From assembly GCA_903837595.1 (NCBI GenBank), contig CAILVI010000267.1, positions 21,071 to 85,070 of the forward strand: DNA of 64,000 nt, in the 5' to 3' direction. This document shows, one piece after another, positions 1 to 64,000 of this stretch. The first letter of the stretch is position 1, and each line of letters opens with the position of its first letter. Both the position numbers and the translations under genes were made by a program. The stretch is from an uncultured Thiodictyon sp. Its GTDB lineage: Bacteria > Pseudomonadota > Gammaproteobacteria > Chromatiales > Chromatiaceae. The notes beneath the pieces are model-generated. The model worked only from the letters and a program-made list of their open reading frames with translations. It did no database searches and was not told the DNA's origin.

Positions 1-529
1 TCTCGCTGTCCGGTGAAAGGACGACGAAGGGTAGTTCCACGCGCCAGTCAGTGGCGTCGGTGGCGTGTGAGACCCGGGCCAGGCCGCCAAAATCCAGGTT
101 GTCCGCCCGGGTGATGCCGGCCAGTGCCTTGCGCAGCCGGTCGCGGGCCGCCTGCTCGGTCTCGAACCAGGCCCGGAAGCGCGCGACCGCGGTGCGGGCG
201 GCGCTCAGGAGTTCAGCCGCGCCGGCGTTGTCGTTGAGGCGCAGCTCAAACTGGTCGAGCCGGTGGTCCAGCGCCGCGAGCAGCAGCCGACGGCGGTCGA
301 GGTTCTCCAGCAGGTCGTCCTGGAGGTAGGGATTGCGGGTGATGACCCACATGTCACCCAGCACCTCGAAGAGCATGCGCGCCGAACGCCCGGTGCGCCG
401 CGTCCCCCGCAGCGCCTCGATCAGCCGCCAGCGGGCCTCACCCAGGAAGCGGATCGCGATCTCCCGGTCGGAGAATGACGTGTAGTTATAAGGGATCTCG
501 CGGATGCGCGGCTGGGTATCGGCAGTCAT
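1..529 (-). CDS. DUF3683 FAD/FMN-binding oxidoreductase, N-terminal part (runs off the window)
   Basis: The leftward frame opens at an ATG at 527-529 and stays open to base 1, giving about 176 residues of a longer protein. The N-terminus contains IREIPYNYTSFSDREI and TGRSARMLFEVLGDMWVITR, followed by RNPYLQDDLLENLDRR. From memory these match the DUF3683 region that precedes the FAD-binding, glycolate-oxidase-like and Fe-S domains of large (over 1200 residue) proteobacterial dehydrogenases. The catalytic domains lie outside the window, so the substrate cannot be judged. The gene is divergent from the hydroxyacid dehydrogenase at 713; the 183-bp gap must hold both promoters and includes a short run of CGGTG units near 610-632. 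Confidence 0.8.
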   Translation of the reverse strand, partial: MTADTQPRIREIPYNYTSFSDREIAIRFLGEARWRLIEALRGTRRTGRSARMLFEVLGDMWVITRNPYLQDDLLENLDRRRLLLAALDHRLDQFELRLNDNAGAAELLSAARTAVARFRAWFETEQAARDRLRKALAGITRADNLDFGGLARVSHATDATDWRVELPFVVLSPDSE

Positions 530-712
530 GGGGTTTCGGGTCCGGCGGGGCGGGCGTATTGCACTGCACAAAATGGTACCCCAACCCCGGCCATGGGTGG
601 CTGTGAATCCGCGGTGCGGTGCGGTGCGGTGGGGCAGGGCGGTAAAATTGTGCGACGATCGCCCGGCATCCGGCCTTGGCTCGCGCCAATTTGCCTAACC
701 ATGAGGGATAAC

Positions 713-1693
713 ATGAACAGCAATTCCCCTGACGCCGCGGCCAAGCCGCACCGCCCCGGTCTTGGCGTCTTCCTGGATCTGGCGAGCGTCGACCGGGGCG
801 ACCTCGACCTTGGGCGCCTCACTGGCGCCTGCGAGCGCTGGGCGTTTTACCCCGCCACCGCGCCGGGGGAGATTGCCGGGCGCATCCGCGCGGCCGAGGT
901 GGTCGTCACCAACAAGGTGGTGCTGAATGCCGACCTGCTGGGGGAGGCGGCGGCCCTGCGCCTGGTCTGCGTGGCGGCGACCGGCACCAACAACGTGGAC
1001 CTGGAGGCCGCCGCCCGACTGGGTATCCCGGTGCGCAACGTCCTGGGCTATGCAACCCCCGCGGTGGTCCAGTACGTCTTTGCCGCCATCCTGAGCCATT
1101 ACACGCGCCTCGCGGATTATCGTGCCTCGGTGGTGGCCGGCGCCTGGTCCAAGGCCGAGCACTTCTGCTTCTTGGAGTATCCGATCGAGGAGATCGCGGG
1201 CCGCACGCTGGGCATTGTCGGTCTCGGCGAGCTGGGTCGTGGGGTGGCGCGGGTGGCGGAGGTCTTCGGGATGCGCGTGCTGGTGGCCCGGCGGGATGCG
1301 GCGGATGAGCGCCCCGGCCGCGTTGCGCTGCACGAACTGCTGCCCCAGGTCGACGTGTTGAGTTTGCACTGCCCACTGACGGCACAGACCCGGGGGCTGA
1401 TCGGGGCGACCGAGCTTAAGTTGATGCGGCGCGATGCGCTCCTCATCAACACCGCCCGCGGTGGTATCGTCAACGAGTCTGCCCTGGCCGAGGCCCTGCG
1501 TGCGGGCCTTATCGGTGCTGCCGCGCTGGATGTACTGACCCGCGAGCCCCCGCCGCCGGACCACCCGCTGTTGGCCGCGGACATCCCAAGCTTAAGTATT
1601 ACGCCGCACGTTGCCTGGGCCAGCCGCGCCGCCCGCCAACGGTTGCTGGATGCGGTGGCGCACAACATCGGGTGCGGTTTGCGTACCGTATGA
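713..1693 (+). CDS. D-isomer-specific 2-hydroxyacid dehydrogenase (glycerate dehydrogenase/hydroxypyruvate reductase-like)
   Basis: The protein has about 326 residues, a normal length for the family. It would reduce a 2-keto acid such as hydroxypyruvate with NAD(P)H in the cytoplasm. Visible motifs are the Rossmann dinucleotide loop GIVGLGELGRG, the substrate-side segment LHCPLTAQTRGLI, the signature LINTARGGIVNESALAEAL with its catalytic Arg region, the Asp/Glu segment AALDVLTREPPPPDHPLL, and the catalytic His in ITPHVAWAS. The ATG at 713 is chosen over the one at 701 because GAGG sits six bases before it and the N-terminal segment LGVFLDLASVDRGDLDL then starts at a normal distance. HprA-type glycerate dehydrogenase is the best guess; other hydroxyacid substrates are possible. 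Confidence 0.85.
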   Translation: MNSNSPDAAAKPHRPGLGVFLDLASVDRGDLDLGRLTGACERWAFYPATAPGEIAGRIRAAEVVVTNKVVLNADLLGEAAALRLVCVAATGTNNVDLEAAARLGIPVRNVLGYATPAVVQYVFAAILSHYTRLADYRASVVAGAWSKAEHFCFLEYPIEEIAGRTLGIVGLGELGRGVARVAEVFGMRVLVARRDAADERPGRVALHELLPQVDVLSLHCPLTAQTRGLIGATELKLMRRDALLINTARGGIVNESALAEALRAGLIGAAALDVLTREPPPPDHPLLAADIPSLSITPHVAWASRAARQRLLDAVAHNIGCGLRTV

Positions 1694-1797
1694 GTTGTCC
1701 CGCCCATGGGCCGCTTGAGTCACTGTAGAAGCGGCCCCGGCCGCGACGGGTTGTTGCGAGGACGGATGATCAAGGCCGGGCCTGGCGCGCATATCCG

Positions 1798-2217
1798 TTA
1801 GAATGACAAGACCGTCGCGATCAGGATTGCGATAGCCGCGTACAGAGACCCCCGCCATGGGGTCTCAGCACCGGTCGCTGTCGTGAGTCGGTAGTTGACC
1901 ACGAAGAGGCCGAGGCAGAAAAATAAACCAGCGATTGCCGCAACGAACACGGCAAGCGAGTCATGCGTCATGAGACCCACCAGCGGCAGCACGATGAGTT
2001 GCAGGCCGATGACCCCGAAGCCGAGTCCGGTGAGCCTCATGAGTGCAGTGACGATGGACTGCAGGCCGGCGTCCACCTCCTCCCAGTGTCTCCCGGCCGC
2101 TTGCTCGTGAAATGGAAGGAAGCCGGCGCTGGAGAGGTTTTTGTACGCCATCACCAGCGAGACGAGTCCTACCAGGGCGTAGAGGAACACCGCAACCAAT
2201 TGGAACGCCAGACCCAT
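1798..2217 (-). CDS. Small four-helix membrane protein, unknown function
   Basis: The product has 139 residues and appears to have four transmembrane segments: about residues 5-25 (FQLVAVFLYALVGLVSLVMA), 60-80 (MRLTGLGFGVIGLQLIVLP), 85-108 and 120-138. An AGGGG ribosome site lies about six bases before the ATG. I do not recognise the family. It stands alone on the minus strand between the dehydrogenase and the 5-oxoprolinase genes and ends about 100 bp after the convergent dehydrogenase gene. Confidence 0.65.
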   Translation of the reverse strand: MGLAFQLVAVFLYALVGLVSLVMAYKNLSSAGFLPFHEQAAGRHWEEVDAGLQSIVTALMRLTGLGFGVIGLQLIVLPLVGLMTHDSLAVFVAAIAGLFFCLGLFVVNYRLTTATGAETPWRGSLYAAIAILIATVLSF

Positions 2218-2414
2218 ATGTCACCCCTGAAATTAAACTGCGTTCTTGTATATAACAGCCCTTCACTGCTTTGCGCAACGGGCATGGCGATTAGCAAAAA
2301 GAGTATCGTCGGATTGTACAGCTTCATCCGTGCTGCGTGCAACCGCAGTCTCGCCCTTGGCTTAGGCTTGGTGAATAAATATCGATTAGCGGAGTGCGCG
2401 ACGATCGCGCGGAG

Positions 2415-3104
2415 ATGATGGCGATACCTCAGATCATTCCACTGGGTGATAGTGCCGTCCTGGCCAAGTTTGATAGTGACTCCGCTGCGTCGGTCGCTAT
2501 CCAGGGCTTTTGTGCCGCGGTGCAGGCGCGGGCCTGGCCCTTTGTGCGCGACTTGGTGCCGGCATTCCGGAGCGTCTGCATTCATTATGACCCGCTGCGG
2601 CTGTATGGGCATGGCTGGACCCCAACGACCTGGTGTGCGGAGTTGGCGGTGTTGCAATGCGCGCCGGCCGGGGCGCCGGCGGCGCGTCTGCATCGGTTAC
2701 CGATCTGTTATGAGGCTGGGTTTGGTCTGGACCTGGACGCGGCTGCGCAGCAGCTGGGTGTAACGGTTGAGGCGCTGATTGAACAGCACCTGGCAGCGGT
2801 GTATACCGTGGCCATGATCGGATTCGCACCGGGGTTTCCCTATCTGGAGGGTCTGCCCGAGCGGCTTCGCCTGCCGCGTCGTGCCACGCCGCGCAGTGCG
2901 GTGCCGGCCGGCAGCGTGGCCATCGCCGAAGACCTGTGCGGTATCTATCCGGTGCAACTGCCGGGCGGCTGGCATGTGCTGGGGCGCACGCCGGTGCCGT
3001 TATTTGACATTCATCGCCCCTCACCCAGCCTGTTGCAGGCAGGGGATCGGGTGCAATTCGAGCGTATCGACTCACTCCAATTCGCGGCGCTCGGCCCATG
3101 TTGA
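2415..3104 (+). CDS. pxpB: 5-oxoprolinase subunit B (KipI/allophanate hydrolase subunit 1 family)
   Basis: The product, about 229 residues, belongs to the PxpB/KipI family. With PxpA and PxpC it cleaves 5-oxoproline (pyroglutamate) to glutamate using ATP. Family signatures seen are IPLGDSAVLAKF at the N-terminus, the central MIGFAPGFPYLEGL, LPRRATPRSAVPAGSVAIA, and the C-terminal QLPGGWHVLGRTPVPLFD. A GTG at 2394 is in frame, but GGAG directly before the ATG pair at 2415/2418 and the family N-terminus favour the later start. The stop overlaps the pxpC ATG at 3098, so the two are translationally coupled, and pxpA follows, which completes the three-subunit enzyme. Confidence 0.92.
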   Translation: MMAIPQIIPLGDSAVLAKFDSDSAASVAIQGFCAAVQARAWPFVRDLVPAFRSVCIHYDPLRLYGHGWTPTTWCAELAVLQCAPAGAPAARLHRLPICYEAGFGLDLDAAAQQLGVTVEALIEQHLAAVYTVAMIGFAPGFPYLEGLPERLRLPRRATPRSAVPAGSVAIAEDLCGIYPVQLPGGWHVLGRTPVPLFDIHRPSPSLLQAGDRVQFERIDSLQFAALGPC

Positions 3105-4096
3105 AGGTCCTGCGGGGCGGTCAACTGTCCACCGTCCAAGATGCCGGCCGCATGGGCTGGCAGGCGCTGGGCGTCACGCCCGGGGGTGCCCTGGATGCGG
3201 TGGCGCTGCGGGTGGGCAACTGGCTGGTCGGCAATGCCGATCACCTCGCGGCGATCGAAATGACCTGGGCCGGTCTACAGGTCAGCTTCACCGAGGATAC
3301 CCTGATCGCGCTTACCGGCGCACGGGCTGAGGTGTCCTGTGAGGAGCGGTCGGTGCCTTTCTGGCGGCCACTATGGATCAGTCGAGGCAGCGTGCTGCGG
3401 ATGGGCCAGGTCATCGCGGGTGCCCGCGTCTATCTGTGCGTGCAGGGCGGGATCATGGCGCCGGTGGTCATGGGTGGGTTGGGTACCGATTTGCGCAACC
3501 GCTTCGGCGGGTACGAAGGTCGTGCCTTGAAGGCGGGCGATACGCTCGCGCTCAGGCCTCAGCAGGACCGCTATCCACGTTTGCGTGTCCTGCTGCGACA
3601 GCATGGGAGCGGATTCGCCAGTCCACCCTGGCAGGTCTCGATGTGGCGTGACAGCGGCCTGCCGGGTGATCGGCCGATCCGGCTGCTGGCGGGGCCACAC
3701 CAGTCCGGATTGGGCGATCAGGGCGTTGCGACCCTGCATTCGGCTGAGTTTCGGGTGCTGCCCCAATCCGATCGCCAGGCGCTACGTTTGCAGGGCGTCG
3801 CCCTCACGGCGGCGAATGATCGGCAGCCGTCCGCCGGGGTGTGCTTCGGGGTCCTGCAACTACCGCCGGACGGTCATCCGATCCTGCTCCTGGCCGATCA
3901 TCAGACCACCGGGGGCTATCCGGTGATCGGGGTCGCGGCCAGCGTCGAGCGCACCCGGCTGGCCCAGCTCAAGCCGGGTGACAGCGTGCACTTCGTCGGC
4001 TGCGGGCAGGACGAGGCGCATCGACTCTTGCAGGAACGTGAGCGGCGCTTAATGACGATCCGACACGAACTGGCGTGGCGTGCGCAATACGGCTGA
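3098..4096 (+). CDS. pxpC: 5-oxoprolinase subunit C (biotin-dependent carboxyltransferase family, KipA-like)
   Basis: The product has 332 residues, about the usual size. It is the larger partner of PxpB and belongs to the KipA / allophanate hydrolase subunit 2 family. Signatures include LSTVQDAGRMGWQALGV, the segment PGGALDAVALRVGNWLVGN, GGLGTDLRNRFGGYEGRALK and the C-terminal QTTGGYPVIGVAASVERTRL. It overlaps pxpB by seven bases. The next gene, pxpA, follows after about 210 bases that hold a repeat hairpin (4164-4191), so pxpA may be partly uncoupled from pxpBC. Confidence 0.92.
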   Translation: MLKVLRGGQLSTVQDAGRMGWQALGVTPGGALDAVALRVGNWLVGNADHLAAIEMTWAGLQVSFTEDTLIALTGARAEVSCEERSVPFWRPLWISRGSVLRMGQVIAGARVYLCVQGGIMAPVVMGGLGTDLRNRFGGYEGRALKAGDTLALRPQQDRYPRLRVLLRQHGSGFASPPWQVSMWRDSGLPGDRPIRLLAGPHQSGLGDQGVATLHSAEFRVLPQSDRQALRLQGVALTAANDRQPSAGVCFGVLQLPPDGHPILLLADHQTTGGYPVIGVAASVERTRLAQLKPGDSVHFVGCGQDEAHRLLQERERRLMTIRHELAWRAQYG

Positions 4097-4163
4097 TGGG
4101 TCTGATTCTTGCGACAGCGCGCCGTCGGCCTTGATCATCAGCCCGGCCACCTGGCTGCGTCAG

Positions 4164-4191
4164 TGTAGGTCGCCCTTCAGGGCGACCTACA
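4164..4191. repeat. Perfect hairpin (REP-like) between pxpC and pxpA
   Basis: Arms of 11 bp, GTAGGTCGCCC (4165-4175) and its exact complement (4180-4190), flank a 4-base TTCA loop, with one further T-A pair outside. The GTAGGTCG start is shared with the longer composite repeats at 22301 and 38240, so this is probably a short member of the same dispersed palindromic family. There is no T-run, so it is not a typical intrinsic terminator, although it could protect or attenuate the pxp message. Confidence 0.75.
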
Positions 4192-4306
4192 TCTGCCCGT
4201 GGCCGGAACGATGATCACGGCCGCGCCGTCGTGTCATGAGGGTCCGAGCGCAGTTCAAGGTCCTACCGATATCTCTCACGACGCCCCTGCTGGCGATAGG
4301 TCAACC

Positions 4307-5026
4307 ATGGATATCAATGCCGATCTCGGCGAAGGCGGTGACTGTGACGCATTGCTGATGCCGCTGATTGACCGCGCCAATATCGCCTGCGGCGGTCACG
4401 CCGGTGATCGGGCCAGCATGCGCGACGCCCTGCGGCTGACCAGGCAGTATGGCGTCAAGGCCGGGGCGCATCCGTCATATCCCGATCGCCCAGGGTTCGG
4501 CCGTATCGAGACCGGGGCCTCACCGGCCGCGATCGAGGCGGACTGCACCCGGCAATTGAGCGAATTCCGGCAGGCGGCGGATGACTGTGGCGTCACCATA
4601 TCCCATGTCAAGCCGCACGGTGCACTCTATCATCGCGTGACGCAGGATGCGCCGGCCGCCGACGCCTTCTTGCGTGCGGTGATGGCCGTCTGCGGCGACT
4701 GTGCGGTGATGGGGCTGCCCGAAAGCCGGTTGCAGGAACAAGCCCGCCTGGCGGGGGTCGGTTATCTTGTGGAGATGTTTGCCGACCGGCGCTATGAGCC
4801 GGATGGCCGGCTGACGCCGCGTAGTCATCCTCAGGCCCTGATCGGCACGCCCGACGAGGCGCTCGGGCAAGTCCTGTCAGTCCGCGACAGCGGGTGGCTG
4901 CGCGCTCGTAACGGGCAGTGGATCGCGTTGCACGCCGATACCGTCTGCATCCATGGCGATGGCGGGCAGGCGCTGGCCTTGGCGCGGGAACTTCACCGCG
5001 TGTTGGCTGGTTCCGAATTGCCGTAG
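4307..5026 (+). CDS. pxpA: 5-oxoprolinase subunit A (LamB/YcsF family)
   Basis: The product, about 239 residues, is the LamB/YcsF-family subunit that binds 5-oxoproline and works with PxpB and PxpC just upstream. Hallmarks are the N-terminal MDINADLGEGGDCD, RANIACGGHAGD, the metal-binding stretch GAHPSYPDRPGFGR, HVKPHGALYHRV, EMFADRRYEPDGRLTPR and IALHADTVCIHGDG. The frame is open further upstream, but the ATG at 4307 is preceded by GATAGG and produces the conserved N-terminus directly. The unit order pxpB-pxpC-pxpA is common in bacteria. Confidence 0.93.
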   Translation: MDINADLGEGGDCDALLMPLIDRANIACGGHAGDRASMRDALRLTRQYGVKAGAHPSYPDRPGFGRIETGASPAAIEADCTRQLSEFRQAADDCGVTISHVKPHGALYHRVTQDAPAADAFLRAVMAVCGDCAVMGLPESRLQEQARLAGVGYLVEMFADRRYEPDGRLTPRSHPQALIGTPDEALGQVLSVRDSGWLRARNGQWIALHADTVCIHGDGGQALALARELHRVLAGSELP

Positions 5027-5161
5027 ATCCGGTTGCGCTGCGCCAACCCAACGTGCGGACCGGCCATGGCCAAGTGCACTGATCGCGAAGCGCGGAGCGC
5101 CCCGCACCTGTGTGTCACCGTCGAGCGGTGTCACCAGTCAGTGCGGCGGAGCGCTCGGCAC

Positions 5162-8104
5162 TCAGCGCGGCGGGCGGCGGCGCCTGGCCTTCTTGACGGC
5201 CGTCGGCGGCTTTGCCCCGACGGCGAGACCGCGGTAGATCCGCTCCGCGGTCCGACGCACCTCCGGGCTCACGTTGCGCAGGATGTCCTCGCCTTCGAGC
5301 AATGCCAGGAAGGCCCAGTAGAGGGGGGCGTAGCGTGCTGGGTAGTCGGCGGCCTCCATCCATTCACAGAACTGGGGGCCGTAGCCCTTGGCGTGGGCAT
5401 AGCGCAGCGTGCGCTGGACCCGTAACAAGAAGGTACTCCAAAGTTGGGCATCCCCCTTCGCCAGGGCGGCGTCGAAGGCGGCGAAGGCTGGCCCAGGTGA
5501 GTCTTCCGCCAGGTGTTGGGCGGCGTCCAGCAGACGACCGATAGAATCCTCCGGGACCTGCCGCCCCAGCTCGGCGTGCTGCCGGGCGTCTTCGGGGCGG
5601 TTCAGATGGAACCAGTACAGATAGGCCAAATGCCCGTGCGGGTAACCTTGTTTCTTCGGCTCCGCCAGTTCCAGGCTGCGGAGATAGGCTTGCTCGGCCT
5701 CTTCATGGCGTCCCAGTTCGTCCTGAAGAAGTGTGCCGAGGTTGTTCCATGGCAATGCGTCCTTTGGATCGAGGACGATCGCCTGACGGAAGGCGGCTTC
5801 AGCTTCCTCACAGCGGCCCAGGTGCTCTTGCAGAAGGTCGCCGAGGTTGTTCCAAGGCCATGCAAAATTCGGATCGAGCGTGATCGCCTGACGGTAAGCG
5901 GCTTCGGCTTCCTCATAGCGGCCCAGGTGCTCTTGCAGAAGGCCGCCGAGGTTGTGCCACGGCAATGCGTCCTTTGGATCGAGCGTGACCGCCTGACGGT
6001 AGGCGCCTTCGGCTTCCTCATAGCGACCCCATTTCTCATTGAGATAATAGCCGAGTTGACCCCATGCCCAGGAGCGGTGCTCGTTGTCAAACTCCATTTC
6101 ACCGCCCTTCCGCAATGAAGATTCGGCGTCTGCTGGAAAGCCAAGCTCCTCAAGTCGCCGTCCGCGGTGATAGGCTCTCAAGGGCGTATCTGATTGTTCA
6201 ATGTCAGAATGGCCGTCAACGCGCGCCCATAGCCTATCGCCGTCTCCTGCAAATCGTTTCCGGGTGGCGCGCACCTGGTCGGGATCACTATTCGCCGTGT
6301 TCAGGGCGACCAGGCAACCCATTGCTGCAATGCCGGGTGTGTTTTCGTGTAATGCAGCGGCACTGGCCCCTTCCAGATCATAGCAATGACCTATGCTGCC
6401 ATCCCGCACCGCCGCGCGATAAGGCCCCAGCTCATGCTCGGAAAGCGACACGGCTGCACATAACTCGGCAAGCTCATTGCGCAGCGTTTCTGTCAGCGCT
6501 GCCAGCCTATCTGCCTCTATCGTCGGCAGTAGTTCGACGACTCTACGCTTCTGCGCACCGCCGATTTCCAGGGAGCCACCCAACAGGTCCCAGAATCCCC
6601 GCGCATCCATCCCATTCGGCCATTCCCGTTGCATCGCCAGCACCCGGCGTTTTAACTCGACCATATCCGCCTGTTCAGGGTCGATATCGCGCAGGTCCAC
6701 CAGGTGCCCGATCCGCTCACGGGTCTCGGATTGCTGAACCAGGTCCCGGCCGGCGGCGTGGCTCAGTGCCTTGCGATAGACCGGGTCGTCCATGCTCTCC
6801 GACAGGGCCGCCATCAGATCGGCCCGGCCCCGGTGGTTGCCGCTGCTCAGAACATCGCGGGCCAGGCCCTCCCGGTCGCCGGGTGAATAGAACCCACGCA
6901 GGAAGCAGGTCAGCCAGCGGACCCGCTGCTTGAGACGGCGGCTGCCATGGCGCATCAGATACCAGATATTGAAAAAGCGCTCGACCATCTGATAGCCGGA
7001 GCGCCCGCTGCCGCTGACCTCGACCTTTTCCACATAGCCATCGTTTTCCAGCCGGGCCAGTTGGGCATTGACCACCGTGACCTCCAGCCCGGATTCCCGC
7101 GCCACCTCATTGGCGATGATCGGGTCCCAGGCCAGGGCCACGGCATCCAGCACGGCGCGGGCCTGGGGTGCGGCCTCCTCGGCGCGCGCCTTGTAGAGCG
7201 GCGTCATGCGGTCCAACAGTTGTTCCAGGTCGGCAAAGGCGTCCTCGCCCGCCTGGCTTTCCAGCAGTAGATACAGGAGCGCCAGGGTGCGCGGATTGCC
7301 GCCGGTCATTTCGGTGAGTGCGTCGATACGCCCGGGGTCACGACCCAGCAGTGCCGCTACCTTGGCCCCGTCGGGACCGCGTTTGCCGGCCAGGCGATGC
7401 AGGCAGGCACGTACCTCGGCGATTTGCAGTCTTTCGAGGGTGGTGATGCGGAAGAAGTCGAAGAAGGCGGCCGTGCGATCGGACAGACCCTTGGGGTAGG
7501 CGGCCGCCGCACCGATCACCAGTGGACCGTCGGTCTGCTGGAGCAGATCGCGCAGGCCCCACGCGTGCTTTTTCAGCGCATCCAGGATCAGATTCAGGTT
7601 GTCGAGAAACAGCACCGGCCGCCGTCCCAGACGCTCACAGCCCTGGCGGAATGCGCGCCAGGCCGACCCGCCGCCGGCCTCGGCCTTGCGGTCTTTTTCG
7701 TAGGCGGTCTCCGCCGCGTCCAATGCGCTTTCCAGGGCTTGTGCGTCCTCCTGGTGGCCTGCCTGCTCCAGCCAGTCCAACAGCGATTCGCTGGCGTTGC
7801 GCCAGAACACATGCAGGTTGATGACGTTGTATTGTTCTTCGCGGAAGGTCAGTGGCACCAGACGCGCGGCGAGCCCCGGTTGTTCGCCGACCGCGATGGC
7901 GATGCGCAGCAGGAGCGTGGTCTTGCCCATGCCCCGTTGCCCGATGATGAGATGATGACGGGGGCTGGCCCCCGGCTCGGTTTGGTGACGAAGTTCGCCG
8001 AGGAAATGGTTGAGCGTGGTTTCCCTCGCTACGAAACCGGCTACCAAGTCGTCGGGGCTTAGATTTCCTGGGCCATAGAGCGCAATGACATCGATATCGG
8101 TCAT
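5162..8104 (-). CDS. Large P-loop ATPase with winged-helix and C-terminal TPR repeats (STAND-like)
   Basis: The product has about 980 residues. A Walker A loop, GQRGMGKTTLL, lies near residues 54-64 and a Walker B-like strand, RPVLFLDNLNLI, about 100 residues later. A winged-helix-like segment (VVNAQLARLENDGYVEKVEV) follows near residues 320-350. Residues about 680-810 hold four near-identical 35-residue TPR units ending in a tetratricopeptide consensus. The layout (nucleotide switch, winged helix, protein-binding repeats) is that of STAND-type signalling ATPases. The start at 8104 is preferred to an in-frame ATG at 8176 because the latter lies inside the upstream ATPase gene; the gap to that gene is then 4 bp, so the two are probably one transcript. 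Partner and output are unknown. Confidence 0.75.
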   Translation of the reverse strand: MTDIDVIALYGPGNLSPDDLVAGFVARETTLNHFLGELRHQTEPGASPRHHLIIGQRGMGKTTLLLRIAIAVGEQPGLAARLVPLTFREEQYNVINLHVFWRNASESLLDWLEQAGHQEDAQALESALDAAETAYEKDRKAEAGGGSAWRAFRQGCERLGRRPVLFLDNLNLILDALKKHAWGLRDLLQQTDGPLVIGAAAAYPKGLSDRTAAFFDFFRITTLERLQIAEVRACLHRLAGKRGPDGAKVAALLGRDPGRIDALTEMTGGNPRTLALLYLLLESQAGEDAFADLEQLLDRMTPLYKARAEEAAPQARAVLDAVALAWDPIIANEVARESGLEVTVVNAQLARLENDGYVEKVEVSGSGRSGYQMVERFFNIWYLMRHGSRRLKQRVRWLTCFLRGFYSPGDREGLARDVLSSGNHRGRADLMAALSESMDDPVYRKALSHAAGRDLVQQSETRERIGHLVDLRDIDPEQADMVELKRRVLAMQREWPNGMDARGFWDLLGGSLEIGGAQKRRVVELLPTIEADRLAALTETLRNELAELCAAVSLSEHELGPYRAAVRDGSIGHCYDLEGASAAALHENTPGIAAMGCLVALNTANSDPDQVRATRKRFAGDGDRLWARVDGHSDIEQSDTPLRAYHRGRRLEELGFPADAESSLRKGGEMEFDNEHRSWAWGQLGYYLNEKWGRYEEAEGAYRQAVTLDPKDALPWHNLGGLLQEHLGRYEEAEAAYRQAITLDPNFAWPWNNLGDLLQEHLGRCEEAEAAFRQAIVLDPKDALPWNNLGTLLQDELGRHEEAEQAYLRSLELAEPKKQGYPHGHLAYLYWFHLNRPEDARQHAELGRQVPEDSIGRLLDAAQHLAEDSPGPAFAAFDAALAKGDAQLWSTFLLRVQRTLRYAHAKGYGPQFCEWMEAADYPARYAPLYWAFLALLEGEDILRNVSPEVRRTAERIYRGLAVGAKPPTAVKKARRRRPPR
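5700..6035 (-). repeat. 105-bp in-frame tandem repeats coding for the TPR array
   Basis: Near-identical units recur at exactly 105-bp spacing: the TCCTCA marker falls at 5805, 5910 and 6015, with a more diverged unit near 5700. Each encodes a 35-residue unit such as YRQAITLDP followed by WNNLGDLLQEHLG. The high DNA identity between units, rather than protein similarity alone, suggests recent expansion by unequal recombination, so copy number may differ among strains. Confidence 0.85.
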
Positions 8105-8108
8105 GGCG

Positions 8109-9272
8109 TCACTCCGGCAGATAGCGCTGCCACCAGAGTCGTAGCAACTCCATGCGGAAGCGGTGGTTGTCGGCATCCAAGTCGGAGACGAGGAATCCGT
8201 CCTCTTCCAGAATGCGCAGTAGACGAAGCAGGTCCTTTCTGGGCAGAGTCGTGTCGTTTAGCGCCGGCAAGATGCCGTCGGAGGAAAGCCCAGCCTCAAA
8301 GTCGGCCAGATAGGCGAGAAGCGCAAATAGGCGGCCCCGCACGGGTTCGGCAAAATTCTTGCGTAGGTGTTCAGGCCAAGTCTCAAAATAATTGCGGTTT
8401 GTTGGTTGCAGCAGCCGCTTGCGGGCCTCGTTGACGCGCACCTGGGCAGTGTCAGGGTCCTCGGCAGGGCTGCCCTGCAACTGCATACCGAAGGCTTCGA
8501 GATAATAGGCGGACAACCAGCCGGACGCGGCGACGATGGCCGTGGCCTCGTGTTCACTGACCTGCTGGCGATGCTCGAAGAACCCTGTCGCTGCCCAGTC
8601 TTTTAGCAAGGCGCAAGCCGCTTGCGAATCCAGCGGGAGCAGTTCAAAGGGCTCCAGATTATTGGAGGCGCCCAGGTATTCGCCGCGGCGCGCCAGCGGC
8701 TCGATACCGATGGAGCCGGTCACCAGCCAGCGCAGACCCGGGAAGCGTTCGCGGAATTCCCGCAGGCGGTACGCAATGTTCTTTACCTGGGCGAGCCCAT
8801 TGGGCGTGGCCTCCAGATGCAGCAGGAAAACCGGCAACTCATCAATCAGGATGGCCCAGCGGTTGCCTGGGTCCTCGGCGAGCGCAGCGATCAGATGGTC
8901 GGCGAAAATCTCCCAATTCACATTGAGGAGCGATTGCCACCAAGGGCTGGGACCCGCTGGGGCGCCGTGAGTCGCCTGCTTTAAGCGCTGGCGTAAGGAG
9001 TCGAGCAGGGACGCGGCTCGCTCACGTTTACCCTCAATGGTCTGACATAGCTTGGCAAAAAACTCCCGTTCGTCGCGACAGTTGGAGACGTCAATCTTGA
9101 TCATGGCGTACCCATGATCGGCCGCGCGTTCCTCAAGTCGTTGCAGCACAAAGGTCTTGCCCAAGCGCCGCGGGCCGGGCATGAGCAGGTTCTTGCCGGC
9201 GTTGAAGCGACGAAAGATGGCCTCGGTCTCGGCCTGACGGCCGTAGGGGGCGGTGGCGAAATCGAGGGGCAT
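8109..9272 (-). CDS. AAA/archaeal-type ATPase, partner of the downstream TPR-ATPase
   Basis: The product has 387 residues. A Walker A motif GPRRLGKT lies near residues 34-41, after an N-terminus PYGRQAETEAIFRRF that resembles ORC/MalT-like ATPases. A hydrophobic strand ending in acidic residues, WAILIDELPVFLLHLE, near residue 140 serves as Walker B. LRWLVTGSIGIEPLARR is a plausible sensor-1 region, and the C-terminus (LRLLRILEEDGFLVSDLD) looks like a winged helix. It lies four bases upstream of another P-loop ATPase gene, which implies joint action. I do not recognise a named system for this pair; such ATPases are often described only as ATP-binding proteins. Confidence 0.75.
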   Translation of the reverse strand: MPLDFATAPYGRQAETEAIFRRFNAGKNLLMPGPRRLGKTFVLQRLEERAADHGYAMIKIDVSNCRDEREFFAKLCQTIEGKRERAASLLDSLRQRLKQATHGAPAGPSPWWQSLLNVNWEIFADHLIAALAEDPGNRWAILIDELPVFLLHLEATPNGLAQVKNIAYRLREFRERFPGLRWLVTGSIGIEPLARRGEYLGASNNLEPFELLPLDSQAACALLKDWAATGFFEHRQQVSEHEATAIVAASGWLSAYYLEAFGMQLQGSPAEDPDTAQVRVNEARKRLLQPTNRNYFETWPEHLRKNFAEPVRGRLFALLAYLADFEAGLSSDGILPALNDTTLPRKDLLRLLRILEEDGFLVSDLDADNHRFRMELLRLWWQRYLPE

Positions 9273-9649
9273 GTCATGCTCTTTAAGTGTGGTTTGAATC
9301 CGTAATGTAGGTCAGGTACTATTGAAACGCAAGTGTTTTAAAGCGGAAGTGTTAAAAATGCTACCGCGCCCGCTTTCATGTTCCGGGCTCCGGTGGCTCG
9401 CCGTCGACAATGTTGCCGGGTCGATGGATCGCAAATCGACCTTCGGATAGTTGGATTTATCTGGTCTCATGAGTATGGACATATCTGGGCGTACACTTGT
9501 GGTGTGGATAAGCGGGAGCCTACAGGAGACCGGCGGCGGAGCACTCGCTGGCGTTTGGATGTAGCCACGCTGAGCACCGACGCTGACCCAGAGGCGCCCC
9601 GCAAGGTATGCTGACGCCCGGCACAGTGTTCCCTAAACCGTGTGAAACC
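9273..9649. other. Intergenic region between divergent ATPase operon and TPR gene
   Basis: About 375 bp with no convincing gene. Next to the ATPase start there is an AT-rich stretch (9300-9362) with two imperfect direct copies of AAGTGTTTTAAA / AAGTGTTAAAAA (near 9331 and 9348), which could be an operator or promoter region. The rest is ordinary GC-rich sequence; the 78-codon frame across 9378-9614 has no ribosome site and no recognisable content. Confidence 0.4.
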
Positions 9650-9973
9650 ATGTCCCTCATCGATAACCTTCAAGCCATGCTCGCCCGCGGCCAGGACTCG
9701 GCGTTGCTGCGCTATGGGCTGGGCAACGAGTATCTGAAGGCCGAACAGCCCGCCGCGGCGGCCGAGCACCTGGCCGAGGCGGTGCGTCAGGACCCGACCT
9801 ACTCCGCCGCCTGGAAGCTCTACGGCAAAGCGCTCGCCGCACTCAGCCGCCACGCGGAGGCGCTCGACGTGTTCGACCAGGGCATCGCCGCTGCCGAGCG
9901 CAAGGGTGATCTCCAGGCCGCCAAGGAGATGCGGGTCTTTCGCAAGCGCTCGGAAACGGCCATAACTAGCTGA
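9650..9973 (+). CDS. Small TPR-containing protein
   Basis: The product is a 107-residue soluble protein built from about two tetratricopeptide units: YGLGNEYLKAEQPAAAAEHL followed by AVRQDPTYSAAWKLYGKAL and a third partial helix pair. The ATG at 9650 (MSLIDNLQAML) is chosen because the alpha-helical repeat begins right after it. TPR proteins of this size act as protein-protein adaptors; nothing in the sequence shows its partner. It precedes the cold-shock gene by about 230 bp and is probably a separate unit. Confidence 0.7.
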   Translation: MSLIDNLQAMLARGQDSALLRYGLGNEYLKAEQPAAAAEHLAEAVRQDPTYSAAWKLYGKALAALSRHAEALDVFDQGIAAAERKGDLQAAKEMRVFRKRSETAITS

Positions 9974-10202
9974 CCTATAGGGTCTTCGGGAACTTTGACA
10001 GGTAAGGCGATGGCCTATGTCCTCGTGCCTGAATAAAGTCCTTGCGCAATGGCTCAGCATCAGGTATCGTTAAGTCAGTGCAGTATTTTCCCTGTAGTGT
10101 TCCGGTAGTACCTCCTCTCCGCAGTGTGTGGCAGATCCTTCCGTAATATCCCGACAGTCTTCTGCATATACACCAAGTAGAGTTTATCCAGAGGTAAGCG
10201 TA

Positions 10203-10406
10203 ATGGCTTCAGGCACAGTTAAGTGGTTCAGTGACGAAAAAGGCTTCGGCTTCATCGCCCCGTCCGACGGTTCCAAGGACGTCTTCGTCCATCACAGCGC
10301 CGTCCAGGGCGGTGGCTTCAAGTCACTGGCCGAGGGACAGAAGGTCACGTTCAATGTTGAGCAAGGCCAGAAAGGCCCGAGCGCGACCAACGTCGTAGCC
10401 GAGTAA
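10203..10406 (+). CDS. Cold-shock domain protein (CspA family)
   Basis: The product is a 67-residue OB-fold RNA/DNA chaperone. Both RNA-binding motifs are intact: KGFGFIAP (RNP1) and DVFVHHSAV (RNP2), after the usual [12 protein letters not shown] start. The ribosome site AGAGG precedes the ATG at 10203; the upstream in-frame codons are leader. The gap of about 230 bp upstream leaves room for the long structured 5' leader typical of csp genes, but I cannot show its structure. A strong terminator follows at 10442, so it is a single-gene transcript. Confidence 0.95.
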
Positions 10407-10441
10407 GACTCGGTACCAGGTGCCCGCCACCTGGTCTAAAG

Positions 10442-10470
10442 AGCCCCGCCCAACCGCGGGGCTTTTTTGT
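10442..10470 (+). terminator. Intrinsic terminator of the cold-shock gene
   Basis: An 8-bp GC-rich stem, AGCCCCGC (10442-10449) paired with GCGGGGCT (10456-10463), with a six-base loop, runs straight into a run of T from 10463. It lies 36 bp after the csp stop codon and is the clearest intrinsic terminator in the window. Confidence 0.9.
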
Positions 10471-10535
10471 TTTCCGGTCCGTCGCATGCCGGCGGGCTAC
10501 CCTTCTCCCGCTCCAGCCCGTGACGGAACCCACTC

Positions 10536-12134
10536 GTGATCTCTACTGCCAACATCACTATGCAGTTCGGCGGTAAACCGCTGTTCGAAAATGTCTCAGT
10601 CCAATTCGGCGGCGGCAATCGCTACGGCCTGATCGGTGCCAACGGCTGTGGGAAATCCACGCTGATGAAGATCCTGGGCCGCGATCTGGAGCCCAGCGCG
10701 GGCAACGTGTCGGTGGAGCCCCACAAGCGTCTGGGCAAGCTGCGCCAGGATCAGTTCGCCTTCGAGGACCACACGGTGCTGGATACCGTGATCATGGGTC
10801 ACGATGAGCTGTGGCAGATCAAGCAGGAACGCGACCGCATCTACGCCTTGGCGCACATGAGCGAAGAAGACGGCATGGAGGTGGCGCATCTGGAAGTGCA
10901 CTACGCCGAGCTGGACGGCTACACCGCCGAGGCCCGTGCCGGCGAACTGCTGCTCGGGCTGGATATCCCGCTGGAGCAGCATGAGTGCCTGATGAGCGCT
11001 GTGGCCCCCGGCTGGAAGCTGCGCGTGTTGCTCGCTCAGGCGCTGTTCGCCGACCCCGACGTCATGCTGCTGGACGAGCCCACTAACAACCTGGATATCA
11101 ACAGTATCCGTTGGTTGGAAGAGGTGCTGAATGCGCGCAACAGCACCATGATCATCATCTCTCACGATCGGCACTTCCTGAACAGCGTCTGCACCCACAT
11201 GGCCGACCTGGACTATGGCGAACTGCGCGTCTACCCGGGCAACTACGATGAGTACATGACCGCGGCCTCCCAGGTGCGGCAGCGTCAGTATGCCGACAAC
11301 GCCAAGAAGAAGGTCCAGATCGCCGAGCTGCAGACCTTCGTCAGCCGCTTCTCCGCCAACGCCTCCAAGGCCAAGCAGGCCACCTCGCGCCAGCGCCAAC
11401 TGGAAAAGATCAAGCTGGAGGACATCAAGCCATCCAGCCGGGTCAACCCCTTTATCCGCTTCGCCCAGGACAAGAAGCTCTATCGCCTGGCGCTGGAGGT
11501 GAAGTCGCTGGCCAAGGGGTATGACGGCGTGCCGTTGTTCAAGGGGCTCGACCTCACGGTCGAGGTCGGCGAGCGGGTCGCCATCATCGGCCCCAATGGG
11601 ATTGGCAAGACGACACTGCTGCGCAGCCTGGTCGGGGATTTGACGCCCGACCACGGCGCTGTCAAGTGGTCAGAGAACAGCAAGTTGGGCTATGTTGCCC
11701 AGGACAACACCGAGGACTTTACGCAGGACGCCACCCTCTATGACTGGATGGACCAGTGGAAACAGCAGGGTGATGACGAACAGGTCATCCGCGGCACCCT
11801 GGGGCGGCTGCTGTTCTCCCAGGACGAGATCAAGAAATCGGTGAAGGTCATCTCCGGTGGTGAGCGGGGCCGCATGCTGTTCGGCAAGCTGATGCTGCAA
11901 AAGCCCAATATCCTGCTGATGGATGAGCCCACCAACCACCTGGACATGGAATCCATCGAGGCGCTCAACACCGCGCTGGAAGACTATCCCGGCACCCTGA
12001 TCTTCGTCAGTCACGATCGGGAGTTCGTCTCCTCGCTCGCGACCCGCATCATCGAGCTTACGCCCCAGTGCGTGGTCAACTTCCGCGGCAACTACGAAGA
12101 CTATCTGCGGCAGGGCGAGCGCGCGGCGGCCTAA
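10536..12134 (+). CDS. ybiT: ABC-F family ATPase, YbiT-type
   Basis: The product has 532 residues with two ABC ATPase domains and no membrane segments. ABC-F proteins bind the ribosomal E site and tune translation. Walker A motifs are GANGCGKST (near residue 37) and GPNGIGKTT (near 355). The Walker B/linker pairs are [10 protein letters not shown] and [10 protein letters not shown], with one clear ABC signature, [13 protein letters not shown]. An inter-domain arm rich in Lys and Arg lies around residues 245-300 ([18 protein letters not shown]). The long match to E. coli YbiT as I recall it, including [20 protein letters not shown], supports the name. The start is GTG at 10536. Confidence 0.92.
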
Positions 12135-12217
12135 CAGCAGCGATCACGGCGGCGGGGGCGTCCCGCGTCAGGCAAGCAGGCGGGGCCCCCCGGCTCCAAT
12201 GGGTGGTGTCCGCCCCA

Positions 12218-13153
12218 TCAGCGCCCGATGCGGGCGCGGACCTCCAGCGCGACTTCCAGGGCCTTGAGTCCGATAGCGCCATCCACCAAGGGCGCGGCGC
12301 CGTTGCGCACACTTTCCACAAAGGCCGCCAGTTCCTGATCCAGGGGCTTCACCGGTTCCACTTGGAGGCGTTCGCGGGCGATCTCCGGGCGTTCGGCGCC
12401 AGGGGCCTCCCGTAGCCAGGCCCGATCGATGGTCTGGGCGATGAAGTCGAGCGACAGGTAGCCGCCGGACTGGAAGACGCGAATGCGCCGCGTCTGCTTG
12501 TCCGAGACCCGGCTCGCGACCACGTTGGCCACCGCGCCGTTGGCGAACTCCAGGCGGGCGCTGGCAATGTCCACATGGGGGGTCAGCACGGCCGCGCCGA
12601 CCGCGGAGATGCTGCTGATCTCGGAGTCGATCAGCGACAGGATGATGTCGATGTCGTGAATCATCAGGTCCGAAACCACATCCACATCGGTGGCCCGCTC
12701 GGTGAACCCGCCCATGCGTTGGGCCTCGATATAGCGGGGGACCGTGATGCGCTGCGCCAAGGCCATGACCCCGGCGTTGAAGCGCTCGACATGCCCGATC
12801 TGGAGCAGTGCCCCATGGTCATTGGCCAGGCGCACGATCGCCTCGCCGTCCGCCCGGGTGGCGGCGATGGGCTTTTCGATCAGGACACCGAGGCCGCGCC
12901 GCAGGAAGGGCTCGGCCGCGTGCAGGTGGGTCGTGGTCGGGACCACCACGCTCACCGCGTCCACTCGCTCGGCCAGCTCCGCCAGGCAGTCGCAAACGGT
13001 GCAGCCGGCCTCGGCCGCCACCGCGCGTGCGCGCGCCGGGTCCGAGTCAACGACGCCGACCAATTCAACCCCAGGCATTCGCGAGTAGATTAGTGCGTGG
13101 AAGCGCCCCAAATACCCGACACCAACGACAGCGACGCGCAGCTTGTCTGACAT
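12218..13153 (-). CDS. Gfo/Idh/MocA-family oxidoreductase
   Basis: The product, about 311 residues, is an NAD(P)-dependent sugar-type dehydrogenase. It begins with a Rossmann loop, VAVVGVGYLGRFHA, has the family's EKP motif (VLIEKPIAATR near residue 95), a substrate region IGHVERFNAGV, and the catalytic-helix segment SDLMIHDIDIILSL. The ATG at 13153 is chosen because it starts just before the dinucleotide fold; 20 upstream in-frame codons have no role. The sequence does not fix the substrate; related proteins act on nucleotide sugars such as UDP-GlcNAc. It is convergent with ybiT. Confidence 0.85.
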   Translation of the reverse strand: MSDKLRVAVVGVGYLGRFHALIYSRMPGVELVGVVDSDPARARAVAAEAGCTVCDCLAELAERVDAVSVVVPTTTHLHAAEPFLRRGLGVLIEKPIAATRADGEAIVRLANDHGALLQIGHVERFNAGVMALAQRITVPRYIEAQRMGGFTERATDVDVVSDLMIHDIDIILSLIDSEISSISAVGAAVLTPHVDIASARLEFANGAVANVVASRVSDKQTRRIRVFQSGGYLSLDFIAQTIDRAWLREAPGAERPEIARERLQVEPVKPLDQELAAFVESVRNGAAPLVDGAIGLKALEVALEVRARIGR

Positions 13154-13228
13154 GGCGGCTACCGGTCGTCGGTTCGGGAGGATGGCGCAGCGGCGATCCG
13201 ACGCCGCACCCACCCAGTGCGTGGGGCC

Positions 13229-13396
13229 TCAGCCACCCACGCCACTGCCGGCCGGCCCCTGCCTGGCGATCGGGACCGGGGCCCCGCCGTAATACACATT
13301 GATTTGGTATGCAAGGGTCGCGGACATGCCGAGCGTGACGACGATCAATAGGAGAGAGAACAGATCTGGTTTCCGACGGCTGTGCTTGTGGGTCAT
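13229..13396 (-). CDS. Short single-pass membrane protein, unknown
   Basis: The product is a 55-residue peptide. A basic N-terminus (MTHKHSRRKPD) is followed by a single hydrophobic helix (LFSLLLIVVTLGMSATLAYQ) and a short Gly/Pro-rich tail. The charge pattern predicts an inner-membrane protein with the N-terminus inside. It ends 75 bp before the oxidoreductase gene and reads in the same direction, so the two may be cotranscribed. No family recognised. Confidence 0.5.
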   Translation of the reverse strand: MTHKHSRRKPDLFSLLLIVVTLGMSATLAYQINVYYGGAPVPIARQGPAGSGVGG

Positions 13397-13815
13397 GGAC
13401 GTACCGGCGATCACTTCGATTGACGCTCAAACAGTGGGTTAGGGTTTACAACGCACGGTAATTGTGGATTAACGGCCCGTCGCAGGGCACGGAAACAGGG
13501 TGCAGAGTCGCTCCTGATTCACCCGGACCGCGGGCGTCTTAGCCCCTATTATTACCTGTTCCTTTGCGCTTGTCTGCTTTCGTTAAAATGCGCTAAAACC
13601 CCTGTCTCGTCATGGCCTCCTGCCATGCCTCGCGGCGGCCCGCTTCCTGCGAGCGCCCCTGGTAAGATACCCTTAGGGTCCGGTGAGTGGTGGTCTGCCA
13701 ACCGATCCTACTGAAGCCCATTGCGCCGGGCAACCCACGGGCCTGGTGTCTTGCCGCAGACGGTCCCGCTGGTGCGCGCGAACACCCCCCATAGCCATTC
13801 CGCAGCGAGGTTCAA
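13397..13815. other. Intergenic region upstream of apaG
   Basis: About 420 bp between divergent genes. It holds AT-rich spots (13560-13600, including TTAAAATGCGCTAAAA) that could carry promoters, but I find no pair of -35 and -10 boxes with good spacing. No convincing reading frame; the frames across 13683-14035 overlap apaG and have no homology I can see. Confidence 0.35.
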
Positions 13816-14190
13816 GTGCAGCGTCACGCGATCAAGGTCTTGGCCCGCAGCCAGTTTCAGCCCGAGCAGTCCGACCCCGGTGAGGGGCGCTACGTTTTCT
13901 CCTACACCGTCACCATCGAAAACCAGGGCAGTGAGCCCGCCCGTCTACTCGATCGCCATTGGATCATCACCGACGCCGACGGCCAGGTGCAGGAGGTCCG
14001 CGGTGAGGGGGTGGTCGGTGAGCAACCGCACCTGAAGCCCGGCGAGCGCTTCCACTACAGCAGCGGGGCCATGCTGCCCACCCCGGTCGGCAGTATGCAC
14101 GGGAGCTACGGCATGATCGGCGACGACGGGACCCGGTTTGCGGCCGATATCCCGCCTTTTTCACTCGCCTCCCTCGCCCGGCTGCACTGA
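13816..14190 (+). CDS. apaG: ApaG domain protein
   Basis: The product, 124 residues, is a fibronectin-III-like ApaG fold. Diagnostic segments are RYVFSYTVTIENQGSEPARL, RHWIITDADGQVQEVRGEGV and the Gly-rich MHGSYGMIGDDGTRF, close to the MxGxYxM signature of the family. The start is GTG at 13816, where the protein reads MQRHAIKVLARSQF. ApaG binds divalent metals or nucleotides and is linked to magnesium/cobalt homeostasis. It lies 16 bp upstream of apaH, the order known from enterobacteria, so the two probably form one unit. Confidence 0.93.
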   Translation: MQRHAIKVLARSQFQPEQSDPGEGRYVFSYTVTIENQGSEPARLLDRHWIITDADGQVQEVRGEGVVGEQPHLKPGERFHYSSGAMLPTPVGSMHGSYGMIGDDGTRFAADIPPFSLASLARLH

Positions 14191-14206
14191 CGCACCGCCC
14201 TGCCAG

Positions 14207-15052
14207 ATGCCCACCTACGCCATCGGGGACATTCAAGGCTGCGAACTGGAACTGCGGCGGCTGCTCGAGCGCCTGCGATTCGACCCCGCCCTCGACCGCC
14301 TCTGGTTCACCGGCGACCTGGTGAACCGGGGCCCCGGGTCTTTGGGGGTGCTGCGCCTGGTTCATTCACTGGATGCCTGCTCGGTCGTGGTCTTAGGCAA
14401 CCACGACCTGCATCTGCTCGCGTTGGCGGCCGGCAACGAAAAGCACGCCAAGAAGAGTACGCTGGCGGAGGTTCTTAAGGCCCCGGATCGGGATGAACTG
14501 CTCCACTGGTTGCGCCATCGGCCGCTGCTGCACCATGACGCCGATAAGGGCTTCACCCTGATCCATGCCGGACTCCCGCCCCAATGGACGCTGGCCGTGG
14601 CCCAAGACTGTGCCCGTGAGTTGGAAGAGGCCCTGCAGGGGCCCGACTACCGGGACTATCTGTTCGCCCTCTATGGTGACCAGCCGGCGCGTTGGGACCC
14701 GGAGCTGGCGGGTATGGAGCGGCTGCGTTTTATCACCAACGCACTGACGCGCTTACGCTATTGCACCCCAGAAGGGACCTTGGCCCTGAAAGAGAAGCGC
14801 CCGTGGTCCAGCCGCCCGGCGGGACTGGTGCCCTGGTTCCAGTGTCCGGGCCGGCGCAGCGCCGATGCGCGCATCATCTTCGGTCACTGGTCGGCCCTGG
14901 GCTATTGGGACCGGGACAATGTGTGGGGCATCGACAGCGGTTGTCTGTGGGGCGGCCAGCTGACCGCCGTGCGGGTGCGCCGGTCCAAACCCATCGAGCC
15001 CCTGCATCTGCCCTGCGCGGGTTATCTGGTTCCGGGTGAGGGCGGGGATTGA
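14207..15052 (+). CDS. apaH: Diadenosine tetraphosphatase (symmetrical)
   Basis: The product, 281 residues, is a metallophosphoesterase that cleaves Ap4A to two ADP. The metal-binding motifs are visible: YAIGDIQGC (D-x-Q/H-G), WFTGDLVNRGP (GDLVxRGP) and VVVLGNHDLHLLALA (GNHD). The C-terminus has IIFGHWSALGYWDRDNVWG and GIDSGCLWGGQLTAVR. The ATG at 14207 begins exactly at the conserved PTYAIGDIQG. It follows apaG by 16 bp. Confidence 0.95.
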   Translation: MPTYAIGDIQGCELELRRLLERLRFDPALDRLWFTGDLVNRGPGSLGVLRLVHSLDACSVVVLGNHDLHLLALAAGNEKHAKKSTLAEVLKAPDRDELLHWLRHRPLLHHDADKGFTLIHAGLPPQWTLAVAQDCARELEEALQGPDYRDYLFALYGDQPARWDPELAGMERLRFITNALTRLRYCTPEGTLALKEKRPWSSRPAGLVPWFQCPGRRSADARIIFGHWSALGYWDRDNVWGIDSGCLWGGQLTAVRVRRSKPIEPLHLPCAGYLVPGEGGD

Positions 15053-15210
15053 GCTTGGGTTACAGTAAGAGGTAACAGATTCGGCCCGTCCTGGCACGGA
15101 CTTGGGGCCGTCAGCCGTGGCCTGCGTCGCTGCGGGTCGCCGTGATAGCCCCCGGCGCGGTATGCTGTCGCCGATCGCCCGATCTTGACCCGTCTACCCG
15201 ATACGAACCC

Positions 15211-17781
15211 ATGCAACACGACTACGATCCGCGCGGCATCGAGGCCGCGGCCCAGGCATTCTGGGAAGAACACCGCAGCTTCAATGCGGTGGAGGACCCC
15301 GCACGCGAGAAATTCTACTGTCTCGCCATGTTCCCCTACCCGTCGGGGCGGCTGCACATGGGGCATGTGCGCAACTACACCATCGGGGACGTGATCGCCC
15401 GCTACCAGCGGATGCAGGGCAAGAATGTCCTCCAGCCCATGGGTTGGGACGCCTTCGGCCTGCCGGCGGAGAACGCGGCCATCAAGCACGGCATCCCGCC
15501 GTCGCAGTGGACGCGCTCCAACGTCGCCTACATGAAGGCGCAGTTGCGCAGCTTAGGCTTCGGCTACGACTGGGAGCGCGAACTGGCGACCTGCGACCCG
15601 GACTACTACCGCTGGGAGCAGTGGCTTTTCACCCGTTTGATGGACAAGGGTCTCGCCTACCGTGCCACCGCCACGGTCAACTGGGACCCCATCGACCAGA
15701 CGGTGCTGGCCAACGAGCAGGTGATCGACGGCAAGGGTTGGCGCTCCGGCGCGCCGGTGGAGAAGCGCGAGATCGAGCAGTGGTCGGTGCGCATCACCGA
15801 CTATGCCCAAGAGTTGCTGGACGCCCTGGATGGGCTGACCGGCTGGCCGGAGCAGGTGCGCACGATGCAGCGCAACTGGATCGGGCGCTCTGAAGGTGTC
15901 TACATGGAGTTCGGCATTGCCGGCTCGGACGAGCCACTCGGCATCTATACCACCCGCCCGGACACCGTCATGGGTGTGACCTATGTGGCGGTGGCCGCCG
16001 AGCACCCGCTCGCCCGCCGCGCCGCGCAGCACAACCCGGAGGTCGCGGACTTCATCGAGTCGTGCCGACAGGGCGGGGTCTCGGAGGCCGAGATCGAGAC
16101 CATGGAGAAGCGCGGTCACGCGCTGGGCCTTGACGCCATCCACCCCGTCACCGGCGCGGCGGTGCCCATCTTCGCCGCCAACTTTGTACTCATGGGCTAC
16201 GGTACCGGGGCGGTCATGGCCGTCCCGGCCCATGACCAGCGTGACTGGGAGTTTGCCGAGAAATATGGAATCCCCAAGCATCAGGTGATCCATTCGGCCG
16301 ACGGCAGCCCCTGCGGTATTGAGTCCTGCGCCTATGTCGAGAAGGGGGTCTTGCGGGACTCAGGACCGTTCGACGGCCTGACCTCGGGACAGGCCTTCGA
16401 CGCCATTGCGAGCTGGCTCAAGGAGCACGGCAAGGGCGAGAAGCGGGTAAACTTCAGGCTAAGAGATTGGGGCGTCTCCCGCCAGCGTTATTGGGGCTGC
16501 CCGATCCCGGTCGTGCGCACGCCAGACGGCGGTGCCCGCCCGGAAACAGATTTGCCCGTCCGCCTTCCCGAGGACGTGGTGGTCGATGGCTCCGGCTCGC
16601 CCCTAAAGAGAATGCCTTCATTCTCGAATCTCGCCGACGGCGAGATTCGAGAAACGGACACATTTGATACATTCTTCGAGTCGTCCTGGTATTACGCCCG
16701 CTTCTGCTCCAGCAACTGCACCACGGCCATGCTCGACGAGCGGGCGCGCTATTGGCTGCCGGTGGACCAATATGTCGGTGGGATCGAGCATGCGGTGTTG
16801 CACCTGCTCTATGCCCGCTTTTTCCACAAGCTGATGCGCGACGAGGGGCTGGTCGATTGCGATGAGCCCTTCACGCGGCTCTTGACGCAAGGCATGGTGG
16901 TCGCCGAGACCTGGTACCGTGAGGACGCGGAGGGTCGCAAGGAGTGGTTCAGCCCGGCCGATGTCACGGTGACCCGCGACGACAAGGGCAAGCTGCTCCA
17001 TGCGGTGCTCGCGGCGGACGGGCAGCCGGTGTGCTTCGGCGGCATTGAGAAGATGTCCAAGTCCAAGAACAACGGGGTGGACCCCGAATCGCTGATTGAG
17101 CGTTACGGGGCCGACACGGTCCGTTTGTATACCATGTTCACCTCGCCGCCGGACCAATCGCTGGAATGGAACGACGACGGGGTTGAGGGTGCCTACCGCT
17201 TCCTCAAGCGGCTGTGGACGCTGGCGAGTGCCAAGGCCCACCTGATCACGGGAGACGGCAGGAGCGTGAACCTGTTGTCGGCCCCGGATGAGGCGGCCGC
17301 AGCCGTCCGCCGCGAGGTCCACACCGCACTCAAGAAGTCGCTCTTCGACTACGAGCGCCAGCAATATAATACCGTGGTCTCCGGCTGCATGATGATCGTC
17401 AACGCGCTCTACAAACTGGATGATTCACCCGAAGCACTGTGCGTGCTGGATGAAGGGCTGAGGATCGTGCTGTGCCTGCTGGCCCCCATTGCCCCCCATG
17501 TGACCCACCATCTGTGGCAGGAGCTCGGTTTCGGTGAGGATATTCTCAACGCCTCCTGGCCGGCCGTGGACGAGGCGGCCCTCAAGCAAGACAGCATCGA
17601 ATATGTGCTTCAGGTCAACGGCAAGGTGCGCGGCAAAGTCAGTGTCCCTGCGGACGCGGACCAGGCCGCCGTACAGGCCGCGGCCCTCGCACAAGAAGGG
17701 GTCCGGCGCCATACCGAGGGTGCTACGTTGCTCAAGATCATCGTCGTCCCCGGCAAACTGGTGAACCTCGTTGTCAAATAG
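15211..17781 (+). CDS. leuS: Leucyl-tRNA synthetase
   Basis: The product, 856 residues, is a class I synthetase that charges tRNA-Leu. The HIGH motif appears as [17 protein letters not shown] (near residue 40-55) and KMSKS as [18 protein letters not shown]. The CP1 editing domain is present ([20 protein letters not shown] and [14 protein letters not shown]), as is the C-terminal [15 protein letters not shown]. The ATG at 15211 gives the family start. One oddity is near residues 462-480: the tip of the zinc-domain/insert loop ([14 protein letters not shown]) is encoded by a perfect DNA palindrome (16608-16653), where E. coli LeuS has a longer unrelated loop. The reading frame stays open and RETDTFDTF resumes at once, so the enzyme should be functional. 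lptE overlaps its end. Confidence 0.96.
16608..16653. repeat. Palindromic element embedded in frame in leuS
   Basis: Two consecutive hairpins lie inside the coding sequence. GAGAATG (16608-16614) pairs with CATTCTC (16619-16625) over a 4-base loop. TTCTCGAATCTCGCC (16621-16635) pairs without mismatch with its complement at 16639-16653 around a GAC loop. A 15-bp perfect stem is far more than codon constraint would give. It occupies a variable loop of LeuS and leaves the frame intact, so it looks like an inserted REP-like element that became coding. Confidence 0.8.
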
Positions 17782-18289
17782 CGTTGTTCAAACCCGGCGA
17801 GCGGTACTGCGGACGCTGCTGCGGGCGCTGTCCTTGCTGCCGCTCGCCGGCTGTGGCTTTCACCTGCGCGGTGCACTCGAGGTTCCGGCGACGCTTACCC
17901 CCTTGTATGTCCAGGGGGGCGCCGGCTCGCCGGTCTTTCAGGCAATCAAGGAACAGCTCTCCGGCAGCGCCGTTCCCGTGGCCGCCAGCCCGAGCAAGGC
18001 CAAGCTGATCCTGCGCGTGCTGGGGGAGGGGCGCACCTCTCGGGTCGTGGCCACCGACTCTAACGGCAAGGTATTGGCCTATGAGCTGCACTATCTGGTT
18101 ACCTACGATGCGGTGCTGGCGGACGGGAAGCAGTGGCTGCCGCAACAGAAATTGGACTTGGTGCGGACCTTCGACAACCCGGACGTGGAGGTCTTGGGCA
18201 AGCAGCTGGAGGAGGTGCAGATCTACCAGGAGTTCGCCGTCGACGCGGCCGATCGCATCTTGATGCGATTGCGCACTGCACTGCACTGA
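17771..18289 (+). CDS. lptE: LPS-assembly lipoprotein LptE
   Basis: The product has about 172 residues and an N-terminal signal ending in a lipobox, LSLLPLAGC, followed by the typical [20 protein letters not shown] start. LptE is the outer-membrane lipoprotein that plugs the LptD barrel for lipopolysaccharide export. The reading frame starts at a TTG at 17771 and overlaps the end of leuS by 11 bases, which implies translational coupling; no better-placed ATG exists before the signal peptide. holA follows 14 bp downstream, the standard leuS-lptE-holA arrangement. Confidence 0.93.
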
Positions 18290-18303
18290 GCCGCGGCAAC
18301 GCC

Positions 18304-19326
18304 ATGCGGCTGCGCTTCACTCAACTGTCGGACCAGCTCGCACGCGGGTTGGCTCCGGTCTATCTGATCTGCGGCGACGAGCCCTACCAGCTCGGCGAGG
18401 CTGCCCGGCTGATTCGGGCGCGTGCCCGCGCCGCGGGCTTTGACGAGCGGGAGGTGCTGGACCAGGACGGAGCCTTCGACTGGGGCGCCCTCACCGCCGC
18501 TGCCCGCGCGATGTCGCTGTTTTGCGCGCGCAAGCTCATCGACCTGCGCATCGGCACCGCCAAGCTTGGCAAGGACGGCGGGGCCGCGGTGCGCGCCTAC
18601 TGCGAGCGGCCCTGCCCGGACAACCTGTTGCTGATGACGGCCCCGGCGCTGGAGCGCAAGGAGCTTGAGACCCAATGGGCCAAGGCGGTGGAGGCGCAGG
18701 GCGTGGTGGTTCAGGTGTGGCCGCTCAAGGAACGGGAGCTGGTCCAGTGGCTTGACCAACGGCTCAAGTTCGCCGGCTTCACCCCGGGGCCGGGGGTGGC
18801 GGACCTGTTGGCCGAGCGACTGGAGGGCAATCAGATGGCGGCGGCGCAGGAGATCGAAAAGCTCAAGCTATTGCGCGCGCCGGGACCGCTCGCGCTGGAT
18901 GACCTGTTGGGCACCCTGGCGGACAGCGCCCGTTTCGACCTCTTTGCACTTACTGACGCGGCGCTGGCCGGGGATCGGGCGCGCGTCCAACGGGTGCTGA
19001 CGGTCTTGCGGGCGGAGGGGACCGCGGCGACCCTGGTGCTGTGGGTCTTGGCCCGGGACCTGCGGATGCTGGCCCAGGCCGCCTGGGCTAAGGGGCATCC
19101 GGGGGCGGCGCCGGCGTTCATTGCGCGCCCGCGTCAGGAGATCGTCGAGCGCGCCCTGCGGCGTCTGTCGACCACCCTGCTACGCTCGCTGGTGCGCCAG
19201 TGCGCCCTGGCCGATCGCTCCATCAAGGGCCTGGGCCCCAATGACGCCTGGGAGCGACTCACGTTCATCGCCGACACCCTCGCCAGCGGCGCGCTACGGC
19301 TCCCGCCGCCGCCGACCCCGCGCTGA
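18304..19326 (+). CDS. holA: DNA polymerase III delta subunit
   Basis: The product, 340 residues, is the clamp-loader delta subunit that opens the beta sliding clamp. Family features are APVYLICGDEPYQLGEAARL near the N-terminus, LFCARKLIDLRIG, and the C-terminal helical domain (LVLWVLARDLRMLAQAAWA). No P-loop is present, as expected for delta. The frame extends upstream into lptE, but the ATG at 18304, 14 bp after the lptE stop, gives the expected N-terminus. Confidence 0.93.
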   Translation: MRLRFTQLSDQLARGLAPVYLICGDEPYQLGEAARLIRARARAAGFDEREVLDQDGAFDWGALTAAARAMSLFCARKLIDLRIGTAKLGKDGGAAVRAYCERPCPDNLLLMTAPALERKELETQWAKAVEAQGVVVQVWPLKERELVQWLDQRLKFAGFTPGPGVADLLAERLEGNQMAAAQEIEKLKLLRAPGPLALDDLLGTLADSARFDLFALTDAALAGDRARVQRVLTVLRAEGTAATLVLWVLARDLRMLAQAAWAKGHPGAAPAFIARPRQEIVERALRRLSTTLLRSLVRQCALADRSIKGLGPNDAWERLTFIADTLASGALRLPPPPTPR

Positions 19327-19409
19327 GCGCGAATGGGTGAAGGTTGGTTGGCCGTTCCTAGGCCGCATGTCCCGACGACATCCATGACTGCAAGCGGCTG
19401 AGAATAATG

Positions 19410-19502
19410 GGACAGGATTAACAGGATTTCGCAGGATTTACAGGATTCTTGATACCCTGATCAGCTGTCTTCTAATCCTGAAAAATCCTGTTAATCCTGT
19501 CC
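19410..19502. repeat. Intergenic inverted repeat of the AGGATTAACAGGATT type
   Basis: A 20-bp arm, GGACAGGATTAACAGGATTT (19410-19429), is matched perfectly by its complement at 19483-19502. Between them the AGGATTT motif recurs (19433-19447). The core resembles short AGGATT-rich intergenic repeats found in many bacterial genomes. It lies between the convergent holA and the gene ending at 19574, so a bidirectional terminator role is possible though it lacks a T-run. Confidence 0.85.
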
Positions 19503-19573
19503 AATTTCCAGCGGACGACCACGATGTCATGCGCTTGGGGGGAGGCTTCGCTTCGCGGGTATCGAATCTATGG

Positions 19574-19852
19574 TCAACCTGGCGCGGCTACTACCAGCCC
19601 GTTGCGTTCCAGTACGGCGTAGACCTTGCGGCTGGTCCGCGCCAGCCGGGACAGGTCCCCCAGCGTGGGGCTCTCCCCGGCGGCCAAGCGGCGCTCCCAG
19701 TCATCCAGTTCGCCTTCCAGAAAATCCAGGAGCTTGCGTGAGCAGCCGTCGCACGCCCCGGTGCAGACCCGGGATTGCGGGGCCTCGAAGGGGATCGCCA
19801 CCCGGACCTGGGCGATTAGGTGGCGCATTGCCGTGCGGGTGTCGGGCTTCAT
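19574..19852 (-). CDS. Conserved small protein with Cys-rich motif, unknown
   Basis: The product has 92 residues. The N-terminal half contains HLIAQVRVAIPFEAPQSRVC followed by a CxxxCxxC cluster (CTGACDGC), which could bind a metal or Fe-S cluster. The C-terminal half is helical and charged (LLDFLEGELDDWERRLAAGE, then LARTSRKVYAVLERNGL). It lies 25 bp downstream of the EF-P-like gene in the same direction and is likely cotranscribed with it, so a translation-related role is conceivable. I do not recognise a named family. Confidence 0.65.
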   Translation of the reverse strand: MKPDTRTAMRHLIAQVRVAIPFEAPQSRVCTGACDGCSRKLLDFLEGELDDWERRLAAGESPTLGDLSRLARTSRKVYAVLERNGLVVAAPG

Positions 19853-19877
19853 CCAGGCCGTGGGCTAGCCGGGCGTC

Positions 19878-20441
19878 TCAGACCCGCGACATGAACTCGC
19901 CGGAGAGCGTATTGACCTTGATGGACTCGCCCGACGCCAGGTACTCGGGTACCTGTACCACCAGCCCGGTGCTCAGCGTCGCCGGCTTATTGCGGGCGGA
20001 GGCCGAGGCGCCCTTCATGGCGGGGGCGCAGTCGATCACCTCCAGGACTACCGTGGCGGGCAGCTCGATACCCACCGCGACGGCGTCGACCACCAGGGCA
20101 TAGATCCCCTCCAGACCCTCGGTGAGGTAAGGGAGTTCGGCCTCCAGGGCCTCCAGGTCGAAGCCGTATTGTTCGTAGGTGTCCCGGTCCATGAAGGTGC
20201 AGCCGTCGCTGTCCTGAAACAGGAACTGCACGGCGCGCCGCTCGAAATCGACCGTCTGCACCTGTTCGTCACCCTTGAAGCTGCCCTGGAATTTCTGGCG
20301 ATTGACGACGTTGCGCCCGCGCACCTTGTAGAGCGTGTTGCCGCTGCGCGAGGACGCGGTCTGGACTTGGAGGTCGGTGATATAGACCACCGCACCATCC
20401 ACCTCGAGGACGCTTCCCTTCTTGATTTCACTGGCTTTCAT
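19878..20441 (-). CDS. yeiP: Elongation factor P-like protein (YeiP/EfpL type)
   Basis: The product, 187 residues, has the three-domain EF-P fold and would relieve ribosome stalling. It opens with MKASEIKKGSVLEVDGAVVY. The loop that carries the modified Lys in EF-P reads LQVQTASSRSGNTLYKVR here, as in the YeiP branch rather than canonical EF-P. The C-terminal ATLSTGLVVQVPEYLASGE is strongly conserved with E. coli YeiP as I recall it. A small Cys-rich gene follows 25 bp downstream. Divergent from arfB, another translation-rescue factor. Confidence 0.92.
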   Translation of the reverse strand: MKASEIKKGSVLEVDGAVVYITDLQVQTASSRSGNTLYKVRGRNVVNRQKFQGSFKGDEQVQTVDFERRAVQFLFQDSDGCTFMDRDTYEQYGFDLEALEAELPYLTEGLEGIYALVVDAVAVGIELPATVVLEVIDCAPAMKGASASARNKPATLSTGLVVQVPEYLASGESIKVNTLSGEFMSRV

Positions 20442-20597
20442 GTGTTCACTTGCACTGCGCGTAAGGATTGAGAGGCCGCATCATACAGGCGCGGGAGGGT
20501 CTCGGGGGGCACGGGTCAGCCGTCCGACGCCCATGGGGGCCACGGCGCGGCCGTCCCGGCGGGCACTGGGTCCGGCGCCTGGGGTAGAATCCGACCC

Positions 20598-21020
20598 ATG
20601 ATCCAGGTTACCGCACACATCCGCATCGACCCCGCCGAACTTGAGGAGCAATTCTGCCGCTCCCCGGGGCCCGGCGGGCAGAACGTCAACAAGGTCGAGA
20701 CGGCCGTGCAGTTGCGCTTCGACGTGGCGCACTCGGCGTCCCTGCCGGAGGACGTGCGCGCGCGTCTGCTGCGGCTCGGCGGGCGGCGGGTCGACAACGC
20801 GGGTGTACTGACCATCGAGGCGCACCGCTTCCGCACCCGCGAGCGCAACCGCGAGGACGCCCGCAGCCGCCTGGTCGCACTGATTGCGCGCGCCGCCCAC
20901 CGGCCCAAGCCGCGGGTGGCGACCAAGCCCACCCGCGCCTCCAAAGAGCGGCGGCTTGAGAGCAAACGGGCCACCTCAAGTACCAAGCGGCTGCGCGGGC
21001 GGCATGCGGGCGATGACTGA
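20598..21020 (+). CDS. arfB: Alternative ribosome-rescue factor ArfB (peptidyl-tRNA hydrolase)
   Basis: The product, 140 residues, carries the catalytic GGQ loop in SPGPGGQNVNKVETAV and a basic C-terminal tail (KPTRASKERRLESKRATSS) that in ArfB threads into the mRNA channel of stalled ribosomes. The length is that of ArfB/YaeJ rather than a full release factor, and the anticodon-recognition domains of RF1/RF2 are absent. The ATG at 20598 opens the family N-terminus IQVTAHIRIDPAELEEQF. Confidence 0.93.
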   Translation: MIQVTAHIRIDPAELEEQFCRSPGPGGQNVNKVETAVQLRFDVAHSASLPEDVRARLLRLGGRRVDNAGVLTIEAHRFRTRERNREDARSRLVALIARAAHRPKPRVATKPTRASKERRLESKRATSSTKRLRGRHAGDD

Positions 21021-21052
21021 ATTCGAGCCGTGTTCGCGATTGAGGCGATGAC

Positions 21053-22117
21053 TCACCTGGCACAGAAACGGCGCAGCCGTGGGCTGCCGCGGGCGGACTC
21101 CTCCCCCGATGGCAGGGCGGCCTGCGGGTTCGCCAGCCAGGTGGCAATGTCGCTCATCACCCGTTCCCGCTGGAGGTCCCGGGTCAGCATGTGCCAACCT
21201 CGGGCATAGAGTACCAGCCGCAGGTCCGGGTTCGCGGCGGGCAGATCATTGAGTAAGGCGCAGAAGGCCGCGCGAGGGATGATGCGGTCGTGCTCGCCGT
21301 AGAGTACCAGTGCCGGCCGCGGTAGACGGGGCGCGGCGGCGCGGGCGAGATCCATCAAATTGGTGAGGCCCCACAGGGCTTCGATCCGGGTTGCCCTGAT
21401 GATCAGTGGGTCGTCGGCATAGGTCTGCAGCATGGCCCGGTTGTCGGTGGGCGGGCGTTTGAGCCCTTTGCCCGTCAACGTCAGCCAAGGCAAGGCGCGT
21501 GCCGTGATCGCGAGCGCCAGGCGCTGCAGCGGGGGCATGGTGTCACGTGACCAGACCGCCGGGGCGATCAGCACGGTGCCCGCGACGTTGGCCGTCACTC
21601 CCGCGGCCATGATCTCCGCGCCGCCCATGCTCTCCCCCACCAGATACAGGGGTAGGCGGGGGTGGCGTTGATGCAGCAGTGCGGCGAGGGTTCGCAGATC
21701 CGCGATCAGGTTGTCCTCGCCTGCCCAATGGCCGCGCCGCTGGGTAGCGCCGAAACCGCGCTGGTCGTAGGCGTAGACGAGGAAGCCGTGGGCGGCAAGC
21801 GCGGGGCCGAGCTGGGCGAAGGTTAGCCCCGCGTGCTCATTGAAGCCGTGCAGCGCAAGCACCAGGCCCCGCGCCGTGCGGGCGTCGCCCCAACGGCGCA
21901 GTGGCAACCGATAGTCGTCGTCCATCACGGCCGTCGTCGTCGTGAGCCGGGCCGGCCCGCTCGCTGACCGGGGACTGTGCGGCGGCACCCCGGCGCAGCC
22001 GGTCAGCAGGACGAGCACTGCAAGGGTCCAGCACAGGGTGGGTGTGCCGCCCGCGGTGCCTGTTGACTCGATCAGCGTCCCCTCATTCTTCCGTCTCCAC
22101 CACCACCCCGGCTCCAT
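21053..22117 (-). CDS. Alpha/beta hydrolase, lipoprotein (monoacylglycerol lipase/S33-like)
   Basis: The product has about 354 residues. A hydrophobic segment ends in a lipobox (VLVLLTGCAG near residues 35-44), so the protein is probably an envelope lipoprotein. The hydrolase fold shows GLVLALHGFNEHAG (oxyanion region), a nucleophile elbow LVGESMGGAEI (GxSxG), the acid in ALVLYGEHDRIIP and the catalytic His in ARGWHMLTRD. The ATG at 22117 overlaps the preceding small gene by 35 bp; a later non-ATG start is possible because the distance to the lipobox is longer than usual. Substrate unknown; esterase or lipase activity is likely. Confidence 0.82.
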   Translation of the reverse strand: MEPGWWWRRKNEGTLIESTGTAGGTPTLCWTLAVLVLLTGCAGVPPHSPRSASGPARLTTTTAVMDDDYRLPLRRWGDARTARGLVLALHGFNEHAGLTFAQLGPALAAHGFLVYAYDQRGFGATQRRGHWAGEDNLIADLRTLAALLHQRHPRLPLYLVGESMGGAEIMAAGVTANVAGTVLIAPAVWSRDTMPPLQRLALAITARALPWLTLTGKGLKRPPTDNRAMLQTYADDPLIIRATRIEALWGLTNLMDLARAAAPRLPRPALVLYGEHDRIIPRAAFCALLNDLPAANPDLRLVLYARGWHMLTRDLQRERVMSDIATWLANPQAALPSGEESARGSPRLRRFCAR

Positions 22118-22262
22118 GGCGGCCGGTGATGATCACCAATTTGCCCAGCGTCGGGTGACGGGCGGTGACGACTGTGAAGTCGTCGGCCGCCTTTTCGGCC
22201 AGGGTCTCACTCTCGTCCTTGAGGTCACGGATGACCGGGGGATTGGCATCGAACATGCGCAT
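22083..22262 (-). CDS. 59-residue protein overlapping the hydrolase gene
   Basis: A 60-codon frame opens at the ATG at 22260-22262 (a second in-frame ATG at 22256) and ends with TGA at 22083. The product, beginning MRMFDANPPVIRDLKDESET and ending in GRHGAGVVVETEE, has a soluble acidic/Gly pattern with no membrane segment. Its end overlaps the hydrolase ATG by 35 bp in the same direction, which favours translational coupling. No family recognised; the coherent codon usage and coupling support a real gene. Confidence 0.5.
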   Translation of the reverse strand: MRMFDANPPVIRDLKDESETLAEKAADDFTVVTARHPTLGKLVIITGRHGAGVVVETEE

Positions 22263-22300
22263 GGGTAGGCTCCGGGTGAATGGGTGGTGAGCGGTCAGGC

Positions 22301-22420
22301 GTAGGTCGGGTTAGCGAAGAGTAACCCGACATTTCGGTGCCGCATGTCGGGTTACGGCGCGCGTTAAGCCTCTGTCCTGTCAACAGATGCCGTGCCCCGC
22401 GCGCCTAACCCGACCTACGG
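22301..22420. repeat. Composite GTAGGTCGGGTTAG palindromic repeat
   Basis: The left part, GTAGGTCGGGTTAGCG (22301) followed by GTAACCCGAC (22321-22330), is a hairpin; the right part contains TGTCGGGTTAC, then GCGCGCCTAACCCGACCTAC, which pairs back with the left end. The same composite in the opposite orientation lies at 38240-38346. It sits in the gap between the small gene at 22262 and the GlcG-like pseudogene. REP-like family; function unknown. Confidence 0.8.
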
Positions 22421-22502
22421 GATCGTGCAAAATGAGCGTGGCGGCGGAATGCCTCTTACAATCTCCGGCGCGTGGGAACGAGACGGAAGACGCCTGGTCC
22501 GG

Positions 22503-22995
22503 CTACTGCTTGCGGTCCAAGTCCTCTTGAATCTTGGCGATGCCGGCCAGGGCGCACTCCTCGTCGGCCTCACCGGCCGGCGAGCCGCTCACCCCGACCC
22601 CGGCCACCAGGACGCTCCCGCCCATCAGGACCGGCACCCCCCCGGCGGACATCAGCACCCCGTTGAGATGGCCGATGGCACTATTGGCCCGCTCCCGCAT
22701 GGCGGAGGTAGCGGCGCTGAAGTTGGCCGCGGTCTTGGCCTTCTGTTCGCTGAGATTGGCCATCAGCGGGGCGGCCAGGGTGTCGCGCAGGGGTGACCTG
22801 GACGGTGCCGGCGCGATCGACCACGGTCACGGCCACCTCGAACCCCTTGTCCCGACAGGCGGCCATCGCCCCCTCTGCGACCTTGAGGGCGGCGCTCAGG
22901 GAGAGGTGCGGCAGCTGCACCAGCAGGGGGTCATCGGCCAGCGCGGGGGTGGCGATCAGCAGGGCCGCGGCGGCGGCACACAAGGTCTTGGTCAT
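22503..22995 (-). pseudogene. GlcG/HbpS-family secreted protein, frameshifted
   Basis: The start codon at 22995 gives a signal peptide (MTKTLCAAAAALLIATPALA) and an HbpS/GlcG-like N-terminus ending in VAVTVVDRAGTVQV. The family sequence then continues in another frame (LSEQKAKTAANFSAATSA, then GGVPVLMGGSVLVAGVGVSG). The shift falls at a run of four G at 22790-22793: removing one G restores a continuous protein of about 163 residues. So this is either a frameshifted gene or a sequencing error in a homopolymer. GlcG/HbpS proteins bind haem or glycolate-related ligands. It lies 30 bp downstream of ispG and is probably in the same transcript. Confidence 0.8.
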
Positions 22996-23024
22996 TGTCG
23001 GGTCCTCTGTGATGGGGCGGGCCA

Positions 23025-24260
<1,236 letters not shown>

Positions 24261-24329
24261 GCTGACCTCGCCGTGGAGCGGCCTGGGGGACTCGAAAAAA
24301 AGCCGTACAAAGATGAACCCTGCGGGGCT

Positions 24330-25184
24330 TCAGGGCAAGTGCGAGCGTAACCCCTGAATGATCGGCAGATAGTCCGGGTGCTCCTGATCGATGCCGCCAT
24401 GCCGGACCAGGAAGTCGATCACCACCAGGTTGCAGTTGAGTTTGAACTCCTCGGTGTTCCGGACCAATTCTGCCACCGCTGCCAACGGCAGGCGGGTGAA
24501 TGACTCCACCTCCCCGTCGGTGCAGCGCGGCACGAAGTCCGCCGGTAGTTCCAGGTCGTAACAGAACATCACGTCCGGCTTCAGCCCGTCGCGGGCCTCC
24601 CGGCAGTAGGTCACGGCGCCCACGGCTACGGCCTGATCCGCGAGCGCGGGGCCGATGTCGGCCTCCTCGCGGCACTCCTTGCGCAGGTTCTCGCGCAGCC
24701 CGACCCCGTGGGGCAGGCCGCCGGCCACCAGGTTATCCAGGCACAGTGGATAGACGCGACGGTCGGCCGAGCGACGGCCGATCCACAGCTCAATCCCGCG
24801 CGCCGTGCGCACGAAGCCGTTGAGGTGCTGACCGAAGGCGCGCACCCCGAACCAGGGGGCGGCGGTGCGGTCGATCAGGCAGCGGGCCTGGTCACGGCGA
24901 CCCGGGGTCACGGCGTAGCGCTCGCCATGCAGGTGGGCGATCAGGCCCTCAGCGACCAGGGTCTCAACCACTCCCGCCAGGCACTGCGAGCGCGCCGCGA
25001 ACCCGGCCGGGGCACCGACCCAGTCGACCCGATCGGCGTCCACGCGAAACTGGTCGGGCCAGCGCCGCAGCTCGGCCGCAAAGACCGGCCGCAGCGAGCC
25101 GATGCGCTCACGGGCCAGGGTCCAGGGCAGAAAGCCGGCCGGGTCCCAGGCGTTGCAGGCGCGGACCTTCTCGAGATAACTCAT
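24330..25184 (-). CDS. NUDIX hydrolase (DUF4743-type)
   Basis: The product, 284 residues, has an N-terminal DUF4743-like region (SYLEKVRACNAWDPAGFLPW) and a NUDIX domain near residues 140-270. The nudix box is readable: GLPHGVGLRENLRKECREEA followed by DIG, that is G(x5)E(x7)REx2E. Such proteins hydrolyse nucleotide diphosphate derivatives. The ATG at 25184 overlaps the mazG stop (ATGA), which shows tight coupling to another nucleotide house-cleaning enzyme; an earlier GTG/ATG upstream inside mazG is less likely. Confidence 0.87.
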   Translation of the reverse strand: MSYLEKVRACNAWDPAGFLPWTLARERIGSLRPVFAAELRRWPDQFRVDADRVDWVGAPAGFAARSQCLAGVVETLVAEGLIAHLHGERYAVTPGRRDQARCLIDRTAAPWFGVRAFGQHLNGFVRTARGIELWIGRRSADRRVYPLCLDNLVAGGLPHGVGLRENLRKECREEADIGPALADQAVAVGAVTYCREARDGLKPDVMFCYDLELPADFVPRCTDGEVESFTRLPLAAVAELVRNTEEFKLNCNLVVIDFLVRHGGIDQEHPDYLPIIQGLRSHLP

Positions 25185-25987
25185 GATCCATCCGCCTTGG
25201 CGTCTTCCCACAGGCGCTCCATCTGCGCACGCACGGCCGGTCCCGGCTGCAACCCCTGGGCGGCGAGCCCCGTCTCGATCCGCGCGAAGCGCCGTTCAAA
25301 CCGATGGTTCGCGGCGCGCAGGGCCTGCTCGGCATCCACCCCCAGATGCCGCGCCAGATTGACGCAGGAGAACAGCAGGTCGCCGATCTCATGCACGCGC
25401 GCGGTGGGGTCGACGTGTTCGGCGAGCGTCTCACGGCACTCGTCCAACTCCTCCTGCACCTTGTCGAGTACCCCGGCGATGGCGTCCCAGTCGAAGCCCA
25501 CCCGGGCCGCCCGCCGCTGGAGCTTTTCGGCACGGACCAGGGCGGGCAGCGCTTGGGCGACCCCGGCCAGGACGCCGACGGGGGCGCCGACCGCCCCCGG
25601 GTCGCCCGCCCGTTCTCGGGCCTTCTCGCGCTCCCAGTGGGCACGTACCGCCGTGGTGTCCGCGAGTGCCGCATCCGCGAAGACGTGCGGGTGCCGGCGG
25701 ACCATCTTGTCGCAGATGGCCCGTACCACGTCCGGGAAGGCGAAGGCCCCCTGCTCTTGCGCCATGCGGGCATGGAAGACCACCTGGAACAGCAGGTCCC
25801 CTAACTCGTCGCGCAGGTCGGTGAGTGAGCCGGACTCGATCGCCTCCGCCACCTCGTAGGCCTCCTCCAGCGTGAAGGGCAGGACGGTGCTGAAGGTCTG
25901 GGCCAGGTCCCAGGGACAACCGCCCGCCGGGTCGCGCAGGCGGGCCATGATGGTCAACAACTCGTCGATGGTGGTCTTGTCGGGCAT
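25181..25987 (-). CDS. mazG: Nucleoside triphosphate pyrophosphohydrolase MazG
   Basis: The product, 268 residues, has the double-domain MazG size. The first domain shows LRDPAGGCPWDLAQTFSTV, FTLEEAYEVAEAIESG and LRDELGDLLFQVVFHARMAQ with the EExxE and ExxD metal ligands; the second repeats the pattern weakly in VQEELDECRETL and IGDLLFSCVNLARHLGV. MazG hydrolyses non-canonical NTPs and ppGpp-like nucleotides. It is the first gene of the group with the nudix hydrolase and ispG. Confidence 0.94.
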   Translation of the reverse strand: MPDKTTIDELLTIMARLRDPAGGCPWDLAQTFSTVLPFTLEEAYEVAEAIESGSLTDLRDELGDLLFQVVFHARMAQEQGAFAFPDVVRAICDKMVRRHPHVFADAALADTTAVRAHWEREKARERAGDPGAVGAPVGVLAGVAQALPALVRAEKLQRRAARVGFDWDAIAGVLDKVQEELDECRETLAEHVDPTARVHEIGDLLFSCVNLARHLGVDAEQALRAANHRFERRFARIETGLAAQGLQPGPAVRAQMERLWEDAKADGS

Positions 25988-26048
25988 GGGCTTAGCTGAT
26001 TCGAGGGCCTATCGTGGATCGCAGGGACGCGCCGGAACTGAAGTTCCA

Positions 26049-26237
26049 TCAGCGCCGTATCGGCGGCGGCAGCGGTTCGGCCGTGCTGAGGCTATCGGCC
26101 CACGCCTGCACCGCCTGGTGGTCGATGACTTGGCCAGCGTCCACCTCGGCCAACGCTTCGCGGGTCAGACGGCTGCGCTCCTGTTCCTGGTCGACCTTCT
26201 CCGCCAGCAAGATCGGAACCTGTGCGGTCAGCGCCAT
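26049..26237 (-). CDS. Orphan antitoxin-like protein (CopG/RHH-type, short)
   Basis: The product is 62 residues: MALTAQVPILLAEKVDQ, a polar linker, then the segment IDHQAVQAWADSLSTAEPLP. This last segment is what I recall from the C-terminal toxin-binding tail of small antitoxins whose partner is a RelE/ParE- or PIN-type toxin. The central part appears shortened relative to a full ribbon-helix-helix protein. No toxin gene lies downstream (the next 60 bp lead into mazG), so it is an orphan or remnant. Moderate confidence as an antitoxin. Confidence 0.5.
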   Translation of the reverse strand: MALTAQVPILLAEKVDQEQERSRLTREALAEVDAGQVIDHQAVQAWADSLSTAEPLPPPIRR

Positions 26238-26395
26238 GGTCTTTGCCCTCTTACCAATTCCCTCAAATCATAGTGATTAAGAACGATTGATACAACAGAA
26301 GGTGCCGTCGGCCATGCGGGAGGCGCGAACGCCCCGCCTTTTCCGGCTTCCTGTTAGGATATGCGGCTTCGCCGAGCATCTGAGTATTTAAAACC

Positions 26396-27321
<926 letters not shown>

Positions 27322-27325
<4 letters not shown>

Positions 27326-28131
27326 ACGCAGGCGGTACCCTCGCGGGGCTCGGGGTCCTGGTGACCCGGCCCCAGGCGCAGGCCGCGGGTCTGTGCCGGC
27401 TGATCGAGTCCGCCGGCGGTCGGGCGCTGCCCTTCCCGACCATGGAGATCCAGCCGGTCGCCGACCCCGCGCCGGCGCGCGCGCTGCTCGCCCAGGACTG
27501 GGACCTGATGGTCTTCACCAGCCGCAACGCGGTGGACCTGGCCCTGGCACTGGGGTGCGACGCGACCTGGCCGCGGGTGGCCCGGCTGGCGGCGATCGGG
27601 CGCGCCACCGCGGCCGCCTTGAGCGCCGCTGGGCGCGCCCCCGACCTGGTCCCGCCCGAGCGCTTCGACAGTGAGGCACTGACGGCCATGCCCGAGTTGG
27701 CCGCCATGGCCGGCCGGCGGGTGCTGATCGTGCGCGGGGAGGGCGGGCGCGCGCTGCTCGGGGAGGTGCTCAGTGAGCGCGGCGCACTGGTCGAGTTCGC
27801 CGAGGTCTACCGACGGGTGCGCCCGACCGTCGACCCAGGCCCCTTGCTTGAACAGTGGCCGACGCAGGTGGGCCTGGCCATCGCCACCAGTGACGAGGTG
27901 CTGCTCAATCTGGTCGAGATGCTGGGCGCCGCCGGGCGCGACCTGCTGCTTGCTACCCCGCTGGTGGTGATCAGTGAGCGCACCGCGACGACCGCGCAGG
28001 GCTTGGGCTTTCGCCGGGTGCGGGTGGCCGAGCGCGCCGAGGACCAGGCGATCGTGACGGCCTTGGGCGCGCTGGCGGGGGAGGCCGGCCGCGGTGAGCC
28101 TGTGAAGGTATTCGGAGCGTCTCCGACGTAG
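27322..28131 (+). CDS. hemD: Uroporphyrinogen-III synthase
   Basis: The product, 269 residues, catalyses cyclisation with ring-D inversion of hydroxymethylbilane. The family has little conservation; visible landmarks are [20 protein letters not shown] at the N-terminus, [26 protein letters not shown], the [18 protein letters not shown] stretch and the late [16 protein letters not shown]. Coupling to hemC by ATGA overlap makes the assignment secure. Its TAG stop lies within the repeat that begins at 28128. Confidence 0.93.
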
Positions 28132-28234
28132 CCCGGATGAAGCGCAGCGGAATCCGGGGGGGGCGCAGACACGCAAGGAATCAGTGGCTTGCAGCGGCGA
28201 CCCGGATTCCGCTGCGCTCCATCCAGGCTACGGG
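28128..28234. repeat. GTAGCCCGGATGAAGC / GCTGCGCTCCATCC inverted repeat after hemD
   Basis: The left arm reads GTAGCCCGGATGAAGCGCAG (28128 on), followed by CGGAATCCGGG; the right arm (28200-28234) is its complement with minor changes, ending in ATCCAGGCTACGGG. About 30 bases separate the arms. This is a REP-like composite seen in many gammaproteobacterial genomes. It overlaps the hemD stop codon, so it may shape the 3' end of the hem transcript. From here to 28384 I see nothing else. Confidence 0.8.
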
Positions 28235-28384
28235 ACTACGGTGTACTCGGGTACCTCGGCGGCGGTCAGCATAGGCGAAGTCTAATCCAGCGGAGTTCAA
28301 TGGTCGCCCTTCGCGTAGGCCAACACCGGGGCGCTGTGATCCAGGTCACCCGGGGCTTGGTGCTGCCCTGGGAACCGGCGGCAG

Positions 28385-31300
28385 TCAATGCGCTTCATCT
28401 TTTTCCCGTACACGGCGAAAGACCTCCCGCGCCAAGTGATCCTGTGCCGCGGAGCGGAACTCGGCGTCGGTCATCACCCGGGAGAAGATCTCCTCGTTGC
28501 CCTCCATTCGGGCGATGAACAGTTCATCCAGCATGCGATCAAAATAGGACGCGAAGTTCGCGAAGTTGTTGGCACGGGCCGCTTCCGCGATGTGCTCATT
28601 GTCTTCCGCCGACGCCCGTATCTGGTCGAAGAACAGTTGATCCGCCACGGTAAAGTCGGTGCCGAAACGCTCGTTGAGGAGATCGATCAGGCTCGATAGG
28701 GCAACCGCCTCATCTTTGACCCCACCAGTGCCCACATCGGTCGGCCCCTTCAGTGGATAGGCCTCGCCCGGCGCGAGGTTGATGGAGCCCTCGGTCATCT
28801 GTTGGAGCCGGAAGAACCGCAGCGCCACCTCATCATCGAGAGCGAAACCCTGACCATCACCCGGCGGCGGGAGCTTTGCCAGCAGGTTCCGCACGAAGGC
28901 GTAGAGCCGTTCGAGGTCGCTATCCTGGTAAGGGATGATCTGCGACAGAAAGCCATAGAGATTGCGATAGGCCGTCAACTGGCCGCGAAACGTCTCGCGT
29001 TCATCTTCCTCCCGCTCCTGGAAGCGCTGCACGACGGCATCGAGCACGGCGTTCATCACCCGATGATCGCTCGCCGAGTGGTCGCGCTTGGCGCGATACC
29101 AGACCTTGGCGAAGGCGGTCACGTCCGCGGGTGTGAAGATCGCCCATTCGAGCAGGCGGTGTTGCAGCTCGGAGAGTCGCTGGGGATCGGCGTTCTCGCC
29201 GACGGGCGTCGTCTCATAATAGGGCTTGAACGCCTGGTAGATGTCGTCCTCCTCGTTGACGAAATCGAGCACGAAGGTGCGCGACTTGCCGGGCGCGATG
29301 CGGTTGAGCCGCGAGAGGGTCTGTACCGCCTGCACGCCGGCGAGCCGCTTCACCACATACATGGTCTGCAACAGGGGCTGATCGAAGCCGGTCTGATACT
29401 TCTCCGCCACCAAGAGCACCCGGTAATCGTCGCGCTCGAAGGCCTCCGGCAGCGCGCTCTCAGAAAGACCGCCGTTCATCGAGACCTCAGTGTAGGACGC
29501 GCCGGGGTCATCCGGGTCTTCGACCGTGCCCGAGAAGGCCACCAGCGAGCGAATGCCGGTGTAGCCCTGATCCTTGATGTAACGGTCAAAGGCCAGCTTG
29601 TACTTCACGGCGGCCAGGCGGGAGCCCGTGACCACCATCGCCTTCGCCCGCCCGCCCAGCTCGTGCATCACGTAGAGCCGGAAATGCTCGACGATGACGG
29701 TCACCACCTGCTCGATATTGACTGGATGCAGCTCCAGGTAGCGTGTCAAGGCCTTCGCGGCCTTCTTGCGCGGTACATTGGGGTCGTCCTCGATCTGTTT
29801 GATCAGGCCGAAGAACCGCTTGTAGGTGCTGTAGTTGGCGAGCACATCCATGATGAAGCCTTCCTCGATGGCCTGGCGCATGCTGTATTCGTGGAAGGGT
29901 GAGGCGCCGGAGGGGCCCGGCTCATCGAACAGGGCCTTGGTCTTGAACTTCGGTGTGGCAGTGAAGGCAAAGAAGCTCAAGTTGGGCTGCCTGGCCCGCT
30001 TCAGCGCATCGCGGAGCACCGCCGCCTTCGTCTCATCGGAGAGGTCGCGGTCCTCCTCGTCGGAGAGCTGGGCGGCAATCGCCGCCTCGATCCCTTCCTG
30101 GTTCAGCATGCCCCGCAGTGCCGTCGCGGTCTCTCCGCTCTGGGACGAGTGCGCCTCATCGACGATGACGGCGAAGCGTTTGCCCGCCGTATCGATCTGG
30201 ACGCCCGCGCCCTTCTTCTCCAGCGTCGACAGCGCCCGGGCGATGAAGGGGAACTTCTGAATGGTCGTGATGACGATGGGCGTGCCCTGGGAGAGTGCAC
30301 GGGCGAGCTGCTGGGTGTCCTCGTCGATCTTCTCGACCACACCGGTCTTGTGCTCGAATTGGTAGATGGTCGCCTGCAACTGTTGATCGAGCACCCGCCG
30401 GTCGGTGACGACGATGACCGAGTGAAAAACCTTCTGATCCTGGGCATCGTGCAGGCTGGCCAACCGATGCGCGAGCCAGGCAATAAAGTTCGACTTGCCG
30501 GAGCCGGCCGAGTGCTGGACGAGATAGTTCCGGCCCGCCCCATGGGCCTTGGCGTGGGCGGCGAGCTGGCGAACCCCGTCGAGCTGGTGATAGCGCGGGA
30601 AGATCATCATCTCCCTGCGCACGGTGCGTACGCCCTTGCTCGTCGTGACCTGGCGCTCCTTCACCTCCAGATGCATGAAGCGTTGCAGGATCTCCAGCAG
30701 GCTGTTTGCCTCAAGCACCTCGTCCCACAGGTAATGGGTCTTCCAGTTGCCCGCCACCGGCGGGTTGCCCGCCCCGTGATTGTTCCCCCGATTGAAGGGC
30801 AGGAAATGAGTCTCCTTGCCATTAAGCCGTGTGGTCATCCACACCTCGTCCGGGTCCACGGCGAAGTGAACCAGGGCGCGTTTCTTGAATGCGAAGAGCA
30901 GATCGCGCTCATCCCGCTGGTGCGCGTATTGATGCATGGCATCGGCGGCGCGCTCCCCGGTGAGCGGGTTCTTGAGCTCGCAGGTGACGACGGGGATGCC
31001 GTTGACGGCCAGGGTCACGTCGATGATGCAGCGGCGGTGCTGCCCATCCGCCCGCTTCAGCACCGAGGTAAAGGCGACCTGGCGGGTGATGGTCAGCCGG
31101 TTCTTGGCGTAGCTCGCCGCCGCCTCGGGGTTCATCGCGGTGTTCGGCCGGAAATAGGCCAGCCGCAGGGTCTTGCCGTAGCACTTGAAACCGTGTCGCA
31201 GGACGTGGAGCGTGCCCTTGAGTTCCAGTTCTTTGGCCAGGCTGTCGAGCACGGTCGCGGCGGTCTTGCCTCCGAGCAACGACTCCAGCGCCGCCCACTT

Positions 31301-31456
31301 GGCCGGCTGGCTGTCTTTAAGGAAGCCGGTGACATCGTCCGGGAAAAGGGCGAGCGCTTCGTCATAGGCGGTCGGACTGCGCGTCTGATAGCCGCCAGTG
31401 CTGGTCAGACCGGCCTCGATCGCTGTCTCGAAATCGCGTTCTGTGTGGGCGGACAT
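28385..31456 (-). CDS. hsdR: Type I restriction enzyme, endonuclease/translocase subunit HsdR
   Basis: The product, about 1023 residues, is the motor and nuclease of the type I complex. The N-terminal nuclease shows the ExK of a PD-(D/E)xK core in GIPVVTCELKNPLTGERAAD. The SF2 translocase follows: Walker A as QHSAGSGKSNFIAWLAHRL, motif II as VIVDEAHSSQSGETA, motif III as FFAFTATPKFKTKALF, and motif VI near TLSRLNRIAPGKSRTFVLDF. The C-terminal helical part would bind HsdM. The ATG at 31456 is chosen over an upstream TTG because TTGGGGAAA precedes it. It is the last gene of the leftward hsd group, about 490 bp after hsdS and separated from it by a broken antidote gene on the other strand. Confidence 0.93.
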   Translation of the reverse strand: MSAHTERDFETAIEAGLTSTGGYQTRSPTAYDEALALFPDDVTGFLKDSQPAKWAALESLLGGKTAATVLDSLAKELELKGTLHVLRHGFKCYGKTLRLAYFRPNTAMNPEAAASYAKNRLTITRQVAFTSVLKRADGQHRRCIIDVTLAVNGIPVVTCELKNPLTGERAADAMHQYAHQRDERDLLFAFKKRALVHFAVDPDEVWMTTRLNGKETHFLPFNRGNNHGAGNPPVAGNWKTHYLWDEVLEANSLLEILQRFMHLEVKERQVTTSKGVRTVRREMMIFPRYHQLDGVRQLAAHAKAHGAGRNYLVQHSAGSGKSNFIAWLAHRLASLHDAQDQKVFHSVIVVTDRRVLDQQLQATIYQFEHKTGVVEKIDEDTQQLARALSQGTPIVITTIQKFPFIARALSTLEKKGAGVQIDTAGKRFAVIVDEAHSSQSGETATALRGMLNQEGIEAAIAAQLSDEEDRDLSDETKAAVLRDALKRARQPNLSFFAFTATPKFKTKALFDEPGPSGASPFHEYSMRQAIEEGFIMDVLANYSTYKRFFGLIKQIEDDPNVPRKKAAKALTRYLELHPVNIEQVVTVIVEHFRLYVMHELGGRAKAMVVTGSRLAAVKYKLAFDRYIKDQGYTGIRSLVAFSGTVEDPDDPGASYTEVSMNGGLSESALPEAFERDDYRVLLVAEKYQTGFDQPLLQTMYVVKRLAGVQAVQTLSRLNRIAPGKSRTFVLDFVNEEDDIYQAFKPYYETTPVGENADPQRLSELQHRLLEWAIFTPADVTAFAKVWYRAKRDHSASDHRVMNAVLDAVVQRFQEREEDERETFRGQLTAYRNLYGFLSQIIPYQDSDLERLYAFVRNLLAKLPPPGDGQGFALDDEVALRFFRLQQMTEGSINLAPGEAYPLKGPTDVGTGGVKDEAVALSSLIDLLNERFGTDFTVADQLFFDQIRASAEDNEHIAEAARANNFANFASYFDRMLDELFIARMEGNEEIFSRVMTDAEFRSAAQDHLAREVFRRVREKDEAH

Positions 31457-31609
31457 GCCGAGTTTCCCCAAGTGTGTTCATCAATGATAACTTGGCCGCA
31501 TGGGGGCCATCGTGTCTGGGACCGCGCGCGCTCCCCTCCCGCGTAGCAAACTTGCCCTCATGTAACCGTTCGATTACGATTACCCTATGGTCACGATGAG
31601 GACTGAGCG

Positions 31610-31912
31610 ATGAGCGAGAAGATCCGCATTGCCGATTTGCCCGAATTCGACATCACCGAACACCTGGAAGACGACCAGGCCATCGCCGAGTATCTGACTA
31701 TCGTGCTGGAAGAGAACGACCCGGCGGCCTTCGCACAGGCACTCGGAACCGCTGCCCGCGCGCGCGGCATGACCGAGATCGCCAAGGCGAGCGGGATCGC
31801 GCGCGAAGCCCTCTAGGCCCTGCGCGCCGACGCACAGCCGCGTTTCGATACTATCAACCGCGTCTGTCATGCGCTGGGCGTCAAGCTGGTGGCTCAACCG
31901 ATCGAGACGTGA
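31610..31912 (+). pseudogene. Addiction-module antidote (HigA-like DNA-binding protein) with in-frame stop
   Basis: The frame from ATG 31610 gives MSEKIRIADLPEFDITEHLE, then IAEYLTIVLEENDPAAFAQA and a helix-turn-helix (MTEIAKASGIAREAL). It is then cut by TAG at 31814-31816; past the stop the same frame continues with ALRADAQPRFDTINRVCHAL and GVKLVAQPIET up to TGA at 31910-31912. In intact relatives, as I recall them, the position of the stop is a Tyr, so a single change (TAT/TAC to TAG) explains it. The usual HigB-like toxin gene is missing from the 150 bp upstream. The truncated 68-residue product would lack part of the HTH domain. It faces opposite to its hsd neighbours. Confidence 0.8.
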
Positions 31913-31944
31913 CGCGGGACGGCAGATGATGGGGGCATCAAGGG

Positions 31945-33213
31945 TCATCGCAGATCCGCAAGCTGCCCTGTGACGACTGCCGTGATCAGAGCACTACGGA
32001 ACTCGGCTAGAAGCGTAATCGTGCGATCGATCTTATCCATTTGCTCGGACATTTGTCCAAGCTCCAAGCCAAGAGCGGCAAGTATCCGAGCGATCTCATC
32101 TCTTGGCGGCAGCGGAATCGGAAGATCGGCGACGACAGTCCTCGAAATTGAAGCGAGATTCGTGGATTGAACAGCACGCCTGAAGAAGTGGAACTTCGCA
32201 TACGCGGCTTCCGTGCATCGCGCGACCCATTCTGGATCTAGCGCATTTAGTCTCACGGCAAAGACGTGATTTTGATGCAAGCAGGGAAAAATTTGACGTC
32301 TCCAAACCGCCCCTCGCCCAAGTTTGTCATTGTCCCCGCCTTCGTTCATTAGGATGTCGCCATTCTCAAGAGCGTACTTCTGGACGTCATTAGCTCTGAC
32401 TTCAATCTCTGCGATCTCGTTCAAGTCCAACCAACCGTCTTGGACGTTCGCGACCCGAAGGTATGGCAACACCACCGTTTCCTCGTTCGAGTAGGACTTG
32501 CCCTTGGTGATGCCGGAACGAACTTGGCCAAGCCGCTTCAATGGTACCGGCTCCCAATGCGCGGGGATGTCGCCGAGCCAGTCGATGCCCGAGGGTTTCA
32601 TGGGGGCGTCGGGGTTGAGGCCCTTGGTGACGGCGCGGGTGATGAGTGCCTGGCGCTTCTCGGCCAGCCGGTCTAGCAGCGCGCGCTTCTTCTCGATCAG
32701 GCCGTCGATCCGCGCGGTCTTCTCATCCAGAAATCGTGCAATCCTCTGTTGCGTGTCGAGCGAGGGCTTCGGCACCATGAAGTTCGCATAGCGCTCCGCG
32801 CTGACGTTTTGGATTGTCGATTGAATGAGGTTTGAGTCGATATCAGCCCAATAACGTGTGCTCTGAAGATACCAGTAGATATACCGCGCATCGAATTCTG
32901 CTGAGCTGCGCAGTCGGATCAAATAACCTGCAAAGCACGCTCTACCCCAGTCCTCTTTATAGATTAGAGACTTGCCAACCGTAGCGCCGCTGCGAGCCAA
33001 TAGAATATCGCCTTCCTGAAGCAGGTAAGGCTCTGCAACGCTGGGTGGGAGGGAACGAAATGTCTCTTCCCGCAATAGACCGTTGGAATCAACATCCGTG
33101 ATCCGGACAAAACGAGGCCAATCGGGATCATCAAACTCAGCTGCGGCGTTGGCGCCGTATTTGAGCGATTCGGTTGACGTGAACTTTAGACGGATTTCGC
33201 CAAAGACGCTCAT
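31945..33213 (-). CDS. hsdS: Type I restriction enzyme specificity subunit HsdS
   Basis: The product, 422 residues, has two target-recognition domains. The first ends before the conserved helical spacer FLDEKTARIDGLIEKKRALL and AEKRQALITRAVTKGLNPDA; the second starts at GIDWLGDIPAHWEPVPLKRL and ends with a second helix (MDKIDRTITLLAEFRSALIT). HsdS sets the bipartite DNA target of the methylase and endonuclease. Its ATG at 33213 overlaps the stop of the 46-codon HsdM-tail frame, so translation is coupled to that frame. The two-fold TRD layout is complete and no frameshift is seen. Confidence 0.92.
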   Translation of the reverse strand: MSVFGEIRLKFTSTESLKYGANAAAEFDDPDWPRFVRITDVDSNGLLREETFRSLPPSVAEPYLLQEGDILLARSGATVGKSLIYKEDWGRACFAGYLIRLRSSAEFDARYIYWYLQSTRYWADIDSNLIQSTIQNVSAERYANFMVPKPSLDTQQRIARFLDEKTARIDGLIEKKRALLDRLAEKRQALITRAVTKGLNPDAPMKPSGIDWLGDIPAHWEPVPLKRLGQVRSGITKGKSYSNEETVVLPYLRVANVQDGWLDLNEIAEIEVRANDVQKYALENGDILMNEGGDNDKLGRGAVWRRQIFPCLHQNHVFAVRLNALDPEWVARCTEAAYAKFHFFRRAVQSTNLASISRTVVADLPIPLPPRDEIARILAALGLELGQMSEQMDKIDRTITLLAEFRSALITAVVTGQLADLR

Positions 33214-33328
33214 GTGATGAGCCCCTTCAGCAACCCGGCAATCTTCCCTTCAAGCGTCGTAATGTCCGTCTCGATCTGATCGAGCGGGCGCGGCGGTTTA
33301 TAGACATCGAAATGCCGGTTGATCGGGA
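33210..33328 (-). repeat. Direct repeat of hsdM 3' end, copy downstream of rhuM
   Basis: About 119 bp that match the hsdM 3' end at 34429-34547 at roughly 85 percent by hand alignment, in the same orientation. Differences are mostly scattered substitutions with one diverged block of about ten bases near the middle. Together with the other copy it brackets rhuM exactly from stop codon to stop codon. Confidence 0.85.
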
Positions 33329-33350
33329 CTTCGGAGTGAACATTGGTCAT
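33210..33350 (-). CDS. 46-residue copy of the HsdM C-terminus between rhuM and hsdS
   Basis: The frame opens at ATG 33350, overlapping the rhuM stop, and ends with TGA at 33210, overlapping the hsdS start. After a short unique start (MTNVHSEV) the peptide reads PINRHFDVYKPPRPLDQI and LEGKIAGLLKGLIT. The full HsdM ends PINRHFYVYKPPRPLDRI and LEGEIAGLLKGLIA, so this is a duplicated HsdM tail. It may do no more than keep rhuM and hsdS translationally coupled, or the peptide may interact with HsdS/HsdM as the native tail does. Too short for most gene finders. Confidence 0.7.
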   Translation of the reverse strand: MTNVHSEVPINRHFDVYKPPRPLDQIETDITTLEGKIAGLLKGLIT

Positions 33351-34432
33351 GCCTGCCCCTCTCCACCTTGGCCTTTGCCTGCGGACTTCTGCGCCGGTTG
33401 CTTCCGCGCGGCACCGAGCAGTTCTGCCGACGCCTTCAAATCCTCGATATAGCGGGCTTCGGCCTCGGCCTCAGCGGCGAGGCGGCGGCGCTCGGCGAAG
33501 GCATCGTATTCCCGGTTGGCGTGGTCGAGTGCGTCCTGGTGGCTGATGCGACCCGCGCCCTGGAGCACGGGCAATTCGGTATCGTGCAGGAACTTGTCGA
33601 GAAAGCCCTCCCAATCGCCCATGCGGATGTCCTGCCGACGCTGGGCGCGGAATTCGGCCTGATCGAGGAACATGACGGTAATCCGGTTGAGGGTGTCGAT
33701 TTCCTGGCTGTCGAGGTAGTTCTTGGCGGTGCCGACATCGCGCTTTAGTAATTGGCGCCCTTTCCAGTTGGTCGCTCCCATGTTGGGCTTTTCGGCAATG
33801 GCCCGCTCGTAAACGATCTCGGCCGCTGTCAGGCCGGTGGCGGCGAAGTGCATCTTGTTCTGCACGGCGGCAAAAAAGCGCTGGGTTTCGCGCTCGCCTT
33901 CGCGGTAATCGCTGGCGAGGGCGAAGATGTCGCGGATACGCTGGTAGACTCGGGCCTCGCTGGCGCGGATGTCGCGGATGCGGGCAAGGAGTTCATCGAA
34001 ATAATCCACTGGGCCGGCGGTGCCTTTGAGCCGCTCGTCATCGAGCGTGAAGCCCTTGACCAGGTATTCGCTGAGGCGCGCGGTGGCCCACTGCCGGAAC
34101 TGAGTGCCGCGGGTGGAGCGCACACGGTAGCCGAGGGCGATGATCATCTCCAGGTTGTAATGGTCGAGGAGACGCTTGATCTGTCTCTTGCCTTCGGTCT
34201 GAACAATTAAGTATTTCTTAAGAGTTGCCTCTGGCCGCAGCTCTTCCTCTTCGTAAATGGCTGTTATATGTTGGTTTATGTTGGGGACCGAGGTGCCGTA
34301 GAGCTCGGCGATCTGGCGCTGGGTCAGCCAGACGGTGTCGCCTTCGAGCAGGACACGAATCGGCGCGGCGGCATCGTCTGCACGGTAGATCAGCAGGCTG
34401 CCCCCCGGATTTTCTTGCTCTTGCCCGCTCAT
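33347..34432 (-). CDS. RhuM-family protein inside the hsd operon
   Basis: The product, 361 residues, belongs to the RhuM (Salmonella virulence protein) family. Signature segments are VWLTQRQIAELYGTSVPNIN (a KilA/Bro-like DNA-binding-looking N-terminus), EATLKKYLIVQTEGKRQIKR, YNLEMIIALGYRVRSTRGTQ and FRQWATARLSEYLVKGF. The C-terminus is a charged helix ending in a Gln/Lys-rich tail. The biochemical role of RhuM is unknown to me; it is often found within type I restriction operons, where a regulatory or defence-related role has been suggested by position only. The start overlaps the hsdM stop and the end overlaps the HsdM-tail start, both by 4 bases. Confidence 0.87.
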   Translation of the reverse strand: MSGQEQENPGGSLLIYRADDAAAPIRVLLEGDTVWLTQRQIAELYGTSVPNINQHITAIYEEEELRPEATLKKYLIVQTEGKRQIKRLLDHYNLEMIIALGYRVRSTRGTQFRQWATARLSEYLVKGFTLDDERLKGTAGPVDYFDELLARIRDIRASEARVYQRIRDIFALASDYREGERETQRFFAAVQNKMHFAATGLTAAEIVYERAIAEKPNMGATNWKGRQLLKRDVGTAKNYLDSQEIDTLNRITVMFLDQAEFRAQRRQDIRMGDWEGFLDKFLHDTELPVLQGAGRISHQDALDHANREYDAFAERRRLAAEAEAEARYIEDLKASAELLGAARKQPAQKSAGKGQGGEGQA

Positions 34433-34547
34433 GCGATCAGCCCCTTCAGCAGCCCGGCGATCTCCCCTTCCAGTTGACTGATGTCCGCCTCGATCCGATC
34501 GAGCGGGCGCGGCGGTTTGTAGACATAGAAGTGCCGGTTGATCGGGA
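34429..34547 (-). repeat. Direct repeat of hsdM 3' end, native copy
   Basis: The last about 119 bp of hsdM, the partner of the copy at 33210-33328. Recombination between the two would remove rhuM and leave an intact hsdM whose stop overlaps the hsdS start. Confidence 0.85.
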
Positions 34548-36606
34548 TCTCGTAACCGACCTTGGTCTTCTCATAATCCACCCAGGCATCCGGCACATGG
34601 GGCAGCACCTCGCGTGCGATGTAGGCGTCGATCTCACCCCGGAAGGCCGCTATCAGCCGGTCGTTGGGCTTGTCCGGGCCGAAGTCCATGGGCAGCGGCA
34701 GCGCGGTGCCGGTCGGGAGTGGAATGTTCTCGGTGTCCCGCAGCTCGCTGTCGGGCTCCGCTTGGCCCTTGGCGTCGCGGCAGATCGCGGCGCCCGGGTC
34801 GCGCTCGCCCAGCGCAGCGAAGATGGCCTTCTTGATGGGGGCCGGGAGCTTGAGCCCGGCGCGCTTCGCGGCCTTCGTCAAATCGGCATCGAAGACCGCC
34901 CGATCCCGATAGCGCCCCTTGCCTTCGAGGGTCCCGACCGCGGCGCGGATGGCATCCTGGAGCTTGCGCCCCTCCTCGATCTCCCGTTCCACCTCGCCCT
35001 TGTCCTTACGCTTCTTCGATGTGGCCAGGTTGGCAAAGGCGGACTGGTCGTCGAGCCGGGCGATGCGCTCGGGGTTGGCCGCGAAATTCATCCGCAAGGG
35101 GCGCTCGACCGTCACCTTGAGGAAGCCGAATTCGCGGTTCTCGAAGAGGCGGGAGATGACGCGGGTCTCGGTCTGTCCGTCGATCTGGACCACGGCCGTC
35201 TCGCCGTCCTGGTAATTGCCGTAGACGCGGGCGAGGTGGCGAATCTGGTCTTCGGTGATCTCGTTGCGCTTGTTGTTGAGGCTCTTCTTCATCTTTTGGA
35301 AGAAGTGGGTGCCGTCGATGAGCTGTACCTTGCCGCGCCGCTCGGTGGGCTTGCGGTTGGTCACCAGCCAGACGTAGGTGAAGATGCCGGTGTTGTAGAA
35401 GAGCTGGTCCGGCAGGGCGACGATCCCCTCGAGCCAGTCGTTCTCGATGATCCAGCGGCGGATCTCGCTCTCGCCCGAGCCCGCGCCGCCGGTGAAGAGC
35501 GGCGAGCCGTTGAAGACGATGGCGATCTTGGAGCCGGGCCGGTCCTCGTCCCCCTGCGTATAGGGGTACATCTTGGAGATCATATGCTGGAGAAACAGCA
35601 GCGATCCGTCGTTGATGGCGGGCAGTCCCGCACCGAATCGGCCGGCGAAACCCAGGGTGTTGTGCTCGTGCTCGAGCGCGTCCTTCTGGTCCTTCCATTC
35701 GACGCCGAAGGGCGGGTTGGCCTTCATGTAGTGGAAGTGCCAGCCCTCGAAGCCGTCGCGGGTCTTGCCGTCGCCCAGGGTATCGCCGAGGACGATGTTG
35801 GCGGTGTCCTCGTCCTTGATGAGCATGTCGGAGCAGCAGATGGCCCAGGCTTCGTCGTTGTACTCCTGGCCGTAGAGGGCAAGCTGCGCCCGGTCATTCT
35901 GGGAGAGGATCAGCTTCTCGGATTCGGAGAGCATGCCGCCGGTGCCGCAGGACGGGTCGTAGATGGTGCGGAAGATGCCGGGCCTGTAGACATCCTGCTC
36001 GCCGGTGTAGATGAGGTTCGCCATCAGGCGGATGACCTCGCGGGGCGTGAAGTGATCGCCGGCCTCCTCGTTGGCCTGTTCGTTGAAGCGCATCACCAGG
36101 TGCTCGAACACGTAGCCCATCTGGAGGTTGTCGATCCGCCTGGGATGAAGATCCACCTCGGCCATGGCCTTGACGATGGTGAAGAGGCGGTTGCTGGCGT
36201 CCAGCTTCTCGATCTGGTCGGCGTACTTGAAGCGCTCGAAGATGCGCCGCGCGGTGGGCGAGAAGCCGTTGATGTAGGAGACCAGGTTGGGCGCGATGTT
36301 CTCGGCGTCGCCGAGGAGCCGTGCGAAGGTGTAGGGGCTGGTGTTATAGAGCGGGTGCTTGCGGTTCGGGTCGGCGGCCTTGCCGAGCAGCCGATCCATG
36401 GCCGCCTCCGGCATCTGCTGGGCCTCCAGTTCGCCGCGTCGCTTGAGAACGGCATCCTTGGTCGGTTCCAGCACGCAGTCGAGCCGGCGCAGGACGACCA
36501 TGGGGAGCATCACCAGGCGATATTGCGGCGGGCGGTAGGGACCCCGGAGCCGGTTCGCGATCTCCCAGATCTTGGCCTTAAGGTCTTCGTGCGTTTGAAT
36601 GTCCAC
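34429..36606 (-). CDS. hsdM: Type I restriction enzyme modification methylase HsdM
   Basis: The product, about 725 residues, is the N6-adenine methyltransferase subunit. The AdoMet motif I is YDPSCGTGGMLSESEKLIL and the catalytic motif IV is KANPPFGVEW (NPPF). An N-terminal helical domain (LKAKIWEIANRLRGPYRPPQ) precedes the methylase fold, and a long C-terminal extension makes it larger than EcoKI HsdM. I start it at GTG 36606 (MDIQTHEDLK), because AAGGA lies about nine bases upstream; an ATG 12 codons earlier has no such site. It is the first gene of the operon hsdM-rhuM-tail copy-hsdS. The stop overlaps the rhuM start. Confidence 0.93.
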   Translation of the reverse strand: MDIQTHEDLKAKIWEIANRLRGPYRPPQYRLVMLPMVVLRRLDCVLEPTKDAVLKRRGELEAQQMPEAAMDRLLGKAADPNRKHPLYNTSPYTFARLLGDAENIAPNLVSYINGFSPTARRIFERFKYADQIEKLDASNRLFTIVKAMAEVDLHPRRIDNLQMGYVFEHLVMRFNEQANEEAGDHFTPREVIRLMANLIYTGEQDVYRPGIFRTIYDPSCGTGGMLSESEKLILSQNDRAQLALYGQEYNDEAWAICCSDMLIKDEDTANIVLGDTLGDGKTRDGFEGWHFHYMKANPPFGVEWKDQKDALEHEHNTLGFAGRFGAGLPAINDGSLLFLQHMISKMYPYTQGDEDRPGSKIAIVFNGSPLFTGGAGSGESEIRRWIIENDWLEGIVALPDQLFYNTGIFTYVWLVTNRKPTERRGKVQLIDGTHFFQKMKKSLNNKRNEITEDQIRHLARVYGNYQDGETAVVQIDGQTETRVISRLFENREFGFLKVTVERPLRMNFAANPERIARLDDQSAFANLATSKKRKDKGEVEREIEEGRKLQDAIRAAVGTLEGKGRYRDRAVFDADLTKAAKRAGLKLPAPIKKAIFAALGERDPGAAICRDAKGQAEPDSELRDTENIPLPTGTALPLPMDFGPDKPNDRLIAAFRGEIDAYIAREVLPHVPDAWVDYEKTKVGYEIPINRHFYVYKPPRPLDRIEADISQLEGEIAGLLKGLIA

Positions 36607-36636
36607 GGATGGTCGTCCTTCTCGTTGGTCGCTGCC

Positions 36637-36650
36637 ACGCATCGATGCGT
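36637..36650. promoter_or_regulatory. 14-bp perfect palindrome upstream of hsdM
   Basis: ACGCATCGATGCGT at 36637-36650 is self-complementary and starts 31 bp before the hsdM start codon, with TGCATGC directly next to it. Its position is suitable for an operator controlling expression of the restriction operon; no controller protein gene is next to it, so this is inferred only from symmetry and placement. Confidence 0.45.
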
Positions 36651-36841
36651 TGCATGCTTCAGGTGCACCGCGCTCGCGGCGGTGGCGTTCTTCTTCTGGT
36701 CAAGCAGCATGCGGACGACGGTACGCGGGCGGGCTTACCGGGCCCGGAGGTGCGCTGTCCCGGGGGTCGGCGATGGGCCGGATTATGGCCAATCTCCGGC
36801 CCGCTGACCATTGCGACGCCCCAATTCGGATGCGGGCTGAC

Positions 36842-37256
36842 CCAGGGTTTCCTCTCCTCCTCGGATGTCGCAGGGGACCCAAGGACGGCGGCGGGGGAGT
36901 TGCCGCCGTCTTCCAGGGACTCCGGGAAGCGCGGGTCCGTGGCCGGCTAACGCTCGGGGGACTCCATGGAGCCTGGCAGGGAGGGGACGGAGTCCTCGGG
37001 GGACTCCGCGGACGACTCGCGGAAGACCATGAAAAAATAAAACAAACAATATTTTGCATCATCCTTCCGCGAACCCCGACCCCAGGGGAGTCCGTCGATA
37101 CCTCCAGGGACTCCGCGACGCTCTCGGGGGAGCCATGGAACTATCCCAGGGTCTAAAGGCGCACCCCAGGGGAATCCATGAGCAGCCCCAGGGAACTAGC
37201 GGAGATTCCGGGGTAGTGCGTCGGTATCCCCGGACTATACTTGAATTGCGCAGGGG
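36842..37256. repeat. Degenerate repeat array with a period near 21 bp
   Basis: A motif of the form CCAGGGGACTCC or CGGGGGACTCC recurs about every 21 bp or a multiple of it: near 36871, 36892, 36913, 36955, 36996, 37082, 37103, 37125, 37146, 37166, 37188, 37208, 37228 and 37250. An AT-rich break lies at 37029-37058. The period equals seven codons, and one frame over 37054-37344 reads as RRYLQGLRDALGGAMELSQG and similar pseudo-heptads. No intact gene spans the array. The rest of the 36607-37371 gap shows nothing besides the palindrome at 36637. Confidence 0.6.
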
Positions 37257-37371
37257 TGTCGGGGACTGTCTCGGTGGACACCATGCCAAATCCATTGCCT
37301 CCACCGCGGCGCCTGGTTCCATCCTGCGAGGACCATCCGTTTAACCGCGAACGATAAGGAGTGCAGCCAAA

Positions 37372-37992
37372 ATGTCTAACTCCGATTTCATCCCTAACTC
37401 GGACCACGACTTACTGGTTTGGGCGGAAAATTTGCATGCCAAGCTGGCAGCCAATCCCGCCGCCTATGGTGTGACCGCCGAGGAGGTCGCTATCTTGGGC
37501 GGGGCAAATGCCGATTTTCGTGCCAAGAATGCCGCAGTCGCGGAGATCAACACCACCGCCAAGCGGATCACCGCCGAGAAGGATCACAGCCGGGGGACCC
37601 TCATGTCCCTGGGCCGGGGACTCGCGCGGCGTGTGAAGGGGCATGCGGGTTATACCGAGGCAGCGGGTGCCGACCTGGGGATTGTCGGCCATAAGATCAG
37701 CTTCGACCCCGCCACGGCCAAGCCCATCCTGAGCGGCACCGACAAGACCGACGGCGCGGTCGAGTTGCGCTTTCCCAAGCTCGGGACCGAAGGCGTGAAT
37801 ATTTACTGGCAGCGCGAAGGGCAGACGACTTGGCTCCTGGTGGGGCACGCCAACCACTCTCCCTACACGGACAGCCGCCCGCTGCTCGAACCCGGCAAGA
37901 CCGAGTTGCGCCGCTACACGGCAGTCTATGTGATCAACGACAAGGAGGTTGGGCAGTTCAGTGATGTCGTCGAGATCACCTGTGCCCCGTGA
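37372..37992 (+). CDS. Hypothetical protein with C-terminal fibronectin-like domain
   Basis: The product, 206 residues, has no signal peptide or membrane segment. The N-terminal half is helical (DHDLLVWAENLHAKLAANPA, then VAEINTTAKRITAEKDHSRG). After a Pro-containing linker the C-terminal half looks like a beta-sandwich (GAVELRFPKLGTEGVNIYWQ, then LRRYTAVYVINDKEVGQFSD), of the fibronectin-III-like kind. The ribosome site AAGGAG lies 12 bases before the ATG. No named family recognised, though similar helical-plus-beta proteins occur widely as hypothetical genes. It lies just after the 21-bp array. Confidence 0.7.
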   Translation: MSNSDFIPNSDHDLLVWAENLHAKLAANPAAYGVTAEEVAILGGANADFRAKNAAVAEINTTAKRITAEKDHSRGTLMSLGRGLARRVKGHAGYTEAAGADLGIVGHKISFDPATAKPILSGTDKTDGAVELRFPKLGTEGVNIYWQREGQTTWLLVGHANHSPYTDSRPLLEPGKTELRRYTAVYVINDKEVGQFSDVVEITCAP

Positions 37993-38070
37993 TGGGCTTG
38001 ATCATCACTGCGGCCACCCGGCACCGATAGGGTGATGGCTTGCCCCACTACCGAGTTGTGCCGTGCCGTT

Positions 38071-38134
38071 GGAGCGCTTTAGCAGGCGCATCGTGACACT
38101 GCTGCGGCAGTGTCACGCCTGTACTGGGCGCTCC
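38071..38134. repeat. Long imperfect hairpin
   Basis: Inner arms GTGACACTGC (38093-38102) and GCAGTGTCAC (38107-38116) pair perfectly over a TGCG loop; CAGGC / GCCTG and outer GGAGCGC (38071-38077) / GCGCTCC (38128-38134) extend the symmetry. It lies downstream of the gene ending at 37992. No T-run follows, so it is more likely a REP-type element than a terminator. Confidence 0.7.
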
Positions 38135-38239
38135 GCGCCCTGATATCTCACGCAAGATCGCTTTTTCTCCGAGTCTCTGCGCGCCGCGGGTTCCGACCGG
38201 GACGCATTGCCGCTTGCCGAGCCCCTGCCCAAGCCGGTC

Positions 38240-38346
38240 GTCGGGTTAGGCGCGCCCTTTCACCCGCGCCACCCGTGCTGACGGTAGCGTGCGCGGTAAC
38301 CCGCCATGGCGCTGCCGTCGGGTTACGCTTCGCTAACCCGACCTAC
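38240..38346. repeat. Second copy of the GTAGGTCGGGTTAG composite repeat, inverted
   Basis: Read on the minus strand it begins GTAGGTCGGGTTAGCGAAGC with GTAACCCGAC, and ends with GCGCGCCTAACCCGAC, as the element at 22301-22420 does, while the middle differs. It lies 38 bp before the next gene. Confidence 0.8.
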
Positions 38347-38384
38347 ACGCTCGACGCTGACCAGATAGCCGCTTAGGAGTAATC

Positions 38385-38681
38385 ATGACAAACGTCATTC
38401 GCCTCGTCGATGCTGACGGCACCGACCAGCGACACATCACCGCGGAGATCACAAGCACGGGAGACCTCCTGTTGTCCGGGCAGGATCTCGGCCCGCTCGT
38501 CCGCGAGGTTTGGGGGGATTCGGACTACGAGTACTGGCTCACAGTCCCCGCAAGTGAGAAGGACCGGGTGCTGCTGATGCTCCTCGAAATCGCCTATGCC
38601 GGAGACGAGCAAGCCGTTAACAAGCTACGAGAAGCCCTTGATTCCCGAGGCATCCCCTGCAAGTTCGATTCCTACGCCTAA
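38385..38681 (+). CDS. Small hypothetical protein
   Basis: The product is a 98-residue soluble acidic protein. It contains GDLLLSGQDLGPLVREVWGD, then YEYWLTVPASEKDRVLLMLL. TAGGAG lies just before the ATG. The beta-rich start followed by a helical stretch and the aromatic YEYW motif resemble small immunity-like proteins, but I cannot name a family. It lies between a repeat and the integrase remnant, in the accessory region. Confidence 0.6.
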   Translation: MTNVIRLVDADGTDQRHITAEITSTGDLLLSGQDLGPLVREVWGDSDYEYWLTVPASEKDRVLLMLLEIAYAGDEQAVNKLREALDSRGIPCKFDSYA

Positions 38682-38745
38682 GCGATACCCGAGTCGGGCA
38701 ATGACCACCGCAAAGCGCGTCAGCTAACCACTGCTTCGGGGGGGA

Positions 38746-39256
38746 ATACCTGCCCACAGGCTTGCAGGGCTCTATGGGCGGTTTCCAGTGCCCCCCCAAG
38801 CTTCAATGCGACGGACCACGGCCAGCAGGTCAGGGGCGGTTATCCCGCCCGTCGGCCGGGGGCCGATCCAGGGGAACACGTCAACCTCGAATCGACGGAT
38901 GATCTTTTCAGCATGGGCCGGTACCCACTTCGTGGGGTTCCGCCCGAACCACTCAGGGGTGATGGCCTCGAAGGTATCAATCCCCGCGGTCTTGGTGGCC
39001 TTGCGCGCGGCGCTTGGGTCAATGTCTTTGGCGATCGGTTCGCGGGCTTCGTCGCGCCGGGTGCGGGCCGCTTTCAGGGTCACGCCTGGGTAAGCGGCCA
39101 GCGCCATCAGCTTCTCTTTACCGTCCATGCGGTACTTGAAGCGTCAGAGCTTGGTGCCATTCGGGTTGACCAGCAGGTAAAGCCCGCGCTCGTCCGCCAG
39201 CTTGTAGGGTTTGCAGTGGGCTTGGCGTTGCGGATGGCGGTATCGGTCAGGGGCAT
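38746..39256 (-). pseudogene. P4-type phage integrase, degraded N-terminal fragment
   Basis: Reading leftward from ATG 39256 the pieces of a DUF4102-type integrase appear in order: MPLTDTAIRNAKP, then after a frameshift YKLADERGLYLLVNPNGTKL, a TGA where a Trp is expected, then RFKYRMDGKEKLMALAAYPG, EARKATKT-like helices and FEVDVFPWIGPRPTGGITAP. Another frameshift in a G-run (near 38795) restores LETAHRALQACGQVF, after which homology stops near 38746. The catalytic core with the Arg-His-Tyr residues is missing. It lies 160 bp from the 3' end of tRNA-Arg, the position expected of an integrase of a tRNA-targeted island. Confidence 0.85.
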
Positions 39257-39292
39257 GGGGGTATCCCTCTTTTGCGGGGCCGGGATACCCCC
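39257..39292 (-). promoter_or_regulatory. Inverted repeat over the leader of the integrase remnant
   Basis: GGGGGTATCCC (39257-39267) and GGGATACCCCC (39282-39292) are exact complements around a 14-base loop, directly before the ATG of the integrase fragment. The likely ribosome site AGAGGGA is within or next to the right arm, so the hairpin could have controlled translation or bound a regulator. The gene is now dead. Confidence 0.5.
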
Positions 39293-39415
39293 GTGGGTAC
39301 CCCCAGATGCGCGGGCTGCTATGGGACTACCTTAGACCGTCTGACCCCTCAGAGCAAAAAAAGGCGGCAGAAACGAGAGCTTCGGTGCTTCCTGGAACTG
39401 TCTGAAACGGCGATG

Positions 39416-39492
<77 letters not shown>

Positions 39493-39718
39493 GGACGGAT
39501 GGACGGGACCTGCGGTAAACTCGTCAGGCGGGTCACGCACCGGGTCCTTAGTGTACCGCATCGCCGAACCAGTCAGCGACCGCACGATGCCTGACCAATC
39601 CGGCCACCCGGCCCAATTGGCCGCTCAACAGCGTGCTGGGGCCTGGGCCGGTGTGCCCGCGTGGCGACCCGGAGCTATCTGGTTGGACGTCCGCTCAACG
39701 GGGGGTGACTGCGCCGGC

Positions 39719-39735
39719 GTTGCAATTGTTGCAAC
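39719..39735. promoter_or_regulatory. Possible operator GTTGCAA-TTG-TTGCAAC
   Basis: Seven-base arms, exact complements, around three bases, 55 bp upstream of the SPOR-domain gene. This is suitable for a dimeric regulator or just a small hairpin. The remainder of the 39493-39790 gap has no visible gene. Confidence 0.3.
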
Positions 39736-39790
39736 CCCGAGAGAAATCCGGGATCATGGGTAACCACCACTGAATGGCGTAGGAACGACC

Positions 39791-40909
39791 ATGGCCGAGC
39801 CCCAGGAACGCACAGTCCGAGACGACCCCTTTGCACCCGATTTGTCGCTGCAAGAGCGGCTGCATGCACTGGAAGCGGCCTGGGGGGAGCCGCTGCCCGG
39901 CCAATCGGGGGCGCAGCGGCAGTTGGCCGAGCAGGCGGCGGCCTTGGCGGCACTCGCCGCCGAGGCCGCAGCCCAACGGGAGCGCTTGCGAGACCGGGAA
40001 AAGGCGCTGGTGGAGCGGATCGCCGATGTGGATGATGACCGCCGCCTCAACATCGCTCAATTGCAGCGTGAGTCGAAGTCGCAGCGCGAGGAGTTGGAGG
40101 CCCGGCTGCGCCGCCATGGTCGGGTGACGGTCCTGGCGCTGTGCCTGGCCGTGGCCGGTAGCGGCTTGGTCGCCCTGTACGCGTATTGGCGGACGCCCGT
40201 GGCCGATCTTTCTGCGGAGGTCGCTACCCTGCGCCAGGACCTGCAACGGCTCTCCGGTATCGCGCGGCAGGATACCGAGCTTCAGGACCGGCTAACGGCC
40301 ATCGCCACCGTGGTGGGGCAGGTCTCGGGCGGCGTGGTGCAAGACCCAGCCCTGGCGGCCCGGCTGGACCAGCTGGCGGCCGAACAGGGTCGCCAAGGGG
40401 CTGAACTGGTGGGCGTGCAACGCAGCCTCCAAGCGGTGGTCGCCGGGATGCCGTCGAAGGTCGGGCCGAGCGTCGACCCTCAGCCGGCGAGCCCGTCACG
40501 CCCACTCAAGTCCGCCGCGTCGGAACCCATCCCCGAACCCGCCCCGAAACTTGCCCCAGCCCCCATCCCGGCACCCATCGCGGAACCCGCTCCGCAACCC
40601 GCCCCGGCATTGGCGGGTAAACATCAGCTGACGGTCACCGACCGCCCCTTTGCCCTGCAAATCAGCGGCGGCTACCATCTGGACAAGATCCTGGAAATGG
40701 CTGCCGGCCCGAACCTGCCGGCCCGGGTCTATGTGTACCAGGACGTCCGGCGGGGGCGGCCCTGGTTCGTGCTGATCCACAGCATCTACAAGAGTAGGGC
40801 GGATGCCCAGGCGGCAGTCGGGCAATTGCCCCCGCAGCTGCGCCCGTGGATCCGCTCCCTGACGCCGGGGGCTGAACTGAAGATGATCGAACCGCGTTCC
40901 GATAACTGA
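39791..40909 (+). CDS. Single-pass membrane protein with coiled coil and SPOR-like C-terminus
   Basis: The product, 372 residues. Residues about 20-110 form a charged, Ala-rich coiled coil (QRERLRDREKALVERIADVD), followed by a transmembrane helix VLALCLAVAGSGLVALYAYW (near 114-133). A second helical part, then a Pro/Ala-rich linker of PEPAPKLAPAPIPAP type (about 245-275), leads to a C-terminal domain beginning FALQISGGYHLDKILEMAA and containing VLIHSIYKSRADAQAAVGQL. That last domain fits the SPOR fold, which binds denuded septal peptidoglycan. The layout resembles DamX/FtsN-type division proteins. AGGAACG precedes the ATG. Confidence 0.7.
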   Translation: MAEPQERTVRDDPFAPDLSLQERLHALEAAWGEPLPGQSGAQRQLAEQAAALAALAAEAAAQRERLRDREKALVERIADVDDDRRLNIAQLQRESKSQREELEARLRRHGRVTVLALCLAVAGSGLVALYAYWRTPVADLSAEVATLRQDLQRLSGIARQDTELQDRLTAIATVVGQVSGGVVQDPALAARLDQLAAEQGRQGAELVGVQRSLQAVVAGMPSKVGPSVDPQPASPSRPLKSAASEPIPEPAPKLAPAPIPAPIAEPAPQPAPALAGKHQLTVTDRPFALQISGGYHLDKILEMAAGPNLPARVYVYQDVRRGRPWFVLIHSIYKSRADAQAAVGQLPPQLRPWIRSLTPGAELKMIEPRSDN

Positions 40910-41003
40910 GCGTTCCGGGTCTTTCTTCCCCGCCCCATGGGCAAGGGCCCCGGAACAGGCGACAATGGACGGTCGCTGTTGACGCCTGATCTATCTGAGT
41001 CCC

Positions 41004-44000
41004 ATGCCCCGCCCCCTGACCCGAGACGACATTCGCCACGCGATCGACCTGAGTTCGTTCAACCGGGGTCTCGGCTATTTCCGGCAAGGGATGGTAATCG
41101 ATCTCGCGGAGGAGCGGCGCGACGCCGACGGGATCAGTCTCCAGGCGCGGGTGCGTGGCAGCGGCGGGCGCTTCTATCGCCAGTCCATCTTCATCCCCGC
41201 GGACCCTGACAAGCGCGACATCACGGGCTCCTGCGGCTGCCCGGTGGGCTACAACTGCAAGCACGTGGCCGCTGCCTGCCTCGCCTTCGAGGAGCGTGAG
41301 CGCCAGTTCCAACCCACCGACGGCAGCGCCGCTACCGAGTTCCTGAAGCGCTGGCTCACCCGGGTGGTGGCGGCCGGTGAGACCCCGGTCACGGTCGCGG
41401 ATGCGGAACGCTTGGTCTATGTGCTCCAGCCGAGCCCCACCGACAGCCAGGGAGTCGCCGTGGAACTGCGGGTCGCCAAGCCCCTGCGTCGCGGCGGGCT
41501 CTCCAAGGGCCGCCAGGCGAATCTCTATAACCTGCTGCACGGGTTCTCCACGCCTGAGTATCTGGCGGCGGTAGACCATGACATCCTGGGTATTCTGCGC
41601 GCCTCCGCCGCCGGTCAGTGGATCACGAGCGTCCCTTTGAGCGGACTAAACGGCCAGTTGGCCCTGCTGCGGATGGTCGCGACCGGTCGTTGCCATTGGC
41701 AAGGCAGCGAGGCGGCACCCTTGGTAGCGGGTCCGCCGCGGGATCTCACGATCGGCTGGCGGGAGGGTGCCGACGCACTGCTGAGCCTGGTGCTGACCGT
41801 GACCCCGGCGGCCCGGCTGCTGCTCCTGGACCCGCCGCTGTATCTCGACGGCACGCAGCACCTGGTGGGCCCGGTGCAGGCCCAGGGCTTGAGCTGCGCC
41901 CAACTGCGCGAACTGCTGGCCGCCCCGCGCCTGCGTGCCAGTCAGGCGCAGGCCATCGCCCGCACCCTGGTGCTGGAGTTCCCCCAGTTGCCCCTGCCGC
42001 CCCCGGTGCCGGTGCCGGTGGCTGAGGTCGTTGCGGCCCCGGCTGTCCCCTGGTTGACGCTGAGCTGCGAACCGCTGACGGGCATCGAGACCGACCTGCT
42101 CAGCCTGGATTTCGACTATGCCGGTCATCGCGTCCCCGGCCTGCCGGCGGTGTCGCACAGTGTGCTCGCCGCTGACGGCGGGACGGTACGCATCCGCCGC
42201 GATCTGGACGCGGAGCATGCCGCCCTCGACACCCTGGCGGGGCTGGGTTTCGTGCCGGTCGAGACCGTGCGCCCTGGCGGTCACCGGCTGCTCCCCGCCG
42301 CCACCAATCCCATTGAGCGCGCCGGGCACTGGTCCGCGCTGCTGCGCGACGGTCTGCCGGTCCTGGAAGCGGCCGGCTGGCGGGTGGATATTGCGTCGAC
42401 CTTCCGGCTACGTTTCGAGGCGGCGGACTGGGACCTAGAGGTGGAGGAGGCCCCGGAGGTTGGGGTCAACGACTGGTTCGGCCTGCGCTTCGACCTGGAC
42501 ATCGGTGGGCGGCACGTCCCCCTGCTGCCGATTATCGCCCCCCTGCTGGAGCTGGGGATGGGCGCCGAACTGCCGCAGATCATCAGCCTGCCCCTGGACC
42601 CCACGGGGACCGACGCCGCCGCGGCCCATCGCTATGTCGATCTGCCCGCGGCGCGTCTGCTGCCTTTCATCGAGACCCTGCGGGACCTCTTCGACCGGGC
42701 CGCACCGGGGGCGGACGGGCAATTGCGGATCTCGCGTTTTGACGCGGCGGCGCTCGCCGACCTGGAGGCCCAGGGGTATGCGATCCGCGGGGCCGAGCGG
42801 CTGCGCGAACTGGCCCGACGCCTCGCGGACTTCACCGGCATCGAGTCGATTGAGCCGCCCGCCGGGCTGACCGTCGAGTTGCGCCCCTACCAGCGGCGTG
42901 GGCTCGACTGGCTCCAGTTCCTGCGCGCCTGGGACCTGGCCGGTATCCTGGCGGACGACATGGGGCTCGGTAAGACCATCCAGGCCCTGGCCCACCTGCT
43001 GGTCGAAAAGGAGGCCGGGCGGCTCGACCGCCCCGCACTGGTGGTCGCCCCCACGAGCCTGATGGGCAACTGGCGACGGGAGGCGGCGCGCTTCACCCCG
43101 GCCCTGCGTACCCTGGTACTGCATGGGTCCGAGCGGCATGCCTCCTTCGAGCGCATCCCGAACTATGACCTGGTGCTGACCACCTACCCACTGTTGTCGC
43201 GGGACCAGGAGCATCTGCAGGGGCAGTCCTTTCACTCAGTGATCCTGGACGAGGCCCAATCGGTCAAGAACCCCAAGTCCCAGGCCGCTGCAGTGGTGCG
43301 CGCCCTCAAGGCCGATCATCGCCTCTGTCTGACCGGTACCCCGATGGAGAACCATTTGGGCGAGCTGTGGACCCAGTTCGATTTTCTGCTGCCGGGCTTT
43401 CTGGGCGACCAGGCCAGTTTCAAGCGCAATTGGCGCACCCCGATCGAGCAGCACCGCGACCAGGAGCGCCATGCCCGCCTGGCCCAGCGCGTGGCCCCCT
43501 TCATGTTGCGCCGGCGCAAGCAGGACGTGGCAACCGAACTGCCGCCCAAGACCGAGATCATCAAGAGCGTCACCTTGGGCGAGGCCCAGTCGGCGCTCTA
43601 TGAGGGCATTCGGCTTTCCATGGAGCAGCGGGTGCGCGATGCCATCGCCGCCCAGGGCCTGGCGCGCAGCCATATCACCATCCTGGATGCGCTGCTGAAG
43701 CTGCGCCAGACCTGCTGTGATCCGCGTTTGTTGAAGCTGCCGGCGGCCGCCCGGGTCAAGGAGTCCGCCAAGCTGGAGCTCCTGATGGACCTGGTGCCGG
43801 AGCAATTGGAGGAGGGCCGGCGCATCCTGCTGTTCTCCCAGTTCACCAGCATGCTCGCGCTGATCGAGACCGAACTGGACGGGCGCGGCATCCCCTACGC
43901 CAAGCTCACCGGCCAGACCCGCAAGCGCGACGAGGCCATCGACGCCTTCCGCTCGGGAGCGGTGAACCTCTTCCTTATCAGCCTCAAGGCTGGGGGCGTG

Positions 44001-44288
44001 GGGCTCAATCTCACCGAGGCGGACACCGTGATTCTTTACGACCCCTGGTGGAACCCCGCGGTGGAGTCGCAGGCGGCGGACCGCGCCCATCGCATCGGCC
44101 AGGACAAACCGGTCTTCGTCTACAAACTGGTGACGGAGCAGACGGTGGAGGAACGCATCCTGACGATGCAGGAGCGCAAACGCGCGTTGGCTGCCGGGGT
44201 CTATCAGGAGTCGGCCGGAGAGCCGGACTTGGGCTTCAACGGTGCGGACCTGCAGGCCCTGTTCGCCCCCTTGGGGGCAGCGGGCTAA
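41004..44288 (+). CDS. SNF2-family helicase with N-terminal SWIM zinc finger
   Basis: The product, 1094 residues. A SWIM zinc finger (CxCx(n)CxH) is seen as GSCGCPVGYNCKHVAAACLA near residues 75-95. The C-terminal half (from about residue 620) is a Swi2/Snf2 ATPase: motif I ILADDMGLGKTIQALAHLL, Ia LVVAPTSLMGNWRREAARF, II VILDEAQSVKNPKSQAAAV, III CLTGTPMENHLGELW, V VGLNLTEADTVILYDPWWNP and VI DRAHRIGQDKPVFVYKLV. Such proteins remodel nucleoprotein or assist transcription and repair; the specific partner is unknown. The ATG at 41004 lies 95 bp after the SPOR-domain gene. Confidence 0.93.
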   Translation: MPRPLTRDDIRHAIDLSSFNRGLGYFRQGMVIDLAEERRDADGISLQARVRGSGGRFYRQSIFIPADPDKRDITGSCGCPVGYNCKHVAAACLAFEERERQFQPTDGSAATEFLKRWLTRVVAAGETPVTVADAERLVYVLQPSPTDSQGVAVELRVAKPLRRGGLSKGRQANLYNLLHGFSTPEYLAAVDHDILGILRASAAGQWITSVPLSGLNGQLALLRMVATGRCHWQGSEAAPLVAGPPRDLTIGWREGADALLSLVLTVTPAARLLLLDPPLYLDGTQHLVGPVQAQGLSCAQLRELLAAPRLRASQAQAIARTLVLEFPQLPLPPPVPVPVAEVVAAPAVPWLTLSCEPLTGIETDLLSLDFDYAGHRVPGLPAVSHSVLAADGGTVRIRRDLDAEHAALDTLAGLGFVPVETVRPGGHRLLPAATNPIERAGHWSALLRDGLPVLEAAGWRVDIASTFRLRFEAADWDLEVEEAPEVGVNDWFGLRFDLDIGGRHVPLLPIIAPLLELGMGAELPQIISLPLDPTGTDAAAAHRYVDLPAARLLPFIETLRDLFDRAAPGADGQLRISRFDAAALADLEAQGYAIRGAERLRELARRLADFTGIESIEPPAGLTVELRPYQRRGLDWLQFLRAWDLAGILADDMGLGKTIQALAHLLVEKEAGRLDRPALVVAPTSLMGNWRREAARFTPALRTLVLHGSERHASFERIPNYDLVLTTYPLLSRDQEHLQGQSFHSVILDEAQSVKNPKSQAAAVVRALKADHRLCLTGTPMENHLGELWTQFDFLLPGFLGDQASFKRNWRTPIEQHRDQERHARLAQRVAPFMLRRRKQDVATELPPKTEIIKSVTLGEAQSALYEGIRLSMEQRVRDAIAAQGLARSHITILDALLKLRQTCCDPRLLKLPAAARVKESAKLELLMDLVPEQLEEGRRILLFSQFTSMLALIETELDGRGIPYAKLTGQTRKRDEAIDAFRSGAVNLFLISLKAGGVGLNLTEADTVILYDPWWNPAVESQAADRAHRIGQDKPVFVYKLVTEQTVEERILTMQERKRALAAGVYQESAGEPDLGFNGADLQALFAPLGAAG

Positions 44289-44682
44289 GTGCCACCGGGC
44301 AGGACGCTCGACTTGACAAACCTCGTCGCCATTGTTCACGCACCGGCAGCTTGTGCACACCCTCCGCCGTCGGCGAAAGTCGTACGAAATGGGGCGGCAG
44401 GATGGGGTAAGGGCTTGACAAATGATCGTAACTGGCTGTTATTGCGATTTTCTTTTCAGTGGGCGCGTCCGGCCCCTAAAGAAAATGAAGTCGGAAATGA
44501 GCGACTTGCCGAGGGCTTCAGGACATTCGTCCACAGAGTTATCCACAGGTTTGGCACTGCGGACCGCATCCCTGCGTCGTGGTCTTTGCGGTCCTCGCGC
44601 CGGGTCATGCGCACGGCACTTTCTAGGCTCACGGATCTCCGCTACCCTGCACCTGTCGCCGACTGTTTGACCGAGATGCCAC
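44289..44682. other. Intergenic region between the SNF2 gene and ogt
   Basis: About 394 bp without a convincing gene. A TTGACA at 44415 lacks a good -10 at the right distance. ATTTTCTTT (near 44446) can pair with AAAGAAAAT (near 44478) with GGGC/GGCCC inside. A single perfect DnaA-type 9-mer TTATCCACA sits at 44539-44547; one copy alone could be chance. Confidence 0.4.
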
Positions 44683-45144
44683 ATGCCCGAGGCCGTGTTC
44701 GCTACCCCCATGGGCCCCATTGGTCTGCACTGGACGGGGGAAACCCTGACCGGGGTGGACCTGGATCCGCTACCCGCCGCGTGCGGCGCCGGTGTGGCTC
44801 CGCCGACGCTCAGGCGCCAACTGGAGGCGTATTTTGCGGACGGTACCGCGCCCTTCGACCTGCCCCTGGAACTGGGCGGCACATTCTTTCAGCGGCGGGT
44901 CTGGGCGGCCATCCGCGCCATCCCGCCGGGGGCGACCCGCACCTATCGGGATCTTGCTCACGAGCTGGGCAGCGCTCCGCGGGCCGTGGGGCAGGCGTGC
45001 CGGGCCAATCCCTGCCCTATCGTGGTGCCCTGTCACCGCGTGGTGGGGGTCACTGGGCTGGGCGGCTTTGCCGGGGATAGCACCGGGGGCAAGCTCGCGT
45101 TCAAGCGCTCGCTGCTCCGACACGAGGGGGTGGTGGTTGACTGA
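44683..45144 (+). CDS. ogt: Methylated-DNA--protein-cysteine methyltransferase
   Basis: The product, 153 residues, is a suicide DNA-repair protein that moves alkyl groups from O6-methylguanine to its own Cys. The active site is in NPCPIVVPCHRVVGVTGLGG (PCHRV). The helix-turn-helix region is FFQRRVWAAIRAIPPGATRT and YRDLAHELGSAPRAVGQACR. There is no AdaA-type extension, so it is an Ogt/AGT-type stand-alone enzyme. The ATG at 44683 is followed closely by xerD (11 bp gap). Confidence 0.93.
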   Translation: MPEAVFATPMGPIGLHWTGETLTGVDLDPLPAACGAGVAPPTLRRQLEAYFADGTAPFDLPLELGGTFFQRRVWAAIRAIPPGATRTYRDLAHELGSAPRAVGQACRANPCPIVVPCHRVVGVTGLGGFAGDSTGGKLAFKRSLLRHEGVVVD

Positions 45145-45155
45145 GGGGTGGCGCC

Positions 45156-46052
45156 ATGGCGGATGACCGGGCGGTGATCGAGGGCTTTGCGGATATCCTC
45201 TGGATGGAGCGGGGCCTGAGCCAGAACACGCTGGCCGCCTATCAGTCGGACCTGCGCGCCTTTGCCGTGTGGATCGAACGCGAGCGTGGGCATTGCCTGC
45301 TCCAGGCCGATCGACTGGATCTGCTCGACTATCTGGCGGTCCTGTCGGTGGCGGGGCGTAAGCCGCGCTCGGCGGCCCGGCTGCTGTCCTGCCTGCGCCA
45401 GTTCTATCAGCACCAGGTGCGCCAGGGTGTGCTCCAGGAGGACCCGAGTGCGCGGGTGGATGCCCCGAAGCTTGGCCGGCCCTTGCCCAAGAGTCTCACC
45501 GAGGCGGAGGTGGAGGCCCTGCTGGGGGCGCCCGACCCGGCGGACTCGCGCGGCCATCGTGATCGCACCATGCTCGAGGTGCTTTATGCCGGGGGACTGC
45601 GGGTGACCGAACTGGTGACCCTCACCTCCGGTCAGGTGAGCCTGACCCAGGGGGTGGTGCGGGTGATGGGCAAGGGTAGTAAGGAGCGACTGGTGCCGCT
45701 GGGGGAGGACGCCGTGGACTGGCTCGCGCAGTTTGTGCGCGGACCGCGTCAGGACTTGCTGGGCGGACGCGCGAGCGACTTTCTGTTTCCGACCAGCCGC
45801 AGCGACTGCATGACCCGTCAGGCCTTTTGGCAGCTCATCAAGCGTTACGCCATCCAAGCCGGGGTTGTGAAGCCACTCTCGCCCCATACCTTACGCCATG
45901 CCTTTGCCACCCACTTGTTGAACCATGGGGCGGATTTGCGCGTGGTCCAGATGCTGCTGGGCCACAGCAGCCTGTCGACCACCCAGATCTATACACACGT
46001 TGCTCGGGAGCGCTTGAAACAGCTGCACGCGCGGCACCATCCACGCGGATGA
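45156..46052 (+). CDS. xerD: Site-specific tyrosine recombinase XerD
   Basis: The product, 298 residues, resolves chromosome dimers at dif with XerC. The N-terminal SAM-like domain starts MADDRAVIEGFADILWMERG and SQNTLAAYQSDLRAFAVWIE. The catalytic residues are all present: Arg in YAGGLRVTELV, Lys in VMGKGSKERLVPLG, His-x-x-Arg in LSPHTLRHAFATHLLNHG, His in LLGHSSLSTTQIYTHV and the nucleophile Tyr in the same stretch. Length and closeness to dsbC (after yajQ here) match XerD rather than a phage integrase. Confidence 0.94.
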   Translation: MADDRAVIEGFADILWMERGLSQNTLAAYQSDLRAFAVWIERERGHCLLQADRLDLLDYLAVLSVAGRKPRSAARLLSCLRQFYQHQVRQGVLQEDPSARVDAPKLGRPLPKSLTEAEVEALLGAPDPADSRGHRDRTMLEVLYAGGLRVTELVTLTSGQVSLTQGVVRVMGKGSKERLVPLGEDAVDWLAQFVRGPRQDLLGGRASDFLFPTSRSDCMTRQAFWQLIKRYAIQAGVVKPLSPHTLRHAFATHLLNHGADLRVVQMLLGHSSLSTTQIYTHVARERLKQLHARHHPRG

Positions 46053-46150
46053 GTCTGGTCCGGGATCAGTGCTCACGGCAAGACGCCAAAGTTATTGAGT
46101 GTGTTAGCAGCGTCGGGCGGTTCATCCGGTGGGTGGACGCAGTGTTTTTT

Positions 46151-46174
46151 TCTTGGCGTCTTGGCGTCTTGGCG
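46151..46174. repeat. Three 8-bp tandem units TCTTGGCG
   Basis: TCTTGGCG repeated three times exactly, between xerD and yajQ. The reverse complement of the unit's core (GCCAAGA) resembles AAGACGCCAA at 46080-46089, so the intergenic region holds an imperfect inverted arrangement. Confidence 0.75.
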
Positions 46175-46249
46175 TGAGAAAATACCCGACAGTTTTCCCC
46201 GCCGCCGTCCGGCGTATAGATATAACATAGAGTCAAGGACTTAACTGCC

Positions 46250-46732
46250 ATGCCCTCGTTTGACATCGTCTCCGAGATCGACCTCCAAGAGGTCCGCAAC
46301 GCGGTCGATCAAGCCAATCGGGAGACCTCCACCCGCTTCGACTTCAAGGGCGTCAAGGCGACCTTTGAACTCGCCGACGGCAAGGTATTGATGGCCGCCG
46401 AGCAGGAGTTTCAATTGCAGCAGATGATGGACATCCTGCGCCAGAAGCTCGTCAAACGCGCGGTCGACCTCAAGGCCCTGGACGTCCAGGAGCCGGCGAT
46501 CACGCTTAACGCCGCGCGTCAGGAGGTGCTGCTCAAGGAGGGCGTGGACAGCGATACCGCCAAGTCCATGGTCAAGCGCATCAAGGGCAGTAAGCTCAAG
46601 GTCCAGTCGCAGATTCAGGGGGACCAGGTCCGGGTCACCGGCAAGAACCGCGACGACCTCCAGGAGGCCATGGCCCTGTTGCGCGGAGAGGATTGGGGTC
46701 TCCCGATCAAATTCAGCAACTTCAGAGACTGA
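46250..46732 (+). CDS. yajQ: YajQ-family nucleotide-binding protein
   Basis: The product, 160 residues, has the two ferredoxin-like domains of YajQ. It begins MPSFDIVSEIDLQEVRNAVD and contains ETSTRFDFKGVKATFEL, LVKRAVDLKALDVQEPAI and SKLKVQSQIQGDQVRVTGKN, and it ends DWGLPIKFSNFRD. Family members in some species bind cyclic di-GMP or interact with transcription factors; other roles are unsettled. AAGGAC precedes the ATG at 46250, and the gap to xerD holds short tandem repeats. Confidence 0.94.
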   Translation: MPSFDIVSEIDLQEVRNAVDQANRETSTRFDFKGVKATFELADGKVLMAAEQEFQLQQMMDILRQKLVKRAVDLKALDVQEPAITLNAARQEVLLKEGVDSDTAKSMVKRIKGSKLKVQSQIQGDQVRVTGKNRDDLQEAMALLRGEDWGLPIKFSNFRD

Positions 46733-46825
46733 AACCACATTCCACCCCCCAGTTCACCCCCAGGTCCGGGCGCGCTGCCGCCGCGTCTCCCGTCCTCCAC
46801 CGCTTGCGCAGACTGAGAAACCACT

Positions 46826-47575
46826 ATGCATTTCCGCCGTTCGCTCGCCGCCGCCGCACTGATGCTCGCCGCCGGCGCCCTGTTCGCCGCTTCGCCCGAG
46901 GACGCCACCATCCGCGCGGCCCTGGCGAAGGCCGCCCCAGAAATCAAGATTGACAGTATCCAGCCGTCCCCGATCAAGGGCCTCTACGAGGTGATGGTCG
47001 GCACCGAGATCATGTATGTGACCGCGGACGGCCGTTACTACGTGGACGGTCGCATCCTCGACCTCGCCAAGCGGGAGGACCTGACCGAGCCCCGCCTGAC
47101 CGGCGTGCGCAAGCGCCTGGTGGATGGTTTGGGTGAGTCCCAGATGATCGTCTTCGAACCCTCGGTGTCGGCGAAACACACGATCACGGTCTTTACCGAC
47201 ATCGAGTGCGGTTACTGCCGTAAGCTCCACAGTCAGATCGCGGAGTATGGCAAGGAGGGTATCCGCGTGCGTTATGTCTTCTTCCCGCGCGCCGGCAAGG
47301 GCAGCCCGGCCTACAAGGAGGCCATCTCCGTCTGGTGTGCCGGTGACGCGGCGGCGCGCCGCGCTGCCTTGACCGCGGCCAAAGCGGGTCAGACCATTGA
47401 GGAGAAGACCTGTGACAACCCGGTGGATGCACACATGGCGCTGGCGCAGAAATTCGCCCTGCACGGGACCCCGTCGATCGTCACCGAGACTGGCGAGATG
47501 ATCGGCGGCTACGTGGAACCCAAGCGGCTGGCGGCCAAATTGGCGGGCGATGCCGCGGGCGGCCCGGCGAACTGA
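46826..47575 (+). CDS. dsbC: Periplasmic disulfide isomerase DsbC
   Basis: The product, 249 residues, has a signal peptide (MHFRRSLAAAALMLAAGALF, cleaved after FAA). The N-terminal dimerisation domain (IDSIQPSPIKGLYEVMVGTE) is followed by a thioredoxin fold with the active site DIECGYCRKLHSQIAEYGKE (CGYC) and the cis-Pro stretch HGTPSIVTETGEMIGGYVEP. It corrects disulfides in the periplasm with DsbD. Placement near xerD is conserved in gammaproteobacteria. Confidence 0.94.
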   Translation: MHFRRSLAAAALMLAAGALFAASPEDATIRAALAKAAPEIKIDSIQPSPIKGLYEVMVGTEIMYVTADGRYYVDGRILDLAKREDLTEPRLTGVRKRLVDGLGESQMIVFEPSVSAKHTITVFTDIECGYCRKLHSQIAEYGKEGIRVRYVFFPRAGKGSPAYKEAISVWCAGDAAARRAALTAAKAGQTIEEKTCDNPVDAHMALAQKFALHGTPSIVTETGEMIGGYVEPKRLAAKLAGDAAGGPAN

Positions 47576-47635
47576 GCGTGTGCGGGGGTTCGCTTGACCG
47601 AGCCCAGGTCTGAGACCGACCAGGAGCGGGTCGCG

Positions 47636-48433
47636 ATGTGGGCTCATCCAGTGCAATACGCTTGGCGTACCGACCGTGGGCGCGTGCGTCAACAAAATGA
47701 GGACGCGCTCGCTGTCCAGGCCGATCTGGGCTTGGTGGTGGTGGCCGACGGGGTCGGCGGGGCCAGCGCCGGTGAGGTGGCGAGTCAGTTAGCCGTCGAC
47801 ACGATCCGCGAGTGCTTCCGGCGCCAGTTGCTGCCGTGGACGGACGCCGAGCAGGCCGCAGCGGTGGTCGAGGTGGCGGTGCAGGAGGCCAACCGGGCGG
47901 TCTGGCAACTGGCCCAGACCAAGCCCGATTGCGACGGTATGGGAACCACCCTGGTCCTGGGTTTCGCGGGTGCGGGCTGGCTCGCCTATGTCAATGTGGG
48001 CGACTCACGCCTCTACCGCCTGCGGGGAGAGCGCCTGGAGCAACTCTCGCACGACCACTCGTTTATCCAGGCGGTCGTCGATCAAGGGCTCTTCCGCAGC
48101 CTCGACGACGCCCGGCGGGCCGGCATCGGGGAGCATATCCTGACGCGGGCCTTGGGCATTGCCGCGCAGCTCAGTGTCACCTGCCGATTGACCGATTTGC
48201 GCGGCGGCGATCTCTACCTCTTCTGCACCGACGGGCTCACCGGCATGGTGCCGGTGGATGCCCTCTGCCAACTCCTGCGCGCCGTCGGTACCAGCGCACT
48301 GGACAGCGCTGCCGAGGCCCTGCTGCGGCTCGCCAACGCACGCGGTGGGACCGACAACATCACGCTGGTCTTGATGCGGGTCGGCGAGCCGCCGGCTGAC
48401 GCAGGACTGGACACGTGTTGGCCCCCAACCTGA
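47636..48433 (+). CDS. PP2C-type serine/threonine phosphatase
   Basis: The product has about 265 residues. Motifs are RTDRGRVRQQNEDALAV (metal site), LVVVADGVGGASAGEVASQL (DGVGG), GMGTTLVLGFAGAGWLAYVN, VGDSRLYRLR, LSHDHSFIQAVVDQG, and LYLFCTDGLTGMV with GTDNITLVLM near the end. It would dephosphorylate Ser/Thr phosphoproteins, usually paired with a Hanks-type kinase, which is not next to it. I choose ATG 47636 because AGGAG lies ten bases before it; a TTG at 47594 is a possible alternative start. Confidence 0.9.
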   Translation: MWAHPVQYAWRTDRGRVRQQNEDALAVQADLGLVVVADGVGGASAGEVASQLAVDTIRECFRRQLLPWTDAEQAAAVVEVAVQEANRAVWQLAQTKPDCDGMGTTLVLGFAGAGWLAYVNVGDSRLYRLRGERLEQLSHDHSFIQAVVDQGLFRSLDDARRAGIGEHILTRALGIAAQLSVTCRLTDLRGGDLYLFCTDGLTGMVPVDALCQLLRAVGTSALDSAAEALLRLANARGGTDNITLVLMRVGEPPADAGLDTCWPPT

Positions 48434-48540
48434 CGGCCATCCATTGCGTCAGTCACTGTTGACCGTTTAACGCGACGATGCCGATAACCGGTAGTGCCCG
48501 TTCTGTGTCGCCGGCAGATCGCAGCAACCTGGAGACCATA

Positions 48541-49290
48541 ATGAAACGCAACATCAAGACGCTTGCCTGCCTGATCTGTGCAGTGGGGATGGCATGGGGC
48601 CTCGCGTCCTGTGCGCAGATGAAGGCGGCGCCCTCGAAAGGCGGCGGATTCGTCCCGCTGGGTAAGCTGCAGCATGATGCCGCGCTCCCCTTCGACAAGG
48701 CGTGGATTGCCGACGGTATCGACTGGAGTGCCTTCAAGTCTATCGCTATTGCACCGGTCAACACCCAGTACCTCATCCAGTCACAGTGGTGGCAGCAGAA
48801 CCTGCGCCAAGGCCTGATGCAGAAGGATGCACAGGCCATTGCACTCTACATGCGGCAGCAATTCGCCAATGCCTTCAGAAGCGACCCGCGGCAACGTTTT
48901 CGGGTGGTCGAAGCGGCCGGGCCGGACTCAGTGATCCTCGAGCTGGCGCTGACCGAGTTGGTGCCGAGCAATGTCGTGGTGGAGGCCGCTGCGCTTGCGG
49001 CCCCCAAGGGCAGCGGGCTCGCGATCTCGGCAGCGGAGCAGGTCGCCGGTACGGTGGCGACCGTGGCCTTCGAGGCCCGGGTGAAGAACGCGAAGACGGG
49101 TCAGGTCATCGCCATGTTTGCCGATCGCGAACAACCCAAGATCAACCCCGTCGATCTCAAGCAACTCACCTGGTATGCCGAGGCCCAGGAAATCATTGGC
49201 GACTGGGCGAATGAAGCGGTCAAGGTGGCCGGCATGCGATCCGATGAAATCGTCAAGCCGGCCCCCCTCTTCAGCCTCAAGCCCTGGTAG
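48541..49290 (+). CDS. Lipoprotein, DUF3313-like
   Basis: The product, 249 residues, starts with a lipoprotein signal (MKRNIKTLACLICAVGMAWG, lipobox LASC near residue 26). The body fits the DUF3313 group: PVNTQYLIQSQWWQQN, ALYMRQQFANAFRSDPRQRF and EARVKNAKTGQVIAMFADRE, with a central low-complexity segment NVVVEAAALAAPKGSGLAIS. It is presumably anchored in the envelope; no function is known to me. GGAGA lies before ATG 48541. It is convergent with lon. Confidence 0.75.
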   Translation: MKRNIKTLACLICAVGMAWGLASCAQMKAAPSKGGGFVPLGKLQHDAALPFDKAWIADGIDWSAFKSIAIAPVNTQYLIQSQWWQQNLRQGLMQKDAQAIALYMRQQFANAFRSDPRQRFRVVEAAGPDSVILELALTELVPSNVVVEAAALAAPKGSGLAISAAEQVAGTVATVAFEARVKNAKTGQVIAMFADREQPKINPVDLKQLTWYAEAQEIIGDWANEAVKVAGMRSDEIVKPAPLFSLKPW

Positions 49291-49331
49291 CTGAGGTCCG
49301 GGCGGGGGAGGGCGCTGCTCGCGCAGTACCC

Positions 49332-51749
49332 TCAGCCCTTGAACAGCAATGGCACGACATCCTCAAACCGCGTGGCGAAGTGGATCAGAAGCCCTTTGCG
49401 GACATGCTCAGGGACCTCTTCGAACTCGCCGCGGTTGTCCTCCGGCAGGATGATCTCTTTGATCCCCGCGCGGCGGGCGGCGATGAGTTTTTCGCGCACC
49501 CCGCCGATGGGGAAGACCTCGCCGGTGAGGGTGATCTCGCCGGTCATCGCGATGCGTCGTACCGGCACGTTGCGGGCCAGCGACAGGAGTGCTGCGGCCA
49601 TGGTGATGCCGGCTGAGGGGCCGTCCTTGGGGGTGGCTCCGGCGGGGACGTGCAGGTGGATGAAAGCCTTGTCGAAATAGGTCGACTCGGCGCCGAAGTC
49701 GCGGGCGTGACTGGTGACATAGGTGTAGGCGATCTCGGCGGATTCCTTCATCACGTCGCCCAACTGGCCGGTCAGCTTGAAGCCGCGGGCCTGCTCGTGG
49801 GCGCGTACCGCTTCAATCGGCAGCGTCGCCCCGCCCATGGTGGTCCAGGCGAGCCCGGTGACCACCCCAGGGCCGGAGAGTCGGCGCTCGTCGCGGAACA
49901 CCGGGCTGCCCAGGTACTCCTTCAGGTCCGCCGCGCCGATGGTGATGGGTAGTGTGGCCCCTTCCAGCATCCGTACCGCGACCTTACGCACGATCTTGGC
50001 GAGTTGCTTCTCCAGTCGCCGGACGCCCGCGTCCCGGGCGTAGCCGTCGATCAGTTCGCGCAGCGTGGTGGTGTCCAGTTTGATCCCGCCCTTGGGCAGC
50101 CCGGCGCGATCGATCTGGCGGGGCAGCAGGTATTTTTTCGCGATCTGGAGCTTCTCCTCGGCGATGTAGCCGGCGAGCGTGATCTGCTCCATGCGATCCA
50201 GGAGCGGCCCGGGGATGCTGTCGGTGGTGTTGGCGGTGCAGACGAACAGGACTTTGGACAGGTCGAAACGCAGGTCCAGGTAATGGTCCAGGAAGTCTGA
50301 ATTCTGCTCAGGGTCCAGGACCTCCAGCATGGACGAGGCGGGGTCGCCGTGGTAGGAGGCCCCGATCTTGTCGATCTCATCGAGCATGATGACCGGATTG
50401 GCGGTGCCGGCGTCCTTGATGGCCTGGAGGAACTTGCCGGGCATGGCGCCGATATAGGTGCGGCGGTGGCCCTTGATCTCCGCCTCGTCGCGAATGCCGC
50501 CCACCGAGAAGCGGTAGAAGCGCCGGCCCAGTGCATCGGCGATCGAGTGCCCGATGGATGTCTTGCCGACCCCGGGCGGGCCGACCAGCAGGATGATGGA
50601 GCCGGCGATCTCGCCCTTGTGGATGCCCACCGCCAGGAATTCCAGGATGCGCTCCTTCACATCCTTGAGTCCGTAGTGGTCCCGGTCGAGTACGCGGCGG
50701 GCGCGTTTGAGATCCAGTTTGTCCGGGGAGTGCTGACCCCAGGGCAGCAGCGTGATCCAATCCAGATAGTTGCGGGTAACCGAGTACTCGGGCGAGCCGG
50801 TCTCCAGCATCCCCATCTTCTCCATCTCCTCGTCTACCCGTTTCTGCGCCTGCGCCGTCAGGGTGAGCTTGGTGAGGCGTTCCTTGAACTTGTCCAGTTC
50901 AGCGGTGCGGTCGTCCTTGGCGATCCCCAGCTCCTTTTGGATGGCCTTCAGTTGCTCCTTCAGCATGAACTCACGCTGCTGCGTCTGCATCCGCTCCTCG
51001 ACCGAACGGCGGATCTTCTGCTGGGCCTTGGCCAGTTCCAGCTCGTTGTTGAGCAGCACCAGGACCTTTTCCATGCGCGGCAGCAGTTGCACTTCCTCCA
51101 AAACCTCCTGCAACTGTTCGCGCTTGGAGGTGGTGAGGCTGGCGGCGAAGTCTGAGAGATGGGAGGGGTCGTCCGGGCCGAAGCGGTCCAGGAACATGCG
51201 CAGCTCTTCCACATACAGCGGGTTGAGCGGCAGCAGTTCCTTGATGGTGTTGATCACCGCCATGGCATAGGCCCGGACTTGGTCGTCCGGCGCACCGGCC
51301 GGTTCCGGCAGATAGGAGACGCGGGCATTGAACGGGACCGTGTCGTGGACCCAGCCCTCAATGCGAAAGCGCTGCAGGCACTCGACGAGGACCTGCAGGT
51401 GCCCCTCCTGGCGGTGGACCCGATGGACCCGGCAAGCGGTGCCGACCGGGTAGAAGTCGGCGCTGGTCGCCTCCTCGGAGGTCTCGCTCCTCACCAGGAC
51501 CACGCCCAGGATCTTGTGCTCGGTCTCACCGACCGCGTGCAGCGTGGGCGACCAGTGCTCGGCCGCCATCATCAGCGGCACCGCCTGACCCGGGAAGAAG
51601 GGCCGGGAGGCGACCGGCAACAGATGGATCTGGCCGGGCAACATGTCGTTGGCCCGCGCCAACGCGATGACGTTACCCTCCTCGTCCGGCTTACTTTCGC
51701 TCGCCAGTTCCACTGCCTCCACCGCTACCTCCGTCTCCGTCTCAGACAT
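49332..51749 (-). CDS. lon: ATP-dependent protease Lon
   Basis: The product, 805 residues, is a AAA+ serine protease. The N-terminal substrate-binding domain starts about LPGQIHLLPVASRPFFPGQA. The ATPase has Walker A VGPPGVGKTSIGHSIADALG and Walker B NPVIMLDEIDKIGASYHGDP. The C-terminal protease shows the Ser nucleophile in PKDGPSAGITMAAALLSLA and the dyad Lys in PIGGVREKLIAARRAGIKEI. The ATG at 51749 is favoured over 51773 because GGGAGA lies five bases upstream. It degrades misfolded and regulatory proteins and is often heat-inducible; I find no clear heat-shock promoter in the 60 bp between it and rsmA. Confidence 0.95.
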   Translation of the reverse strand: MSETETEVAVEAVELASESKPDEEGNVIALARANDMLPGQIHLLPVASRPFFPGQAVPLMMAAEHWSPTLHAVGETEHKILGVVLVRSETSEEATSADFYPVGTACRVHRVHRQEGHLQVLVECLQRFRIEGWVHDTVPFNARVSYLPEPAGAPDDQVRAYAMAVINTIKELLPLNPLYVEELRMFLDRFGPDDPSHLSDFAASLTTSKREQLQEVLEEVQLLPRMEKVLVLLNNELELAKAQQKIRRSVEERMQTQQREFMLKEQLKAIQKELGIAKDDRTAELDKFKERLTKLTLTAQAQKRVDEEMEKMGMLETGSPEYSVTRNYLDWITLLPWGQHSPDKLDLKRARRVLDRDHYGLKDVKERILEFLAVGIHKGEIAGSIILLVGPPGVGKTSIGHSIADALGRRFYRFSVGGIRDEAEIKGHRRTYIGAMPGKFLQAIKDAGTANPVIMLDEIDKIGASYHGDPASSMLEVLDPEQNSDFLDHYLDLRFDLSKVLFVCTANTTDSIPGPLLDRMEQITLAGYIAEEKLQIAKKYLLPRQIDRAGLPKGGIKLDTTTLRELIDGYARDAGVRRLEKQLAKIVRKVAVRMLEGATLPITIGAADLKEYLGSPVFRDERRLSGPGVVTGLAWTTMGGATLPIEAVRAHEQARGFKLTGQLGDVMKESAEIAYTYVTSHARDFGAESTYFDKAFIHLHVPAGATPKDGPSAGITMAAALLSLARNVPVRRIAMTGEITLTGEVFPIGGVREKLIAARRAGIKEIILPEDNRGEFEEVPEHVRKGLLIHFATRFEDVVPLLFKG

Positions 51750-51834
51750 TCGTCTCTCCCGGGCTAATAACATGCTCTAGCTATGTGAGTTTTGGGCCAT
51801 CGTGCGGGCGTTGCAACGCCCTGAGTGCTGAGGT

Positions 51835-52614
51835 TCAAATGGGCGCCTGGTAGTTGGCCAGCCGGACGAAGCTAGCCACGTCCAGGTTCTCCGCCCGCAG
51901 CACCGGATCGATCCCGACCGCGGCGAAGCCCGCGGCGTCCACAAACCCGGCCAGGCTGTTGCGCAAGGTCTTGCGGCGCTGGGAGAAGGCCGCCGCCACC
52001 AGGCGCGCATAGTGGGCCGGGTCGTGTGGCGCGTCCGGCAGCGGCCGCCGCGGCCGCAGGCGCAGGAAGGCCGACTCCACCTTGGGGGCCGGGGTGAAGG
52101 CCCCGGGGCCGATGCGAAACAGTGTCTCCGCCTCGCACCAGGTCTGCACCATCACCGACAGCCGGCCGTAGACCTTGCCCCCGGGGTCCGCGCTAATCCG
52201 CTCTGCCACCTCCCGCTGCAACATCAGGTGCAGGTCCAAGAGGCAGTCGGCCTGCTCCAGGAAGCGGAACAGGAGCGGGGTGGAGAGGTTGTAGGGCAGG
52301 TTGCCGACGATGCGCAGCGACGCGGGCGCGGTGCTGAGCGAGCATAGGTCGAAGCGCAGCGCATCCGCGCTGTGGATGCGCAAGTCGCCCAGGCCCTGTA
52401 GGCGCTCCCGCAAGGGCTCGATCAGATCGCGATCCAGTTCAATGGCGTCCAGGGACCCTGCATGTTCCAGGAGTCCCCGGGTGATGGCCCCTTGGCCTGG
52501 GCCGATTTCCACCAGGCGCTCCCCGGGGCGCGGCCGCACCGCATCCAGGATGCGTCGGATGGTCCCGGAGTCGTGCAAGAAGTTTTGGCCGAAACGTTTG
52601 CGTGGTTGATGCAT
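51835..52614 (-). CDS. rsmA: 16S rRNA dimethyladenosine transferase RsmA (KsgA)
   Basis: The product, about 259 residues, dimethylates A1518/A1519 of 16S rRNA. Key parts are HQPRKRFGQNFLHDSGTIRR at the N-terminus, the AdoMet loop VEIGPGQGAITRGLLEHA, and the catalytic NLPYNLSTPLLFRFLEQ. The ATG at 52614 gives the conserved start; a GTG two codons earlier is also possible. It ends before lon in the same direction with about 85 bp between. Confidence 0.95.
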   Translation of the reverse strand: MHQPRKRFGQNFLHDSGTIRRILDAVRPRPGERLVEIGPGQGAITRGLLEHAGSLDAIELDRDLIEPLRERLQGLGDLRIHSADALRFDLCSLSTAPASLRIVGNLPYNLSTPLLFRFLEQADCLLDLHLMLQREVAERISADPGGKVYGRLSVMVQTWCEAETLFRIGPGAFTPAPKVESAFLRLRPRRPLPDAPHDPAHYARLVAAAFSQRRKTLRNSLAGFVDAAGFAAVGIDPVLRAENLDVASFVRLANYQAPI

Positions 52615-52708
52615 ATCCACCAGTGTGGCCTATCCAGCGGCAGGATTCGAGCCCTATCCGGTGCGATGGGCGATATTTTCACCGCATGGATCACCGGGCT
52701 GGGCGTGG

Positions 52709-53230
52709 TCAATAGACCCACGGGACGAATTTGCGCGCCCGGGCCGCATATCCCGGGTAATCCGGGTGACGCTCGGTCAACCAACGCTCCTCCTTGCCGG
52801 CCTTGTAGTCGAAGAACAGGCCGCCGATCAGCAGCAGCGCCAGGTGGCTGAGGCTTAGTGTGTAGCAGACCCAACCCAGGGCGGCGAACAACAGCGCGCT
52901 GTAGAGCGGGTGGCGCACGACGGCGTAGACCCCGCTGGTTACCAGTTGGCTGTGGTCCACCGGATAGGGCAGCGGCGTGAGGTAGGGGCCTAGCGCGCGC
53001 GAGCCCAGCCCCCCGAAGGCCAGCGCCACCAGTGCGCAGACGACGAGCACCGCCCAGCGCGGTGCCACGGTCTCAGCAAGCAGGTCCGGTGTGAGCCAGG
53101 GGTTCCAGCGAGGAGCGAGCGCGAAGGCGAGGAACAGGGCGAACTGGATGACGACCAGCCACTCACCGCGTCGGCCGTGCCAGGCGGGGGCCGGCGCGGG
53201 GCGGTTGCTGGGGGTTTGATCAGGGGGCAT
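52709..53230 (-). CDS. Isoprenylcysteine methyltransferase-like membrane protein
   Basis: The product, 173 residues, has about four transmembrane helices (WLVVIQFALFLAFALAPRW, AVLVVCALVALAFGGLGSR, a central helix and LALLLIGGLFFDYK). The membrane methyltransferase core is LVTSGVYAVVRHPLYSALLF with the AdoMet-binding RHPxY motif, followed by KAGKEERWLTERHPDYPGYA with the YxxY region. These proteins resemble ICMT/PEMT; in bacteria the acceptor is mostly unknown. It lies downstream of the penicillin-acylase gene and may be cotranscribed with it. Confidence 0.85.
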   Translation of the reverse strand: MPPDQTPSNRPAPAPAWHGRRGEWLVVIQFALFLAFALAPRWNPWLTPDLLAETVAPRWAVLVVCALVALAFGGLGSRALGPYLTPLPYPVDHSQLVTSGVYAVVRHPLYSALLFAALGWVCYTLSLSHLALLLIGGLFFDYKAGKEERWLTERHPDYPGYAARARKFVPWVY

Positions 53231-53317
53231 GGCGGCTCCTGTGCAAGGTTGCCCGGTCGCCCCAAGATGCGGTCGAAGCTCCGGGAGGCAAGACCGTAGG
53301 TGCCTTGGCGTCCAGGA

Positions 53318-55783
53318 TCAGCCCTCCGGACGCAGCACCAGGAGTGTTTCGGTCTGCGGTTGCGACGGTCCATTCCACGGCCAGGGGTGGCTGCGACCGT
53401 TGCGCCAGTCAGCGAGTTGGTCTGTGCGATAGGGCGAGAGCCAATGTCCGGACTGGCCGAGCGGCAGGGTACCCCGGGTCAGCCGCCAGTCGGCCGGGGT
53501 CTGGACCATCCGTACCGACGGCACGATCATAACGTGGCGCGGGTCGGCCGACGACGGCTTCGCCAAATCCACCGTATCCGCGGCACCGCCGATCCCGATG
53601 GGCCCGACGTCGAACAGCCGACCGAGGAGCGGTACCCGGTGGAAGGCGTGGGGGAAGGTCAGGGTGCGCAACCGGTCGAGCCGCTGGTCCGCCGGCCGCG
53701 GCAGGGCCGAGTCGAGGTCCGCCGCGGCGGTGCGCAGTGCACGCCCCCAGATCTGCGCGGGCGACTCCGGCCCCGGGGTGGTCACATCGTCCCAGAAGCT
53801 GGACTCGCCGGTGCGCAGGGTCTCCTGTAACGAGTTATAGGAGAGGGTGGCCATCGACATCAGCGGGGCCAGGTCCTCACCCAATTCGTCACTATAGATG
53901 GCCCGCCACAGGGCCGGCTCCAGCAGGGCGTAGAGTGCGGCGGCGCGGCTTGACCCGTCCATGACGCCGTCCCAGGGGAGCAGGTCGCGCTCGGCAATGG
54001 CCCAGGCCGCGGGGTCCGCGGCGCGCAGTTGCGGCTCGATCCGGCGCAACGCCCGCTGGGTGAGCCGCGCCTGGATGCTCAGGTGGTCCGAGGCGATGGC
54101 GGCCATGCCGGCGGGGTCGAGCGGCCCGTGCGTGGTCCCGATGTCGCCCAGGCGCTCGCTGATGCGCTGGGCGCGATAGGGCGCCAGCCAGGAATGGCTG
54201 ACGTTCACGCCATAGTCCAGCGGGATGGTGCGGTTGTTGGCGGTGATGATCGACGCCTCCGGGGGGTCGGTCAGGGTGGGGTTGAGGCCTTGGGGCACCA
54301 GCGCATCCCAGCCGTAGCCTGCCACCCAGCCGGGGGCGGGGAAGGTCCCCGCACCCTGGCCGCGGTGCGGCAGTCGCCCGGTGACCTGCCAGGCGATGCC
54401 GCCGTCCCGATGGGCCAGCATCAGGTTCTGGGAGACTGCATAGAAGTTCAGACCCGCGGTGCGCGCCGTGCTCAAGGTGGGTGCTCGGGCGAGCGCCCAG
54501 AGGGCCGGGAGGCTGCGGTCGGGCGGGTCGGTGACCTGGCTCAGTGCGATCAGATAGGGGCTCGCAAGTGCCGGGAGCCACCCCGGTTCGGCTCCCGGCA
54601 TGCCGGCGGCGTGCCCGGGTGCCAGCAGGTCATTGAGGATGACCCCATGGCTGGTGCTGCGCACGGTGAGCTCCACCGGCGGCGCGCCCTTGACCTCAAT
54701 GTGTTCTGCCCGGGTGCGGATGGCCTCCGGTGCCCCGTCGGCCCGTTCGACGTGCTCGCCGTCCGCGGTGGGCCGTTCCAGGAACAGGTCCTGGGTGTCG
54801 GCAATGCTGCTCGTCATGCCCCAGGCCAGGTCCGCGTTGTGGCCGATCAGCACCAGCGGCACCCCGGGCAGGGCCAGACCGGCTTCGTGTATCTCAGGCC
54901 CGATCAGCTCCAACTCGTACCAGATCCCCGGCACCGACGGTGCCAGATGGGGGTCGTTGGCGAGCATGGCCGTGCCGTCCGCAGTGCGCGCGCCGGTGAC
55001 CACCCAGGCGTTGCTGGCCGGTGCCGGGACCGGCAGGCCGAAGCGCGCGGGCAGGTCCAGGAGCCTGGCTAGTGCAATGGCCGTCGCGCCAGTCCCGGAC
55101 AGGGGCCGATCCGGCAGTTCAGGCGCCACCGGCGGGGCCGGCACGCCCTCGTCGGTCGGAAAGAGTTCCCGCGCCCGTTCCTTGCCGACCCGCTGTGCCA
55201 TCCGCAGATAGGTCAGTTCCTCCTTGAGGTTGAACGACTGGGTAAACGCCATGTAGGCGCCGATCAGCAGGCTGTCCTCCGGCCGCCAGGGTTCAGGCGC
55301 AAATCCGGCGATCAGATACTCGATTGGCAGCCGGCCCGCCGCTTGGGTGCGATAGGCATTCACCCCGTCCGCGTAGGCGGTCAGCAGCGCACGCTCGGGT
55401 GCCGTCAGTTCCGCCAAGGCGCGCCGTGCCGCAACATTGAGCCCCAGGGTGCGGAACAGCCGGTCCGCGTCCACGGCATCCGGCCCGAAGAGCTCCGCCA
55501 GCCGCCCATCGGCCAGTCGGCGCATCAGGTCCATCTGCCACATCCGCTCCCCGGCCACCAGGTAGCCCTGGGCAAACAGCAGGTCATGGGTAGAGTCCGC
55601 CTGGATGCTGGGCACGGCGTGGAACCCGAAGCGCACCCGCACCGGGGCGGTGAGGCCAGCCAGGGCGACTTCGCCGGAATAGACCGGCTGCGCCCGTTTG
55701 GCGATCCACCAGGTGGTCCCCCCACCCGCGAGTGCAAGGGTGAGCAACAGCGCGGCGGCGGAGAGCAGGATGCGTTTGACCAT
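53318..55783 (-). CDS. Penicillin acylase-family N-terminal nucleophile hydrolase
   Basis: The product, 821 residues, is a secreted Ntn hydrolase made as a precursor. A signal/anchor (ILLSAAALLLTLALAGGGTT) is followed by the alpha subunit region, then the autocleavage site and beta-subunit N-terminus in APASNAWVVTGARTADGTAM (nucleophile Ser). Conserved downstream pieces are LANDPHLAPSVPGIWYELEL, IGHNADLAWGMTSSIADTQD and ITANNRTIPLDYGVNVSHSW. Family members cleave amides such as penicillin, acyl-homoserine lactones or cyclic peptides; the substrate here is unknown, and quorum quenching is only a guess. No frameshift seen. Confidence 0.92.
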   Translation of the reverse strand: MVKRILLSAAALLLTLALAGGGTTWWIAKRAQPVYSGEVALAGLTAPVRVRFGFHAVPSIQADSTHDLLFAQGYLVAGERMWQMDLMRRLADGRLAELFGPDAVDADRLFRTLGLNVAARRALAELTAPERALLTAYADGVNAYRTQAAGRLPIEYLIAGFAPEPWRPEDSLLIGAYMAFTQSFNLKEELTYLRMAQRVGKERARELFPTDEGVPAPPVAPELPDRPLSGTGATAIALARLLDLPARFGLPVPAPASNAWVVTGARTADGTAMLANDPHLAPSVPGIWYELELIGPEIHEAGLALPGVPLVLIGHNADLAWGMTSSIADTQDLFLERPTADGEHVERADGAPEAIRTRAEHIEVKGAPPVELTVRSTSHGVILNDLLAPGHAAGMPGAEPGWLPALASPYLIALSQVTDPPDRSLPALWALARAPTLSTARTAGLNFYAVSQNLMLAHRDGGIAWQVTGRLPHRGQGAGTFPAPGWVAGYGWDALVPQGLNPTLTDPPEASIITANNRTIPLDYGVNVSHSWLAPYRAQRISERLGDIGTTHGPLDPAGMAAIASDHLSIQARLTQRALRRIEPQLRAADPAAWAIAERDLLPWDGVMDGSSRAAALYALLEPALWRAIYSDELGEDLAPLMSMATLSYNSLQETLRTGESSFWDDVTTPGPESPAQIWGRALRTAAADLDSALPRPADQRLDRLRTLTFPHAFHRVPLLGRLFDVGPIGIGGAADTVDLAKPSSADPRHVMIVPSVRMVQTPADWRLTRGTLPLGQSGHWLSPYRTDQLADWRNGRSHPWPWNGPSQPQTETLLVLRPEG

Positions 55784-55922
55784 GGCGAGACCCGTGGCGA
55801 GGAGCGAGCGCAGAGAGAAACACGCTCCGCGCGACTTGTCCAGTCATGGGGGCCTCGCACTGGGGGCAACGCTTGTCGACGCAACAACCTCGGTCTCGAT
55901 CACCGTTCCGGCCAACGGCAAT

Positions 55923-55976
55923 CCGTCATTTCCCGCCGGTAACCCGGAATCCAGGCCAGGGATGGCAACCTTTCAG
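55923..55976. repeat. GTCATTTCCCGCCGG-type repeat, left copy flanking the antitoxin pair
   Basis: CCGTCATTTCCCGCCGG followed by AACCCGGAATCC and ending GGCCAGGGATGGCAACC. It resembles common intergenic CGTCATTCCCGC repeats. A related copy is at 56838-56892; both share the ending CCAGG(G/A)ATGGCAACCT. Confidence 0.65.
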
Positions 55977-56056
55977 TCGCCATGGACGCTTGGAATACTG
56001 CGGAAACGGGAACTTTCGAGGCAAAATCGGCACAAAGGCCTTTGAGGAGTCCATCC

Positions 56057-56254
56057 ATGCGCACGACCGTAAACCTCGACGATGATCTGCTGATTCGAGC
56101 CCAGGGGTTGAGCGGCGTCACTGAGCGCGGCGCCCTGATCCGTGAGGGCCTTAAGGCGTTGATCGAGAGTGAGGGCGCCCGCCAACTGGCGCGACTTGGA
56201 GGCAGCGAGCCCGAACTCCAGCCGATCCCGCGCCGCCAGTCCGAGCCGGCCTGA
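56057..56254 (+). CDS. VapB-type antitoxin without its toxin
   Basis: The product is a 65-residue protein of the VapB (DUF2191) type: MRTTVNLDDDLLIRAQGLSG for the ribbon-helix-helix or AbrB-like DNA-binding part, then TERGALIREGLKALIESEGA and ARQLARLGGSEPELQPIPRR for the toxin-binding tail. GAGGAG lies eight bases before ATG 56057. In a normal vapBC pair a PIN-domain toxin gene follows within a few bases; here only 52 bp lie before a HicB-like gene, so the toxin is lost. It lies 3' to a repeat copy. Confidence 0.8.
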   Translation: MRTTVNLDDDLLIRAQGLSGVTERGALIREGLKALIESEGARQLARLGGSEPELQPIPRRQSEPA

Positions 56255-56293
56255 CGCAACAAAGTGCTCGGGACGCACCGCTGGCGCAGTGGT

Positions 56294-56299
56294 TATAAT
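56294..56299 (+). promoter_or_regulatory. TATAAT -10 box of the HicB-like gene
   Basis: A perfect TATAAT at 56294-56299, seven bases before the ATG at 56307, so transcription would start at or next to the start codon and the message would be leaderless. A good -35 box is not seen at the expected place (56271-56276 reads GGACGC). Confidence 0.45.
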
Positions 56300-56306
56300 A
56301 CCCACC

Positions 56307-56708
56307 ATGAACAGCAAGCGTTTTCCCGTGGTATTACATACCGATGACGGCGTGCGCTTCGGCGTGACGGTGCCTGACATGCCCGGCTGTTTTTCGGCCG
56401 GGGACACCTTCGACACGGCACTCGACAGCGTGGTGGAGGCGATCGAACTGCATCTGGAAGGGCTGACCGAGGACGGCCAGGACATCCCCACGCCGCGCCC
56501 GATCGCCGAGCGGCGCGCCGATCCCGACTTGGCCAGCGGCGTGTGGGCGATCGTCGCGGTGGATGTGTCGCGTTTCGAGGGCCGTGCCGAAAAGGTCAAC
56601 ATTACCCTGCCCGGCCACCTGCGGGCCAAGATCGACCGCTACGCGAAGGACCATGGCGCGACGCGCTCGGGTTTTCTGGCGGAGGCGGCGCGGGCGGCGA
56701 TGCGATAA
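56307..56708 (+). CDS. HicB-type antitoxin without an adjacent HicA
   Basis: The product has 133 residues. The N-terminal partial RNase H fold reads FGVTVPDMPGCFSAGDTFDT and ALDSVVEAIELHLEGLTEDG, typical of HicB; the C-terminal DNA-binding part reads VNITLPGHLRAKIDRYAKDH and ATRSGFLAEAARAAM, of the ribbon-helix-helix kind. A HicA toxin gene (about 60 codons) is not found on either side. The start at ATG 56307 has no ribosome site, in agreement with a leaderless message. It lies between repeat copies with the VapB-like gene. Confidence 0.85.
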   Translation: MNSKRFPVVLHTDDGVRFGVTVPDMPGCFSAGDTFDTALDSVVEAIELHLEGLTEDGQDIPTPRPIAERRADPDLASGVWAIVAVDVSRFEGRAEKVNITLPGHLRAKIDRYAKDHGATRSGFLAEAARAAMR

Positions 56709-56837
56709 CTAAACACCTCGGCGCGCGCCGCAGGAAGCCCGAATTCTGCGACGACGGTGAGGGCGTGGCGCGCCTTTTTTTGGGCAATGGCCAGGCTCTG
56801 ACTTTGACTAGGTAATTGAACCTAGCCTCGTATGCCA

Positions 56838-56892
56838 GCCGTCATTCCGGCCAGGAAGCCGCAATCCTGCGCCAGGAATGGCAACCTCTCAG
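56838..56892. repeat. Right copy of the repeat flanking the antitoxin pair
   Basis: CCGTCATTCCGGCCAGGAAG followed by CAATCCTGCGCCAGGAATGG and CAACCTCTCAG, similar to 55923-55976 in the same orientation. Together the copies bracket both orphan antitoxin genes. Confidence 0.6.
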
Positions 56893-56972
56893 CCGGTACA
56901 CCTGTGCAGAATAAAACGCGGAGCTCGGAAAGATGATCAATGCCTTGCGCGGGCTATTGGGGCTGAGGATTC

Positions 56973-56999
56973 AGAAGAAAGCGTGGTCTGTCCCCTATT
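56973..56999 (+). repeat. GTGGTCTGTC repeat, left of the glycosyltransferase module
   Basis: A 27-base sequence containing GAAGAAAGCGTGGTCTGTC; 24 of 27 positions match 60071-60097 in the same orientation. The pair brackets the low-GC module. Confidence 0.7.
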
Positions 57000-57498
57000 T
57001 GCCTCAGGACCTGACCCCAGATCTTTCCGTGCCCGGGCCTTGAGCCAGCAACGTTGCGCCCAACACGACCGGCACAGGGTGCCAGGTCGGCGCGGCCAGG
57101 AGGGGGCAAACGGCAGCGGAATCTGTACAATGCACGATCAAGGCTGGAAGGCGGGGCATCCGCGGGTACTGCCGACGTCTTGGGCGACTTCGGAAGGTAC
57201 TCACTGGTTGGCCCACCTGCTTTTCAGCGTGCGTTGTCGCCTCTGCCGCTTGCGGACGGGCGTCCCCTGGCCGCGGCGATCGACTGCCGAACGGGCCGGG
57301 CCAATGCGCGCTGCGATACCGGGGGCGGGCGTCACGGGCGTCATTGCTGCGCAACGTCGAGCCACCATCCGCCTGGCGAGCCAAGAATGTTACACATAGC
57401 GCACGCCACAACGCGGCTCCCCGGCAGTAGCGGTTTGGGATTGCACTGTGGCCCCGCCGCTTAATCGGCGGTCATCTGGGTGATAGGTCAAATGTGCG

Positions 57499-58788
57499 AT
57501 GAAAAGGCTGGTCAGAATCTATTTGGACAGTTCGCCGTGGCTGATTTTTCTGCCTTTCTTGTTTTTATTTATTTTGATTGTTCTGGCATTTCACGCTGAT
57601 GGGCTGCAGAATGATGAAGCAAGATATTATGGATTCGCAAATAATTTATTAAATGGTTACTATTCTCCGCCCCCGCCGAATGTTAATTTATGGAACGGTC
57701 CGGGGTATCCGGTTTTTTTGATGCCGTTTGTTTTCTTTGGTCTCCCATTAATCTTAATAACCCTGACAAATGCTTTTCTGCAATACTTATCGATTATCTT
57801 GTTATTTTATGCTATTAATCGATATGCTTCGCGATATACGTCGTTGTTTTTTTCTTTTTATTGGGCGTTTTACTATATCTCTTATCAAGAGTTGTATTCT
57901 GTTGCGACGGAGCCTCTTGCTTCATTTTTGTCTGCGCTTATTGTTTTCTTGCTGTCGAAATCATTTCAGTGTGGTTCGGCTATAAGTTACTTATTGCTTG
58001 GGGTGACGATTGGCTTGCTTGCTCTGACCAAGGTTATTTTCGGCTATGTGATTGTTATTTCGCTTTTTATTTTATTTGCTTTATTTGTTTCTAAGGTTGC
58101 CGTCGTCAAGCAAAAAAAATTACTTTTCATTATGTCGATTGCTTTGCTTGTCAATATTCCGTATTTATTTTATACTCACAAATTGACTGGCAAGATTTTA
58201 TATTTCGGAAATTCTGGAGGAATGTCGCTGTATTGGATGAGTACCCCCTTTGAGGGTGAGTTCGGCGATTGGAATAATGATTCATTTGATGCAAATTGCG
58301 GGCGTGATCCAAGAATTCCATGTAATTCCGCTTTGTTTGCAAGAAATCATCAGGCGGATATTGATTATGTTAAGCAATTCAGCGGTACAGCGCGTGATGA
58401 CGTGCTTAAGCAGATCGCCCTTAATAATATAAGGTCGCATCCGGTAAAATACTTGAGAAATTGCATATCTAATCTTGGGCGCCTTTTCTTTGGGGTTCCG
58501 ACTAGTTATTTTTATCAGCGTGAGGAAACGTTACTTAGATTTTTTCCGAACAGCATAATATTAACAATGATGATTTTTTCTATAATAATTACAATCTATA
58601 ATTTCAAAAATATTGCAATGGAAATAAATTTTATTGTTATTTTTTTCTTTATCTATCTATTCTTGACAACCCTGGTGAGTGCTTATCCGAGGCAGTTATA
58701 TGTTGTTGTACCTTTATTATTGTTTTTGTTTGCTTTTGTCGCTGAAAACTGTGTTATTGTAAAATTCAACATTTCAGCTGAAAAATAA
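57499..58788 (+). CDS. AT-rich integral-membrane glycosyltransferase (GT39/ArnT-like)
   Basis: The product, 429 residues, has about nine to eleven hydrophobic helices. Soon after the first helix comes the acidic motif NDEARYYGFANNLLNGYY, the position where GT39/PMT-type transferases have their D-E catalytic loop. A large soluble part lies near residues 240-330 (GDWNNDSFDANCGRDPRIPC). Such enzymes move a sugar from an undecaprenyl-phosphate donor to a glycan or protein in the periplasm. The base composition and codon use (TTT, TTA, ATT) are far more AT-rich than anything else in the window, which shows recent transfer. It is followed by GT2 and GtrA-like genes, matching the gtr glucosylation layout. 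Confidence 0.85.
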   Translation: MKRLVRIYLDSSPWLIFLPFLFLFILIVLAFHADGLQNDEARYYGFANNLLNGYYSPPPPNVNLWNGPGYPVFLMPFVFFGLPLILITLTNAFLQYLSIILLFYAINRYASRYTSLFFSFYWAFYYISYQELYSVATEPLASFLSALIVFLLSKSFQCGSAISYLLLGVTIGLLALTKVIFGYVIVISLFILFALFVSKVAVVKQKKLLFIMSIALLVNIPYLFYTHKLTGKILYFGNSGGMSLYWMSTPFEGEFGDWNNDSFDANCGRDPRIPCNSALFARNHQADIDYVKQFSGTARDDVLKQIALNNIRSHPVKYLRNCISNLGRLFFGVPTSYFYQREETLLRFFPNSIILTMMIFSIIITIYNFKNIAMEINFIVIFFFIYLFLTTLVSAYPRQLYVVVPLLLFLFAFVAENCVIVKFNISAEK

Positions 58789-58835
58789 GCGATTATGAGC
58801 AATAAAATCGACTGCGTCACACCGGTACCTGAAGC

Positions 58836-59525
58836 ATGAAGCTCACGATTGTCATTCCATGTTATAACGAACGCGACACGATTGAATTGATCATCGACGC
58901 GGTTCGTCAATCTGCCTACCTTGATAAGGAAATCATCGTCGTGGACGATGGCTCTGATGATGGCTCGTGTGCCCTCTTACGTTAAAAGATCAGTCCCAAG
59001 GTGAGTCGGATTATCTACCATCACGTCAATCAGGGTAAAGGCGCGGCGCTGCGCACCGGGTTCATGGCGGCCACGGGCGACATCCTCATTGTCCAGGACG
59101 CGGATCTGGAATATGATCCTAACGAGTATCCCGCACTGCTCAAGCCCATCTTGGATGGGAAGGCGGATGTGGTATATGGTTCACGCTTCATGGGTGGGAA
59201 TGCCCATCGCGTGGTCTATTTCTGGCACCGCGTGGGGAATGGCTTTCTGACATTGGTTTCCAACATGTTCACGAATTTGAATTTGACGGATATGGAGACC
59301 TGCTACAAAGCCTTCCGCCGCGAAATCATCCAGGGGATCGAGATCGAGGAAAACCGCTTTGGCTTTGAGCCTGAAATCACGGCCAAGATCGCGAAAAAAG
59401 GTTGCCGAATCTATGAAGTAGGTATTTCCTATTACGGTCGCACCTACAGCGAGGGTAAGAAGATCGGGTGGCGTGATGGCGTACGGGCTCTGGTCTGTAT
59501 TTTCAAGTACAATCTATTGCGATGA
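58836..59525 (+). pseudogene. GT2 glycosyltransferase (GtrB/DPM1-like) with in-frame TAA
   Basis: The frame opens at 58836 with MKLTIVIPCYNERDTIELII and IIVVDDGSDDGSCALLR, then meets TAA at 58983-58985 and continues in the same frame as [20 protein letters not shown], then [20 protein letters not shown] (DxD motif), [11 protein letters not shown] and the acceptor-side [20 protein letters not shown]. The family sequence is complete except for the stop, where I would expect a Glu or similar codon (GAA to TAA would be one change). Either the gene is dead, or a downstream GTG (59001) gives a product missing the nucleotide-binding N-terminus. Unlike the preceding gene it is not AT-rich. Confidence 0.85.
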
Positions 59526-59938
59526 AAATTGTTCGCTATTTTTTTGTCGGCGCCACTGCCGCGGCCGTTGATATCGGTCTGTTCGGGGTGGCGGTCAAAG
59601 GTTTGGGCCTACCATGGTTTCCCGTGGCCATTTGCAGTTTTGTGCTGGCCACTGCCGTCAATTACGCGTTGTCCATCCGTTATATCTGCCACAGCGGCAT
59701 AAGGTTTGGTCGCCGTCACGAAGTGCTGCTGGTCTTTCTGGTCAGCGCTATCGGTCTGGTTATCAATCAGGCAGTCCTTTGGGTATTGATTCAATCTACA
59801 TCGACTGATGTTGTGTTGGCGAAGATGGCATCAAGCGCGTGTGTGTTTTTTTGGAACTATGGAGTACGCGGCCGGTTTATTTTCGGGGTAGCCGAATCTT
59901 CATCTCGCTCCCACGCTCCAGCGTCGCGAAGGCTTTAG
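59522..59938 (+). CDS. GtrA-family small membrane protein (putative lipid-linked sugar flippase)
   Basis: The product, 138 residues, has four transmembrane helices: [60 protein letters not shown] and a last one with [14 protein letters not shown]. This last element, W-N-Y-x-x-x-R-x-x-x-F, is the GtrA signature. GtrA proteins flip undecaprenyl-phosphate-sugar made by GtrB. The ATG overlaps the GT2 stop (ATGA). Confidence 0.9.
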
Positions 59939-60070
59939 AGAGGGAGAGTGTCAGGTCTTGGAATCGATCATACCCAGACAAAGCATGATTGCAAGACCTG
60001 ACCCCATTCCTTGTGTGACCCCATTCCTTGTGCCATTGTTTCGGATCTTTGTTGCCAGGGCATGAGCTTC

Positions 60071-60097
60071 CGAAGAAAACGTGGTCTGTCACCTATT
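60071..60097 (+). repeat. GTGGTCTGTC repeat, right of the glycosyltransferase module
   Basis: Sequence GAAGAAAACGTGGTCTGTC within 27 bases, 24 of which match 56973-56999. Just left of it (59990-60030) are two short CCCCATTCCTTGTG units. Confidence 0.7.
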
Positions 60098-60101
60098 CTC
60101 C

Positions 60102-61373
60102 TTACTGGATTACGCCCCTCCAGCCACCACTGCTTGGGAGGCATTCCCAACAGAATTGTTCCTTGAAATTGAAGCTCACTGTGCAGTCGCCCGTGATTGC
60201 CCCCGTTGTCCAGATATCGGCGCTCCAACTGCCGGTCGGGCAGGTACCGCTGACCGTGTTGTCGCGGGTGTAGCCGCCGTCAGCGGTCACCGTGAAGGCG
60301 CTGCTCGCCCCAGCGTTTACCGGCTGTGGGCTGTTAGGACTAACGCTGCCGCCACTGCCGGCGGAGGGTGTGACCGTGTAGTTGACGGGACTGAATGTCG
60401 ACACCAGGGTATAGGTGTTGGTCGAAAAAGAGCCCCAGCTACTCAGCCGCACGTAGTAAGTTCCGGCACTTAAGGTACGGGCGATGAAGAAGTTGTATCC
60501 GTCCATGATATTTTCGTCCGTTACCAGCACGTTGCCGGCCCCATCCAGCAGATAGCCGTTGGTGTGGAATGTGGCGGCGGTCGATTTAACGGTCAAGAGC
60601 CCGCCTTCGGTGAGGTCGACACGGAAGTAATCGAGGTCCGCGACCGGATTTATCGAGCCGGTGGTGCTGCTGTTCGGGGCCACGAGTGTCGCCGTTTCTT
60701 TGGTATTTCCTTGGTCATCAGGGAGCTGTGTGAAGCTGAAGCTCACTGTGCAGTTGGCCGTGATCGCCCCGGTGGTCCAGACATTGCCGCTCCAGCTGCC
60801 GGCCGGGCAGGTGCCACCTACCGCGCTGTCGCGGGCGTAGCCGCTGTTGGCCGTTACTGTGAAGGCGCCGACCGCCCCCGCGATCACCTTCTGCGACGAA
60901 TTGGGGCTAACGGTGCCGGCGGATCGTACCGAACCGCCTGAAGGAGTGACGAAGTAAGTGGGGGTCGGCGATGATAATGTCGCCTGCCAAGTCACGCTGA
61001 CGGTACCAATATAGCAACCGGACGAGTTGACGTATGTGGAGAAGGTGCCGGACGCCGCTGCGGCCGAAGAGAACTGGGCGGTAAAGCTAGAACCGCTGCT
61101 GTTAGTATAGTTGACTTGGTTATTCTGAATAGGCAGGGAAGGCGAGAGTAGTACGGTCGATGTGACGGTTGCTGTGCAGCCCCCACTGGAGACACTAGCG
61201 GTGCCCTCAAAGCTCGTTAGGGCGTTATTTTCTATTACAAAGAAAACTGGCTTCGACTGGGATGTGGTCCCGTCCCAGGTCCCGCCGCCCGCCAATGCCC
61301 GGTCGATAAGTCCTAGCTCGAGGATTAGTGCAAACACAACCGGATAGCTGAGCCGCCAATGCTGAATAACCAT
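60102..61373 (-). CDS. Secreted protein with two repeat domains and a PPC-like domain
   Basis: The product, 423 residues, has a signal peptide (WRLSYPVVFALILELGLIDR, cleavage near ALAGGG). Residues about 140-215 and 345-410 are two copies of a bacterial repeat domain: GGSVRSAGTVSPNSSQKV, then FTVTANSGYARDSAVGGTCP and ITANCTVSFSF; and again GGSVSPNSPQPVNAG, FTVTADGGYTRDNTVSGTCP and ITGDCTVSFNF. Between them (about 225-320) sits a PPC-type beta-sandwich (DLDYFRVDLTEGGLLTVKST, then LSAGTYYVRLSSWGSFSTNT). Such proteins are exported surface or extracellular proteins of unknown role. The end, CWECLPSSGGWRGVIQ, runs into repeat-like sequence. Confidence 0.8.
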   Translation of the reverse strand: MVIQHWRLSYPVVFALILELGLIDRALAGGGTWDGTTSQSKPVFFVIENNALTSFEGTASVSSGGCTATVTSTVLLSPSLPIQNNQVNYTNSSGSSFTAQFSSAAAASGTFSTYVNSSGCYIGTVSVTWQATLSSPTPTYFVTPSGGSVRSAGTVSPNSSQKVIAGAVGAFTVTANSGYARDSAVGGTCPAGSWSGNVWTTGAITANCTVSFSFTQLPDDQGNTKETATLVAPNSSTTGSINPVADLDYFRVDLTEGGLLTVKSTAATFHTNGYLLDGAGNVLVTDENIMDGYNFFIARTLSAGTYYVRLSSWGSFSTNTYTLVSTFSPVNYTVTPSAGSGGSVSPNSPQPVNAGASSAFTVTADGGYTRDNTVSGTCPTGSWSADIWTTGAITGDCTVSFNFKEQFCWECLPSSGGWRGVIQ

Positions 61374-61506
61374 ATTAAGTCTCGTTTCAGGCTTGGTCCC
61401 GGAAACGGTCAGCGAATCGCGGAACTTGGGAAAGCCGCCGCCGGTTAGCTAAACTTGGTCGAGCGAACGAGGCGTTTCCCAAGAACTGCGGTTAAAGGGG
61501 TCTGAT

Positions 61507-61566
61507 CTAAAGGGGGGCAGTACCCTTAATCAACGGGCCTTATCGTAAAGGGTGCTGCCCCTTTAG
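61507..61566. repeat. CTAAAGGGG hairpin element, copy 1
   Basis: The left arm, CTAAAGGGG then GCAGTACCCTT, pairs with AAGGGTGCTGCCCCTTTAG on the right (with a two-base bulge and one mismatch) around the loop AATCAACGGGCCTTATCGT. A second, decayed copy starts at 62074. The rest of 61374-61654 has no gene that I can support. Confidence 0.75.
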
Positions 61567-61654
61567 CTCAAAACTCGCGGCAGGCTACCCGCCGCGGCTA
61601 AACCGGAATCTCACACGAGAGACGTATACTTGAGCGCGCCCCCTCCCTTTTTTT

Positions 61655-61915
61655 CTATTTGTACTTGTAAGTAGGTGCTGGGCGGTATGTAGGTGTCGGT
61701 GGTGGGCGGTATGGTGGGGGCGAGTATGTTCGTTGGGAATCCCTCTGCTGTTGAGCCATCGCAGCGTTATTCTGTTGCTGTCTGTACTCCTGTCTCTGCA
61801 TCTGAGTGTAAATATTGTCCATCCGTGCTTTTGAATCTGCATTGCTCTGACTAAACGCAGATTGAGAAGTTGCCAGCAACGCAACGGCGGACAACGTGAC
61901 GGTAAGGATTTTCAT
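61655..61915 (-). CDS. Small secreted protein, Gln- and Pro-rich
   Basis: The product has 86 residues: a signal peptide (MKILTVTLSAVALLATSQSA, cleavage near AFS), a Gln/Asn-rich helical middle (MQRQEYRQQQNNAAMAQQQR) and a Pro/Tyr-rich tail (PPPYRPPPTPTYRPAPTYK). AGGAGA lies ten bases before the ATG. Likely periplasmic or surface-exposed; no family recognised. It is bracketed by the two CTAAAGGGG repeats. Confidence 0.7.
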   Translation of the reverse strand: MKILTVTLSAVALLATSQSAFSQSNADSKARMDNIYTQMQRQEYRQQQNNAAMAQQQRDSQRTYSPPPYRPPPTPTYRPAPTYKYK

Positions 61916-62073
61916 CTCTGTGTTCTCCTAACGGTTAACAAGAAATACGGCGCTTTGCTTCGCCTTTGCGTCCGCGAGACTGAGCCCGGCTTTCGCTATC
62001 GCTCCATCCGCAGCTAAAGGGTCCAGGTTCAACTATTTCCGGCTAAAGGAGCACGGCTAAAGGGGTCAGCACG

Positions 62074-62130
62074 GCTAAAGGGGTCAGTACCCTTAATCAA
62101 TGGGCTTCATCGTAACGGATGCCGATCCCC
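62074..62130. repeat. CTAAAGGGG element, decayed copy 2
   Basis: CTAAAGGGGTCAGTACCCTT then AATCAATGGGCTTCATCGTA, matching the left arm and loop of the element at 61507 with few differences; the right arm is degraded. A third fragment, GGCTAAAGGGGTCAGCACGG, lies next to it (62056-62074). Confidence 0.7.
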
Positions 62131-62161
62131 TCTCGCTACTGGTTCCGAGCGGCCGGGCACC

Positions 62162-62542
62162 CTAAAAAGTCAACCTATTGACCACAGCCTCCGGTCGCTT
62201 CAAGAGCGCGAGCGATTTCTCGCCACCGCTTGCCATCTGCCTGCCTGGGCGCGCCATGCGCTTTCGGATCAACCGGGGATGAAGCATAGCAAGGAGCGCG
62301 GTCCTCCGATTACCGCCGTTGGGGTAGGGCTCTGTCCCTGAAATTGGGGACAGCGCAGCCGCGTATTTGTGCTGGTTGGGGTCCGACGGAGACGAGGGCC
62401 AGGCGATCGGTGCGGCGGGTCTTTCGGCGGGATGGTTCGCGATCCGGTCGGACGGCGCGAGGCACCCGGCAGGGTTGCGCAGCGGAGTCGGAGCCGCCTC
62501 AGCGGGCGCTTGCGGACGGGCCTTGATCATCGTTGTAGCCAT
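62162..62542 (-). CDS. Doubtful 126-codon frame
   Basis: The frame starts at ATG 62542 with GGGAGT five bases before it. The product is basic and Pro-rich (KARPQAPAEAAPTPLRNPAG, then MLHPRLIRKRMARPGRQMAS), has no membrane or signal segment and resembles no family that I know. Within it a short hairpin (CTGTCCC / GGGACAG, 62331-62353) suggests repeat-derived DNA. I list it mainly because of the ribosome site; it may be non-coding. Confidence 0.2.
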   Translation of the reverse strand: MATTMIKARPQAPAEAAPTPLRNPAGCLAPSDRIANHPAERPAAPIAWPSSPSDPNQHKYAAALSPISGTEPYPNGGNRRTALLAMLHPRLIRKRMARPGRQMASGGEKSLALLKRPEAVVNRLTF

Positions 62543-62630
62543 CGGTACTCCCTGCGCAGAGCGCCTAATACATGAGTGACACGGCTGGAGAGACTGGGCG
62601 AGAATCGGTGCCGGCTGCGGACGTTCGCGT

Positions 62631-62763
62631 CTGGGAGCGCCGACATTTTGTCGGCCAACCGCCGCAGGCGGTTCGCGGTTTCGCGGTTAATCGCAAGGGC
62701 TTTGTTTTCGCGAGGACCCAACGGCGCTGCGCACCGTCGCCGACAGAATGTCGGCGCTCCCAG
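62631..62763. repeat. GGAGCGCCGACATTTTGTCGG long inverted repeat
   Basis: A 24-base left arm (62631-62654) that begins CTGGGAGCGCCGACATTTTG is matched at 23 of 24 positions by the complement at 62740-62763. Each arm is itself palindromic around CCGACA...TGTCGG. The about 85 bases between include GCGGTTCGCGGTTTCGCGGT. It has the build of a composite REP or small non-autonomous element. Confidence 0.8.
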
Positions 62764-62805
62764 CCGGGGTGGGGGTTGGTGGCTGCGAATATTTGCCCAG
62801 TCTGG

Positions 62806-63432
62806 TCAGACGATCACGCCGCCTTGCACGCCCCACCGCACCACCTCGATGGCGGTGTGCAGCCCGAGTTTCTTCATCAGGCGCTTGCGATGGGTGTTGA
62901 CCGTCCCGGGGCTGATCGTGAGGATGCGGGCGATCTCCTTGCTGCTGTGGCCTTTGGCCATGAGACAGACGACCTCCTGCTCCCGCGCGGACAGCGGGGC
63001 AGTCGAATCTCCATTGCGTTGCATGGTCCGCAGCTTGGCGCGGACGGAGGGCGTAATGAAGGTCTGGCCGGCGGCGACAGCACGCACAGCGCAGATGAGT
63101 TCCTCGAATGGGCGGTCCTTGAGTACATAGCCCATCGCCCCCGCCTGCTGGGCCGAGAGCGCGGCGGCTGGGGTGTCGTGCAAGGCGAGCAGCAGGACCC
63201 GGGTATCCAGGGCCGCTGCCTCGACCCGGCGTGCGATCTCGATGCCGCTGGCCTTGGGTAAGCAGAGGTCCAGGATGGCCACCTGCGGCGCATGGTCCGC
63301 GATGAGTGTCCAGGCGATCTCGCCGTCGGCGGTCTGGGCGAGGAGTGCGACGTCGGACTCTGCCCGGAGGAGTGCCGCGAGTCCCTGGCGGACCATCGCC
63401 TGAGCGTCGGCGAGGATCAGGTTTATCGACAT
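62806..63432 (-). CDS. Response regulator, NarL/LuxR type
   Basis: The product, 208 residues, has a receiver domain (SINLILADAQAMVRQGLAAL) with the phospho-acceptor Asp in VAILDLCLPKASGIEIA and the conserved Lys in MGYVLKDRPFEELICAV. The C-terminus has a LuxR-type helix-turn-helix: LSAREQEVVCLMAKGHSSKE, then IARILTISPGTVNTHRKRLM. It would regulate transcription in response to a sensor kinase, which is not encoded nearby in the window. The first acidic pocket reads LADAQ rather than the usual DD pair (one acidic residue), which may affect phosphorylation. Confidence 0.9.
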   Translation of the reverse strand: MSINLILADAQAMVRQGLAALLRAESDVALLAQTADGEIAWTLIADHAPQVAILDLCLPKASGIEIARRVEAAALDTRVLLLALHDTPAAALSAQQAGAMGYVLKDRPFEELICAVRAVAAGQTFITPSVRAKLRTMQRNGDSTAPLSAREQEVVCLMAKGHSSKEIARILTISPGTVNTHRKRLMKKLGLHTAIEVVRWGVQGGVIV

Positions 63433-63813
63433 GGTCCTGACTCCCTGCCGAGCGGGGCTGCGGCCATGACGGCGCGCCGCCGGTCATTGTCCTGTGGGCG
63501 GACGTGCAGGGGCGCCCGCACGTCGTGGGTTTGGAGCCAGTTCCAGTCCATCGATCACGTCCTTAAGCCGAGGTTGTCGCTGTTGCGGCGGACTCTGCCC
63601 ATCGTGCGAACGGTTCGCCGCGAACCCGTTCCCTCGTAGATGGTAAGACCATTCCTGTTCGGGTTGCAGCGATTTTGTGTTTGCTTTTCTTAATACTGGC
63701 TTCGGGTAATGCGACGGTGGGCATCCCTAAGGCATCCGGCTTGCGGCGAGCCTTGTGTCCCCTCACACGGGGCGCTACTTTAGGAGGCCCGCGCTGCCGC
63801 AAGAGTGACAAAG
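63433..63813. other. Intergenic region between the response regulator and sthA
   Basis: About 380 bp between divergent genes. AT-rich stretches near 63670-63700 (TTTTGTGTTTGCTTTTCTTA) could hold promoter elements, but I cannot place a convincing pair. TAGGAGG (63781-63787) is 26 bases before the sthA ATG, too far for a ribosome site. No gene seen. Confidence 0.35.
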
Positions 63814-64000
63814 ATGACCATCCGCGAATTCGACACGATCGTCATCGGCACCGGCCCGGGCGGGGAGGGGTCGGCCATGAAACTCGCCAAGTCCGGGCGG
63901 CAGGTGGCCGTGGTGGAGGCCCACAGCGCGGTTGGCGGCGGTTGTACCCACTGGGGCACTATCCCGAGCAAGGCCCTGCGCCACTCCATCCAGACCCTGG
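63814..64000 (+). CDS. sthA: Soluble pyridine nucleotide transhydrogenase, N-terminal part
   Basis: Sixty-two residues are visible. They start [20 protein letters not shown] (FAD-binding GxGxxG), then [17 protein letters not shown]. The segment [20 protein letters not shown] follows, where the usual CxxxxC redox pair of the disulfide oxidoreductase family is replaced (one Cys, then Thr), as in SthA. The enzyme transfers hydride between NADPH and NAD+ in the cytoplasm. The gene runs off the right edge. Confidence 0.92.

What the first reader, a model, noticed from the sequence alone, without database searches (positions are those of the whole stretch)
33210..34547. rhuM is a cassette flanked by direct copies of the hsdM 3' end
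The last about 119 bp of hsdM (34429-34547) recur after rhuM (33210-33328) in the same orientation at about 85 percent by hand alignment. Both copies end with a stop overlapping the next start codon (rhuM, then hsdS). A single event such as unequal recombination or cassette insertion could have put rhuM into an older hsdM-hsdS operon while keeping translational coupling, and recombination between copies would remove it cleanly. That would make rhuM a switchable module of the restriction system.
Basis: partly seen in the sequence, partly recalled or inferred. Interest (0 to 1): 0.72.

Follow-up and report, generated by a model that had tools for sequence, protein, structure and literature searches.

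The report
Toxin-gene slot inside restriction operon
In this relative of purple sulphur bacteria, a toxin-like gene (rhuM) sits inside a DNA-restriction operon followed by a small copy of the end of the methylase gene, and related genomes hold other toxin-type genes, or nothing, at the same spot, which suggests that the spot is a slot for exchangeable genes.

Summary
The repeat is real: a 141-nt unit (46 codons plus stop), 81.6% identical ungapped, alignment score 154 against at most 30 in shuffles. Copy B is a small open frame whose start overlaps rhuM's stop and whose stop overlaps hsdS's start.

Of 13 close operons found (HsdM at least 80% identical; 210 family genomes), 6 have hsdM overlapping hsdS directly and 7 carry cargo between: rhuM in 3, toxin-antitoxin-type genes in 4. 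Five of the 7 have a clear tail copy, one a diverged short frame, one a 21-nt stub. Cargo toggles between nearest relatives, with two occupied/empty pairs whose flanks match.

Clean excision between the copies is not supported: in all four nearest pairs the first part of hsdS differs too. All four toxin-antitoxin operons share one TRD1, close versions of which none of the other nine has. So cargo, tail copy and TRD1 seem to be exchanged as a block. Copy B is not clearly derived from this hsdM.

Best reading: the hsdM-hsdS junction is a cargo slot, and the tail copy a translation relay bearing hsdS's ribosome-binding site. Expression, peptide function and RhuM activity are untested.

The parts
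34429..36606 (-). hsdM (type I methylase; GTG start at 36606, longer ATG frame from 36642)
   Evidence: Pfam N6_Mtase 9.5e-54, HsdM_N 7.2e-22; PADLOC MTase_I 1.7e-262
34429..34569 (-). tail A: last 46 codons plus stop of hsdM, with a Shine-Dalgarno-like GAAGGGG before the rhuM start
33347..34432 (-). rhuM, the cargo gene; ATGA overlap with hsdM
   Evidence: Pfam Virulence_RhuM 8.7e-107; PADLOC candidate PDC-S05 5e-142
33210..33350 (-). tail B: 46-codon open frame copying the hsdM tail; ATGA overlaps with rhuM upstream and hsdS downstream; Shine-Dalgarno-like GAAGGGG before the hsdS start
31945..33213 (-). hsdS (specificity subunit)
   Evidence: Pfam Methylase_S 1e-16, 2 stretches
28385..31471 (-). 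hsdR (restriction subunit)
   Evidence: Pfam HSDR_N 6.2e-13, SWI2_SNF2 9.3e-27; NCBIfam hsdR 1.4e-56, below its cut-off

Best explanation
The hsdM-hsdS junction of this type I restriction operon is a recurrent cargo slot for toxin-antitoxin and defence-type genes, and rhuM is its occupant here. The hsdM 3' end carries the ribosome-binding site and stop-start overlap (ATGA) of the next gene. When cargo sits in the slot, a second copy of that 3' end often stands in front of hsdS as a 46-codon relay cistron, so ribosomes can pass hsdM > rhuM > relay > hsdS. In the close relatives, cargo is gained, lost and swapped by recombination between hsd operons, with one end near the hsdM 3' end and the other at or beyond the TRD1/central-region border of hsdS, so cargo, tail copy and TRD1 move as one block. 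Shown by sequence: the repeat, overlaps, cargo variety, toggling on the HsdM tree, pairs with matching flanks, hsdS breakpoints in two pairs. Inferred: translation of the relay, its coupling role, the recombination route, and RhuM as a toxin or defence effector.
For: Repeat and boundaries. Of 13 operons found with HsdM at least 80% identical in 210 family genomes, 6 are without cargo and 7 with cargo: window rhuM; L134 rhuM (interrupted); L143 rhuM; L132 HicB-type; L133 HicB-like (87% DNA to L132 over 619 nt) plus PSK_trans_fac; L146 RHH plus doc_partner-like plus Fic/Doc; L151 stretches matching the L132/L133 HicB gene (96 and 89% DNA) and the L146 Doc stretch (78%). HsdM tree: at least 6 cargo/no-cargo changes; four sister pairs differ in cargo, three at 100% bootstrap and L133/L144 at 89/88. 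Matching flanks: L143/L147 96.2% over 4,177 nt from about 2 kb upstream of hsdM to its last codons (L147's contig ends soon after); L132/L148 colinear on both sides. HsdS of L132/L148: 7-40% per 30-residue window up to 180, then 93-100% to the end; L133/L144: 17-50%, then 93-100% to 390, lower at the end. TRD1 shared by 4 of 4 TA-cargo operons (72-90% in pieces for L151, at least 79% otherwise); of 9 others only L144 gives a distant match, 25%; chance of that split 0.0014, ignoring relatedness. All 20 starts examined have a Shine-Dalgarno-like element (-6.3 to -9.8 against a mean of -2.98 for 497 background ATGs). Translational coupling of hsdM to hsdS is stated for EcoKI (PMC3510504, abstract and passages).
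Against: A tail copy is not required: the Roseomonas mucosa plasmid operon has hsdM-rhuM-hsdS-hsdR with 4-nt overlaps and no room for a copy; L220 and L223 have rhuM without one, and L225, L226, L227, L229, L230, L239 and L041 carry intervening genes with no significant copy. L143's frame is at the null (33 against a maximum of 34) and L151's stub is not significant alone (22 against a mean of 20.9). Single Shine-Dalgarno scores are unremarkable (each matched or beaten by 2-14% of background). In the window/L145 and L143/L147 pairs the empty partner's hsdS frame is short (231 and 209 aa) and mostly unlike, so the right-hand breakpoint cannot be placed. In L137, L138 and L237 copies are nearest their own hsdM, so local duplication occurs there. 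L133 has a 90-nt identical run between copies, suggesting gene conversion.
Confidence: 0.58

Rival explanations
1. One reading: one local duplication of this hsdM tail accompanied rhuM's insertion, and recombination between the copies removes rhuM cleanly, making it a switch.
For: Direct repeats in the right orientation and frame; empty operons exist; copies in L137, L138 and L237 are nearest their own hsdM, and L133 shows a 90-nt identical run.
Against: Window copy B is no closer to its own hsdM than to other genomes'; longest identical run 22 bp; in all four nearest pairs the first part of hsdS changed too; the single tail of the empty relative matches mostly copy A (L145: 17 of 26 informative sites A, 4 B, 5 neither) or a mosaic (L148: 10 A, 10 B, 1 neither), not a clean A-to-B switch.
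Confidence: 0.12
2. Tail B is a small protein: a free HsdM C-terminal helix made next to HsdS that docks on it and tunes assembly or stoichiometry.
For: Intact 46-codon frame with start and Shine-Dalgarno-like element in the window, L132 and L134; dN/dS between copies 0.28 (window), 0.12 (L132), 0.21 (L134); in EcoKI models the HsdM tail lies along HsdS helices and ends near the start of the TRDs (PMC3510504, passages).
Against: dN/dS is 0.55 between the L133 copies and 0.30-0.42 between B copies of different loci, against 0 to 0.31 for hsdM tails and their consensus; the peptide is largely rewritten in L143 and cut to 28 codons in L146, while the terminal ribosome-binding site stays. Whether dN/dS is significantly below 1 was not computed.
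Confidence: 0.15
3. Tail B is an inert relic of past operon recombination, kept by chance.
For: Copies decay (L143, L146, L151; L136's copy has an in-frame stop); cargo operons without a copy exist.
Against: An open frame and both stop-start overlaps persist in three rhuM operons with long divergence (window, L134, L143); a Shine-Dalgarno-like element stands before hsdS in every copy scored.
Confidence: 0.15

Closest known systems
Pneumococcal tvr locus (SpnIV), PMC6265443 (passages read)
   Same: Type I locus with a Phd-Doc-like pair (tvrAT) inside, direct repeats, and hsdS segments exchanged. L146's antitoxin matches TIGR02609, the family named there for the Phd homolog (2e-10, below the curated cut-off).
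   Different: tvr has a tyrosine recombinase and its repeats lie in the hsdS segments; tvrATR lies between hsdM and hsdR with hsdS segments on both sides; it switches within a strain. Here the repeat is the hsdM 3' end, no recombinase was found among the scanned operon genes, and within-strain switching is untested.
PrrC in the EcoprrI operon, and RhuM/DOC genes in R-M loci (PMC3710099, passages; PMC12707154, passages)
   Same: A toxin gene embedded in a type I operon. PMC3710099 proposes RhuM as a toxin domain occupying a position similar to DOC in R-M neighbourhoods; here RhuM and Doc occupy the same slot in related operons.
   Different: The passages read do not describe an hsdM tail copy or cargo-TRD1 block exchange.
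TgvAB, type I-embedded system of Vibrio cholerae VPI-2 (PMC12409362, passages)
   Same: Defence genes nested in a type I operon.
   Different: By locus numbers tgvAB lies between hsdS and hsdR; no tail copy is described in the passages read.
EcoKI hsdM-hsdS overlap and the HsdM-tail idea for type IB evolution (PMC3510504, abstract and passages)
   Same: Overlapping, translationally coupled hsdM and hsdS; the suggestion that DNA for the HsdM tail was incorporated into hsdS and duplicated.
   Different: There the tail becomes part of HsdS; here it is a separate small cistron behind a cargo gene.

Membership tests
Type I restriction-modification system | HsdM, HsdS and HsdR in one operon | tested here: met
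   Pfam matches for all three; order hsdM-rhuM-tail-hsdS-hsdR
Type I restriction-modification system | methylation and restriction activity | not testable with these tools
   no expression or methylome data
RhuM family | Virulence_RhuM domain over the curated cut-off | tested here: met
   356.5 bits against a cut-off of 33.7
RhuM family | toxin or defence activity | not testable with these tools
   proposed in PMC3710099 (passages); PADLOC lists it as a candidate; the only PDB sequence match has E 0.48
Phase-variable, recombinase-driven type I locus (tvr-like) | site-specific recombinase in the locus | tested here: not met
   none among the Pfam-scanned operon genes; an integrase fragment lies about 2.1 kb beyond hsdM
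Phase-variable, recombinase-driven type I locus (tvr-like) | repeats that recombine within a strain | tested here: inconclusive
   repeat present, longest identical run 22 bp; no reads available
Translationally coupled gene pair | stop-start overlap with a Shine-Dalgarno-like element before the overlapped start | tested here: met
   hsdM|rhuM, rhuM|tail B and tail B|hsdS
Translationally coupled gene pair | expression of the second gene depends on translation of the first | not testable with these tools
   needs a bench test

The most novel reading that the evidence does not exclude
Toxin or TA cargo and DNA specificity are exchanged together: a block of cargo, hsdM-tail relay and TRD1 moves between hsd operons, so a bacterium that changes its restriction specificity also changes the toxin wired into the operon, and the relay keeps the swap functional whatever the cargo.
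Probability: 0.35. Interest if true: 0.75.

Novelty: new variant of a known kind. Interest (0 to 1): 0.6.

Why it matters
Toxin genes nested in restriction operons are known, but how they enter and leave without breaking the coupled hsdM-hsdS pair is not described in the passages that I read. Here related occupied and empty operons, two pairs with matching flanks, make that testable: they name the slot, the repeated element and, in two pairs, the breakpoint in hsdS, and suggest that specificity and cargo switch together. The repeat also gives a search handle for overlooked toxin or defence genes in type I operons.

Tried and rejected
Target-site duplication by a transposon: not favoured for the window, since the unit is an in-frame gene end of 141 nt and no transposase was recognised among the scanned operon genes. 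In L237 and L222, however, Y1 transposase-like genes lie near tail copies, and the two L237 copies share similar sequence upstream, so another origin there is open.

Recent cassette transfer of rhuM: not favoured, since RhuM and HsdM diverge alike.

Empty site at the window's own position: the stretch beyond hsdM (window 36800-38700) was not found as a unit in 7 congeneric genomes; their listed matches are pieces of under 200 nt, in a list that was cut.

Wider distribution: two tail matches within 5 kb on one contig occurred only in the window's own genome among 369 class genomes and among 398 phylum genomes. They occurred in 7 of 210 family genomes, own included, and four more genomes (G545, G560, G562, G515) showed copies by another route. 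53 plasmid records gave one place each; phages none. Diverged copies may be missed, the queries came from this family or from a profile of mainly family and class members, and each genome's candidates were only partly scored (one search scored at most 5 per genome).

Selection of loci: L132-L151 were chosen from tail hits, L220-L239. One search examined the window and 23 of the 41 loci at hand (L132-L151, L220-L239, L041); left out were mostly operons without cargo and loci cut by contig ends or lacking an hsdM-hsdS gap. Its 12 significant of 24 are not a frequency.

RhuM fold: AlphaFold2 model mean pLDDT 77.7, pTM 0.52. The best Foldseek matches are DdrC chains of Deinococcus (best E 1.4e-3, TM 0.22 and 0.30): a weak lead. 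The PDB sequence search gave one chance-level match.

Paper searches (open-access library only): I saw no listing about an hsdM tail copy or about cargo between hsdM and hsdS; I read passages of five papers. The term sets were held by no paper.

Full report
What is there. On the minus strand the window holds hsdM (36606-34429), rhuM (34432-33347), a 46-codon open frame (33350-33210), hsdS (33213-31945) and hsdR (31471-28385). The joints hsdM-rhuM, rhuM-frame and frame-hsdS are ATGA overlaps. The 46-codon frame is a copy of the end of hsdM: 115 of 141 nt and 34 of 46 residues identical, 104 of 118 aligned nt in a local alignment with score 154 against at most 30 in 200 block shuffles. Identity stops at the unit's edges (0.30 upstream, 0.33 downstream). 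A left edge at the same codon of the hsdM tail is seen in L132, L133 and L134; in the window, L132 and L134 that codon, AAG in hsdM, reads ATG and is the likely start.

Related operons. In 210 family genomes, 13 operons were found, this one included, whose HsdM is at least 80% identical to it (at most 5 candidates scored per genome). In 6 of 13 (L144, L145, L147, L148, L149, L150) hsdM directly overlaps hsdS. In 7 of 13 there is cargo: rhuM in the window, L134 and L143; TA-type genes in L132, L133, L146 and L151. Family matches: HicB (L132), PSK_trans_fac (L133), RHH_1 and Fic/DOC (L146); doc_partner below its cut-off (L146). L151's genes were placed by DNA similarity to L132, L133 and L146. 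The first gene of L132 reads like HicA to me but matched no family. L144 and L149 have hsdM in two frames, the L151 match lacks the first part of hsdM, and L134's rhuM is interrupted by an inserted frame that reads to me like a transposase (not searched). L140 and L141, cut by contig ends, are not counted.

Tail copies. In the 7 cargo operons the copy is clear in the window, L132, L133, L134 and L146 (scores 154, 185, 196, 107, 70; largest shuffled scores 30 to 32). L143 has a diverged 39-codon frame with both overlaps but a score at the null (33 against 34). L151 keeps only the last 21 nt (17 of 21), not significant alone. Outside this group copies occur in L135, L136, L137 (two extra copies), L138, L222, L234 and L237; their cargo includes SLFN_AlbA_2 (L135), Abi_2 (L234), and a separate rhuM with DUF1016_N (L222). 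Operons with intervening genes and no significant copy: L220, L223, L225, L226, L227, L229, L230, L239 and L041, and the Roseomonas mucosa plasmid, where rhuM overlaps hsdS.

History. On the HsdM tree the cargo state changes at least 6 times among 13 operons, and four sister pairs differ in cargo: window/L145, L143/L147 and L132/L148 (100% bootstrap) and L133/L144 (89/88). L143 and L147 are 96.2% identical from about 2 kb upstream of hsdM to its last codons, then part; L132 and L148 match upstream, in hsdR and downstream. In all four pairs hsdS differs in its first part. In L132/L148 it is 7-40% identical per 30-residue window to residue 180 and 93-100% from there to the end (the last, short window is 20 of 20 residues, printed as 0.67); in L133/L144 17-50% and then 93-100% to residue 390, 77% and 13 of 17 after that. 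In the other two pairs the empty partner's hsdS frame is short and mostly unlike (one window reaches 0.77 in window/L145). The four TA-cargo operons share one TRD1: 127-134 of 160 residues among L132, L133 and L146, and 72-90% in two frames for L151. Of the nine others only L144 gives a distant match (25%), and L134's split hsdS gives none. That split has a chance of 1 in 715 by label shuffling, ignoring relatedness. The simplest account is exchange of a block holding cargo, tail copy and TRD1. RhuM differs between operons about as much as HsdM, so rhuM is probably old here.

Whose tail is copy B? Against 14 hsdM tails of the group, the window's copy ranks its own second (81.6 against 82.3), L132 fifth, L134 twelfth, L133 first, the last with a 90-nt identical run that suggests gene conversion. 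In the second group the copies of L137, L138 and L237 are nearest their own hsdM (for one L237 copy in a tie with the other copy), L135's is not. So local duplication happens, but the window's copy is not shown to be one; it may have come with a foreign hsdS.

Function of the copy. Each of 20 starts examined has a Shine-Dalgarno-like element, -6.3 to -9.8 against a mean of -2.98 for 497 background ATGs; 2-14% of the background is as strong. What is kept even in decayed copies is the last stretch with that element and the overlap. dN/dS is 0.28 between the window's copies (0.12, 0.55 and 0.21 in L132, L133 and L134) and 0.30-0.42 between B copies of different loci, against 0 to 0.31 for hsdM tails and their consensus: relaxed, perhaps not free. 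Coupling of hsdM and hsdS is described for EcoKI (PMC3510504, passages).

RhuM. Pfam Virulence_RhuM, PADLOC candidate PDC-S05. PMC3710099 proposes it as a toxin found in R-M loci in a position like that of DOC (passages); the present set shows RhuM and Doc in the same slot of related operons. The AlphaFold2 model is of middling quality (pTM 0.52) and its best Foldseek match, DdrC, is weak.

Verdict. Observation confirmed, interpretation partly supported, a new variant of known toxin-in-restriction-operon arrangements.

Noticed in passing
window 39416-39492 (-) and 38772-39128 (-): A tRNA-Arg(CCT) gene next to a truncated tyrosine-integrase frame (Phage_int_M, Arm-DNA-bind_3), about 2-3 kb beyond hsdM: the operon may lie in the remains of a tRNA-linked island.
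   Followed up: partly
window 31610-31912 (+): Antitoxin-like gene of the dnstrm_HI1420 family between hsdS and hsdR, opposite strand, broken by an in-frame stop; the part before the stop scores 1.4e-21.
   Followed up: no
L237, operon orientation about 2060-2210 and about 3070-3215: Two partial hsdM-tail copies that share about 60 nt of similar sequence upstream, with a Y1 transposase-like gene between them.
   Followed up: partly
L137: Three hsdM tails in one operon, the extra two 95.7% and 92.9% identical to the first over 141 nt.
   Followed up: partly
window 38240-38346 and 38091-38143: Short repeats matched many times in this genome and in congeneric genomes.
   Followed up: no
window 33347-34432 (-): The RhuM model resembles DdrC, a Deinococcus DNA-damage protein, weakly (E 1.4e-3, low TM).
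   Followed up: no
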